Shown: positions 1-56,281 of the stretch, in pieces
How the letters are laid out: each line of letters begins with the position of its first letter
How positions within the stretch are numbered: position 1 is the stretch's first letter
Source of the DNA: Ectocarpus siliculosus
Lineage: Eukaryota; Sar; Phaeophyceae; Ectocarpales; Ectocarpaceae
NCBI GenBank assembly: GCA_000310025.1
Contig: FN649748.1
Location: forward strand, 2,827,836-2,884,116
Direction of reading: 5' to 3'
DNA: 56,281 nt
Notes under the pieces: generated by a model
Told to the model about the DNA's origin: nothing
What the model saw: only the letters and a program-made list of their open reading frames with translations
The model's database searches: none
Position numbers and translations under genes: made by a program

Positions 1-140
1 ACGCTGGTACTGCGTTCGAATCTGAACCCGCAAGCCTCGCTGCATGAGGATTTTTGTTGTAGCTCACCCCTACAGGGCACTCAACAGCCGTGCCTCGTCT
101 GTTGTTCCACACACCCGACACACAATGTCTCCCCCCCCAG

Positions 141-2585
141 GTGTTCGCCACCATCTTCTACGCCTCCCTCCCGCGGCGCAACATCTGGTGCTCGGCGATC
201 TTCGCCGGAGCCGCTTTCACGGACTGGCTCGACGGTTACATCGCTCGCCGGCAGGGCATCGTAACGCCGTTCGGATCCTTCCTCGACCCTGTGGCGGATA
301 AGGTGCGGCAGAAAGATAAGGGGGGTTCGCAAAAGTCCTACCCAGAGAAGGGTTGTTCGTGCATGAGGTAGACGGGTTCCCCGAGGAGAGTGAAGTTTTT
401 CTGGAAGACTTGACGCGTAAGAACCTCGCTTTTTTTTTTGTGCCGTGCAGTCTGCCGATGAAGACATTGGACGGGGGAAAGGTACTGCTGTCGTGCTTGA
501 GTTTCAAGTTTACATGGCAACGTAGGACGTAGGTGTGTAGGTTGTTTCTTTTTTGTGTGGGTGTACGACGGTGAGGGTGAGGGTATAGAAGCGCCGCAAG
601 GTCAACCGAGAGCTCTTGGGCGCACCGGGGGAATCGCCCGCAATTGGCTTCTGTGTGGTTGACCTTTTAGATGTAGCTTCAGGCTGCCGAGCGTGAAACC
701 GTGGTTCGATGTATTCCTTTGCCCTGTCACGAGTTATTCAAGGTTTGAGAGGCGAGATGCAATCATGAAACGCTGATACACGGAGTTGAGTGTTTTAGTG
801 TTGTGTGCAGTCTGTAGAAGCAGATGGGATTGGGGCTAGAGGGACGTCAGACCATGGTGCCCCTCTTTTAGCTAAATAGATACCTCCAAGATTTTTGCTC
901 GTGTCCCATCATGCCGCGCTGTGTCTTCCACCAAGAGATAGCACTACTCTCTATCGCCTGTGCGCGTATGGTGCCGGGGCGGTGTTGCCTCAGTCGATGG
1001 AAGATGTCAACAGTCGATGTAAGATGTCAAGAGCTAGGTGGCGCGCTAGGTCGCTCATCGATGTCTTGCTGCTCTGCTGCTGCTGCAACCGACCTCTTGA
1101 CGTCCCTCTGGTGTTCTTTTCCTCTGGCCTCTCACGCGGTGCTTGAAGCTGCTGGTGTCCACGGCGTTGATTCTTCTCTCGGAGCGGCTGGGACCCTGGA
1201 TGACTGTCTGCTCCGCGATTATCCTCTGCCGAGAACTAGGGGTGGGTTGGAGACATGCACACGTTGGATTAGAATCCGAATTTCTGGCAGCGTAGACCTT
1301 GCACATGGTGCCGGGAGCTTGCGTCAGTGTGGTCGGAAAGCATATTGGCTCCGAGTGTATTGCTCCTGTGGACTGTTCGCTTCTCCCGGTAGATGCAGAG
1401 TTTATCTGCCGCTTGGCGATCTGCTTATGCTACTTGTATAGCGAAGAGGGCCAATCGTCCTCAACAGGGTGCGCAGACGGTTTTTCGGAAGCTGGCCACA
1501 CGAGTTTCCTGATGCTGTGGCTTGATCAACTACTGTTGCATGCGAGGCAGCATGGTTCGATCTGCTCTTGCCCTGACCCTTCTGCGAAATTCTGGGAGGT
1601 TTCTTTCTTTCTTTCTGTGGTTTCGGGTAGCCTGCTCCAACGCAACCGGAGCGAACGAGGTGTTGCTGTTTTGAGGTTATCTGCGAACCACGCTTACTGC
1701 TGTGCATTCCTCGAAACACGTGTCTTTGGTATACTTGTCGTCGCGGCGTTGTGTTGACAGATCAGCGCTCTTCGTGAGTGGATGGCACAGCTGGGATTGA
1801 GGGAAACCGTCAAAGTGGGAAACGCCGGGAAGTGGAAAACCGCGACGCAGGCGAGAAGTACAACTCTCTTGAGAAGAAAATATCTCATTGACTTGGTTGC
1901 AGAACATCCGTCCGTCTTGCGAACCCATGGCGGCCCTAATGCGTACGTGTACATGTATGCATACTTAATGTTGTTTTTGCGTCTACTCGTACTCCACGAG
2001 GAAAGGAAGACGAGGGAAGAGGTTTTCGTTTGTTTTGGAGAGCAGGACGAACCCGAGCTCGTACATGTATGTGTCCGTGAGAAGAAGGGGTCATGCTGAA
2101 ATATCGCTGAGCGTGTGTTTCGTCCCGTTTATCCCGGAGACCAAACTTCGCAGATTTTCGTCTATTTTCTGGGTGCATCAGTCGGAGCCACGCAGGAGGG
2201 AAGGCCACACACAAATTGTTTCCCACGGTTCTGCGGCGCTTGCAGTTGATACTCTAATATTTTCACGGGCAAGAATTCAGCCGTTACGTTCACCGTGAAA
2301 AGCATTGTTGAGTTGGGTCGCCTCACGCACGCAAACGCAGGCACTGACTCCCCCCTTGCCACGCACATTCCTCTTGCTCCCGTCCCCCCCCCTCCCCCAT
2401 CCCTGAAGATGATGGCCATTACCATGCTCCTGCTCTTGGAACCGGGTGCCACGGTGACGCTTGTCAACCCCGCCACCTACATGCCCATCGCCAAGGGCCT
2501 GCTGTACGTGTCCACCGTGTTGACGGTTACATCCGGTAGCGGGTACCTCAAGGCGGCCTGGCCGGCGCTGATGGGTAAAGCGTAG
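141..2585 (+). CDS. pgsA: Phosphatidylglycerophosphate synthase (CDP-alcohol phosphatidyltransferase), last four exons
   Basis: The enzyme condenses CDP-diacylglycerol with glycerol-3-phosphate to PGP, the precursor of phosphatidylglycerol, in plastid or mitochondrial membranes. Exons: 141-302, 1149-1241, 1761-1850, 2409-2585, with a TAG stop at 2583-2585. All junctions are phase 0. Exon 1 carries the complete family motif D-x2-DG-x2-AR-x8-G-x3-D-x3-D (residues D28, D31, G32, A35, R36, G45, D49, D53 of the visible part). Later exons give the family order K-LLVSTALILL, CREL, ISALREWM, GKWKTATQ, then C-terminal membrane helices. This is the bacterial PgsA family, not the phospholipase D-like eukaryotic PGS1 family. 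The 5' end, with any transit peptide, lies left of the window. The exon 3 donor is CAG|GCGAGA, an apparent GC-AG intron; a GT donor seven bases on would add residues not expected in the family. Identity is secure; exact borders are inferred. Confidence 0.93.
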
Positions 2586-4351
2586 CGATTACGTGGATCC
2601 AGTTTGGGCCCGCACTTGAGAAAAACCTCTCATTTCAGCCGAGGCTCCTCGTATTTTGTCAACGGGGTACTGCTGTATCCCGACGGCGACGATACAGGTT
2701 TTAGTATACTGTAGGCTTGACTGAGTACCTGCTGGGTTCGTATGGTCAAGTTCATTTTTTGGAAAATTTTAGGGTCAACTTGTAGGCTACCAAGTGCGCA
2801 AGTGCGGGCCGGTTCTTCTGTAGGCCGAGAACCAAGTAGTTGTGAGGTTTCCCGATTATTACGACCTCCCTGATGACGGCGTCATCGGCAGAAAAGGGTG
2901 GAAGTATTTTCGTTTCGATGTTTGTTTGACTGCTGTGCTGACGCTTTTCTTTCGATAGTTGCATCGTGGTGGTCGAGATGCAGCAGGAAAGCAACGGCCT
3001 AGTTCTTGGGGAGAGGCTGTTCTTCGCTCAGCGGCAGTAGCTGCTCGCTGTGCGCTGTAGTTGGCTGTGGGATATTGTGATTTCCATGCCTCTTCCTGGT
3101 GCAGTTTATTTAGTATGGTGTCTTCTTGTATGTAGCCTTGTGCATTGATGTGTTGCGTGTCATGTGGGTGGTTGGAAGGTAGCAAAATGTCGAGCTTTAA
3201 AGTGGCTGCTTCTTCGGCCGGCGCATTTCTACGGATGTAAAACTGAACATGTGTCGAGTCACTTTTGGTGTGTTTTTTTTCACGTTCGTTTTCGTATGGT
3301 CGCTTGTCCCTGCTGAGTGTGCGTTAGTTGACGCACCGAAATGTTCGCATGTGCTCACGTTCCCCTTTCCTGCGTGCAAAGGTGTGGCATTTCGCATGAT
3401 CTATCCCGGTTCACGAAGATAACTCTCGAATTGTGTGTTGTGCCAGAGTAATCCCGTGCCCCCGCCCATCAGTGAGCAATCTACGCGCACATCTGACTAC
3501 CTCAACAAACTTCAGCTTTATGGTGTACTTGCGTCCTCTTTCGCTCGCGAACTCTGTTGAATATGGGCTCTCCGCCACACACAGGACTGATATACTGCTA
3601 CCTTGACTGTGGACGTTGTGGCGAATGCTCGTGCATGTGTGCCATAAAAAACGCCGAGCTTGCACGAGAAGTAGGAAGAAATAAGAGGCGCACCCTTCTT
3701 GGGTGGACACAGAACGACTCTGTGCTGAAGTTTTCTTCATTCGGAAGAAACAAGATGCGCGCATCCCTTTGCGGATGCAACACACGGTACTGAGTCGACA
3801 GTTGCACAAACAATACCTTCACGAAAAGCAAAAAGAAATACAGTTCCATCCGCCATCGTGCGGGGACTCTCGCGTACTTGACAGACGTCGTTATGGACGC
3901 GCAGACGGTCGTCAGCAAGGAAGGAAAGCCCTTTGCGAATGGGATCGAAAATCAATATTGACCAACCTCCTTTCCAAATCGTCTCTACGAACATGACACT
4001 GCACTATGAAAGCCCTGCGAAAACACTGCACATTTTACAGTTGGCCGGCATGCCGAAATATCATGCACCGTGTGGTACTGCGTGCCACCAGAGGAAGATA
4101 AGCACCCAAATGCCTGTGTGCCAGATATGCCCTACACGACTAGCGACTCAACCCAACAACGCTTGGGACCATTCGCCAAAAAGTTCCTTTCATCTGTTCC
4201 TACAACGGCAACCGAAAGGATACAACGATCGCAAGACACCATCGAAACAACAAGAGGCTATGACATCTAAATATCCTTCGCGCAAATTTTGGCTGCCACT
4301 GGCCACCGAAATACTTCCATCATCTTCCTACTTCCGTAGTACATCCGAAGA
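2586..4351. other. Stretch without recognised gene
   Basis: This follows the PGP synthase stop and must hold its 3' UTR. Open frames here are short and overlap on both strands, and none shows a domain or paired splice sites that I could defend. No obvious tandem repeat. Confidence 0.5.
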
Positions 4352-4490
4352 GAAAGCGTACGACCGCCAGATATCACAGGCTAGAAAACAGGACAGCCAA
4401 ATCCTTTGCAAAAGTCGAGTATTGCGACAGTTGCCAAGGATTTGGCTTTCCTGTTGTTCAGCCTGTGGTATCTGATGATCGTTCGCTTTA
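4352..4490. repeat. Long imperfect hairpin (inverted repeat), possible small-RNA precursor or foldback element
   Basis: The left arm (about 4352-4411, starting GAAAGCGTACGACCGCCAG) is the near reverse complement of the right arm (about 4430-4490, ending GATCGTTCGCTTTA). Roughly 50 of 60 positions pair, around an 18-base loop. The best block pairs CAGCCAAATCCTT with AAGGATTTGGCTT. Arm length and scattered mismatches fit a pri-miRNA-like stem or a small foldback transposon remnant. No flanking target duplication was seen. The transcribed strand is unknown. Confidence 0.6.
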
Positions 4491-7400
4491 TTGTTGGCAA
4501 GCTTTTCTAAAGCGGAAGTCGAGCACGCCCTACATGAGGGAGGGCCAAGACCTCGACCGTGCATCAAACCGCCTTTTCCCAGAAAATATACACGACATCA
4601 CATAAGGACAGTCCCCCTTGAGCGACAGACATTAGAAGGCAATCGACACCGAAACTGAGATCCATCCGCACGAACTACCCTTTATCTCCCTACAAAGGCG
4701 CAAGGACAGCGCACACCCGCGCCGGACACCGAATGTTAATGTTCCGACACCAAGTTCGTAGTGTCCCGAAACCTTCGCAACACCTAACACAAATCCCAGC
4801 GTTGCGAAGGACTGTCAACATGTTGTGAACGTACGAATCAAACGACATGTCCTGGAACTCTCGACAAGAAGGTTCCAACGCCATTTTGGATCCACCACCC
4901 TCGTGTTTTGGGGCAACCGAGCTTTGAAAATGGGCCCAGGGCGTGTGATATCTTCAGTCACCCACGGTACTAGGCTAGGCTCGCGCCAATGGACGCCAAC
5001 CAAGGCTTGCGGGAGAACACGGACGGAAGTATATGGCGGGGGGCAGAAATCTAAAAAGTCACCCTCGTCCCGTCCATGGCACGGAAATCCATCGCTACGC
5101 TGCGCGTGCGCTTTCACGATGCCTACATATCAAGCGATTTGTGCTTCCAAACCAACTGCTTGCCGCAGGGTCCCCTCAGTCCGTCCGATGACGTCCCCCG
5201 CTTCCCCTGGTTTTACAGCTACGTTTTAATGGTTTCCACACCGAAGCCGCGTTGTACACGACAAACTCCTGTGAGGGGGAGGGGGGGGACTGCAACCACA
5301 TCCACAGGAAACCAAGGCAAAAACATTTCAAACACCCCGTTTGCGCAAAATACCTCCCAGCTTCGCTACCGCTGAAGGGTTGAGGCAAAGGTGCCAGACT
5401 GGAAAATGCTGGACATGGTGTTTGGGCGCGAGGTAGCCTTTGAAGCGGAAATCAAACCATCAGACTAGTCGTTCGGACCTCACGACAAACATTCTCAGCA
5501 GCCAGAACCTACTACATATTCTAGAAAAGGCTAGTATAGCAAGGCAAGAAAAAGCGCTGAAAGCGAGCCGCCAAAAGACAGCGCTGCGACGGGACCATCC
5601 CGCATCGAATAGACACGGAAGCCGGCATCGTGCCATCATCTTCATCCTCCTCAAGTGAGCTTGTAGCACGGCCCATACCGCTGTCCGGTCCGTGGCGTCT
5701 CTGCGGGGGAATAGTTTGTTCCGTGTGGGTCAAGAAAACAAAACAGAGGGAGGGGATCAGGACATCGTCGGAAAGGGAAACAACAATGTTTTCAGGGCTC
5801 AATAGAAACAGTGGCTTTCCCAAGCGGCACCAAGGACGATCACCACTGTTCTTATTGGATGAAGGAGAAGAGATGGAGGGGGCAAGGGGGAGATGCTTAT
5901 CTCTGCCAACCAAGCGATCATTCTTTCCGAAAAAATAGTTTTCGTTGGGGGAGTCACAGGGTTTGAGAAGCAGCAGACTCGAATGCGACCAAACTTCGTG
6001 GACAATCAAGAAACACCCGGCGAACACGATGCCCAACTAATATTTTTGGGGCGCACATGTGTGTGTACAGCAGCAAAAACAGCAAAGGGTTGAGACGTTC
6101 TGAGAGTGCAGGTCAGTGTAACTATGACATATAGCCCGGCATCGTCCCGTGGCCCAGGAACTGGGCCAAGATAGGACTCCAGGATGATTCGTTGTAATCA
6201 TCCCTGCACTCTCTGTCGCCCACCACATCGAAAGCAAAAAAAAAGAAGACAGAAAACAGGTATAGCGATGTTATTTTGTTTTTTTTTTTATTTGCAAACG
6301 CATGACTTCGTGGCCGAAACGAGACCGCAAAATAAACGCAGAAAAATTTTAACCACAGCTTGGTCGGTGACGGAGGAAACGTGTCCAAAAAAGCCAGCGT
6401 TGGTTTCCAGCGCCAAAGACAATCCATGACATACAACACAACGTAACCGCCGTGGAACGCCGTCGCGTATTCATACGTTCGCCCACGTCGAATCTGGGGT
6501 AACAAAAATGCAACTGCCGGGTCACGCTTCTCGAGTCCAGGGCACCGACCCGAAGGCAAAAGAGCAGAGAGAGAAAACAACGCTTGCTACGATAGCCCGG
6601 TTTCCAAGAGCGCGTGCGATATCAGATAGACCGGGGTCAGCGAACTTTAAAGACTGTAGTTTTTCGTATGTCACCACAGAAAGTATGAACAAAATCGTCA
6701 TCATCCCCCAGGCTTGGGCTCTCGCATCAACGCAATCTTCTCTCGTTTACGCCAACACGCAGACCCTACAGAGGTCCCAGATCAGGGCTTTTAGCAGCAC
6801 GTTTTGCTTTCAACTTTGGTCAGCCGTAGGCGCGGTCGACAAAATTAAGGAGCACAATCTACCTACAACACATTCAGGGACCGCAGGTTGGAGTTGGTTA
6901 GGTTGCCGAGAGCGAGAGAGAGAGATAGTTCCGTTAGACCTTTTCCCCCTCTCGACGTATTTCCATTCCCTTTAACTTCCAAGACATTGGGCGTGGGCGC
7001 CAAGAACTCGGCAGTTTACAGTTGCCGCTTTCGGACTCAAGTGGAACGCGTTGGGCGTCTGCCAAAAAAGGCGACTACACCTTCCAAATGGTGTCTTCAT
7101 AAAGCAAGCCGAACAAATACAAATCATCATGGCCTACGCGAATTCTTTCGTACAAGCGCCGGCGTTGGCACAGAGATGTATTCGATGTCACGCAGTGAGC
7201 ACTACAAAATTGGCATACAAATTCCGGCAGTGAAGCAAATTACCCCGGACCTTTCACCCGTGGATGCAGGAATAAAATCGCAGTAGAAATGCGAGATGAC
7301 AGATGAGAAACCTCTGTGTAACTGGCAAGTATACTTACTCTGCCTTGCGTTTTGAGAGAAGCAGCGAGTAATCAGAAGGTGAAATGTGGACAACCTTGAG

Positions 7401-10400
7401 CGCAGACGACCTCACCCAAATCGTGAGCAGTGGCTGCTTGTGGGTACAACCTTGCACCCTTACGAACGTGCAACGGTTCGAGTTGTCTACGGCGGTGTGT
7501 GTTGGATGCTGCTGTAGTCAACCTGTAAGAGGTGTGTGTGACATTGCGTCTTGAGATCGTGAACAGGCGCCTTGGCTCATTCGAGCGCGTCTCACCATTG
7601 CTCGTTGGAGCGGTATGACGGGTAAACGGCTAAGTTTTTGCTGGAGTATAATCATAACCACAGCGCCTGTATGTACAAGTACAGAGTATTACGCAACGCC
7701 AACGAGCAAGCGGCCGCATGGGCTGCCGCGCTGATGTCCACACAAAAAAAAGGTGCTGGATTTCAAAAAAACTTCCGTACGACAGCAACAAGGAAGGCGA
7801 CAGCGAGGGGTAAGATGCGAGTTGGAGAGCAATCACCTGTTTGTCGCTACTGCCGCATCTCTAGGGCCGGGCTCTCTCACTCAAGATCGGTCCTCTCCCA
7901 CATGCTTCAGTATCGTGTGGTTGCCACCCATCGAAGCAGGTTTGATTGGAGATGCTGCGCCTGGCGGCGTTTGACAGGCCCTCTACCACGTTGCTATTGC
8001 CAGGAAATCTGTCGCCGTCTCCGGCATCGACGTCGTGTTACCACCGCAAGCCTCTCCATGGATGTATCGGGCAGGGAGAGAGAGGAGAGAGAGGGAAGTG
8101 TTGGGTAGGCTGTGCGTGTTGTGTGGTGGGAACGTCGTGCGGCGGAATAGCCTTGGTTGGGTTTGTTTTGGAATCGCGAGGCGTGTGCCAACATGTTCCG
8201 GTTCGAGACGGTGACGGTTTCATCTTCCTGCTGTGGGGTGTGACTCTTGAGAGTCGAGGAACAAGTTCACGCTCGTCTCTCGCGATCGAATGCCCCCTAT
8301 TACGAAACATCTATATATCCAACCTTCAATGTATCGCTGATGATTACTTTCACGCCATGCATCCCTATGAGATCGCTGTCCAAATGTGTTTGAGGTCGGC
8401 GTCCATTGTTGACCCCCGAGCGGTGGCACAGCAGCGAGTGGCACAGCAGTGGGTCTGGTTGACGACGAAGAAAGACATTATCGTTGTCGTTTCCCCTGTG
8501 GTGTAAGGTGTCTCTGCACCAAAGTTGAGCCGATTGCCAAGGTCGAGCCAATTGGCATCCGCTTTCACAAGTGTTTTTCCTACATACTACAAGGCCTTGC
8601 TTCTTTGAACCCAAGAGTTCCGAGGCGGCGTCACACAACAAAACTGAGTCTGTGCCGCGAAGAAGTGTTTCAGTCATTCACTCCCTGTCACGTGGACAAA
8701 CGACAGAATGCTCTCCCTCTCTCCACTTCAAGTAGTACACCTCGCCGTTGGAGACTTTACAAACAGGAGGTTGCCTATGTACTTTATGGTACGTATACAA
8801 ATGTATAGTGAATCCACATCACCATTAAAATCCTGTATAGACTAGGCCAGATATTTCAAAGTTCATGTGTACATCAAACGTCACGGAAGGATATTTACAC
8901 TCTGAGTGTGTTCCTAGAAAAGTTCTCGTAGATAATAATTGATGTGCACTCTATTGTGCGTCCATCATTGAAGAAAACAGAGCAAACACGGATGGGTAAG
9001 TGCTTGATTGGTGACGGTTGATGAAAAAACAGCGAGAAGGTTGAGGTGTTTGGCCGCATGGCGGGTATACAAGCTCACGAGGGGGTTCGCTGTAGCTGCC
9101 AAGGTACACATGGCGACACATGGTACATATGGCGGCACACGCCAGAAGCTGGTCGATTAGGCATCCCGTCAATACCAGGAACAACAGGAGCTGACGTGCT
9201 GATGGCACAATGTGAGACGGTAGCCATTGTCGCTGGTACAGCAAGTTCGTGAACGAAAGGAAGCTCCTTGTCTGCGGACGTAAAACTAGCTTCAATCCCA
9301 CAACAAGACGCGTTCCCCTTGTACAGAGTGGTGCTTACCACCAATAGCACGGGTAGGCACGCACGAGATTGTGGCAGTACGTTCCTACCGCGATACGAGT
9401 CCCCAAAATTGCGCGGTTGGTGTTTCATATGCGTTCCGGTCGGAATTGTTCTTCAGACTACAGCAGCACGGGCCCGCAATTAATTAAGAAAGGCTCCATT
9501 AAGAAAATATGGCTCAACTTTTTACGAACAATACAAGAAGAAAAAAGGACGATGAACACAGCTCATTCTCGGCCACAACATAGCAAACGTCCCAATAAGA
9601 AAAACGATCGTTCGATAACCCCCAATACATAACCAAGGGTTGCTGGGGGAGCGTGTCCAAAGCAAGAAACGTGCCGCTCCTTCCGTGCTCCCACCCACCC
9701 CGTACCTAGCTGAACAGTAGTGTTTTTCGTAGGGGGGAAGAGTGGTTATTGTCGCGTGCCCCCCCGGCTCCGCGCTAGCTACTCCGCGCCTCCGCGGGCT
9801 GCTTTACCCACTGCTTCATTTTTTATACGTAGCCAGAAATATGATCAGGAATAAAATAATCGGGAGGATGCAACAGTCCAAAGGAATAAGAAATGCCTTT
9901 AAAGAAAATGGACGATTTCGGCTGGCCCTTCGACCCAAAACAAGGGATTGAGCCTCGACCCGAATTTGACGTTTCTTATCTCCGGGCCCGTGCTGTACTG
10001 CTGCACCTCTGTTCAGGCCTTCGAAGCTCCAGGACGCCCAAGCAAGAATCCTCGTCTCTCGGGACGAGCAGATCAAAACACTAAATCGACTCCGGAGGGC
10101 GGAGAATCACCGACGGGAGGGACTCCAGCAATCCATCGAAGCCAAAAATAACCTCGCGGAGAGGATTAAAGCAACGAAAAGCATCAACTCCAAGACAGCA
10201 GTTTCTTCGAGATTGAGGTGCGACGTGAGGCCTGCGCCGTCCGGCGAAACGTTTGCATACAACTCGCTACCGTACACCGCAAGCGCAGTAACCAGATGTG
10301 GACTGCCCGCCTAATATGTTTCTTTGTGCTAATGATGCCATTGTCTTCCATTCGAAGGCATCGCGTGGACAAAAACGATTGACTGACGGTGTCGTACTGT

Positions 10401-11392
10401 AGTCATCAGGAGTAGCGCCGTGTCTGTCGAGCATGGAACCATGACACGGGAGAGTCGTATTGTCAATCTCGAAAATTGTGAGGTTTTCGCCGTTAGCCTT
10501 TGAGAACGTCGTCGGTTCCTGGCCTACGTTGCTGACAATCTCACTGGTGGTGTATTCCGCTCGCAACGAGGTATTTTGTATACGCCCCGCCCCCAAACGC
10601 GCACTCGCCGATTCCTTAGCTACAGTACTGCCCTGTGAATGTAGCTATGCCGATGCCGTGCGCATCATGCAAGCCATCCTCCTCATTGCGACGAGAGCGC
10701 AACACGGGCGAACGAACTTAAACGGAGTTGCCTCCATGACTTGAACCATAGGTTCCACGAGTTACCAACCTTTGGAACGAGAGCTGCCTGAAAAACTCTT
10801 CTCGGCAACTGTGTGGCTACGCTCACCGAGCGTTTTTTTTCACCTTGGCTTTCGCCAAACAGATGGGCGAGAGAAAAAGACGCTATTCGGGACAACCCGG
10901 AAGCATGGGCGTCACTTCACGCAGCAGGAACAAAGATTATCACCCAAGACAGCAGCACCAGCACCACCACCAGCAACAGAACGATGAGCCGCTGGCAAAA
11001 CAGATCTTTCAGCATCGACGTCGGCTGCGACTCCCTCGTGTTTCCGTTGAATCAGCCCAAGTTGCGATCGCCACCATCACCTCTGTCGCCAGAGCTGATC
11101 TCACAACCTCCTGGGCCCCGCCACAAAATCTTCGACGATTCCGGCCAAGGCTTTCACGATTTACCGTCTGATCGACTCGAACCTTGCGCCGGTTCGTCCA
11201 AGATTAACATTGAGCAGCCTCATCGGCTGCGGCAGCCGCTGCGAAAGCTTGTGGAGCTCGGCGACGGTGGCAATGCCAACGGCCGGGCACCCCGTACCGC
11301 ACCTGCTCACCTCTTCTGTGGAAGAATCTCCGACGCGGAAACGGGGGAACCCTTGGAGTTGAGGCGGCGCCGGTGGAAGTTTCCGGAGCCAG
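4491..11392. other. Long gene-poor stretch
   Basis: I recognise no conserved protein here. Many open frames overlap on both strands, most under 190 codons, without consistent splice borders. Two have protein-like composition but no known domain: minus 4815-5117 and minus 10267-10596. Plus-strand frames at 10813-11490 run into the next gene and could include its upstream exons. AT-rich low-complexity patches lie near 6240-6300 and 9480-9600. Confidence 0.45.
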
Positions 11393-13325
11393 GTGGACGT
11401 GCGAGTACCGCCGGACCACCAGGTGACGGCGCAGGAGCTGTGGATCGTCCGGGTTTACGAGGAGAATTCGCCGCCTCAGGTGAGTGTTAGGGTAAGCGTC
11501 AAGGGTAGGGCAATGGGTGTCCTGCTCGCGCCGACTGAGCAGCCCCAACGTCTATTCTCAAGACCATCGATCACCCTGCGCCACAAAATGCCGCATGTGT
11601 GAAAACCCGTCAGGTCGTGAAAGCTCTTTGGCCTATTCGGTAGAACGTGGCGGGTGGATAGGTCTTTGGTGCGGCGAGAAGGAATCTGACGAGGAGCGGG
11701 AGGGGCAGACGTCGACCTCTATCCCTTGCGATCCAGACCGGGTGAAGATTTCACAGGCCGAGCATCGCGTGCGTGGTGGTGTTGGGAGGAGGTACCGCAG
11801 CGGAGTCGAGGCGCGGTGGCACGACAAGGAGGGAGAAGGAACAGAGCGACCTGGTGGCGGTGATGTCCTCACGCCGCACTACGACTACCACTACCACTCC
11901 AATTCCGACAGCGAGGGGGACAACGACGACTTATGTGGCACCCTCCGCGGTCGTCCCCGCTTGCCGAGCACCACGGAAACGAAGGCCAGGACGGTATTTC
12001 CCGATAAAAACGGGGGCGGGTCCAACCAGAAGCACACGTCGACGTCGCCGCCGACCGTGCGACGAAGGAAGAGGCCGTACACAACCGGGGGTGGTTCTTC
12101 TTCACCCGCTGCCAACAATCAACGCGGCGGTGGAGGTGGCAGCAGCACGAGCAGTGTGACGTTTGCGACAGACACGCTGAACCACCCGAGCCACCAAGAG
12201 CCCGCCACGCCCCGCTCAACGAAACGGGCAATGTCACCGTTTTGGGTACCGCCCCCGCAGGAGCCGCCATTGCGTTGTCGCGAATTAGCCAAGATGACCT
12301 CAGCGTTGGCAGCAGGGTGGCCGGGTGGCACGGCTGAAAATGAAAGCGGAGGTGACGACCGTGGAGGTGGGAAGAGTGGGAACAGTTGCCCATCGCTAGA
12401 GGGAGGCAGCCACAAGTCGTCACCGGTCCGCAAGCGCGAGAGCAACTGGCCGATCGAGAGCAGCGAAGACGCGATGGCGACGTTCTCGTCGGCGGCAGGC
12501 ACGGCTCAAGAGGACGAGCGTGTTCGTCGAACCATGTTGCAAGCGCAAGAAATGAGGGACCGCTATTTCAGGTGTGTCTCTACCGCGGGCAGTCCACCAA
12601 GCTGCTTGACCACCCACTCGTTGACCACTTGTACGGGTGGGTACACATCGGACTACACAGTCAGGTCAATGGGTCCCTCCTTTACCACCCGGTGATGATC
12701 ATCCGCTACCCTGCTCCTGCACGAGCCCCGCCACCCCTCCCTTACTGATCGCGCCCTCTGTATGCCTCCCATGCCGCAGTCAAATTCGGCAAATAATCAT
12801 GGACGAATGCGCGGAGGAAGCGTGCCGAGCCGCCGCGCTTGAAAAGGCCGGCGGACACCCGCTCCGGTCGAGACGCCTCCAGCTGCAGCACGAGCGAGAG
12901 CGGCAGGAAAAGCGCACCCTCATCAACTGGATACGTAAAGACACAGAGGTAACGTTCGCGTTGTGGTGCTTGGGTGACGATGTTCAAGTGCAACCCTGCT
13001 AGCGCCAGCTTGTCTGGAGAGTTGGCTGCGTGAGGGATGCTGCTGGTGTCCCCGTGCATTTCGACACAATGCTGTTTGACAGCTCCGCCTGTTTTCAAAG
13101 CCCGCACCGTGTGATTGGCCTACGAATAGACTTTTCTGTACTTGACTCTCTTAACTGACCTCGGTTTGTCTGTTATTGGTTCCCCCCTGCCACATTGGCT
13201 TTTTCACGCGTTACTAATCGCACTGTAATGGGAACTCCATCGCATTCGCCAACCATCGGGGGTATTTCCGGCCGCCGCAGCTTATCGTGGTCCAGAAGAT
13301 GGCGGCGCTTGGGCTCATCCGGTAG
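11393..13325 (+). CDS. Hypothetical disordered protein with coiled-coil C-terminus (3' exons)
   Basis: Proposed exons are 11393-11479, 11757-12571, 12780-12948 and 13281-13325, with a TAG stop at 13323-13325. Phases agree at every junction (0, 2, 0). The large exon encodes a Ser/Gly/Thr/Arg-rich, probably disordered region. It ends in a charged helix that crosses the junction into CAEEACRAAALEK and an Arg/Glu/Gln-rich stretch (LQLQHERERQEKRT), which I read as a coiled coil. The last exon adds only LIVVQKMAALGLIR. The reading frame of the big exon stays open upstream to 11517, so the first listed intron is less certain. Further exons may lie in 10813-11390, where an overlapping frame contains CGRISDAETGEPLELRRR. 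I do not recognise the family. The three 3' exons are well supported. Confidence 0.6.
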
Positions 13326-13663
13326 TGGTTGTGGTGCGGTGGCCGTGATTTTACCGCGTAAATGATGCCGCGCTGGTCGTTTTCTTTCAACCTGAATCTT
13401 GCGTCAATGTGTGACTATGGCCAGAATCTAGAGCACGTTCCGGTCCTCCCTAGCCACGAAGGCCCCAGGAAATACGAGCAAAGTTTATTCAATCTTTTTC
13501 AAGCAAATTTCCGGATAGTGAAAAAAAAAATCCTTCAGTGACGCCATCCAGAGCGTCGGTCCGTATTCAACCAGGGCATACAATTGTGTATGAGGATGTG
13601 TGGCTCCAGGTGCCGTACATGGTGTGGACCGAGCTGCGCGACCTAACCCCTACACCACCGACG
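13326..13663. other. Noncoding flank downstream of the coiled-coil gene
   Basis: 3' flanking sequence with an A-rich run near 13520. No gene recognised. Confidence 0.5.
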
Positions 13664-13755
13664 GGGGGCATACTCATGTATTGCGTGCCTTTAGTTGGTG
13701 TTCCATTGCCCGCGCGTCCTCGAAAGGACAGAGCATTGTTCCCACGGACCCGGAG
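13664..13755 (+). repeat. Dispersed repeat, copy A (inverted partner at 53583-53677)
   Basis: The segment runs from a G-run through GGCATACTCATGTATTGCGTGCC to GCGTCCTCGAAAGGACAGAG and GCATTGTTCCCAC. The reverse complement of 53583-53677 carries the same order of blocks with roughly 70 percent identity by eye. This indicates an interspersed repeat family. Its type is unknown and no terminal repeats were identified. Confidence 0.55.
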
Positions 13756-14716
13756 GGGGAGTATCTGCGCAAGAAACAAGTCCGGCCATTTGTTTCGTGG
13801 TACCAAATCACCGAATTTGACAGTTGGAGAGAGAGGTACATGACCCATGACACGAGATATTTCGTTGCTTAAAAAGACGGCAAGCCAAGTAAGATTGCCA
13901 CCGTTGAACAAAAAACGTATCTAGCCTCAAGTGTACCACAGCTCTGCACAATCACAAAGGAACCCAAACGGGGACACGCACACACTTACATACCAGCGCC
14001 GCAAAGCACGAGGGGGATACGTTCAGAGAAGAGCCGCTCTCTGGCGCCGACACACCCGCAAGCAGGAATTGCGCTCAACCTACGCGAACGGTGCCACAAA
14101 AACCGCTACAAAAACTTGCGCCCTACCCGCCGACTCAACTCAACGCACACACGGCCTTCCCCCCTTGCTGAGAGACTTCGTACCCACAGGCGACTTGGCG
14201 AGAGGATCCTCGTCTTGCACGCCAGGCGACACCAAGATGGTTCGTGGGACAGAAATGATTTCGTTGAGCTTCTTTGGCAAACAAATGGGTGTGATCACAC
14301 CCTCAGACAACAACGTTCTCGATAACAAAAAAGTACAACGGGACACGAAAGGGGTCTACGCAGAATAAAAATACCGCCATCTGGGTACGCGTCCGGCAAA
14401 AATCCAAGGGAGAAGCCGTCACCCCCCCGCCATCCTAGCGAGGTAGGTCCCTGGGGCTGTGCGGTGCATTACAATCGAGCCCTTGGGGTCTCGACTATTA
14501 CTGCATGGCTTGCGCTATCTCTTCAATGTCTTCGAGGTTAAGCTTGGAGACGACCGCCCGATGTTGCTGTTGGGGGCGACGCGGGGTGCGACAGCGGGCA
14601 TGCGTGGGGAGCGACGGGGGAACAACGCAACGCTCGAGGTCATCGTTTGGTGGTCAATCAACCGGCCTGGCTGAGGTGTGGTAACAAAAAAAGTATCACA
14701 AAAAATCTTCGAGATA
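13756..14716. other. Stretch without recognised gene
   Basis: Short overlapping frames only, none with recognisable domains or paired splice sites. Confidence 0.5.
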
Positions 14717-15330
14717 CCGTAAACGACGGAGTTTTCCCCCGGGGAGGGGAGCGTTTTTTCTTCTGAAACCAAACCCCCGGGGGGAAATTGACAACCGCGG
14801 GGGAGTTAGTTTTTTTTTTCCCAACGCTACCCCGGGGGGATTCCCCCCCCGGGCGTGTGTGCAAAATAATGATGGCGCACACACCACACACACAGAGAGT
14901 GTCGATAAGATTTAGCCCCGGCATGCCATGGTACGTTTTATCTGGACTCCAGGGATGATAAATGCAAGAATATGACTCTAAAACGAAAGTATTTCACCAT
15001 AAAACAGCAGCGAGGGTCAAGTGACAAACGGTACACCTAAATCTCGCTCGAAGCGTAGATCTGCAAATGAATTTTCCTTCCCGTATCATGCTTTTTGTGC
15101 TCCGCGATGCAACAAAATCTACTCAGAAAATAAGGGAAATACATGCCCCCCGGGGGAACTCGTGGGAAAACTGGTACCCCGGGGGGAAATTGAAACACCC
15201 GGGGGGATCTTTTTCTTTGGTCGAAAACGATCTACCTCGGGGCCAACTCAAAGAAACTATGCTTCCAGGCCGAAAAGGTAATGGCGGGGGGGGAAACTCT
15301 ACTACGGGGGGAAAACTCCGTCGTTTACGG
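14717..15330. mobile_element. Small TA-flanked terminal-inverted-repeat element (MITE-like)
   Basis: The left end, 14717-14740, reads CCGTAAACGACGGAGTTTTC followed by CCCC. The right end, 15307-15330, is its perfect 24-base reverse complement. Both ends are flanked by TA (14715-14716 and 15331-15332), as expected for insertion by a Tc1/mariner-type transposase. The 614-bp interior has no transposase frame. It is made of runs of C or G and repeated CCCCGGGGGGAAATTGA-like blocks that partly mirror each other. I infer a non-autonomous element whose mobiliser is elsewhere in the genome. Confidence 0.75.
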
Positions 15331-16372
15331 TAGTAAGGAAATTTGCCTTTGCCGGAGATTTCGTTGTGCTGGAAACATTTGTTCGGACCAGCACTGTCAC
15401 AAAAGTCGTTTGGGTTTAACGTGCGGCGTGGTTGTCGTCCAAGCTAACTTCAAGGTTCCAACACGCGACGGTGCCGCGGTCTCAAGGGTGCACGAAGAAG
15501 AGTGAAACAACACCCGCCTACTACAAGGGGTGGAAATCGAAACCAAATCAGAGGCGTGGTACTTTTGAGCAAGTTCAACAAACATTTCTTGGGCCTTCAG
15601 TTTTCACGGGGTTTAAGGGTATCGCCGCCTCTGGAGGTGCCTAGGTTTGCAATACGCATTCTCCGTGCACCCTTGCCGGTCCACAAGAAAAAAAAACTCG
15701 TCAGTGCCAGGAAGACCGCATGCATTGCAATCGAAAAAGGCTTCAAACTACCCCCAGCTTGAGAGTCTGCAGCCCTGCAGTAGCCGCTAGCACCAGTGAG
15801 CTCAGGCCTGGGGTCCAAAGTTAACGAGCCCCCCTCGGCGTCTGGATGTACATGAGCACGCAAAAGCAACTTGAAAAAAATGAAATCGGTGCGCGAGGGT
15901 AGCTCGCTGCAGTCAAGTCGCTGAAAAACTCATCCTGTGCATGGGGGAAGTCATACGTGTACGACAAAACTTGACTCCAAAAGACGAGTACAACAGAGCT
16001 AGCCGTGAGGCACCCAAGCTGTTCCGAGTTGGCATACTGCGAGTCTTTCGTCCACGCCTCTCTCGGATCCAATATTTGCACATTCGACTTGCACCTTGGC
16101 CTGAGGAAAAATGTTCTGCGGGTGTGCGCTTGTCTGTTTCGCTAACGGAGCACCCGCTTCGGGGATCTTCTGAAGCTGAACCGATTTCGAAGGTCTTGAT
16201 TCGGGAAAGGGCTCCGGCGTATCACTGACCCATACTCTGAGACTACGTTGGAAGATGAGACTTTCAACCAACACACCCATGACACAGAACAGAACGGTGC
16301 GCAAAGTCATTGCCAACATTTACTATCATTAGACAACAACCCATGCCCACGATACGTACGCGCGTTAGTCAC
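15331..16372. other. Stretch without firmly recognised gene
   Basis: A minus-strand frame near 16000-16320 could hold the next exon of the gene whose exon lies at 16373-16650. No acceptor with a convincing phase was found. Nothing else is recognised. Confidence 0.4.
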
Positions 16373-16650
16373 CTTTCGGAAGGCCACCTTAACCTTCGTT
16401 GAACGCCCTCTGTCGCCGGGGTACTTCCCGTCCACCCAGGCATCGAACTCCTTCAAAAACTCGACCGGATCGATAAGGTCTGGTCTCGTAGTGTCTGCAT
16501 CTGCTCCCGCCCCTGCATCCCCCCCCGGTAATGCCTGCTGAGTGTGCGCGCTTTCCAGGCCACCACCTCCTGCCGCCGCTGCCTCCGCCAATACCTTTTC
16601 TGCCTCCGCCCTCTCTTCTTTCGTCAGCGGTTGTCGCTGTGATTGGTCGT
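16373..16650 (-). CDS. Internal exon of an unrecognised minus-strand gene, truncated by the assembly gap
   Basis: Read on the minus strand, the frame contains LTKEERAEAEKVLAEAAAA, a Gly/Ala-rich linker, then DLIDPVEFLKEFDAWVDGK, and ends KVKVAFRK at a good donor (AAG|GTGACT; exon end 16373, phase 0). The charged helix and the compact DPVEFLKEFDAWV segment look conserved rather than random. The upstream border is uncertain because the sequence deteriorates into long G and C runs before the N gap. Family unknown. Confidence 0.5.
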
Positions 16651-16659
16651 GTTTCCCAG

Positions 16660-16861
16660 GGGGGCGCACGGGGCGGGGGGCGGGGGGCGGGGGGGGGGGG
16701 GGGGGGGCCACCCTTAAAATTTTCTGCCCTAAGGGGGAAAAAATTTGCCCCCCCCCCCCCCGGGGGGGGGGAATTTTTTCCCCAGGGACCAAACCCGAGG
16801 GGCAAATTTTTTTTTTTTTTTTTCCAAAGGGGGGCCCAAAAGGGTTTCCCCAATTCAATTA
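16660..16861. other. Low-quality homopolymer-stretched sequence next to a gap
   Basis: Long runs of G, C and T of inflated length alternate here (for example G-runs near 16685-16706, C then G runs near 16750-16770, a T-run near 16808-16822). They abut the N block. The pattern is typical of a failing read tail, so proteins predicted here should not be trusted. Confidence 0.75.
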
Positions 16862-16961
16862 NNNNNNNNNNNNNNNNNNNNNNNNNNNNNNNNNNNNNNN
16901 NNNNNNNNNNNNNNNNNNNNNNNNNNNNNNNNNNNNNNNNNNNNNNNNNNNNNNNNNNNNN
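16862..16961. other. Scaffold gap (100 N)
   Basis: Exactly 100 N, the usual placeholder for a gap of unknown size. Confidence 0.99.
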
Positions 16962-17294
16962 AAGCCGGGACGGAGCACGCCGGGTTCTCACCGGACCAGG
17001 CTCTCACATCACCAAGCGCGAAGCGCCGTGAGGTATTTGGCGAGTCGCATGAAGGGTGAGCTGCATCCTGCTAAGGGTGTTCGGCATCTTGTGCTTACTT
17101 CCTTGCGTACGGATGACAGCTACGTATGACTTAATTTATTTTCTGGTGCTTTCACTTCCAGAGACAGTTGTAAGCACTGTGTAACTGCCTCGAGGAAGCT
17201 TGACCATTTTAACACAACGTGGTGCGATCATCCCCCGTTGCGCGGAGTGAGGTTTCTCGACCCCGCACAACATGATCTACTCGACCACCATTAT

Positions 17295-17338
17295 GGTTAC
17301 CGCCAAAAAAAAAAACGAGGTAAAAAAAAACGGTAACC
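17295..17338. repeat. Short A-rich hairpin
   Basis: GGTTACCG (17295-17302) and CGGTAACC (17331-17338) are perfect inverted 8-mers around an A-rich loop, just upstream of the 66-bp tandem repeat. Confidence 0.5.
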
Positions 17339-17366
17339 TGGTTGCCGAGTTCACGAAGTGAATTGT

Positions 17367-17553
17367 CTTGTTTTACAACGTCGTTGCCAAGCGACGAAAA
17401 CCCAATCCCGATGGCAAACACGGAGTGGGGGGCTTGTTTTACAACGTCGTTGCCAAGCGACGAAAACCCAAACCCCGATGGCAAACACCGGGGGGGGCGG
17501 CTTGTTTTACAACGTCGTTGCCAAGCGACGAAAACCCAACCCCGTTCGGGGGG
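17367..17553 (+). repeat. Tandem repeat, about 66 bp x 3
   Basis: Three units start with CTTGTTTTACAACGTCGTTG at 17367, 17433 and 17500 (spacing 66 and 67). Each continues GCCAAGCGACGAAAACCCAA, then a GATGGCAAACAC block (lost in the third copy) and a G-run. Copies are nearly identical apart from the G-run length, so the duplication is recent or homogenised. Confidence 0.85.
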
Positions 17554-17559
17554 GGGGGG

Positions 17560-19053
17560 GGGGGGGTAGTAAAAAGAGGAGCTCGTGCAGAATTGATAGA
17601 AGAGCGTGTGCGCTCCTCTTGTAATAGAGGCCTCCGACCTGCTTGTGTGCGTCAAGGACACACGGCTGTCGCTTGGATACGAAGTCTGGCAACGGTTGCT
17701 GGATACCGAGCAGGGCTCACAGCAGAGTAGGTAGGCTCGTGACACCCACCCTCTATTGCTGACGCTCCCAGCCCGAGGGCTACAAAAACTCCCACTTCTT
17801 GTGACTGCGTCAAGATTCGTACTCACGTCCAAACGTCAAGAAGATTGCGAAATCACCCACTGAACACATGCAAGTGAATCGGACAATCAGACAGCCCTCT
17901 TCCGTCTCAACGGCAGTGTGTTGCGGGTTGGGTCCAACAGCAGTTGATCTTCAGCAGTATGCAAGAACAACCGCATCCGCACCTATCGAGCCTTTTCTTG
18001 CGCGGCCCGCACGTCGTGCAATATTTGACACAATAGGTTGCATGAACATTCTTCGTATGCTTAGCAGTGCGCGTACTCAATGATGCTACAGCAGTATTTA
18101 GTCTCAAGCCCCGACAGCAGTGTAGTGCTCCCCCAGGCCGAAGCATGCCCCTGGTGCCAGGTTCGGCGGCGAAGCCTTGCCGCACGAGCGTCAACTAAAT
18201 ATGTGACAGGCACCAACAGCAGTAGTCCACACTGCAATCGTATGGCATTATCAGCCCACAGCAGCAATCATGCATGATCCATACCTTCTCTACGCCGCCA
18301 TTTCCGTTCTCTATCTTGCCCTGGTTACTCCTCGTGGCCGGCTGGTGAAAGTCCGGCCCTCGAACCTTCCGGTACTGCCGCAGGGCCCGCAGGAGACTTG
18401 CCTCGTTCATCGCGCGCAAACGGTCTTACCCCACGCAAGCATCCAATACGTTCACAAACACGAATCAACCCAGCTGTGAGGGTATCGGGCTTAGCCGTGT
18501 TGGCAGGCAGAGAGAGAGAGAGAGGACAAGGGTGCGACCAGGGCAGTGATGTGTGAGAGGCGGTGCTGTTGTCGGGAGAATAGAGGTATGCAATGGTAAA
18601 TATTATTCGCGTGCCCCCCCCCCAGACGGCCGCGATTAAAAACCCCACCGGTCCGAAACGGCTCGCGAACAGTACACGAAGCCTTTCACGTTTCGACTAC
18701 ATTCGACTACATTCCACCAGCTTCGACGACGACGAGAACGAAACAGCAGGTTGAACACGTAGCATTACTTGTAGAGCTTGATTACTTGCCCATACTATCC
18801 CCACTGAATACCTATAGTCTATATTTGCAGCATACGCCATTTGGGACTGGTAGAAAGTACTCACGTAGTCCATCATTTGCAGCGCACACAAGCTTGGTGC
18901 AACATGAGAGGGAACATGAGCGGCGCAGTTCAAAGTGTGGTAAAGCAGAATGTTGTCGACACGTCGTCTACTGCGGCCGGCCGGTAAAAATGGTTGGCAT
19001 GTGACCTACATTAGACCACACCGCACCTTCAGCGCCAACAAGGTTGGGTCTCC
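17560..19053. other. Stretch without recognised gene
   Basis: Contains a GA run (about 18510-18523) and a C-run (18614-18623). Frames are short and unsupported. The 5' part of the next gene could begin here. Confidence 0.45.
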
Positions 19054-22000
19054 ATGAGCAAGAGATATCTGAACTCGCGAGATGAAGACGAAGAATACTT
19101 CTCAGCCAGCGATGGTGATAGGCAAGATATCTTGCCCTCACAATCAAGTGATGAAATGCCAATGGCACAGGATGGAAACTATCAAGGTCAACAAACGTGT
19201 GGTGCTGTTTGCACCGATGCGGTTGTTGCCAACCACAGCAACGAGTGCGTGAAAACAGAAGCAGGGCACCACTTGCCACCGTTTGTGAATGCGACACGCC
19301 ATCCAGATGATGAGGCGGCACATGTAGCAGGATTCCAACCTGGACAAGATGAGCTAGTTGCAGCAGCACATCCAACCGGGGAGACTTGGCCGCCTGCTGC
19401 GGGCAATTCCAGTAGCTCCAACTTTGGCAACGCCGCCGAACCAGGTGGTTTGAAAGAGGCCACTATCGAGCGTCAAGAAGCAGTCACCAACGCAGAGTCA
19501 GAAGGCTTTCCGGAAGTTGGTCGAGGTTTTATCGAAACGGGTTCTGAGGCCAATGGCGAATTTATGGTGGAAAACAGCCGAACAGAAAATACGGCAGGGT
19601 CGACGGCGGAGAAAGTCGATGAAGTTCATGCTGTTGCATCTTTTGGGGCCATTTCTGTGTCTTCCCTCAAGCTTGGAGTGGCAGAGGTGAGACTATAGGA
19701 AGTTTGACGCAGCAACCTTTCTGTACTTGGCTCCGTGCAACCGCTGTCACCCAGCCTCGCCCATGAGGAAGCATGCAAAAGGATTCATGTCACATTTTTT
19801 CAGAGGTCTGGTGCAGTTTTTCCACCAGTTTTCACTACTTTTCATATTGGTACACGATGGTGGCGCGAAGCGTGCTTCAAGGAGCAAGTAGCGAATTTTC
19901 CCGAACGACGCCAATCAATCATATACTCCGACTTTCAAATTAGTCTATGTCCTTAGCAGCACTTTATATTTTAAAAGTCGAACGGAGACTGGAGTTGTGA
20001 TTCTCCATCCGTGACGCCAATATTGCGCGTCTCAGGACCTCGATGGGGCAGAAAGACCAATCGTCATTCGCTTGAGCGACCAGCATGGGAACCACCGAGA
20101 AACAACCCCGCGGACCTGTTCCAACGTCAACCCATTGGCGCCGAGCGATGGCAGAGCCACAGCGTGGTGCGAAGAGCTTCAGGCGAGTGCCTGTAAGGTT
20201 GTGGCAGATTGCACGCATCGCGTATGGGACACTGTCCCACCCTTTGGATCGGGTATGATGTACTTGGTCACGATAACAGGTGCACCTCGTCCCGCCCACC
20301 GTTGTATCGAGCACCGAGCTCGGAGCCGAAACACATTGTACGACGAAGAACATCACTTTGCATCCCTGTTCTTGGACAAAAAAAAAGCGCTGCGATGTGT
20401 CATTCGAAACACCTTCCCAGTCGATGTCGACAAGAAAGCGTCTGTTGTCCCTCGGCTGTTATTTCCCTGTACACCAACGAGATGGGGCCCATCGTATTCG
20501 TGTCGTTTTCTCCACCCTCCAGATGCCCATTCTTCCCGGTGTGGACGCGATTCTCTTCGAGATTTTTCTCGTAGCCAAGCCCGCCTACACCAACCACGGA
20601 TGCGGCAATCCCGAGACGACGGATACCATCGGCAGCGGCGGCAGCGTGCCCACGCGCCGCGATAGACTAGGACCCGCCAACCCTGCGGACCACCACCACG
20701 AACCACAACAAGGTTCAGGGTCGACCGAAGGGGGTTGCAAAACACCCCGGAGCGGGGGAGCCCCAGCTGATCCGAATCGAGAGTCCCAACCCTACGCTCT
20801 CATTGGCGCCGTGGCGCTCCTGCTGTCGGAGGTCGTAGGGGCGTGGCGCACGATGGAGTCGCCGCTGTTCGACATAGCGGGCGGCGTTGCCGGCAGGATC
20901 AGGATGGCCGCCATAATTGTCGGGCGACCGAACCCAGGGCCTGGAGGACCTCTCGAGGGCGAAAGGCGTCGAAGCCGCGGAGACGCAAAGAGAAGTGAAC
21001 CTCCATCAGCGCTTGAAGATGATGACTGCACGCCAACGAGACTCCCGGCGGCAGAAGTAGCAGAGGCAGAGCGAGGCGGGCCGTGCGGCTGCCGGCGGAA
21101 ATCGGAGTTTTCACCTACATCGCCCTGTTGCTGTCGCCAGCATGGAAGAAGAGGAAGCGGAGGAAGCGGCAGCAGGGGCGGGCTGCCTCCTTTCTCGCGC
21201 AGCGAAGATCCAGCGGGGATTCCTGCTGAGCAAGGCGACTTGCTGGGGGGGGCACCAGCAGCAGCAAAGGTGGGGTGCTGTTCGAGGGTAGGAGCGGTCG
21301 AGATGGTGCCCAAAGCGGTGATACTCTACCGCGGGATGAAGCTCCCCTTCCGATGGCTCAGGAGCGGCACAGCAAGGTTGATGGATAAATCCCTCCGACA
21401 AATGCTTGGTGAGTGACGCATTATGTGCTGGAAGGGGGGTTGTTCGGTAGATGGAACGGGGCCGGGCTGATCACGATTACCTCAGAAATGCTCAAGGGAA
21501 TAATCTCTACTCATGTTAGATTGACACCACCACCCTTGTGACCTGCCCTTGTTGTTTTGATAATGTTTTGGCCTACAACCAAACGCGTTCCGATCGGGAC
21601 AAGTGTATTGGTACTGAAACGGTCGTCTTTCGGACACCATCCCTCACAGTTATGATCCCAACAATGTGCGCAGGGAAACTCGAACTTCTCGCATTGCCTG
21701 TCCTTGACGCCAAGCTGCTATCCTCGGAAAGGCTGGTGGTACGTTTTGGAAGGCGCAACGCTTTTTCAACGGTAAAACGTTAAAGAGCGTTCTCTTTCTG
21801 GAGCAATTGTGTTCCAGAAGTCTATTTAGGTCTCAACAGCGGCCATTCACTCTACGCCCCCCCTTCCTCAGGCCGCTTCCATCTTCCTTTCTCCGGCCTT
21901 TCGACTTGCTATTCCTGCTCCTCACGAGTGCATCTCCACCGTTACGAACGACCAACCAAGTCCTCACTCGCTCACTTCCATTATTCGCTGCTTGTCTCCC

Positions 22001-23944
22001 CCCCCTAAAAACACGCCTCATTCCGCCCTGGCTCGATGTCGCTGGCTCGTTGGTTTCAGGCATCAACGACACGTCCATCGCGTCCCCAGCATTGTACGAC
22101 GTGGACAACGGTGAGCACGTGCGTCTCGATCCCTGCAACGCTTCCGGACGCACGCTATTGGCCGTTTCTGAAGGCGGTTCATCTTCTTCGCCGCAGCACG
22201 TCCGCTCTTCGCGGTCCAGCCGGCGAGTCGGAGGTGAGGAGAACGCCGCAGGCTTATCAACCTCGAAGAACGCATTCACGCACACAAGAGGGCGAGATGA
22301 AGAACGATTCTGCCACCGCTGCCGCTGCCGCCTACGTCGACACGACAAAGCTACTGGATTTGGGCACGATGACGGTCAGGGTTTACGACCTCAGCTGTCC
22401 CTCCCGAAGAAAAACGTCTGCCCGAGTGGAGCTCCATCTGCTATTCGGAGGAGTGCCTCTGACGGGAGCTTGCGCCGCTTCATCCAACACGCCGTCGTCA
22501 CAACAACTACCGGGGACGGCATCGTAGCGGGACTAGCAAAAATATCTCTAGGTTGTGCATGTCTAAACAGTGTTACCGGTGAGAGTGATGTCGCATTTTG
22601 GAAAAAGGGCAACTTCGCAAGAGAGGTAACAGAGCGACAGCAACGGCTAACCCGCAAGCGGGAGGAGAAGAATGCCGAAGAGGAAAAACAGCGCCGGCTA
22701 GAAACAGAGCACGCAAAGGCGGTGGCAGGCAGGCTGGCTCATCGCGTGCTCTGCCGTGTCCGCCGGACGCGGGTCCTGGCGCTCGCGCTGTGGAGATGGA
22801 GGTTGCAGGCGTCGAAGCTGAAACTGCAGCAGGACATGGAGGAGAAGCAGGGACGCGAACACAAGCAGGTAAAATGAAGTCGCTCGGTCATGGAAGGAGT
22901 GCACAGTTGCTCGCTTCGCTGGGTGTATGTTCTGCTCTCTCGGTGCCCTTTGAGAAGGTCGGAGTTTCTCCGCAGTGGCGATGTCAGCTTGCACGTGCTG
23001 ACGGATCACTTATTCTTCAAGTCCTGCTCGCAGTCCACACAGTCGTCTTCACAGGTCCTACGCCTACTCCTGTACTGGGTCTTAAACGAGACTCATCTGG
23101 GTGGGAAACCTAGTGAATATTTCCGGTCCTCTCCCCCGCTCGGCAGGCCATAGCACTTCTGGAAGGTCTTCGAGAAGAAGTCGCTTCGCTGACGGCGACG
23201 GCCTACGAGGGACTGGTGGCGGTTTCAATCGACGCCCTAGAGAGAGACTTGAACGACAGCGACGCGGCCGACCATCAAGGAATGACCGGCCAAAGCGTTA
23301 GCAACGCCACCACTCCAGGTGAGGCATCTGCGGAAGGGTGGCAAGAGTCTCGGAGCTGAGAGAATCACGGAGGCACACACGGAGTCATTTTCCAACCCCG
23401 CATGGCAAAACTTTGAAACGCGGTAGCGTGTTGCTAATGTTCTTCCCGACGTTTGTTTCTCCTGCCATCGTGGGACCCTGGAGGACACAGGGGGAATTCT
23501 GTGAACAGCGACGATGGCAAATTGATTTGACAACAATGGTATCCTGAGAACGCTCTCATAACCGCGGTGATGCGCTAGGTTTCTCGAGCATGAATTTTCT
23601 CAACAGCGCCTGTGCTCCTCGCAAGTCGGACTCACCTAAAGAGCGAAGCTACACTAACTGATCGCCTGCTGTTTTCATTAGCTGGTTTCCCATCGAATTT
23701 TGTCAAGCATCGCCAGTTGTTCTGTCGCCAGTTTCACGCTTGCTGTTAGAGGGCGTGGCGACAACGTCAGCCGGCTGGGTAGAAATGCTCAAACGTGTTA
23801 GCACCTTGGTAACGCTTCTGGAGCAATACGAATCCCCCTGAAGGCCTGTATCCCATCCTAAACCCCTCGCCAACGACTGTCAGATGCGCTGGACAAGGAA
23901 GGCGTAGATCGTGCCGCGACTGCGCTGAAAACGGACATCGCCCG
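19054..23944 (+). CDS. Large disordered/coiled-coil protein, N-terminal exons
   Basis: Proposed exons: 19054-19686, 20523-21408, 22060-22110, 22289-22523, 22571-22868, 23147-23318, 23884-23944. Intron phases agree at each junction (0, 1, 1, 2, 0, 1), and the last exon joins 25275 in phase 2. The ATG at 19054 opens an acidic, Ser/Asn-rich disordered exon. The second exon is Gly/Arg/Ser-rich. The fourth contains a folded-looking stretch, KLLDLGTMTVRVYDL. Exons five to seven form an amphipathic coiled coil, with LTRKREEKNAEEEKQRRLET, then AIALLEGLREEVASL, then ALDKEGVDRAATALKTDIAR. The 47-base gap between 22523 and 22571 is very short for an intron and may be wrong. Whether the first two exons belong to the same gene is inference; the exons at 22571-23944 are well supported. 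I do not recognise a named family. Confidence 0.55.
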
Positions 23945-24214
23945 GTGAGTGGGTTTGCCGAGATAAACTGATAAAACGGAGTACCAGAGAGTCTTACGAT
24001 ACATCCGAGAGTTCGCGAGGGCTGTTCCATGATTCAAACTCGCAAGTCCGACATGGATCAGAGGGGGTGGACCCAGCTGCAGTACAAGTCATTTGTCACA
24101 CTATCGGCGAACTACAGGAGGACTCCACGTCTTGTGGTATATCATGCCCTCCGGCACGCTCACACGCATCATATTTGACAAATGGAATAAGCTTCCAGGG
24201 AAGTCGAAGTTGAC

Positions 24215-25125
24215 CTTCATGGAAGTGGTTCAATGGAAGTGGTCTCCCCTTCGATGGAAGTCACTGTCACTTCCATGGAAGTTAGATGGCTTCCTTCGAA
24301 GTTTTATGGCTTCGTTGACTTCCTTGGACTCTGTTCGTCTGTTTCGCGCTCGAGCTTCCATAAGGCTTCCATGGAAGCCGTAAACAAATTCCACGGAAGC
24401 TAATCCGCTTCCATGGAAGTGTATCAACTTCCATGGAAGCACTCGATATCAACCGCTCGTTGCTTCCATAGAAGTCGCAATTGGGACTTCCACGAAAGCG
24501 CGACGAGCTTGCATGGAAGTTGTACTTCCATGGAAGCTCGTCGCTCGATAAAATCTCTGCTATCTCCATGGAAGCACGAAAAATACCATGAAAGCAACTT
24601 CCAATGAAGTGGATGACAGAGGTCGAAACCGACTTCCGTAGAAGCACCGAAACTTCCATGAAAGCAACTTCCACGGAGGAAGCGTCTGAACACGTGGTCA
24701 TTCCAGCTTCCTAACCCTAACTTCAACCTTAACCCTAACCCAAAGTAACGTCCACGGAAGGGTCTAGGCATGTGGCCATTCCAGCTTCCCTACCCTAACC
24801 CTAACACCCTAGCCCTGGCCCTAGCCCCGAAGGGGACTTCCATGGAAGCTAACCCGAGGCTGAGTACTTCCATGAAAGCTACCCTTAACCTTATGAATAG
24901 CTTCCATCGAAGCCTAAGGTTCGACTTCCATGGAAGCTTTTCCACTTCCATGAGATTTCCGTGGGACTTCCGTGGAAGCTGACTTCCACGGAAGTGGCAC
25001 GTCCACATTTCATATGTTTAGTTCCATGGAGGAAGTGAATATCGCTTCCAGGAAGTGTCATTTTGCGCTTCCATGGAAGTGCAAAACGAGTAGCTTCCAT
25101 GGAAGTGGTCGGCTTCCATGGAAGT
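24215..25125. repeat. Dense array of the palindrome CTTCCATGGAAG inside an intron
   Basis: About thirty exact or one-to-two-mismatch copies of the 12-base palindrome CTTCCATGGAAG lie here at irregular spacings of roughly 10-40 bases. Perfect copies include those near 24271, 24410, 24429, 24525, 24837, 25070, 25094 and 25111. The array fills most of the intron between exons 23884-23944 and 25275-25979. Because the unit lacks stop codons in several frames, it creates spurious open frames on both strands. Confidence 0.85.
24710..24815. repeat. Telomere-like CCCTAA degenerate repeats within the palindrome array
   Basis: Short runs of CCTAACCCTAA occur at 24710-24720, 24727-24741 and 24788-24815. 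They sit inside a local duplication of about 62 bp (CATTCCAGCTTCC followed by the CCCTAA run appears twice). Confidence 0.6.
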
Positions 25126-25274
25126 GAGATCGTTCTATTCGTCCCGATCTCTGCCCGTACTGACCCAGCTAACGCGGCCGCCTTCCGTGGCCGCAGCCAA
25201 ACTACCCGGAACAGGTTTCATACTATGGCACATAGTATTGAGAAATATCAACAATACAACGTAACCCCCAACAG

Positions 25275-28200
25275 GTTAAGCCGACTACGAGCGGAGAGAA
25301 ATAAGTGCGTGGAAGAGCGCCTCGTCGAGATCCACGCCATCAAGGATGCTGCAGCAGCTTGTGACGGGCCTCCAACACCCACCGTCGCCGCCGCTTCCAC
25401 CGCACACATCAAGCACGCAGCGGCCTCTAGGACCCCCGCCAAAACTCGAGCCGGCGGAGCAGGCACCGGAAACGACGGCGACCCCAACAACAGCCCCAGC
25501 GTTAATGGTCCTGGCGAGCACGGTGGCACTGGCGCGGCGAACGCCGAGCAACGCGCCTCGTTCTCTGCCGCCGGCCAGCTGGGAAGAGGGGGAGGGACCA
25601 TTCACCGCTCCGAGCGAGATTTTTCTGAACATGCGTTTCGTGGGGGCAGCGGTGATGACCGTCTCACGTTCCACGCGCCATCTCCGTCGCCTTCGGCAAC
25701 GACAAAGAGCGCCGGCATCAAAGGTAGCGGATCTCGAGGGCGCAGACAGGCGGCGGCGGCGGATGCGCGGGCGGGCGACGTGTGGGAGAGCATCCGCAAC
25801 AAGGACGACGCGATCCTCGAGAATTTCCTTACTCGGCACACCCGGCACGCATTCGAGCTGCTAGGGGGTAAGGCGAGGCTAGCTCATGCTCGCGCAAGAG
25901 GGGTCTACGAGAATGAAGAGGGGACGGGGGGGGCGCGGCTGTGCGACGCGGATTCCGGGTGGGGTTCCAGCTTGCTGTGGTGAGAATTTTTACCTGTTGG
26001 GGTCGATGATGAACGTGTTTGGGTCAATGGGGGCAGGTGTCGTCAGGATGCGTTTTCCACTCGCGAGGGTTCACATACATCCCTCGCTACCTAATAGGTG
26101 TGCCAGGCGTTCCAGAGAAAAAGAAAGGCCATTCGATTTCGATTTTGAATACACACACGGAGATGTCTACGCCACCAACACTCCTTGCGATATAGTCCCT
26201 GTCCTTGATAATTGCTTTCGCGTGTTTGGTAGAACAGGTTGATGTCATCAGCACCGCATGATTTCACAGCGTTTTCTGGGCCCTGATACACACCTCCGGC
26301 TCCTCACTTAGCATGACCGTGGCCAACCCCTGCCCGCTCCTCCACCCTCGGCAACCCGACAGGGCCCTGTTTCGACATTTTTCGGACTGTTCTCTCTCGT
26401 CTCCGACCAGCCTCCAGCGGTGGTCGAAACCCGTCACGGCGGGTTCAGTCTCGAGGGAAACGGCGACAGCGAAAACTTTTTCCGACGTTCGCGGAAGCCC
26501 CCGAGAGCCATCAGCCTCCTCGATCGACCCCCCGGTAGGGTGCGACGGAGTTACCGAGAGAAGAATGAGTCTCACGGCATTCTTGGGGGTTTGCCGAAGC
26601 GCCGGGTTGATTTTGCCGGCTGGTGGCGGCGTCGGAATGGTTGGAGGAGGCCGAGCCAACCGGAGGGGAGGCGAGAGTCCCGGGCGTGGCCGTCACCAGG
26701 GCGGAGGGGGCCGTGTGAGCGAGGGAAGTTGTGAAGGAGGAAGACGGGCGCGGAGAGAACGAGGACGCGCGCAGCAGAAAGCCGAGAAGGGTGTGGCGGA
26801 GGTTCCAGCAGATATTTTGTGTGTGAGTTGTTGTCTTGGTATTCGTTGATTTGACGGATTGGTCTTGTTCCTCCTCCCGTGGTTTCACTCATGGTAACGG
26901 CGACAGACACACTTCAAGTATGAAGGGCTCGTAGAGCAGAGACCGCACTCTTTTCCTTAGCAGCCCGTCAATGAACGACAAAGGTAACGGGTACTTGGAG
27001 CTCGCTGAATGATCCGCCAGTTGCATAGTGCGTCGCCTCCTGTACAGGGTACGGGTCGCACAGAGAGCGCCTTACGTCTACAGAGGGATGACATCATATC
27101 CCGTCAGAGATCCGTTGCTGGTCAGTGTTGAACTAGGTTGTGCGGCAGAAAAATGAAGATCGCCGATCATGCCCTCCCGTGGCTTCACCCGCACGCCGTT
27201 GTGTCGTCCCAAGCGACTCGATCCTTCCGAGGCGGCTCGTATTTTCACTCGTACTATGAGAAGCTACGGCAGCATGGGTTCAGGAGCTCACCACCACACT
27301 GCTACCTGCAACAACCAAGAGCGGGACAGCACAGCACAGTATTGTGGCCACCGCAGAGCGAAGTCTCCCCGTGACGGCCAGAGAAAGGCCACCAACGGAG
27401 AAGATCTACGAAGTACCGGTGACGCCAAAGCTTCTCCCGCTCTACGCCACCTTCAACGAACCAACCACATCAAACGAATACGCCCTTTCGAAGAACAGCG
27501 GGCGAGTGAATCAGGTCGAAGTCGGCGAAAAACTCGATGCCTCCCACCAGAAGGGCTGAACTTCAGCCAGTTTGAAACCGCCCTCGAAGGCGTTCTCGAG
27601 GTGTTGACAGTAGGTTCCGGAGAACCCTGCTTTGGTTGTGGCGGTGGTGGCAGGGAAGATGATAGCGAAAAGAATATCGTCGGTTACGGGGGTATCGGTG
27701 AGGGTGGGGAGGGTGATATCGGCAGTGTGGTTGGTGGTGGAAACGCAATCCGACAACGAACGGTGACAATGGCGCAGAGGTTCGCGATGGCCGGTGTTGT
27801 TCAACTGGCAAAGGTGCGAGGTTGAACAATAATTTTGGGGCAGACATATTGTTCTTTTTTGTCCCCGCCCGTGGCTACCTGGAATGTTTGTTGATACCAC
27901 GACTTTGAGAATATCTCCCACTCGCTTAGACCAACACCCTTACGCACATGATCGCGGGTAGCTTTCGACTGGAATAAATCACACAGCGCATGCGCTAATG
28001 GGTCAGCGGTGGTGCGTGCTGTGTCAGTGCTTGACACTGGCTGTTGGAAATATGTTGTTTTCATCAGCGACATGATGTGGTGCATCTACTCTCATCGCCG
28101 TTGTATTCCTGACGCAACGGATTCCTCGGTAAACCTGTGTGGTGATTTCCGGATGCGCGTATTCCGCAGGAGCTGGCTACGAAAGAGTTACTCGCCAGAG

Positions 28201-30769
28201 ATTGCCATGCGAGAGAGACTTTCGCTCTGCTAGATCCTTCTCTCCAGTATATCTTGGACGTCAACGAACAGGTAGGAAGTGCGGAGACACAGAGATCATG
28301 AACGAAGTAGTTCGTTCTAGGGCGCTTCAGAATAGTTGCTTCTTCTGCGACAGTGCTACACTGTCAAGAACGCTTTGACGAGGCTATGCTGTTGAATTAC
28401 ACCTCCAAGTTGCTTCCAAGTTGCAGGAAACCTGAATATTTTTATGAATGCATCTTTTCTCCCCATCATGCCGGGGGGTGGACAGTTAAGACGCAAAACT
28501 CACTCGCTCACGCGTTCGTGGGTGCCACTCTTATTGTCACACGCCGCGTGAAAGAGCGCTTCCCAACCTCTGCCCTCCGTCACTTCGGCACCCCGTGGGT
28601 CCAACTCCTCTCGTCAGATCCTCCACGAGATCTTCGCGCACTACTGCCGTAGGTACGCACTGTCACCAATCCTTCCCCGCGGCGACAATGATTCTGCCGT
28701 CCCCGGAAGAGCCGAGGGTGGAAGTGATCTCGGCGGTGTAGGGCGAGGCGGCGGCGACGGGGGGAGAAGCGGGTCGGACATAGTACCACGAAGGACTGCG
28801 CTCGGTCTACGTTTCGAAGGAGGAACGGCGTTCGCGAGAGAATTCGGGCTCACGACGGTGGTGGGTGGGAGCATCGGCGCCTTGCCTGCATGCCTGCATG
28901 CCTGCCAGCTGAGGCTGCAGTTGTTGCTCAAACCTACGTAGGTCACGGCTGGCCGCGAATCACGAAGCCTACGAGAAGAACACCATGTAGTTGAACACGT
29001 GTTCTTGCTTGCTCAACGGATTGAATCCAAACTCGGACGAATAAACGGCTCGCACGGTAGTGTTCATCAATGATTTTCTCGTTTGCCTTTGGTGTTCGAG
29101 ATTCTTGTGCTTCAGAAGCATGGAGCACGGTCGTAATAGTTGGACTTCATAGTTGTGCAAACCCCTGGCAGCGTAGGACGGACCTGGCCTAAATACCGCT
29201 CTTGGAAAAACCGTTGTCATTGCCCCGTGATTTCCATCCCCACCCGCTGCATGTGTGCATCTCCTGTATATCCATCCTCAGACGTTTTTCATACCTTACC
29301 CGGTCATCGAACCATCCACTACGGTGAAAATGTCGCTGACGAAACTGGTTTTGCTACATAACACCTCTGAATGGACCCAACAGCTGGCGAGCGCGCAACA
29401 GCTGTTAGACTTGTGGGATGTCTCCTATTCCCGCCAGCGCAATGACCACCATTACTGCGCGGTGAAGGAACCGGGAACGGCGTCAGACAAGATACCAATG
29501 GCGGAGAAAGAAGATAGGAGGGGAAATTCACCGTTGCAATTGAAGATCCTTTCGTTTCCTGGGTTCCTCGATTTCCTAGGCCGGTGAGACTTTTGACGGA
29601 TTTTTGTAGCTGTTGGAAGGATAAGACTCCGGAGGAAGTCTGGGTTTGATCAAACAGTGTAATCTCGAGCAAGAAGGCCGACATAGCACAGAAAAATCTA
29701 AACCAGAGCCGCCGGCGCGACTCTAACGTCATATTTGGATTCGTTCGTAGCCTGCCAAATACCAACGACGACGGCAAACGCGGTGGTTCCAAAATCAACA
29801 ACAACTACCACAACAACGAGGCCAACAACAACTACAGCTCCAGGAATTTCCGTCCGTCTTCGCTGTGCACCGCGTCGTCGAGGAATCACTGCTCTCTCTC
29901 TCTCTCTCTTAATACAATTTCAATTCTCTCTCGCCGTCTGAACCGCTGTTGTTTGTGCAGGTTCGCCCTAAGGTACTCTCATACGGCGGCAGCATGTGAC
30001 ACGAAGCAATGGCGATCCGAAGCCACCTCCCTAGCACGAGGGGTTAGGCGAGATTCCTCTTCTTCAGCACACCACACTAGTGGTGGTGGGTATGTCGGAG
30101 CGTTTGGTGGCCACGAGACAGCAAGCGCCACCGCTTTCGGGGAAGCTGATGACACCGATCACGAGAATTATATCAACGTCGAACAGGGTGAGGACGTACT
30201 CCGGCACTTCCAGTCAAAAGAGCAAGAAATCTGAACTGCGTGCGGTCCAACTCCTCGATAGGCAATGTAACGGACTACCCCGGGCGGGCGAGCACACGTT
30301 TCTGCCATATGCGATCACCACAGAGCATAGACAGGGGAGGAGGAGAAGGAGGAAGAAAATGGTTGTCTGTTCCGAGCAAGTTGTGGTAACACCCGTCTCC
30401 ATTCAAGCTGTTCGTCGAAAATCAATCTTGCCCGCAGGCGTTCTCCAATAAATTGCTTACCCAGCTTTTGAACCAAGTCTGCTCGATATCGTCTCACTTT
30501 CATTGTACCAATACGAAGACCTTTACACTTGCATACTGACGCCGAACGTTCAATTCCTGGGGCCAGGCACGCACTACGGTCGTTCTCAGAACAATCCTTC
30601 GCCGGAACTGTCGGCGTCAGAAGCGATGTGGGCGCTTCTGAACTTGATGGATGCTTCCGGTGCCTGCCACAAAGTGATTCGACATAGCGGAGCAGGAGGA
30701 CGCGCCGGCGGCGTGAGGAAAGGAGCACAATATACTGGGTTTCGTCTCCCATCGTGCGGATTCGTCTAG
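25275..30769 (+). CDS. Large coiled-coil/EF-hand-like protein, C-terminal exons
   Basis: Exons: 25275-25979, 26312-26822, 27048-27120, 27273-27609, 28170-28271, 28618-28860, 29282-29583, 29961-30187, 30567-30769 (stop TAG 30767-30769). Phases agree throughout (2, 0, 1, 0, 0, 0, 2, 1). The first exon continues the coiled coil (LSRLRAERNKCVEERLVEIH), then is disordered. Afterwards helix pairs recur that look like degenerate EF-hand units: ALFRHFSDC with MSLTAFLGVCRSAGL; KLLPLYATFN with LNFSQFETALEGV; ILHEIFAHYC with AFAREFGL; a Leu-rich helix (TKLVLLHNTSEW) with LSFPGFLDFLGRFAL; finally a helix, SASEAMWALLNLMDASGA. Canonical calcium-binding loops are missing, so calcium binding is doubtful. Exon 27273-27609 needs a one-base frame change near 27557-27562 to join its two conserved halves, which suggests a sequence error or a broken allele. 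The overall plan recalls uncharacterised stramenopile proteins; function unknown. Confidence 0.65.
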
Positions 30770-32132
30770 AACAGTGGCGTAATATGCAAACCGACCGTTT
30801 GTTTTACCTTGCACAAAGGCCGGGGGCTTGTCAATGTGTTTTTCCTCTCGTTTACCATATGTTGCTGCCACTGGGGTAGATTCTGACCACCCTACGGTAC
30901 GACAATCGGTAATAATCACATTCCTGTGTGCTTCCATAACGAAGAGTAGTAGCTTTGTTGTCGAACGGAGAAACTGACAGTTATTGGGAAACGGAAGAAT
31001 GGGTGCCTTGTACTCTACCGGAACCGTGGGGTCATGACAGGAAGAATATAAAGAATATTCTGTAATTCCAAGGCGGAGAACACGTGTGGCTGGAGCAAGT
31101 GTGGTTGATGGAAGCTACAAAGCACGTGAAGAAACGGAAGGACGGCAATGTGAAATGGCCGCCCAACGTAGGTGGAAGCAGAGCAACGTATGTTTGTGTT
31201 TTCTAGGATAGTGAGACCCGCATGCATACCAAACAGGCGGGCCCGAACCTCAAGCCCCACTCTCTGCATACACCTTTCCTAACACCACCACGACAGGATT
31301 CGATTGCTAGTAACAACAGGTGGGGCCGCTAGTTCAGAGGCATACAAGAACCTCTCCAAGATTCATCACCAACCTTTTGTATTTGCCACGACATTTTTCA
31401 TTGTGACTCCCTGGCATATTCAGCGCTCAATGTATGAACAGCTTGTCTAACAACAACGATGCACACTGCTACAACGGCGGCGACGGACAAGCGCGCATTT
31501 AGTTGAACCAACTTGAGCGCCACCAATGGCTCACACTCCGCTTCACCATCAAAGTAGGTATAGTAAAGCGAAGAAACGACATATTAGGCTGTTTCTTATA
31601 CAACCGGATTCTTGACCCAAAAATCATCAAGATGCAGAATCGGCAAAATTCCGGCTCCTAATACAGCTGGATTTGTCACTTTTCCGGGTGGCCAAAATCT
31701 GGGTTCAGCTTTTTGGATTGCTGCCTACCAGAAAGTTCGACAGAATACAGGATGGTGCTCAGCGCGGTTTTCTGTCCCACAATATTCACCGCTGGTGAGC
31801 CCAGTCGACATAATAATCGGCGAGTGCGACCTGAGTTCTTGACGCATCGCTCCCATCAAGGGCTCCGAGCAACCTTACGTTGAAGGGTTTGCTATTCTGC
31901 AAGCTGGCTGTTGATGGTCACTCAGCACGCGTGTGTGTAAAACAAATCATATTGCATCACACCAAACATGGACCTAGAGTTCATAATTTTCCAAGTTCTT
32001 AACAGTAGCGACGCGGTCTGGAGGTAATCGCGCTCGCCTTGTGTATCACGAAGCTCCATTTTGACCATGGTATTGAACGTATCGATGGGTCTTTTACGTC
32101 TCGGGAAATGTGGGAAACGGCGTTCTTGACAG
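30770..32132. other. Intergenic or 5' intronic stretch
   Basis: This should contain the 5' exons of the sulfotransferase-like gene, but no PAPS-binding 5' motif or other conserved exon was found in any frame. Confidence 0.4.
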
Positions 32133-35100
32133 GGTGGCCAGCGAGGTCATGGAGGAGGCTGAGAGACGCGGCGTGGTGGTGCTCATCACGGAAAGGATGT
32201 CAGAATCCGTCGACATCTTGGTGGGTGTTTCCATAGAGCTTGTTGTTGTTGTTGTTGTTGTTGTTGTTATTAGTAGACAGTAGTAGTGGCCATGTTGCAT
32301 CGTAGCGGGTGGTCTACCTGAATTTTTTTCCTCCTCTCGTTTCGAAACACAACCGCGGATCGCCGCTCTGCCCTCAGGCGCATCTCATGCAATGGGACAT
32401 GGACACGATCGAGCTCAACGTTGGGTCCCAAAGAGTGCAGGACGCAGGGCGTGGCTACTTTTCCTGCCCCGCCGCTGACACCACAGCAAGTGCATCAGCG
32501 CCATCAGGTGGGCTCAACAAAGTGCAATGTGGCAGGGTCGGCATCGCACGGTTTGATCGATCACCTCCCGTCACGTCGAAGGCCGTCGTGCCCGTACTAT
32601 CATGTCGTACGAACAACCAGCAAGCAGCGTAACAACGGGCTGTTTGTGTGTACTCGGCAGGATACAATTCTCCGAGATCTCCGAGGGGGTTACGCAGATG
32701 AGATAGATATGGGTATGATAGACAGACTTGGTGCAGCAGGCTTTGCCTCTTCTTGCTCACGTCTGTCACTCGTTAAACTCTCTCTCTAATAATCAAGGAA
32801 CTTGAGTCACTCCTTTGTGCAACACGCCCTCGACAAGAGTCCGCGAGCGTGATAACATAGTACACGCGCCGACACCCCAAACATGATATCGTGGAGTCAG
32901 CTGACGTCGGTAGGGAAAGGTTCGGGAGGTAGGCACCGGAATACAAGGACAGCAGCAGGGCGGTTTTCGCTCGCGCTCGTCAAGGAGATCCAGGGAACAG
33001 GGTTTGGAATACAAGGGCAGCAGCAGCAGGGCGGTTTTTGCCTGCGCGTGCCAAGGAGATCCAGGGAAAGCATTTGGAACACAAGGACAGCAGCAGCCGG
33101 GCGGTTATTGCCAGCGCGCGTCAAGGAGATCCAGCTACAAAACAATACAACAGTTGTAGGCGTAGGAGACACATTGTTTTTTTTTTTTTTTTTGGCGGCG
33201 TAATTTGGCGTAGGAAGAGAAGAGATGACGAGCGAGAAGGACATGGCGGAGAGGGAATATGGGCATCTATCGGAGAAGAATGATGCACCGGCAAGGGTAA
33301 TGGCTGCCGGGAGAACGTCTACCTGGGCAGCTGGTGGAGCTGGTCTCGGTACACAACGGGTGAGCATGATGAATGACGGAAATTGTGCGTTGAGCGGTTA
33401 CAGCATACCGCCCAATATCCCGACAGATTCGGCGAAGGCCGTGAACTGGCTGCGGAGATTGCGGATTTTCCTGGCTAGCGAGGGTTTGGAGCAGACGCTT
33501 GAAGACACCTATCCCACTGGCTATGTTCCTGTCATCAGCTGTTTGGATTGCATATATCTGAACCGGGTTCATGGTGCGGCGCTCGTTACCGCACACAAGC
33601 GGCCATGGGGATATTTGTTGGAAGCAACCTGCGGCACGGACATTGAAGAACGGTTGGCTGCTTGCGACTGCGTCCCTGAGGCGTGGAGGGTGATCCGTGA
33701 ATGGGTTTTGCCTACTTTTGACGCCGAGAAGACATTGCTTGTGCGACGGTTGGAGGCAGTTGAGATGTCCCCTGGCGAGAACCCGAAGCTTTTCTTTGCC
33801 AGAGTCGATGGCATCGTCAACATCATGCGAGCTGTCGGCATTGAAAAATCCGAGCGGGAAATCGTCCACATCATTGTTCGCCAGCTTTCGCCCGAGTACG
33901 ATGTCGAACGCAAGTCTATCCTGGCCGACCTCACCATTCCCCGAGCAAAAGTGGAAAAAGTTGTTCGCACGGCATACGCTTAACAACGTCGAGATCAAGG
34001 AATTGGGCAAATCGCAGGCGATCGGTGGTTTGGGGTGCGGTCATGGCGGCGGCGGTCAGAAGGGGAAACAACGGCGGCGGCAGCAGCAGCAGCAGCAACA
34101 ACAGTGGGTTCATCCACAACCACCACCTGTACACCACCCACCTCCTAATTTCCCGACGTGGGGATCTGGGGGGCTCTATGACTGTGGGCGCAACGCCGTG
34201 TACCCGCAAGAGGAGTCAGCTCCGCCACCAGGCGCTCCGATGGGTGCCGTTCATCAGTGCGTGAGGTGCGGGAGGCATGGACACTCACTCGGCGACTGCA
34301 ATACGCCACGACGCTTTGAAGGCCACTGCACTGCCTGCGGTGAGTATGGTCATCGGCGCCGCATGTGTTGCACAACCGGCCGCATGCAACGGCACGTGCA
34401 TGTCGGTGATGGAGAGGGTCTCAACTCGAGTGGCAACGACACTATGCCGTACCAGCAGCGGAAGCGACGACGCTGGAGGATGGACAGCCTCAGGCATCAG
34501 CCGGAGTCGCTCCTCCCCTTTGCAGATGGAGCGGTGGCATGGGGCACAGCAACTGCTGTGGGAGCGGCGACCGGTGGTGGTGGTTTCCCCGCTACGGTGG
34601 CGGGGGGAACGGATGAACTCGAAAGCATGAAAGAAGAGCTTGCTGACATACGGAGGCAATGGGGGAAATTGGCGGCCAAGAAACCGGCACTGCATGTGCA
34701 GCCGGGCCCACCACTTGTGTCGTCAGCAGGCGTGGCTTCAGCAGCGGAAACAACGGTGGGGACGACGACAGGTATTGGTGTTTTCCCCGACTCGTCGATG
34801 GGGGGAACGGCCGGGGCGCCGTCAGCTGCAGGAACGGTGGCACTGGAGGTTTCATCGACCTGCGGCCAGATACCCCCCGCCGTATCAACTGGGGGGGCGA
34901 TCGCAGTGCCCACATCAGCAGCTACACCGGCACCAGCAGCGCAAGAAACGGAGGACGCGTGCGATGAGGATGGCTGTTGGTTGGACAATGGCGACGAAGG
35001 CGGCAACAGCAACGGCGGCAGCGGCGATGGCAGCTTCGTGGCGTTGTCTGCGGGTGCGGGTGCGGGTGCGGGGCATCCCGGCGCCCATCCGACCGTGTAC

Positions 35101-38100
35101 GATGGTATTTGCGTGGTGCGGGACGATGGGGGGTAATGCCAGGGCTGGACATTCGATCGTGGCTGGAAGGGTGCGGCATGAATTGAGAGGCTACGTGTTT
35201 GGGAGCTACCGTGCGAGATGACCGGTGGTTGCACATTGAGTCTACGCGCGATTCAGGCACGTTCGTGAGAATTATGTTTATTTGACTTGTATCTATTTTC
35301 TGGGTCGATTTTGTTTGTTGAAAGCCATGAGTTTGAGAACTGCGTCGACGTAGGCTGCTGTGTTGCGATGCGCACGAACGAACGTGGTGTTTATGGTCTG
35401 TGGTACATGCGTTTTTCATTTGTCAAGGATACGGTTTGCATAGTCTAGGACTTCACCGCGCCGAATGGTGCAGTTGATGTTGTTGGGTCACTACTAGCAC
35501 TGCTGTCGAAAATCATGGGGGGGGATGAATGTGATGCTAAGATGCCATGATCTTCGCCGCAGTACAAGCAGAGTTCTAGCGGACGTTCGGGTTTGATTGT
35601 TCATTTTGTTCACATTTTCCGCGTTTTACCTGCGGAAAATGAGGAGAAGCCCTCAATTCTTGTTTGTTTGCGATTCCGCGTTTACCTGCGGAGTTTGAGG
35701 CAACTTCATGATACTTGTCTGATTCCTCGTTGCTAGGATAAGAAATACATTTCTTGTTCATTGGCGATTCCGCGTTTTTCCCGCGGAGTTCGGAGGTAAC
35801 TTCATGATATTTGTTTGATTTCTCGTTGTTTGGATCCGAGAGTTGTTGCAGCAGGGGGGGCTGTTAAGCTGTTGTGTTTTGGGAGATGATGCAGCAGGGG
35901 GGCTGTTAAGAAATCCATGCCTCGATGTTTGAGAAACGGCATAATTGGCGAAAGTTTCCTCTGGCGTCTTCGAACGCCGGGTTTTTATTTTACGTTTGTC
36001 TATTTGTGCCGCATGTATTTGGTATTGATGACTGGTCTGAACGATGTATTGGAGGAAGGATTTGGCATGTTTTGGTAAGACATGGTTGAGGCCTATGTGC
36101 TTCCGAAGCTTATTTTAAATTGGTCAATGAGCTGAAACATAATTTTGTGCGAGGATTTTGTTCGAAGTTTTTGTTGACGCGTTTTGCCAGAGTTGTACGT
36201 CCAGAGTCTTTATTTATGACGTGGCTCTGACGTTATGTTGATCTTTGCTGAGTATTTTTCCAAGTGTGATTCATTGTTTTTTACTGCTTGAGAATATGGT
36301 GATGACATTTTCTCGAGAGGGGTACTTGTTAAGACTCTTAGTGAAGTTCCATAGTCATAAGGAGGAGTAGTAACAACCTGAAATTTGAATATTCGATAGA
36401 TCCGGGAGTTGAGATGATTTGTGGATACGAAAGATGAATGGCTTTTAGATTTGTTGCCGTTTTACCTGGCGATATGTACGAAGGATCTCGTAGATCGTAT
36501 CTCGTACCGAGTAGGGGGGCTGTTTGTGTGTGTACTCGGCAGGATACAATTCTCCCGAGATCTCCGAGGGGGTTACGCAGATGAGATAGATATGGGTATG
36601 ATAGAGAGACTTGGTGCAGCAGGCTTTGCCTCTTCTTGCTCACGTCTGTCACTCGTTAAACTCTCTCTCTCTAATAATCAAGGAACTTGAGTCACTCCTT
36701 TGTGCAACACGCTCTCCACAAGAGCCCGCCAGCGTGATAACATAGTACACGCGCCGACACCCCAAACACGGGCCACCCGCCGGTGGCCCTGACCCGGTGG
36801 CATGTGACGCCCCTGTTGCAGCTCCCGTGGTCTTGTATGGGGACGGCATCAATGCCGCCAACGCACGCCGCAGCAACAGGTTTTCGAAACCATACACCCT
36901 CCGTGCTCTTCTCTAAACCAAGAGCCCGTGACACAGTTGCATGTAGTAAATACCCTAGGAGCACCCGTTCTCTAGAGGGTAGAAACGATGCAGTTGAAGA
37001 AGTCTCATCCGTATGACCCATCGTCGTTTGAAGTACTGTATGTGTTGTGCTCTGCTTTTTAGAGTAGAAGAGGAATGGCCCTTAACTCACTACCAACCAG
37101 GGTTGGCTGTCATGGCCAGTTGCGCGACCGGAAGCGGGAGCGTGAAGCATGACAAGCTGTAATGCGGTCGAAAACGACTCTTGTCGGACGTTGTACTTCC
37201 GAACTGGCCGGGAACTATAACCCGAATCACAGCTCCGCCCGTTGATCTAGTTTCGGCAGCACGCAGTACCACTCGTTAAACACAGCTGGGCGCTCCTGAG
37301 TCGACGGTACACAGACTCCTGTAGGCGCGGTTGACAATGTTGACCTGCTTTGTGTGTCGAAACCAATCCAGAGTTGGGCAGAGAATGGAGGTTTTGGCGT
37401 TGTTTTCTGTCTTCGTCTCCTGCCACACATTTGCTCTAAACCATCGATTCTGCTGCAGGTGACCTTGGTATGCTGCGGAGGCACGTGGCGATTCTTGCGA
37501 CATTGCGCTGTGTCTCGTTGCTTTCTTGCCCCGCTTCTTTTTAATGCCGGCGGTGTTGGTGCTGCGGCTGTTTGCTGTTGCTTTGCTACCGCTGTTGCTA
37601 CTGCAGAGGGTGTAACCTGGTCGACGAGGTGCTGTACGAGCACTACGAGCGACAATTCGAAACCCTAGTGCGCGCGTTGCCTTCCCGAACGTCAGAGCGG
37701 GTAGCCGCAATGCTGGGCGGTGATCCCAAGGCCAAGGTGAGCTCACCACACACAGCACACACTTGCTCCATCCGCGCTGCGCCCTCTTGTGAGCGATACG
37801 CAGCTTCACTGGCAGCTAGCAAGGTCGCCTTAGTCCCCTCCAAGACTTGGTCAAAAACCGTGGGTACTCCTGTTGAGACGTGCCGTGTTGCGGTGGGGGT
37901 ATTATACTATTTATTCAAGGGGCAGGGTTCTATCGGACTTAAAGTGAACCGCCTCCACCTTGCGGTAGCGCTCCGTAGTTTTTCTCTCGCACACTTGGTT
38001 GTCTATACCACAGTGTCGTGAGTAGCTGAATCCTTGTCTAGAGGTGTATCAGTCGAAAATGTCTTTCCTGAGTCGCTTTTTCGTGCTTTTCGTGCCTTGC

Positions 38101-38395
38101 TCTTTACCGCTTACCTTGGCAGCACGCGATGTCAATGTTGGATCGCGGGAAGTTTCCGGTCAACTGCATCAGCAGTAGCCCCGGAGCGGAAAGACGCACC
38201 GGGCGGGGCAACGGTGGCGGGGGCGGTGACGGATTGGCATCACCCGAACCCAGCGAAGAGCTCTACCGCCATCTTCACTCGTGCAACGGCCGTCCTCGAG
38301 GACACCGATGTGTTTCGCAGCGGCCCGGCTCGCACAGGAGGTCTGTTGCTCGCAACGCCTTTCGGCGTGCAATTCTGTACACGTGTGCACTGTAA
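32133..38395 (+). CDS. Galactose-3-O-sulfotransferase-like protein (partial; intron carries an LTR retrotransposon)
   Basis: Sulfotransferases of this Golgi family move sulfate from PAPS to a sugar hydroxyl; brown algal walls are rich in sulfated fucans. Exon 32133-32220 encodes GVVVLITERMSESVDIL, matching the family's LVLI-E-x-FDES-LVLL core. Exon 32378 onward gives HLMQWDMDTIELNV, matching the W-x-xxDv-Y-x-lN segment; its donor is ambiguous (32424 or 32507). Exon 37607-37736 gives NLVDEVLYEHYERQFETLV, matching the N-x-D-xx-LY-x-HF segment. Exon 38123-38395 joins in phase 0 and ends at TAA. A 4.1-kb retroelement lies between the second and third exons. The 5' exons with the PAPS loop were not found and one middle exon may be missing, so the gene could be defective. 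The family call rests on motif order only. Confidence 0.5.
32234..32269. repeat. GTT microsatellite
   Basis: An uninterrupted run of about ten TTG/GTT triplets lies in the intron just after the exon at 32133-32220. Confidence 0.8.
32641..32883 (+). repeat. 5' LTR
   Basis: 243 bp, TGTTTG to CAAACA, collinear with 36521-36768. Confidence 0.9.
32938..33136 (+). repeat. Tandem repeat, about 69 bp x 3, in the retroelement leader
   Basis: Units start GGAATACAAGG or GGAACACAAGG at 32938, 33006 and 33076. Each holds CAGCAGCAG-x-GGGCGGTT followed by CAAGGAGATCCAG. It lies between the 5' LTR and the gag ATG. Confidence 0.8.
33225..33983 (+). CDS. gag: Retrotransposon Gag, N-terminal part
   Basis: A 252-residue frame from ATG 33225. 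The middle has the Copia-type Gag pattern: NWLRRLRIFLASEGLEQTLED, a W-x-x-I-x-x-W segment, then LSPEYDVERKSILADL near the end. It would form the capsid portion that packages element RNA. The stop TAA at 33981-33983 follows GCATACGCT. Gag sequence then continues directly in the +1 frame, so this is a frame-split gag rather than an independent protein. Confidence 0.8.
   Translation: MTSEKDMAEREYGHLSEKNDAPARVMAAGRTSTWAAGGAGLGTQRVSMMNDGNCALSGYSIPPNIPTDSAKAVNWLRRLRIFLASEGLEQTLEDTYPTGYVPVISCLDCIYLNRVHGAALVTAHKRPWGYLLEATCGTDIEERLAACDCVPEAWRVIREWVLPTFDAEKTLLVRRLEAVEMSPGENPKLFFARVDGIVNIMRAVGIEKSEREIVHIIVRQLSPEYDVERKSILADLTIPRAKVEKVVRTAYA
33984..35136 (+). CDS. gag: Retrotransposon Gag, C-terminal part with two CCHC zinc knuckles (+1 frame)
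   Basis: Continuation of gag in the +1 frame, from NNVEIKELGK to a TAA at 35134-35136. A Gln-rich run is followed by two C-x2-C-x4-H-x4-C knuckles, CVRCGRHGHSLGDC (near 34260) and CTACGEYGHRRRMC (near 34327). These are nucleocapsid RNA-binding motifs. After them comes a long Gly/Ala/Thr/Ser-rich tail with an acidic patch. No protease active site (DTGA/DSGA) and no pol domains follow. The frame stays open upstream to 33697, overlapping the first frame, but only the part after about 33984 reads as Gag. Confidence 0.75.
35137..36520 (+). other. Noncoding 3' interior of the retroelement
   Basis: No pol-like frame. It contains two to three imperfect direct repeats around CGATTCCGCGTTT and GCGGAG...CTTCATGAT (about 35620-35830). 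GCAGGGGGGCTGTTAAG occurs twice (near 35850 and 35892), resembling extra copies of the polypurine tract plus LTR start. Confidence 0.7.
36521..36768 (+). repeat. 3' LTR
   Basis: 248 bp, TGTTTG to CAAACA, followed by target duplication CGGGC. Relative to the 5' LTR it has an extra TG, an extra C, an extra CT and about five substitutions. Confidence 0.9.
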
Positions 38396-39891
38396 CTCGT
38401 GTCTTCTTCAGTTTAGACTACATTGTAGACCGGCGCCGACTTCCTTCCAAGGAGAGATGCGAATGGCGATGGAGACCGCACCACACGCTCCGGTGATGCG
38501 GTTAGGGTTAGGCAGCGATGTGGCCGGGTGTGATTCGGAGGGCCTGGGTCAGGCAGCGTTTGTGTACATATGTGTCTAAAGTTTGTGATGTCCCAGGTGC
38601 TGGTTTGCTCCCCGTATCATGTCGTTCTGCACTCTCGGTAGATGCACCCTTGGCCAGTTTGACTGTTTTTTGTGTTCGACCGACGAATGATCTTAGGTCG
38701 CAGCTTGTCCAAATTTGTTTGAATCTGTTGAATGTGTTGCGGGGCGTTGACGTTGTTTCCTTCGCATTTGTTGTTTGTTCTTGCCTTGTTAGTTGTTGTT
38801 GTCGTCGTCGTCGTCGTCGTATTCGTCGTTATTGTTGTTGTTGAAGTTGTTGTTGGTGGCGTCCTCGTTGCGTGGTGACGCTGCTCTAGAATACCTACGC
38901 TATATAGTCTCGGTAGATGTTCCGTTCCTGGTTATTGACGAAGATATCGAATACCTACTAGTCTATGGCACACCGCCACCACGTGGTACTGATGTGATGT
39001 CCTTGTGACGTGTTCCGTTCTTTTTCGATTCATACTTTTTTGTTTTTAGGTCTGTGCTTGCTTCACGCGGTCGATTGTGTTTTTGAAAACTCGCTACCTC
39101 ATACGATGCGTGCACCAAGACCCCGGTGTTTCGGTGTTTCGGAAACAATTTCGACTCTTTGGTTGGCAGTGGTTGAATCCCGTTCTACCAAATATACCTC
39201 TTTCAGTTGCACTCGTCGCGAACGCGGTAGTAGTCTTGACGCGTGATATATTTGCCGTGGTTGATGTTGGCCGCAAAAGGAAGTCAACCCTCTTGATCAC
39301 GCCTAGGGTCAAGATCTTGAGATAGCAATTTCAGATACTCACTTCTTTGGGTCTACACGGATCTCTCGTTCGTACTGAAGCGAAGGCAAGAATGCCGGCT
39401 AGATAAGGATATCGTGGTGGACGGCTGCTCAATGCCTTCAACAATTTGCTAAACCCGGGTACGTGCCAAAGGGGAATTTTAGCGGTAGAAGGGGACGAGG
39501 GGATCCATCATTACTGGGCACCGATTGATGGCGTCATGGCAACCTAAGCCCGTCCATGGCTGGGCGACGCGGCTTGTGGGATCATCGCTACTTCCGCCGC
39601 GGCGCCGACTAATCTTCGTACAGGGTATCGAATAAGACCCGCCAGTCTTCCTCGCTCCTGCTCACACAAGATACAGCACGGGGCCACAGCAATGGAGGAT
39701 CAGATAAAGCGTCAAAACCTACGGTTAACCGTCTGTTTGATGGAGCGAAAATCAAAGGCTTGGTCTACCGACAGAAATTGAACAACGTTTTTCGGAGCGA
39801 ACTTGGATTTTGGGGGGCACTACAATTTTAGTTGTTCGAACAAAAATGCTGTAAGCTGTTTGTTGGAAAGCGAGCAGGTGGTTCACCGTAC
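38396..39891. other. Stretch without recognised gene
   Basis: Contains a GTC/TCG triplet run (about 38798-38830). Possible 3' ends of the flanking convergent genes; no further exon was defended. Confidence 0.5.
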
Positions 39892-42561
39892 CTAGGTAGC
39901 CCCACCGGCTCAGGTACATTCTCGATAACGGTCTCGTCGCTGTCGCTGGAGCCGTCGTTACTCTTGCCTGGCGCATCGACGCCATGCGGTACGCCGTCTT
40001 CCTGCCGGGCCAAAGATATAGAATGCAATACCGGAGTGAATACGAAGGGGAGGGGAGTACTGCAATCACTTTTGCCATACACCTACATCTCTTGGTCTGG
40101 GTGTGCGTGGCCGGTTCTGCCGGAGCCCAGAAACCTGGCACCAAATGTCCTTCTACGTCCTGAAGCGCATACGCTGCATAGATGCCGGTAGTCTACTTGG
40201 AGTTTGGGCGGAAGCGGGCGGGATTTCAGTTTTCATTTTCGAGGTGCAGAACTTTGGCATGACGACACCCCCTTCTGCCCCCCGACGCTGACGATGAAAT
40301 CCCTCCACCCGGATTTTCTCATCCCTGCATCACCGTCGCCCTTGAGTCGAGTCCAGAAGTTCTCCATTAAGCCCTTGCCCCATCCTCCTCTGGAGACTAC
40401 GAGGACAAGCAGCAGAGAAAAAACGACCCCTACCGTTACTCCCCGCGCGAAGCCGCCTCCAATTGAAGACAGCGCGGTACCTTCGTCGATACCTGGCCCC
40501 TCTCCGGTGCAGTCCGTTTCTCCCCTCTCACAGAGTGAATCATCGGCGGCCGCCGTTGCAGAGAATAAATACGGGCGGGATGATTCATGTAGCACGGGGA
40601 CTTGAGGCGTGTAGTTGGCGTGGCCGGCGGTCCTGATACCCGGAGACGTGATGGTGGTCTCTGCGTTGAAGACGGGCGCGTGCTGCTGCTGGGGCACGTG
40701 GGCCACGGGGAGAAGGTGAAAGTTGCCGATGACGGCGCCACTGCTTGTCGCCTTAGGTATGCGCGGAGTTCGGTCAATGCAACGGCACGGGGCGCACGTA
40801 CGCCCATTGTAGCAGGAGAAGAGGAACAGGGAAATAGAGGCGAGGGCCCGAAATGAGAGAAAATATGCTATGACAGGCGGAGTGACTACCTCGAGGGACG
40901 CATCCCAGCCAACGTGCGTGGCCTTCCCGTGCGGGTCCGGGTCTAGACATGACAAATCGATCGCAATCCATTGTATGCATTCACTCCGGAGTCGTTGACC
41001 GTGCATTCGATGCCCAAATCTGAGGCGCACCGTGGTCGGTATCAGTTCAACAATGCTTTTTATGAACGGCAAATACAAACACTCCGCATCGAGTGAACTG
41101 ATTCCCTGAGAGTGGATCAGAGGTGCTCCTACACCATACTCACTTGTCCACTGTTCACCTCGAACTTGATCGATGAAGGCAGGGGAAGGAACAATAGACG
41201 AACAATCTCCGCCGTATGCCGTTCACGCCTCCCGGCATCTCCCCCGTCATGATTGCGTGACTGCCAAGAAGCACTCGATACTCGTCTGGCAAGAGAAGAA
41301 GACGTCGTAATCGGCATGAATCCGTAGCAGTCGGAGAGTGTCAAGCTATAGGTGCCGTCGTCAGAAAGCGAGACGCTGTTGTAGCTCCGCACGAGCAGCT
41401 CGCGCTCGACGAAAAGAAGGTCAACGCCTTCGCCTTGGTCGGTGGCGGCCTCTGCACGCCGTCAGTTAGAACGGGCCCGGGAGGATGTTGGTGTGCCACA
41501 GTAGCACTCAATTTGCATGCTGACGTCCACGAAGGAGGGATATTAAAAGCAGTTGCACACTTTTGGTCGAGGACATGCTGACGTCCACGAAGGAGGGATA
41601 TTAAAAGCAGTTGAACACTACTTTGGTCAAGGACAGCTGTCCTACAACTTGCTGTTCATTTGTCAGTCTACGACGTCGAACCCGGTATATCTGTACGTAC
41701 GTGCACGTGACGGCGCACAGGCTTGATCGATTAGTTGAATCTTGCGGGTACGACACAGTCAGGCACCGGCCTAAAATGAAGTAGTCAACCCACATTTCGG
41801 TACTCGTTTGAAAAGTACATTCCTTTCCCCAGGTTCGTCTCAGTTTCAGTCCCCGAGGGAGCCGTGAATGATGTCTTGTGGCTTCACTGAATGAAAATCG
41901 ATTGAACAGGCTATTTCACAAGTTGTTCCGATGCGCATATCGAAGCTGCTCTTCGTTTCCTTTGGTGGACGTACGCCTCATGACGATACTCGCCCTTTTA
42001 ATGTCAACACCGAGACGAAAGATTACAATAGGAACGAACCCCACATCCCCAACATGCAGCTGGCCGAGTTTGTAGCCAGGATGAGTGGAAATATTCACAG
42101 TTTTCCAGTACTACACCATCCCTCAGCTCAGCAGCCAATATGCTGCAATTATTTGTCATAGACATTTACAATAACCATATGCATACTACTGTGGGCTTCT
42201 GCTTTAGCGTATGCCCTCACGGAGTGAACACCAACTATACGTCCCTAAGTATGAACTCTAGCTGATTTCAAAAGTGAAATACGGAGTGACGATACAGCAC
42301 ACTATTCCAGCACGTGTCTTGCCTTCTAGTAGGATTGTGGATGATGTGACTCACTGCGGGAATCGAGTATCAATCATCTTGTTTACAGGCAAGACTAATA
42401 TTTGCGGGTGCATGGTATGCGTAGTAGATGCATTCGATGAGTGGTGAGTTCGGAAGTGCCAGCGTCAACCACGGCGGCATTATGTGCATCATTTCCGTCT
42501 CACCTGAACTTGAAATGAAAGCGGCGCCGCTCGTGCGTGCACGGAGGGTCCGAATTTCGAC
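39892..42561 (-). CDS. Single-pass membrane protein, unknown function (3' exons)
   Basis: Minus-strand exons in order: 42561-42504, 41451-41144, 40751-40269, 40001-39892. Phases agree (1, 0, 0). The first two encode an apparently extracellular region, with VEIRTLRARTSG, DLLFVERELLVRSYNSVSL and DDGTYSLTLSDCYGF. That last stretch resembles the G-x-Y-x-L-x-x-x-D-x-YG(DG) beta-strand motif of secreted stramenopile proteins. The third exon has a linker with N-glycosylation-type sites (NYT), then the hydrophobic helix GVTVGVVFSLLLVLVV followed by Arg and Trp. The last visible exon is a short acidic, Ser-rich tail (SNDGSSDSDETVIENVPEP) ending in phase 2, so one more small exon is expected; a frame ending a few codons later at 39752-39760 is possible. 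The N-terminus with the signal peptide was not found. A surface receptor or adhesin is possible but unproven. Confidence 0.6.
41516..41635. repeat. 58-bp tandem duplication in an intron
   Basis: Two copies start CATGCTGACGTCCACGAAGG at 41516 and 41574. They are nearly identical and lie in the intron between exons 42504-42561 and 41144-41451 of the membrane protein gene. Confidence 0.85.
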
Positions 42562-45500
42562 CTGCAAGCAAAATATGGTAGTGCGCGGCGACGATAGCAA
42601 TTTTGACAGTGGAATCGGCCTTGACAGTGAAGGATGCAGGTGGGGATTTCAGGGGCCCCGTGGGCCTGCCTGACACGATACATATTTGAGCACCGATCAC
42701 TGCCTGTCTAATTCTAGAAGGATGGTTGGCCATTGTTCCCGACACCCCCAAAGAACAAGGAATGGGAACCAGGACGTAGGTTAGCCACTCCCAAATGTTG
42801 CCGACGGAGAGAAAATAGTCCCACCAAGTACATGCCAATGCGGGACTTCGTGTACTGCTGATGTACAGTAGAAGAATGCATCGTCGTCTTATGTGCATGT
42901 GGTATGTAGTTTCAGATGCACGGTCTAAACGTAAAGTTTCAGCTGGGAAGCTTCCTGCACGAGTCGCACCTGACAGTAGGGACCGCGCTGCCGGTCGTCC
43001 CTGTCGGCTTGCTGGTCATCCTCTTCTCCCATAGATGCTGGAGCGTACGGTGGCCAGGTCGCGGAAAACACTCTGGATGCGCCGCCGGTCGCAGCGGACG
43101 TTTAAGGCATCTTTGGGGCAAGCGACCCTTCCTTGCGGTAGAGAGCGGAGAAGCCGGCGAGGGAAGAGGAGAGGCAGTGGTGAGAGGCCTTCTAATGAAG
43201 CCGTTGCTCTGGTGTGCCCAAATAACCGCTGCTTGTTCCCGGAGCCAACGAGTTGATACTGTAAGACAGGAGTTTTCTCAAGCTGAACGTACTACTGTGG
43301 TCTACATAGACGACGGCAGGCAGTCTCCCGCTAAATATCGGCAAATACCGTAAATCAAGGGATCCTCTTCCATTCGCTATGCGGAGTCATGGACGCAGGA
43401 CAAGCTCCTCCACAGCAGCTCCGCAGCAGGTGCCAACGAAGCGATTGTGCTTCAAAACAGCAAGTGAATATGCATATGTGATCCAGCTGTTGGCCTACGC
43501 TTGCTGCCGCACCCTCACGCCCTTCTTACCTTTCGTAGCGTCTCTCAGCAGGTCTAGGGAGGGAAAAAGGAAACAAGCTGCCAACGCACCGATGGGCACA
43601 CACCAAAATGCCACACCGAGCCCTCTCTCTCGCTGCTCTGTGGTGTGTGCAACGCTGTGGATCGCTGCAGCAACTGCAGTGCGTAGGGGCCGCGCAACTG
43701 CTATCCACAGAGGGGGCTGCTTCTCCTATCTATGCCCCCCCCGCCGGCAAGTTGCTGTGTGTGATCTTTGGCTGAGGTCTGACCTGCGCAAGTGTCGCGG
43801 GGAAGTTTGTGAACACTTCGCACAGACCCCGTCGGTGGATGGCGTTGCTGGCCATCAAGTCGAGGTTGCATGGAAGTTCTCTCTCGCTCTCTCTACTTGG
43901 AAATGCCTCTTGTGCCAGTGGAAACCCCTAGTATTGTGATCTTCGGAGATGTGTCCAACATTGTTCAACCATATGGCGCTCCTGCGTCCTCTCTTCAACC
44001 CTGGCAAAGGTTGCTTGGAAACAACACAGACGCCTGTTCACTGTTGTCTGACGGGCTAGAGAGAACCCTATTGTCGCACTGCAGGTGAGCTGGTGTCTGA
44101 ATGGGGTAAACCCATCCATGTTGTCGATGACGCTCTCGCTTTAGCGTACGCAGAAAACATCAGTTCGTCTGATCACAGTGTTCGTAAGCCATGTACACAG
44201 TAGTTCATACGGCCCTTTCCACAGCAGTACATCGATACAATCCCGCTTGTTTCGTGCGTAGACCAAAGATTCATTCGATGCGATGTGAATGGACCCTCGT
44301 TGGTACAGGCGAACTTCCGCACAGGTGAGAAAAAGGAAAACGGAGGTCTGTGCACAACAACAGGGCGCAGCGACAAAAATCTCCCTCCGTTCTGAAGGCT
44401 TCGCGATTATTTCCCGGACGCCCACAACATCTTGTTCAGGTGAAAACAACGTAATCAAATCCTTGGATTTTCCAATATTCGTGCGTATATTCATAAATGC
44501 ATGGCATGGGGAGAGGGGTGGAATTTGCCCCATGCACCCCGCAACCTGGCCTCACTCATCATCTAATAGTGTGAATTCTGTGCACGGCACAATATGTACG
44601 CAGATACTGTAGGGAGATAGAGATAGATGCATTTGACTTGAATGTCGAAAAAGGGGTGCCGCGTTGGATGCGTACCATAGCTAAAACGGTTACCCGAGGA
44701 CAAGCCGCGAAGCTGCCCGTGGAGCACACCACGTGCTTGTCTCAGCACTGTCTGTATGAGCGTTGCCTGAAATGCCCCCAGTCTGTACGCATGTGAAAGA
44801 ATTGGGTCAGAAAGACACCCACACTCATTGACATATACATGCAAGTTCCCCGAACCAAAGCACAGTGAAGGGGTGAAAAGTCGTGCAGCAGGCCGAGAGA
44901 TGGCATGCTCGCGCCCCGGGTGTGCGATGCAAACTTTTGTGATTTGGGGGGCGTGGGATCATTCAGTCATCGCGCTATTCCCGTCGGTTCTGTGCAGTAC
45001 CTGGTGAGATATCTGGGAACTCACCACTGTCATTTCTTGGTGGAAATACTTTCATTTCGTAGCTAGACCTCCACCTTGTTGTTTGCTAGTATGCAGGCAC
45101 AGTACCACATATCGAGGCTCCCTGTCCTACTTTGGGAATCGTTGTCTTCTGCAATACAGAGACATTCCGCCATCCAACATGTAACATAAAAACGCAACAA
45201 TCAGGAACAACATTACTTCAGTATTACACACAGCCTGACTACCACGCATACACCGTACGTCACATTTACTTCCACACCCACCCCCGATCGGTACACTACG
45301 CTCGATTACTCTCCAACAACTAAGGACTTCCAGTGTCGGGATTTGCGGCGTTGGAGCCATCAAGTCACGAGCTTTCCTAAACAACTAACGTGCCATGTTG
45401 TCATCCTCTTCGTCATGGAGTAATCGGGCGTTGACCTTCCGTCCAGGGGATGTTGCATCTTTTGCGACTTGCAGTACTTGAACCGGGAGAATATTCGAGC

Positions 45501-46942
45501 CTATATACTTTGAATTATGAGTTCCTTCTATTGCAATGGCTTCAAACCTAACGCCCACTTGCTCATGTTTGGACCTCATCTCTAGTACACACCCTGAACA
45601 GACTTAAGAGGCATGCGGAAAATCCAAACTGCGACGCTCGAGCGGAAAGGTAATAGCGCGAGAACGACTAAACAGAAACCATGCCGTGAAACACGTGACG
45701 ACATCGATGGAGTAAAAGGACAATGAGATAGTGAGACACAGAATGAACCTGTCAAGACGAGAGGAACCACAAACACCTATCCGTCTGCCGTAAATCGAGC
45801 GGCATATCGTAAATTCGATACGACGAGGTCAAAATATTGACCGTCCAAGGGGACTCCAAAGACGAGCGAACAAGAAACATCCAACGTAAACGCAGCTATA
45901 AGGCAGTGCGAAAAAGAACGAGGCGCTCTGCCCATGCTTCAGGCTCTCGAGCGTCACGTGCACGAGGCGGTAATGCCTCTACTTCAGGCTCTCTAGCCTC
46001 GCATGTACTACTTACTGTACATCAGACCGCCAACCCCATTACGCGTCGCAGTGCTGCTACACGCACAGCGCACACCCCCTTTGCAAACTACAGGATGCCA
46101 TTTTCAGTGCAAAAGGCATGGTACAAGATAATGAAATGTCGCTAGATACTGTCAAATTCGGAAGAGCAGCATAGGGGCCGCAGTATTCGACACCGTGCCC
46201 GATCGGATCGATACGGGAAATTTCTGACCATTTTCGCGGCGTTGCACACCCAACGTGTAGACGCACCAAAAGCCTAGACCATGTAACGCACTCGATAATA
46301 GTGGAGGGCAAAGAGGAAATGATGTACTTGAGGAAATGAAAGCTTAATTGCTGCATAAAGAACATATACACATCTGCCGACGCCCCTTACACAAACAGAA
46401 GGCATGAAAACCATGCTACACCCAGGCAGGCTTGTCTTTCACCTGACAGATACCTCCGAGCTATTAAAATAATGTCGCCACGCCCCAGGTTCCTGCAAGG
46501 AAATCGTCAGCCGCCAACAGAGCACACTCCGAGTACCTGCAGACAACACCCACCACGCATAAGGTTTGGCGGCTCTCGACATCCATCTGAAAATCTGACA
46601 GCTATACCCTGTCCGAGCGCCTTCGCACTCTTTTCACATCAAGCACACACGCCGCACGCCGTAGGCTGCCCACAGCGCCATCGACAAGCTCGTGCATTTC
46701 ACAGGGACAAGGGCTGATCTTTACGACAACCGTTGCCACGGACATGCGTGGCACTGACATTGCACGGCCTTTGACCGGGAGCAATGCCTTGCCTGCAAAC
46801 TCACAGCTGCAGCCAACGAGCTTTCGTCCCCAACTGCATTCTAGTGTGTGCATGCACGCCGCAACTCCAAGCTATCTGCGAACACGCCAAGCAGCATCCA
46901 TCCCCCCCACCCCCCATCCATCCCACGCACCTCGCAGCGATA
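42562..46942. other. Gene-poor stretch
   Basis: The 5' exons of the minus-strand membrane protein gene should lie here. A plus-strand frame at 42916-43050 has a hydrophobic segment (LPVVPVGLLVILF) ending near a plausible splice site, but it has no partner exon that I trust. The remainder shows only short overlapping frames. The 3' UTR of the fusion gene is expected just below 46943. Confidence 0.4.
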
Positions 46943-49900
46943 CTACCCGGTAGACCCAACGAGATTGTACACAAGGACGCCCGTCAGGGCTACGGCGGTG
47001 CCTCCGAGCTGCCGCCCTGTCATCACCTCCCCCATGAGCAGGATCCCGCTTCCGAACATCACCACCCTCTTGACGGAGTTACCCACGGCGTGGCCCACCG
47101 GGCTGAGCTGGGCCAGGAGGTTGAACGAGGCGAGGTTGTACCCGACGAAGCAGAGGGCCGCGTTCACGCCCTCCATGCTCAGCCAGCTAGCGCCGTTGCC
47201 CTCACGGGCGGCATCCGCGGCTTCGACCACGCCTCCGGGAGCGGGGCCTAGGAGCAGGTCGTCCATGCTCCTCATCACGACCCTGAACGCCATGAGGCTG
47301 ACGCCGATCGCCGCCGCTGCTAAGCTGCAGGCCAGGAGGGTCTGATGCGGTGGGACAGGGTCGCCCTTCTTGATCAGCACGTTGCGAAGAGCGTTGCAGC
47401 AGACGGCCGCCATGGTGAACATTGCTGCCAGCACCACCGGGCTGTGGGGCGTGGCTCCTCCCTCTTCCGCTGCCTCGTGGGCGGTTCCTGCTGTGGCCGT
47501 GCTTTTCGTGGTCAACAAGACGATTCCCGCCATGATGACCGCAAGCGACGCCAGCTTGATGCGGTGAACCGTCTTGCCCAGGATAAGGTGCGAGAACGCG
47601 ACGGCAGCGACCGGCTCGGTGGCCTTGAGCGCGCTCGTCACGGCAACGCCGCCAACGAACACGGAGAAGCTCGTGAGAAAGGCCTGGCAGGTGTGGAGGA
47701 TCGCCGCTAGCCCGGCCAGTCGACTAGTAGCAAACGGCTGCACGAGCTGGCCTAGCACACTGACCGAGCCTCCTGCACGCCCTTCGTCGGTGGCACCCAA
47801 GCCCAGACGTCCGAGAGCGCAAAGGACCACGACCCCGACCGACCCCTGCAGAACGAGGAGGCCTACGGGGTCCTGCGTATCCCGAAGATAGGACTTGCTG
47901 TACCTGCTGAAGGCCACCGCCAGAGCTATCCACAGGATGAAGTTGAGCGCGAAGAGAAAGTTGAGAGACGGTCCTTTCTTGGTAGCTGGGAAGCCCGACT
48001 GTTTCGTGGCGGGGCTTCGTTGTGCTGGCGACAGAGAGTCTCGGGAACCCAGCTCGGAATCTCTGAAGCTGGAAGGGCTGGCGGCATCGGTCATGCCGCA
48101 GTGCTCTTCCATTTCTTGGTGGGCAGTGGCCTTCCCTAGGGCAGGCTCCATGCCGCTGACGGCAATGAGGCCCTTCTTGTCTCCATTGGCTGCGTCAGAT
48201 TTGAGTACCCGAGGGCTTCGACCCCCACCGCGGCCACCGCCCGTCTTCGAGGGCAAGGCGGCCAACGCAATGATGGCGAAGAGCAAGAACAAGGCGGCAA
48301 CGCAGTCCAAGCGGACAGATGCCGGCATCATTTTGTGCGACCATGACGGCACGGACCACTCCGCCGGTGTGCCGTTCAGGGCCGCCGCGGCGCTCACTGC
48401 CGCCTGCGGCGCCAGGAGTCCGTTGTCGATCTGAGCGTGTTGTACAGACGTCACCACATCTGGTCCTTGCTGCTGCTGGTGGTGGTCCCCGACCCCGAGG
48501 ACGTCGACGAGCACGTGGCGCGCGTGCACGATGAACTCGTCGTGGAGCGCGGACAGCCGGTCGTGGATCACCGCCCGGCGATCCCCTTCCTCGTAGAGCT
48601 GCCTCACGCGACTAACCGCCGCGTTCACCAGGTCGCGGTCCAGGTCCTCGTCGATCTGGAGGAACTGGTCGGGCAGGGACATGGCGCGCGCCATGACGTC
48701 GGGCACCTTGTTGCCCGAGGGGAGACGGAACGCGGCGAAGGTCGGCACGCCCATGTGCAGGCCCAGCACCACGCCGTGGAGCCTGGTCGAGATGATCGCC
48801 TTGCAATTGCACAGCTGCTCGACGTACTCCATCGGATCGACGATTTGCTCCACTGCGCCGGGGTACGCGAACTTCTCGGGGGGTCCGGGGGGCGAATTTC
48901 ACAGCACCCGATGGAAGAGAGGCGGGGGAGAGGGGTTATTCAGTGACACCCAGGATGGCATGATGTGAAAGGGACGCGAAACGCCCCCATACTTGTCTCA
49001 TACACACGAATGCTTGGTCTGTGGGCGGGAACACGGGAGAATAATATAAACACGAGCGACCGCACAACGCAATCCATGCCAATGCCCACCTTTTCGATCT
49101 CCTTCTGATGCTTCGGGAAAACGTTGATGAACCTGTCGCCCTCCCTCACAGCGTTGAGCAGGTGTTCGTGCATCTCAATCGTGTCCTGCGTGTTGGCCGC
49201 AGGTACTACGAAACATAGGGGCTGTTGATCGTCGCCTACGGGAACCACGAGCCGGTGAAACAAAGGCGAGAAGCGCGAACAAAATGCAAGCGGCAACGTG
49301 CAAGAAATCAGCGTGGTTGACGGCTGACTGGCTGGGGCGGCAAGATAACAACTTCATTTTCCTCCTGTCTTAGCTGGCTGCGGTGTTCATCTCGCGTGGG
49401 TCTCGCCTTGCCGGGGAAACCGACCAATAGCATTGAACATTGGCGTGTGAAAACAAACCCAAACGCGGGTCTTGAGCTCTTAGTGTCAGGTACCTTCCGA
49501 TCGCAAAAGACAACTCTCCCGTTCATGAAACGAAAATTGGTTCCCCGATAGTCTCTTCCATTTACTCTGCTCGGACCAGTCAAAAGCCAGCGGTGCTCAC
49601 CTGCGCTCCGTTTCCAGCAACTGCCCTCTTTGTCAGACAGCATCTTGTTGCTCAACACGGGGTCCCTCACGAGAGCGACGTCATCGGGGGCCACGGTCGC
49701 GTTGGGATCGCGCCCCAGCACGGACTTGAACGTTTTGATCGACGTCTCATCGCGGCCGGACACGAACACCGCCTTCGACAGCAGCTTGCTGTAGGTCTTC
49801 GCGCGGTAGCTGACAGGGGGGAGGAAACGACAACAGACCGGCGGACGCCAGCGGTCGAAAGCAGCGCGCACGCATGCACGAGAGACGTCTGCTGTCGAAA

Positions 49901-52395
49901 TACTGTCCAAAGACGAAGGTGCTCGCGGTTCTTGTTTCCTTGGTGGCAAGGCGTGGAGGCGTCCTTGGTTTGCGTCACCCACAGGGGAGGAGGGGATGGG
50001 TTCGCAAGGCATCGTCACCCTGGCGGGAGCACAATATCCCTAGGGTGCCTACGGGGTATTGTACCCGCGGGGAGCCTTCGAGAAAGGGTCCCCATACACA
50101 AAGCGTGCCTCGTAGCATCGTGGCCATTCGGTTCCTACCCCACGATGAGTCAGCACATGGGAAACGGTTGGTGTAGAGCCCTTACTCAGCCTGCGAATCA
50201 ATCCAACCGACACACAGAGCGCGGCCTCGTAGCATCATTGGCCGTTCGTTTCGTACGCGACCATGAGTCTACGAGACGGTTGGTGCAGCCCTCAACGAGC
50301 CTGCGAATCGATCCAACCCCCCGCTTCCAACCGAATATTGCAAGAGACAGCGGGAAGCCGAAGGAACGCGACACTCACGATGCTCCCACTCCCATCACGA
50401 CTATCGGCAGGGTCAAGGCCTCTGCAAATTGGTCGTTTTGCAACGGCTGGTGGGTCGCTGCGAAAATCCCTCCGCCACCGATAACCAAGGCCTTGAACCG
50501 ATTTACCTGTGTGTTCGTCAAGCCGTTTCGATAATGGGGTTAGTCCACCGCAGTACGCTGTGACGGCACGCCGGCGTGCACGCGCGCATAACGGTGTCAC
50601 GGAACGCTAAAACGACAGTCATGCTCGAGAGTCCCAGCCGGTGCCCATCCCAACCGAATGGTCCGATTCACATGTGTCCGTGTTCTTCCGTCCCGACAAA
50701 AAATCTCTCGAGGTTGCCCCGTGAAATGGAGCCGTTTCTGTTCCGGAAAAACCATGAAATGCTGTGAGAACAATCTTGACACTAGCTCTTTCTTGTCTTC
50801 GTTTTCAAGAACTCGGAAAAACTTGCCAATTTCGATCGGACAGCCACAACGGTTTCCCCGGACACTTCTACTGCTCCAGGCAACAAGCTAGTGAGAGTTT
50901 CCTCTCAACAGAAAACACCAAGGCACACGGATATGCCTTGAAGACCAAAATGAAGATTCATACGTGTTTATTTTCCTTTCTGCAATGTTGTACCAACCGG
51001 GTGAAAAATAGTGTCTGGCCCAATGATACATATTGCCCCCCCCAAATTCTTGGGATACACTAGCGTCGTTCCACCCTATCGAGAACGACATCAACAATAC
51101 ACACGATATCACCTCGCGGGAGCTACCTGGTGGGCGAACTGTCGGTGTGATTCGGGGGAGAGTGTCCACTCTCTGTTGGAGCCGGGGGCGCAGAAGAAGG
51201 GCCAGGACACTCGCTGTCCGCGAAAAAAAAAAAAAGTGGTGTATGTATGTGTGTTTCGTTACCTTCCAAGCGAGGTCGGGCGTGAGGGGGAACACCTTCG
51301 AGTCGTCCCCGCCGAAAAACTCGCCGATGCGGTAACCCCTTTCGAGATATTCTCCGGCCGGGTGTGCGTACCAAAAACACTGGTCCGGTGCGACAGAAGC
51401 TAGGAGGTCTTGCATCGCGATTGGTTGCACCACATCACCCATGTTGCCTGGCAAGAGGTTGATTCGCGTCAGAAACAGAGGTGAATGCGCTAAAGTTCCG
51501 TGTGCCGAGTCAAATAGGCTTGGCGACACTCGCCAAACAATCATTTTGCCGGGCGTTGTTTCCCAAACGCTGCTGCTGATGCTGATGATGGTGATGGTAA
51601 TGGTGATTCTGCTGCTGGCAGTCGCAGCCGCGGTGGCAAGCCAATATTCTTCGACACCTATCACGTCCGACGCGTATTTGGACCAGTTATGCAAAGAATG
51701 TGTATAATGCCGGGTGCTTTGATCAAACGTTGCAGTTGCTGATGGAGCTTCTGAAGCTGGCAGTCACAGCAGCAGCGGCGGTGAGCCACTTTTTCTTCGA
51801 CATCGCCACCACCCTATCGAGTCAAACGCGTACTTCGGATCCAATATTCGGCGACGGCAGGCCAGCCATCAACAAGGAGACCAGCACGGAAAAGGCCATC
51901 ATAGTCACACCCAACATGGACCTCGCCGAGGCAACGCCACAATGGACTGATATAACTCCTCCTTTTTTTCTCACCATTGCAGAACCCCCCGAACAACAGG
52001 ATGCAGTCCCCGACATCATCGAACAGGCCCGCCTTGGACGGATCGGCCTGCCTCGAGTGCCAGTCGGCGCCCACTGCCCGTCTCCGCCCGTGCTGCGCGG
52101 CCTCTCGTAGCGGTGCTGTAAGCGTCTCCATCTCCTCCGAACTTGGTTGCCCTGCCCAACCCAGAAACCAGACGCGGAGGGGGGGAAGGGGGGTTCGTTC
52201 AACACGCTGCCCGGGTGCGAATTGCCCGGAAACAATGGGACACCGTCGATATTGTTCGGCCTCATCTTACCCCCCTATATTTACGCGTCCGTCTTGGTCC
52301 TCTCGACCAGGCCGCACACAAAATTCAGGTTGAGAACGGGATCTACCCTCTCGATGAGCGCATTGTTGCTGGTACAGCGCGCGGGAACGACCGCC
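46943..52395 (-). CDS. Polysaccharide pyruvyl transferase fused to a TPT/PEP-translocator-type transporter
   Basis: Minus-strand exons: 52395-52285, 52141-51975, 51447-51263, 50506-50379, 49809-49601, 49235-49090, 48871-46943. Every junction is phase-compatible (2, 1, 0, 2, 1, 0). Visible protein is about 957 residues; the N-terminus is upstream. Residues 1-440 are a polysaccharide pyruvyl transferase: GNMGDVVQPIAMQDLL, then KALVIGGGGIF, VALVRDP and STRLHGVVLGLHMGVP. This family moves pyruvate from PEP onto sugar hydroxyls as a ketal. After a Gln-rich linker comes one hydrophobic helix (about 503-522), a charged loop, then a multi-helix transporter (about 618-957). Its LKATEPVAAVAFSHLILGK and NSVKRVVM (about 913) are hallmarks of the triose-phosphate/PEP translocator family. 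The last exon encodes both the end of the enzyme and the whole transporter without a break, so the fusion is not an exon-joining guess. The transporter substrate is inferred. Confidence 0.88.
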
Positions 52396-53582
52396 CTTGC
52401 AGTGGTCGAGCCCCACAGTTCTCCGTTTTTTTTTTTTCATGTCGCACACGGGTTCGATACTTGCACTGCTACGATGGCACATCGATCGTGTCCACCAGTG
52501 ACAGCACCCAATCAGCGCATCGTCGAATACTCTGGGCATCAGGTTCTTAGCCCTGGTCGTGGGGCGTTTCAAGCATACGCAAGGATAACCGTCTGTCCAG
52601 GTGTAGGTGAAGTTAGTTGACCACACGACCAACTTGGGTTTGATTGTTGTTCCCCATCATCTGTATGTTTTCGTCGTTCCACCTGCATAGTAAGCGAGAA
52701 AATCGACAGAGGACCTCCAATTGTGCTCAAGAAAACCAGAGCACAGACTATAGCTTTTGCACACGAACTGAAAGACGACCATGGTTCGAACAAACGAAAA
52801 CGAAAAGATTCTTGGGCGATGAAGAGAGGGAGGGATACGAAATGATTCATCGAGCTTTTCGAACTTCTCCAGAATTGGAGACGCTCCGTAAGGGTTCCCG
52901 AAAACAATACTTGTCTCGACACTCTCAACACGTGATGTACGACAAGCTCGCCCTGCGTGCGAGTGGTCCCTTGTTATGCTTTTTGTAGGGACTTGAGTTT
53001 TTTTTTGCTTACATCGACCACGGTACTGTAATCGGCTGACCACTGCAGACCGTCGGTCGCCTTGAGATACCTGGAGCGATTTGAAGCTTGGTTACTCTGC
53101 TGAACAGCTTGTATCAGACACTTGGTGTTTTTTCCTATCAGAAGTTCTCGTTGTGCTCTATTCGGCTTGCCATCACAGCAGTTTGAGCCAGCAGATAAGA
53201 AACGTTCATTTCGGGTCGAGGTTCATGTCCTCATGTTGGCTCGAAGGACCATCCGAAGGCTTCCGCTTTCTGCACTAGAGAGTTTCACATGTTTTGGGTG
53301 TGTCGGCAACATGCAAATTTCCATACTCTCGTGGTTCTTGCTAATAAGAGTAGGCGTGGCGACATGAGGGGTTTTTGCCCTTGTGAAATTCCTGAATCCC
53401 TCCTCTATTGTCCATTTCTAGCAGCACCCATGCCCCAACGGCCGCGAATGAAGCCCCCCCCAACGCGCCCCGAAGTGGTTTGAAAAGGCGGGAAGGGACA
53501 TCGGTAGGATAGACAGACTAGGGAAGACATTTTTGAGCCACCTTTGGCAAAGTAGGAAGGAACGATTGGCCATCGGTAGTCG
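52396..53582. other. Probable 5' region of the fusion gene
   Basis: The 5' exon(s) of the fusion gene should be here. A minus-strand frame near 52690-52790 has a hydrophobic helix, AIVCALVFLSTIGGPLSIF, that could be a signal anchor, but the splice link to 52395 (phase 2) was not established. Confidence 0.35.
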
Positions 53583-53677
53583 GTCCTGTGGGAACAATGC
53601 TCCGTCCTCTCGAGGACGCATGGTCAATGGTCTAACCGCTAAGGCATGCAAAACATAAGAGTACGCCCCCCCCCACG
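53583..53677 (-). repeat. Dispersed repeat, copy B (inverted relative to 13664-13755)
   Basis: The reverse complement carries GCGTACTCTTATGTTTTGCA, GCGTCCTCGAGAGGACGGAG and GCATTGTTCCCAC in the same order and spacing as copy A. Confidence 0.55.
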
Positions 53678-53893
53678 CGCCCCGCCAACACAAAAAATAA
53701 CCACGTTTTACACCGTGGCCCCCAAGAGAAAGTGGTGTGCCTCTGATTGGACACGCTTGCTTCAACCACAGCTACTTCTTGTGATGACAATTGGCCATGA
53801 GGATATTTGACGGTAGGTGTCCCGGGCGGCGACCGGAAACCGTTGTTGGTTTCGATGTAAGATCCAATATCTTTGTGTCTGTCCGTACTATTA

Positions 53894-53949
53894 GCATCGA
53901 CCGCGCTAACTGCTGACCAATGGTAGGACGCCAGTCAGTCTCAGTGCGG
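53894..53949 (+). repeat. Short direct repeat, copy 1
   Basis: GCATCGACCGCGCTAACTG, then CTGACCAAT, then GGACGCCAGTC, then AGTGCGG. The same block order recurs at 54274-54326. Confidence 0.7.
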
Positions 53950-54273
53950 CCGTGTATGTATGGTTCTATCTGCGGTTGCAAGTACCTACATGTAGACCAA
54001 TTAATGCTGGGGCATCTACAAGCAGATAGCAAGGAGAACATGAGTAGAAAGCAGAAACCTCGCGTAGCGATGACATCACGAATAGAACAAGCGAACACAA
54101 GTCGGGGTTTCTTTTCACCGTTCCGATAAAAAATGCACGACTTTTCCGTTGCGTTAATAGCGAGCCTAATACTACCCCTTACCCTACCGCTCGCTGCGCG
54201 CCGCTAGGTAGGTAGGTTGTGGGTTATTATTTGTCGTAGTGTGTGCAGTTGCGTGTGTTTTGTTTTCTTACAG

Positions 54274-54326
54274 GCATCGGCCGCGCTAGCTGGCTGACCA
54301 ATAAGAAGACGTCAGTCTTAGTGCGG
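54274..54326 (+). repeat. Short direct repeat, copy 2
   Basis: GCATCGGCCGCGCTAGCTGG, then CTGACCAAT, then AGACGTCAGTC, then AGTGCGG. The two copies are 380 bp apart. They could be ends or subrepeats of a small element, since both contain the self-complementary GACGYCAGTC core. Confidence 0.7.
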
Positions 54327-54990
54327 TAAAAAACAAAAAAATAAAAATATGTTTCTGAGGCCACAATCGCGGCGCGTGTGTTCGTTCCATCTATTCTGGA
54401 GCCGGTTTACAGGCCTTTCGGCGTGCTGCAGTATTTACCTGACGTATCAGTCAGGGTCACACAAGAGAAAGGTCACACAGGAGAGCTTTTTCTTGATGAT
54501 CTTGTATCGTTTTATTCCCCACCTTTCTTTCCCCTGCGGTGCTTGACTGTAATCCCTTGCTATTTCCGGCTGTGTGCACCTAGTGCACCGCTGTCGGGCA
54601 GCAACAAAAAACCGTGTTAAAATTTCTACTTTTAGTCCACAGCAGTCTGTCGTTCCAGACCGTCAGAGACTGGGGGTATCCAGAAGTGCCCTGTGTTTCG
54701 TTTTCACGGCATTCTTTCGGACGTTCAACAGCTCGATTTTCAGAGACGAACATTAAAAAACATCCCACATGCCATCTACACACCATGCCCACCATGTATC
54801 GTGAGTGGCGCAGCCAAAGGGGAAAGCAGGACAAACCTCGCAGCAGCAGTTGAGGAGTAGTGCTTGCTGCAGTGCGGGCCCCAGGGGGGAGAGATGAGGA
54901 GGGGAGGTGACATTACCCTCGGAATATTTGCTGGGGCTGAAATTTTGAAAATTTGAAACTTGCATGCTTTCTTCAGGAAAATCCGTCGAG

Positions 54991-55021
<31 letters not shown>

Positions 55022-56103
55022 CTTCACATCAAAAACCGTTCCGATCTCTCTCTACCCAGCACCTTCATATGTCCGTACTGATCCAACACTTGACGCGGTC
55101 GATTCCCGTGGTCACAGGCTAACTTAGAGTAGATCTTAACAAAGAAATCAGATCTCGAAATTTTATTTCGATATAAGAATAAAAGAGTCTGATCTACCCA
55201 AATCCCGACAGAAGTGGAAGGTTGTGTTGTACAACCTGGTGTTTTGTCAGAACGGTTAGATCAAAGGGGGCACCGTAGGTAAGAGATAATTCATAGGTAG
55301 GCATGTAAAACGAAAGGAAAAGGAAAAATAAAGACATGTACCTTGCTCACAACAGAAGAAACGTCTGAACGAAAGAGCAAGACAACAAGCAAACAAGAGG
55401 AGGAGTAGAAGAGAGACAGAAGAGGAAGAAGAAGGAAGCGAGTGTACGGAAGGGAGGAGACAGACAGAGAAAGAGAGCAAGAGCATCGTCGGTTCGTTTT
55501 TGTTTTCAACGTCGGTCGACCCGGCGCTTGAGCGCGGGGGCCGGGATCCTGCTGCCGAGGGCGGGGTCCCATGCCGAATACGGTAAGGCTTGGGACGTTG
55601 ACACCGATGCGGCGCCGCGACGAGGAGGAGGAAGAGCAAGGCGGATGGCGGGGCCAAGGAAGGGGAGAGGACGGGGGCTGTCCGCAGAGGGGCGGAGGTG
55701 AGAGGAGGAGGTCGTTGAGCCAGGGTGAGCGACGGGTGACCAGTGTAGAGGGCCCGGGGACTTTGAGGATTGAGTCACGTCTATCGCCGTCCGCGTACTG
55801 AGGGTGAAGAGCGCGCCACTCAAGACCTAGGCAGACGCGTTCCAAATCCCCAATGGTAGTTAGGCGCGACCAGTCTACTCACGTCAGCCGCCGGGGTCCG
55901 TCACGTACGCAGCATGTCCCGTCCTCACAAGGCCACCGCAACGATTCCCACGCGCACGGCGGGAGTTCGTATGGTAGGGGGGCGGGGGGGAGGGGGGGGG
56001 GGTGGACACGTGGGGGGCGCCGGGATCTGCGCGGACGGACCAGCGCACTATGGGCCGCAAGGGGAAGAGATGGGAGCAGCGGGAGGAGGGTGCAGTAGGC
56101 CAG
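54327..56103. other. Stretch without recognised gene
   Basis: Contains a TTG run (about 54993-55020), a GA-rich tract (about 55300-55480) whose opposite strand yields a spurious Leu/Ser-rich frame, and G-runs near 55978-56000. No supported exon. Confidence 0.45.
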
Positions 56104-56281
56104 GTGGGGAGGTCGGGCAGCCGCAGCACTATCATCAACTAGCACCAGCAGCAGCACCAGCCGCAGCAGCACCAGCAGCAGTGGCAGCAACAACAGCAGA
56201 TGCCACAGCAGCAGCAACAGCACCAGCAGAGACCGCAATACCAGGGACAACAGCAGGGGCCGCAGCAGCAGCAACTGGAGA
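56104..56281 (+). repeat. CAG/CAA-rich triplet tract, possibly coding, running off the window
   Basis: From about 56135 the sequence is almost wholly CAG, CAA and CAC triplets interrupted by CCG, TGG and ATG. Read in one plus frame it is poly-Gln with scattered His/Pro (for example QQQMPQQQQQHQQRPQYQG); in another it is Ala-rich. The Gln frame has a TAG just upstream (near 56139), so an exon would have to start after it. It could be the start of a Gln-rich regulator exon or a simple repeat. Undecidable here. Confidence 0.45.

What the first reader, a model, noticed from the sequence alone, without database searches (positions are those of the whole stretch)
46943..52395. One polypeptide joins a PEP-dependent polysaccharide pyruvyl transferase to a TPT/PEP-translocator-type transporter
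Seen: seven phase-compatible exons, with enzyme end and transporter encoded continuously in the 1.9-kb last exon. Established: pyruvyl transferases use PEP as donor; the TPT family includes PEP/phosphate translocators; in fission yeast a Golgi pyruvyl transferase (Pvg1) depends on a separate PEP transporter (Pet1). Inference: the fusion couples PEP import into the Golgi with pyruvylation of an algal polysaccharide, a self-contained supply-and-use machine. I know of no described fusion of this kind.
Basis: partly seen in the sequence, partly recalled or inferred. Interest (0 to 1): 0.92.

Follow-up and report, generated by a model that had tools for sequence, protein, structure and literature searches.

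The report
Pyruvyl transferase fused to phosphoenolpyruvate-type transporter
In this alga-like genome a small gene family appears to make single proteins in which an enzyme of the kind that decorates sugars using the metabolite PEP is joined to a membrane transporter of the kind that can carry PEP, so supply and use of the ingredient may be built into one molecule.

Summary
The fusion is real and not a local error. Frame 46943-48898(-) carries the C-terminal part of a polysaccharide pyruvyl transferase and a TPT-family transporter in one open exon. Spliced with five upstream exons it matches PF04230 over 1-275 of 280 and PF03151 in the same chain. Five loci share the architecture: the window gene, a 96%-identical inverted copy 97 kb away and three diverged paralogues. 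A sixth enzyme locus stops 41 residues after the enzyme, a natural control. Enzyme and transporter distances among the five agree (r = 0.993, slope 0.94; 10 non-independent pairs), which suggests one old fusion copied as a unit. PEP-site residues known from Pvg1p and CsaB, and the Lys/Lys/Arg of the TPT pocket, are kept in four of five; the fifth has changes in both sites. All four distinct fused proteins have one extra hydrophobic helix between the parts. Best reading: a secretory-pathway PEP-in/phosphate-out carrier tethered to a lumenal pyruvyl transferase. Transport, location, acceptor and expression are inferred. The window gene's 5' end is unresolved. The literature listings seen describe no such fusion.

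The parts
51975..52020 (-). Exon 1, 3' end only (start of enzyme, DDVGDCILLFGGFCNG); 5' limit of the exon and start codon unresolved
   Evidence: matches the same segment in L003 and L004, L005 and L002; donor GTGAGA, phase 1
51263..51447 (-). Exon 2 (GNMGD acceptor-site motif of the enzyme)
   Evidence: GT/AG and phase agree with L003 and L004
50379..50506 (-). Exon 3 (VNRFKALVIGGGGIFAA)
49601..49809 (-). Exon 4 (FVSGRDETS, PEP-site Arg)
49090..49235 (-). Exon 5 (QPLCFVVPAANT..NVFPKHQKEIEK)
   Evidence: the intron 48875-49089 after it is absent from L003, L005 and L002, where the frame runs on
46943..48874 (-). Exon 6, last exon, 1,932 nt with stop: enzyme C-terminus, linker, transporter
48491..48874 (-). 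Enzyme C-terminal part with STRLHG and GNKVPD
   Evidence: PF04230; alignment A1
48254..48310 (-). Extra hydrophobic helix between enzyme and transporter (LDCVAALFLLFAIIALAAL)
   Evidence: hydropathy 2.71 over 19 residues; equivalent segment in 4 of 4 distinct fused proteins
46946..47968 (-). TPT-family transporter domain, 341 residues
   Evidence: PF03151; only solved relative found 5Y78/5Y79; alignment A2; place given
39368..54062 (.). Stretch duplicated in inverted orientation on the same contig (C23:2773869-2792900, the end of what was fetched), 91-96% identical in three blocks, carrying the second near-identical fused gene

Best explanation
It is one membrane polypeptide that imports its own donor. 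A lumenal polysaccharide pyruvyl transferase is followed by an added transmembrane helix that brings the chain back to the cytosolic side, and then by a TPT-family transporter. The transporter exchanges cytosolic PEP for lumenal phosphate. The enzyme transfers pyruvate from PEP to a sugar on a wall or glycoprotein glycan and frees one phosphate per PEP. That phosphate is the counter-ion for the next PEP, so the cycle is closed in stoichiometry. Shown here: the single reading frame, five fused loci, matching divergence of both parts, conserved active-site residues, and the extra hydrophobic segment. Inferred: expression, PEP as the substrate, antiport, secretory (Golgi-type) location, acceptor sugar.
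For: One open exon holds both domains, and the spliced protein matches both families above cut-off. The same order is seen in L001, L003, L005 and L002; L003 reads from an ATG to a stop, 1,195 residues. Enzyme and TPT ML distances among the five fused genes correlate at r = 0.993, slope 0.94, 10 non-independent pairs. WIN against L003 gives dN/dS 0.17 (enzyme) and 0.33 (TPT), with dS about 1-1.8, near saturation, and 28% identity in the linker. Enzyme residues equivalent to Pvg1p N103, D106, R217, R337, H339 and K361 are all kept in 5 of 6 loci (functions from passages of PMC4872226 and PMC10435577; mapping by motif). TPT pocket K203 and Y338 are kept in 4 of 5 fused genes, K359 and R360 in 5 of 5, and the position of Phe262, whose bulk is thought to exclude PEP, is non-aromatic in 5 of 5 (PMC6981301). 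L005 departs in both sites together: D106->E, H339->D, K361->E, and K203->S, Y338->C. A hydrophobic segment with more K/R behind it than before it lies between the domains in 4 of 4 distinct fused proteins. N-terminal hydrophobic segments are present in L003, L004 and L005 (L005 exon 1 read), and in L002 by eye. All five loci that match the window TPT best are fused (best match 84.6 bits or more each); the next locus, C26, has 37.6 bits.
Against: The AtTPT His184 position is Ala in four and Thr in one of five, whereas it is kept in the diatom TPT1, TPT4a and TPT4b described in PMC6981301. The Phe262 rule is not strict: in the same paper diatom TPT2 keeps Phe there and still exchanged PEP at 23% of the phosphate rate, so these residues do not fix the substrate. 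No N-terminal anchor was located for the window gene or L001; without one a lumenal enzyme is hard to place. Between the window gene and L001 the enzyme part shows weak constraint (dN/dS 0.65; TPT 0.22), and exons 2-4 differ about as much as introns. The Lys-Arg motif is also present in other TPTs of the genome: 5 of the 7 stretches fetched (of the other two, one match ends at the Lys and one gave no match), C16 and C26. So it does not single out PEP. No expression, localisation or chemistry data. The passages I saw of a review (PMC6801904) name pyruvylated galactans of red and green algae, not brown.
Confidence: 0.68

Rival explanations
1. The fusion is real, but the transporter carries another phosphorylated compound (triose phosphate, a nucleotide sugar) or mainly exports phosphate, and PEP reaches the lumen by a separate carrier, as with Pet1p and Pet2p in yeast.
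For: His184 position is changed. Diatom TPTs carry triose phosphates and 3-PGA as well as PEP (PMC6981301). Pfam also scores EamA just over its cut-off (28.6 against 28.2) and Nuc_sug_transp below it (14.0 against 27).
Against: K203 and Y338 kept in 4 of 5, K359 and R360 in 5 of 5, and a non-aromatic residue at Phe262 in 5 of 5; the only solved relative found is a plastid phosphate translocator; fusion to a PEP-using enzyme family.
Confidence: 0.18
2. The protein is made as one chain but cut in the long, variable linker, giving two proteins that only share expression.
For: The linker is poorly conserved (28% identity to L003) and its length varies: 174 residues in the window gene, 164 in L002, 291 in L005, 405 in L003.
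Against: The extra hydrophobic segment is kept in 4 of 4 distinct fused proteins, which a mere spacer would not need.
Confidence: 0.12
3. The window copy and its near-identical twin are decaying; only L003 or L002 is a working fusion.
For: No anchor exon located; enzyme dN/dS 0.65 between the two copies and G280S in L001 at a site invariant in alignment A1.
Against: All six recovered exons open with splice sites in both copies; every listed active-site residue except His184 and Phe262 kept; against L003 the enzyme dN/dS is 0.17.
Confidence: 0.15
4. Assembly or gene-model error joined two neighbouring genes.
For: None found.
Against: Both domains lie in one open exon at five loci on three contigs, four of them clearly diverged in sequence from one another.
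Confidence: 0.01

Closest known systems
Schizosaccharomyces pombe Pvg1p with Pet1p/Pet2p
   Same: PEP-dependent pyruvyl transferase (same Pfam family, recalled), type II membrane anchor, and a dedicated PEP supply into the Golgi lumen (passages of PMC4872226, PMC6801904 and PMC10435577)
   Different: Three separate proteins in yeast, one chain here. No PDB match of the enzyme to Pvg1p (5AX7) by sequence up to E 10, so they are distant
Plastid triose-phosphate/PEP phosphate translocators (TPT, PPT; diatom TPT1, TPT2, TPT4a)
   Same: K203, Y338, K359, R360 equivalents; phosphate counter-exchange with PEP measured for diatom TPTs (PMC6981301, passages)
   Different: Here the domain is fused behind an enzyme and an extra helix. 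The fused paralogues whose N-terminus I could read (L003, L005, L002) begin with a signal- or anchor-like segment, and I saw no plastid-type motif there (by eye); His184 position changed
Golgi nucleotide-sugar transporter and glycosyltransferase assemblies (SLC35A2/SLC35A3 with MGATs)
   Same: Donor transporters associate with the enzymes that use the donor (abstract of PMC6453868)
   Different: Non-covalent complexes of separate proteins, other donors
Paenibacillus alvei CsaB
   Same: Ketal-pyruvyl transferase; R148, R306, H308 and K328 positions correspond to residues kept here (passages of PMC10435577; motif mapping mine)
   Different: Bacterial, not joined to a transporter (recalled)

Membership tests
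Polysaccharide pyruvyl transferase (PF04230) | Full-length profile match above the curated cut-off | tested here: met
   window protein 85.6 bits against 25.3, profile 1-275/280; L003 68.0, L004 75.6, L002 (from exon 4 on) 43.1; L005 18.6, below cut-off
Polysaccharide pyruvyl transferase (PF04230) | PEP- and acceptor-site residues of Pvg1p/CsaB (D106, R217, R337, H339, K361) | tested here: met
   all kept in 5 of 6 loci; L005 fails three of five; mapping by motif, since Pvg1p could not be aligned directly
Polysaccharide pyruvyl transferase (PF04230) | PEP-dependent ketal pyruvyl transfer | not testable with these tools
   needs purified protein
Golgi pyruvyl transferase of the Pvg1p type | N-terminal membrane anchor, lumenal enzyme | tested here: inconclusive
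   hydrophobic N-terminus in L003, L004, L005 and by eye in L002; not located in the window gene or L001
TPT transporter family (PF03151) | Profile match above the curated cut-off | tested here: met
   94.2 bits against 30; L003 102.2, L005 41.1, L002 54.1
Plastid-type phosphate translocator (pPT) | Lys203, Lys359, Arg360 of the substrate pocket | tested here: met
   K203 4 of 5, K359 and R360 5 of 5 fused genes; residues named in PMC6981301
Plastid-type phosphate translocator (pPT) | His184 of the pocket | tested here: not met
   Ala in 4, Thr in 1 of 5; diatom TPT2 also lacks it (Gln; PMC6981301). I do not file it as a pPT, only as working like one
PEP/phosphate translocator | PEP transport; non-aromatic residue at Phe262 as a proxy | tested here: inconclusive
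   proxy met in 5 of 5, but the proxy is not strict (diatom TPT2); transport itself not testable here

The most novel reading that the evidence does not exclude
A self-supplying glycan-modifying enzyme: donor import, phosphate return and transfer are one covalent cycle, perhaps with PEP handed from carrier to active site, kept as a multi-gene family. Its presence would predict that this alga makes pyruvylated glycans.
Probability: 0.4. Interest if true: 0.86.

Novelty: new variant of a known kind. Interest (0 to 1): 0.74.

Why it matters
Golgi modifications need a cytosolic donor carried into the lumen, and the carriers and enzymes I know of are separate proteins or loose complexes. A fused carrier and enzyme makes the supply step genetically inseparable from the transfer step. 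It gives the transporter a predicted substrate, gives the enzyme a predicted topology, and points to a possible pyruvate modification in this alga. The stand-alone paralogue L004 and the doubly changed L005 are built-in controls for testing what the fusion buys.

Tried and rejected
Assembly error: rejected by four further fused loci.

Enzyme origin and spread: one GTDB scan with the enzyme alignment and two viral-contig scans (enzyme, transporter) confirmed no relative; 50, 50 and 12 stretches matched a pattern and failed tblastn. Each rests on two short peptide patterns, so this is weak. Eukaryotic proteomes and metagenomes could not be searched.

Direct alignment to Pvg1p: not found by phmmer or profile in the PDB sequences up to E 10, so catalytic residues were mapped by motif.

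Structure: AlphaFold2 on the window's last exon alone gave pLDDT 40 and pTM 0.25; not used, no fold search run.

Rooting L004 (lost the transporter, or never had it): the enzyme tree has supports of 60 and 78 on the nodes that matter and can be rooted either way; left open. In the TPT tree L003 with L005 has 55 and L002 with the C16 outgroup 24. Quartet likelihoods favour the same grouping in both domains, by only 3.8 (enzyme) and 1.6 (TPT) log units.

First exon of the window gene: a scan for hydrophobic segments upstream found one kept in both copies near window 52778, frame and splice not established; not claimed.

Hydropathy counted 7-9 segments in the TPT part of the four distinct fused proteins, not ten; the ten-helix topology is recalled from the family, not shown here.

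Neighbouring ORFs: ten long frames of the window outside the gene, overlapping ones skipped, gave no Pfam match at E 0.001.

Literature: nine answered searches. bear directly on the fusion or its enzyme; the rest on pyruvate in algal glycans, TPT residues and enzyme-transporter complexes. Searches found no paper, 18 listed 16 of 16, 24 20 of 20, 25 20 of 25, 23 25 of 1,103, 58 12 of 38, 73 8 of 38, 74 12 of 26. No title or abstract start listed describes PF04230 joined to PF03151. The library lacks most subscription journals, and UniProt and InterPro could not be searched.
Full report
What is there. On the minus strand the window has a frame open from 48898 to 46943 (651 codons). Pfam finds the end of a polysaccharide pyruvyl transferase (PF04230, profile 239-275) and a triose-phosphate transporter domain (PF03151, E 5e-27) in it. 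Using related loci of the same genome as guides, I placed five more exons upstream with GT donors and AG acceptors in compatible phases. The spliced product, 881 residues from the first shared residue, matches PF04230 over 1-275 of 280 (E 7e-24) and PF03151 (E 1e-26). The seventh exon and start near 52395 were not confirmed.

Not alone. A genome-wide search gives PF04230 at 5 places and PF03151 at 29 places, exon by exon. Searching with single proteins gives 6 enzyme loci and 5 loci with the close transporter type. Five loci carry both in one frame. They are: the window gene; L001, 97 kb away in inverted orientation and 95.9% identical over 9.2 kb of DNA, part of a longer duplication at 91-96%; L003 on contig C2; L005, a head-to-head neighbour of L003; and L002 on C44. 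The first exons of L002 lie about 8-9 kb upstream of its fourth, with a reverse-transcriptase frame and a run of N between. The sixth, L004 on C7, is a 486-residue enzyme with an N-terminal hydrophobic segment and a stop 41 residues after the enzyme. No PF03151 match was listed on C7.

One history. Among the five fused genes the ML distances of enzyme and transporter parts agree closely (10 pairs, r = 0.993, slope 0.94; pairs are not independent) and the best quartet is the same in both parts, though by small margins. Against L003 both parts look constrained (dN/dS 0.17 and 0.33, dS near saturation) while the linker has 28% identity. This fits one fusion copied as a unit. Results that fit less well: between the window gene and L001 the enzyme shows 20 non-synonymous against 9 synonymous codon differences (dN/dS 0.65) and the TPT 3 against 5 (0.22), and exons 2-4 differ about as much as the introns. 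At least one of the two copies may be relaxed in its enzyme.

Working parts. Enzyme: the residues reported or predicted for PEP and acceptor binding in Pvg1p (D106, R217, R337, H339, K361) and CsaB (R148, R306, H308, K328) (passages of PMC4872226, and PMC10435577) map by motif to GNMGD, SGRD, TRLHG and GNKV, and are kept in the window gene, L001, L003, L002 and L004 (L003 has Phe for the Leu of RLH). Transporter: of the six pocket residues of Arabidopsis TPT named in PMC6981301 (passages), Lys203 and Tyr338 are kept in 4 of 5 fused genes, Lys359 and Arg360 in 5 of 5. Phe262, thought to keep PEP out, is Asn in the window gene, L001 and L003, Val in L002 and Ser in L005. His184 is Ala in four and Thr in one. 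These rules are not strict: diatom TPT2 has Phe at 262 and Gln at 184 and still exchanged PEP (23% of the phosphate rate). L005 is the exception in both halves: D106 to Glu, H339 to Asp, K361 to Glu, Lys203 to Ser, Tyr338 to Cys, with the frame still open and PF04230 below cut-off. That joint change suggests, but does not prove, that the two halves serve one job.

Topology. Each of the four distinct fused proteins has one strong hydrophobic segment between enzyme and transporter, followed by more Lys/Arg than precede it (before/after: 2/4, 0/2, 2/4, 1/3). If the enzyme is lumenal, this helix returns the chain to the cytosol, where TPT-family carriers begin (recalled). N-terminal hydrophobic segments are seen in L003, L004 and L005 (my choice of start for L005, read) and by eye in L002. 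None was found for the window gene or L001.

Proposed mechanism. Ketal pyruvyl transfer uses PEP and releases phosphate (an assay by phosphate release is the subject of PMC8615578, seen in the listing). Diatom TPTs exchange phosphate for PEP (PMC6981301 Table 1). Joined, one PEP in and one phosphate out would balance one transfer. In fission yeast the same job takes Pvg1p and two separate transporters (PMC4872226, PMC6801904; passages). Mammalian Golgi transporters and transferases form non-covalent assemblies (abstract of PMC6453868). Expression, PEP transport, location and acceptor are inferred here.

Organism. Not identified by any search.

Novelty. Of nine answered literature searches, four bear directly on the fusion or its enzyme. 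Nothing listed describes it; several listings were capped (for example 25 of 1,103). A paper on brown-algal wall polysaccharide genes does not use 'pyruv' or 'transporter' in its main text (PMC11468063, term search). Protein databases could not be checked. Parts and pathway are known kinds; their covalent union is, as far as I could see, new.

Noticed in passing
window 39368-54062 and G000 C23:2773869-2792900: Large inverted segmental duplication on one contig, 91-96% identical in three blocks, with a roughly 4.4 kb stretch present only in the distant copy between two blocks; its outer limit on one side was not reached.
   Followed up: partly
L005 (C2:6029600-6039500, minus strand): Fused paralogue with an intact frame but changed residues in both enzyme and transporter sites; may have a new role.
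   Followed up: partly
L002 1-1227 (C44:243000-244226): Reverse-transcriptase frame (PF00078, E 4e-15) in the large intron between exons 3 and 4 of the C44 fusion gene. A 214-base piece just after it (L002 1329-1542) and a 125-base piece beyond a run of N (L002 2849-2973) match window 53473-53686 and 55002-55126 at 94-96%.
   Followed up: partly
window 48875-49089: Intron present in the window gene and L001 but absent from L003, L005 and L002; L004 has an intron at another place (GNK|VPD), so introns have been gained or lost within this family.
   Followed up: no
window, ten long frames outside the gene: No Pfam match at E 0.001 in ten long frames chosen outside the gene.
   Followed up: no
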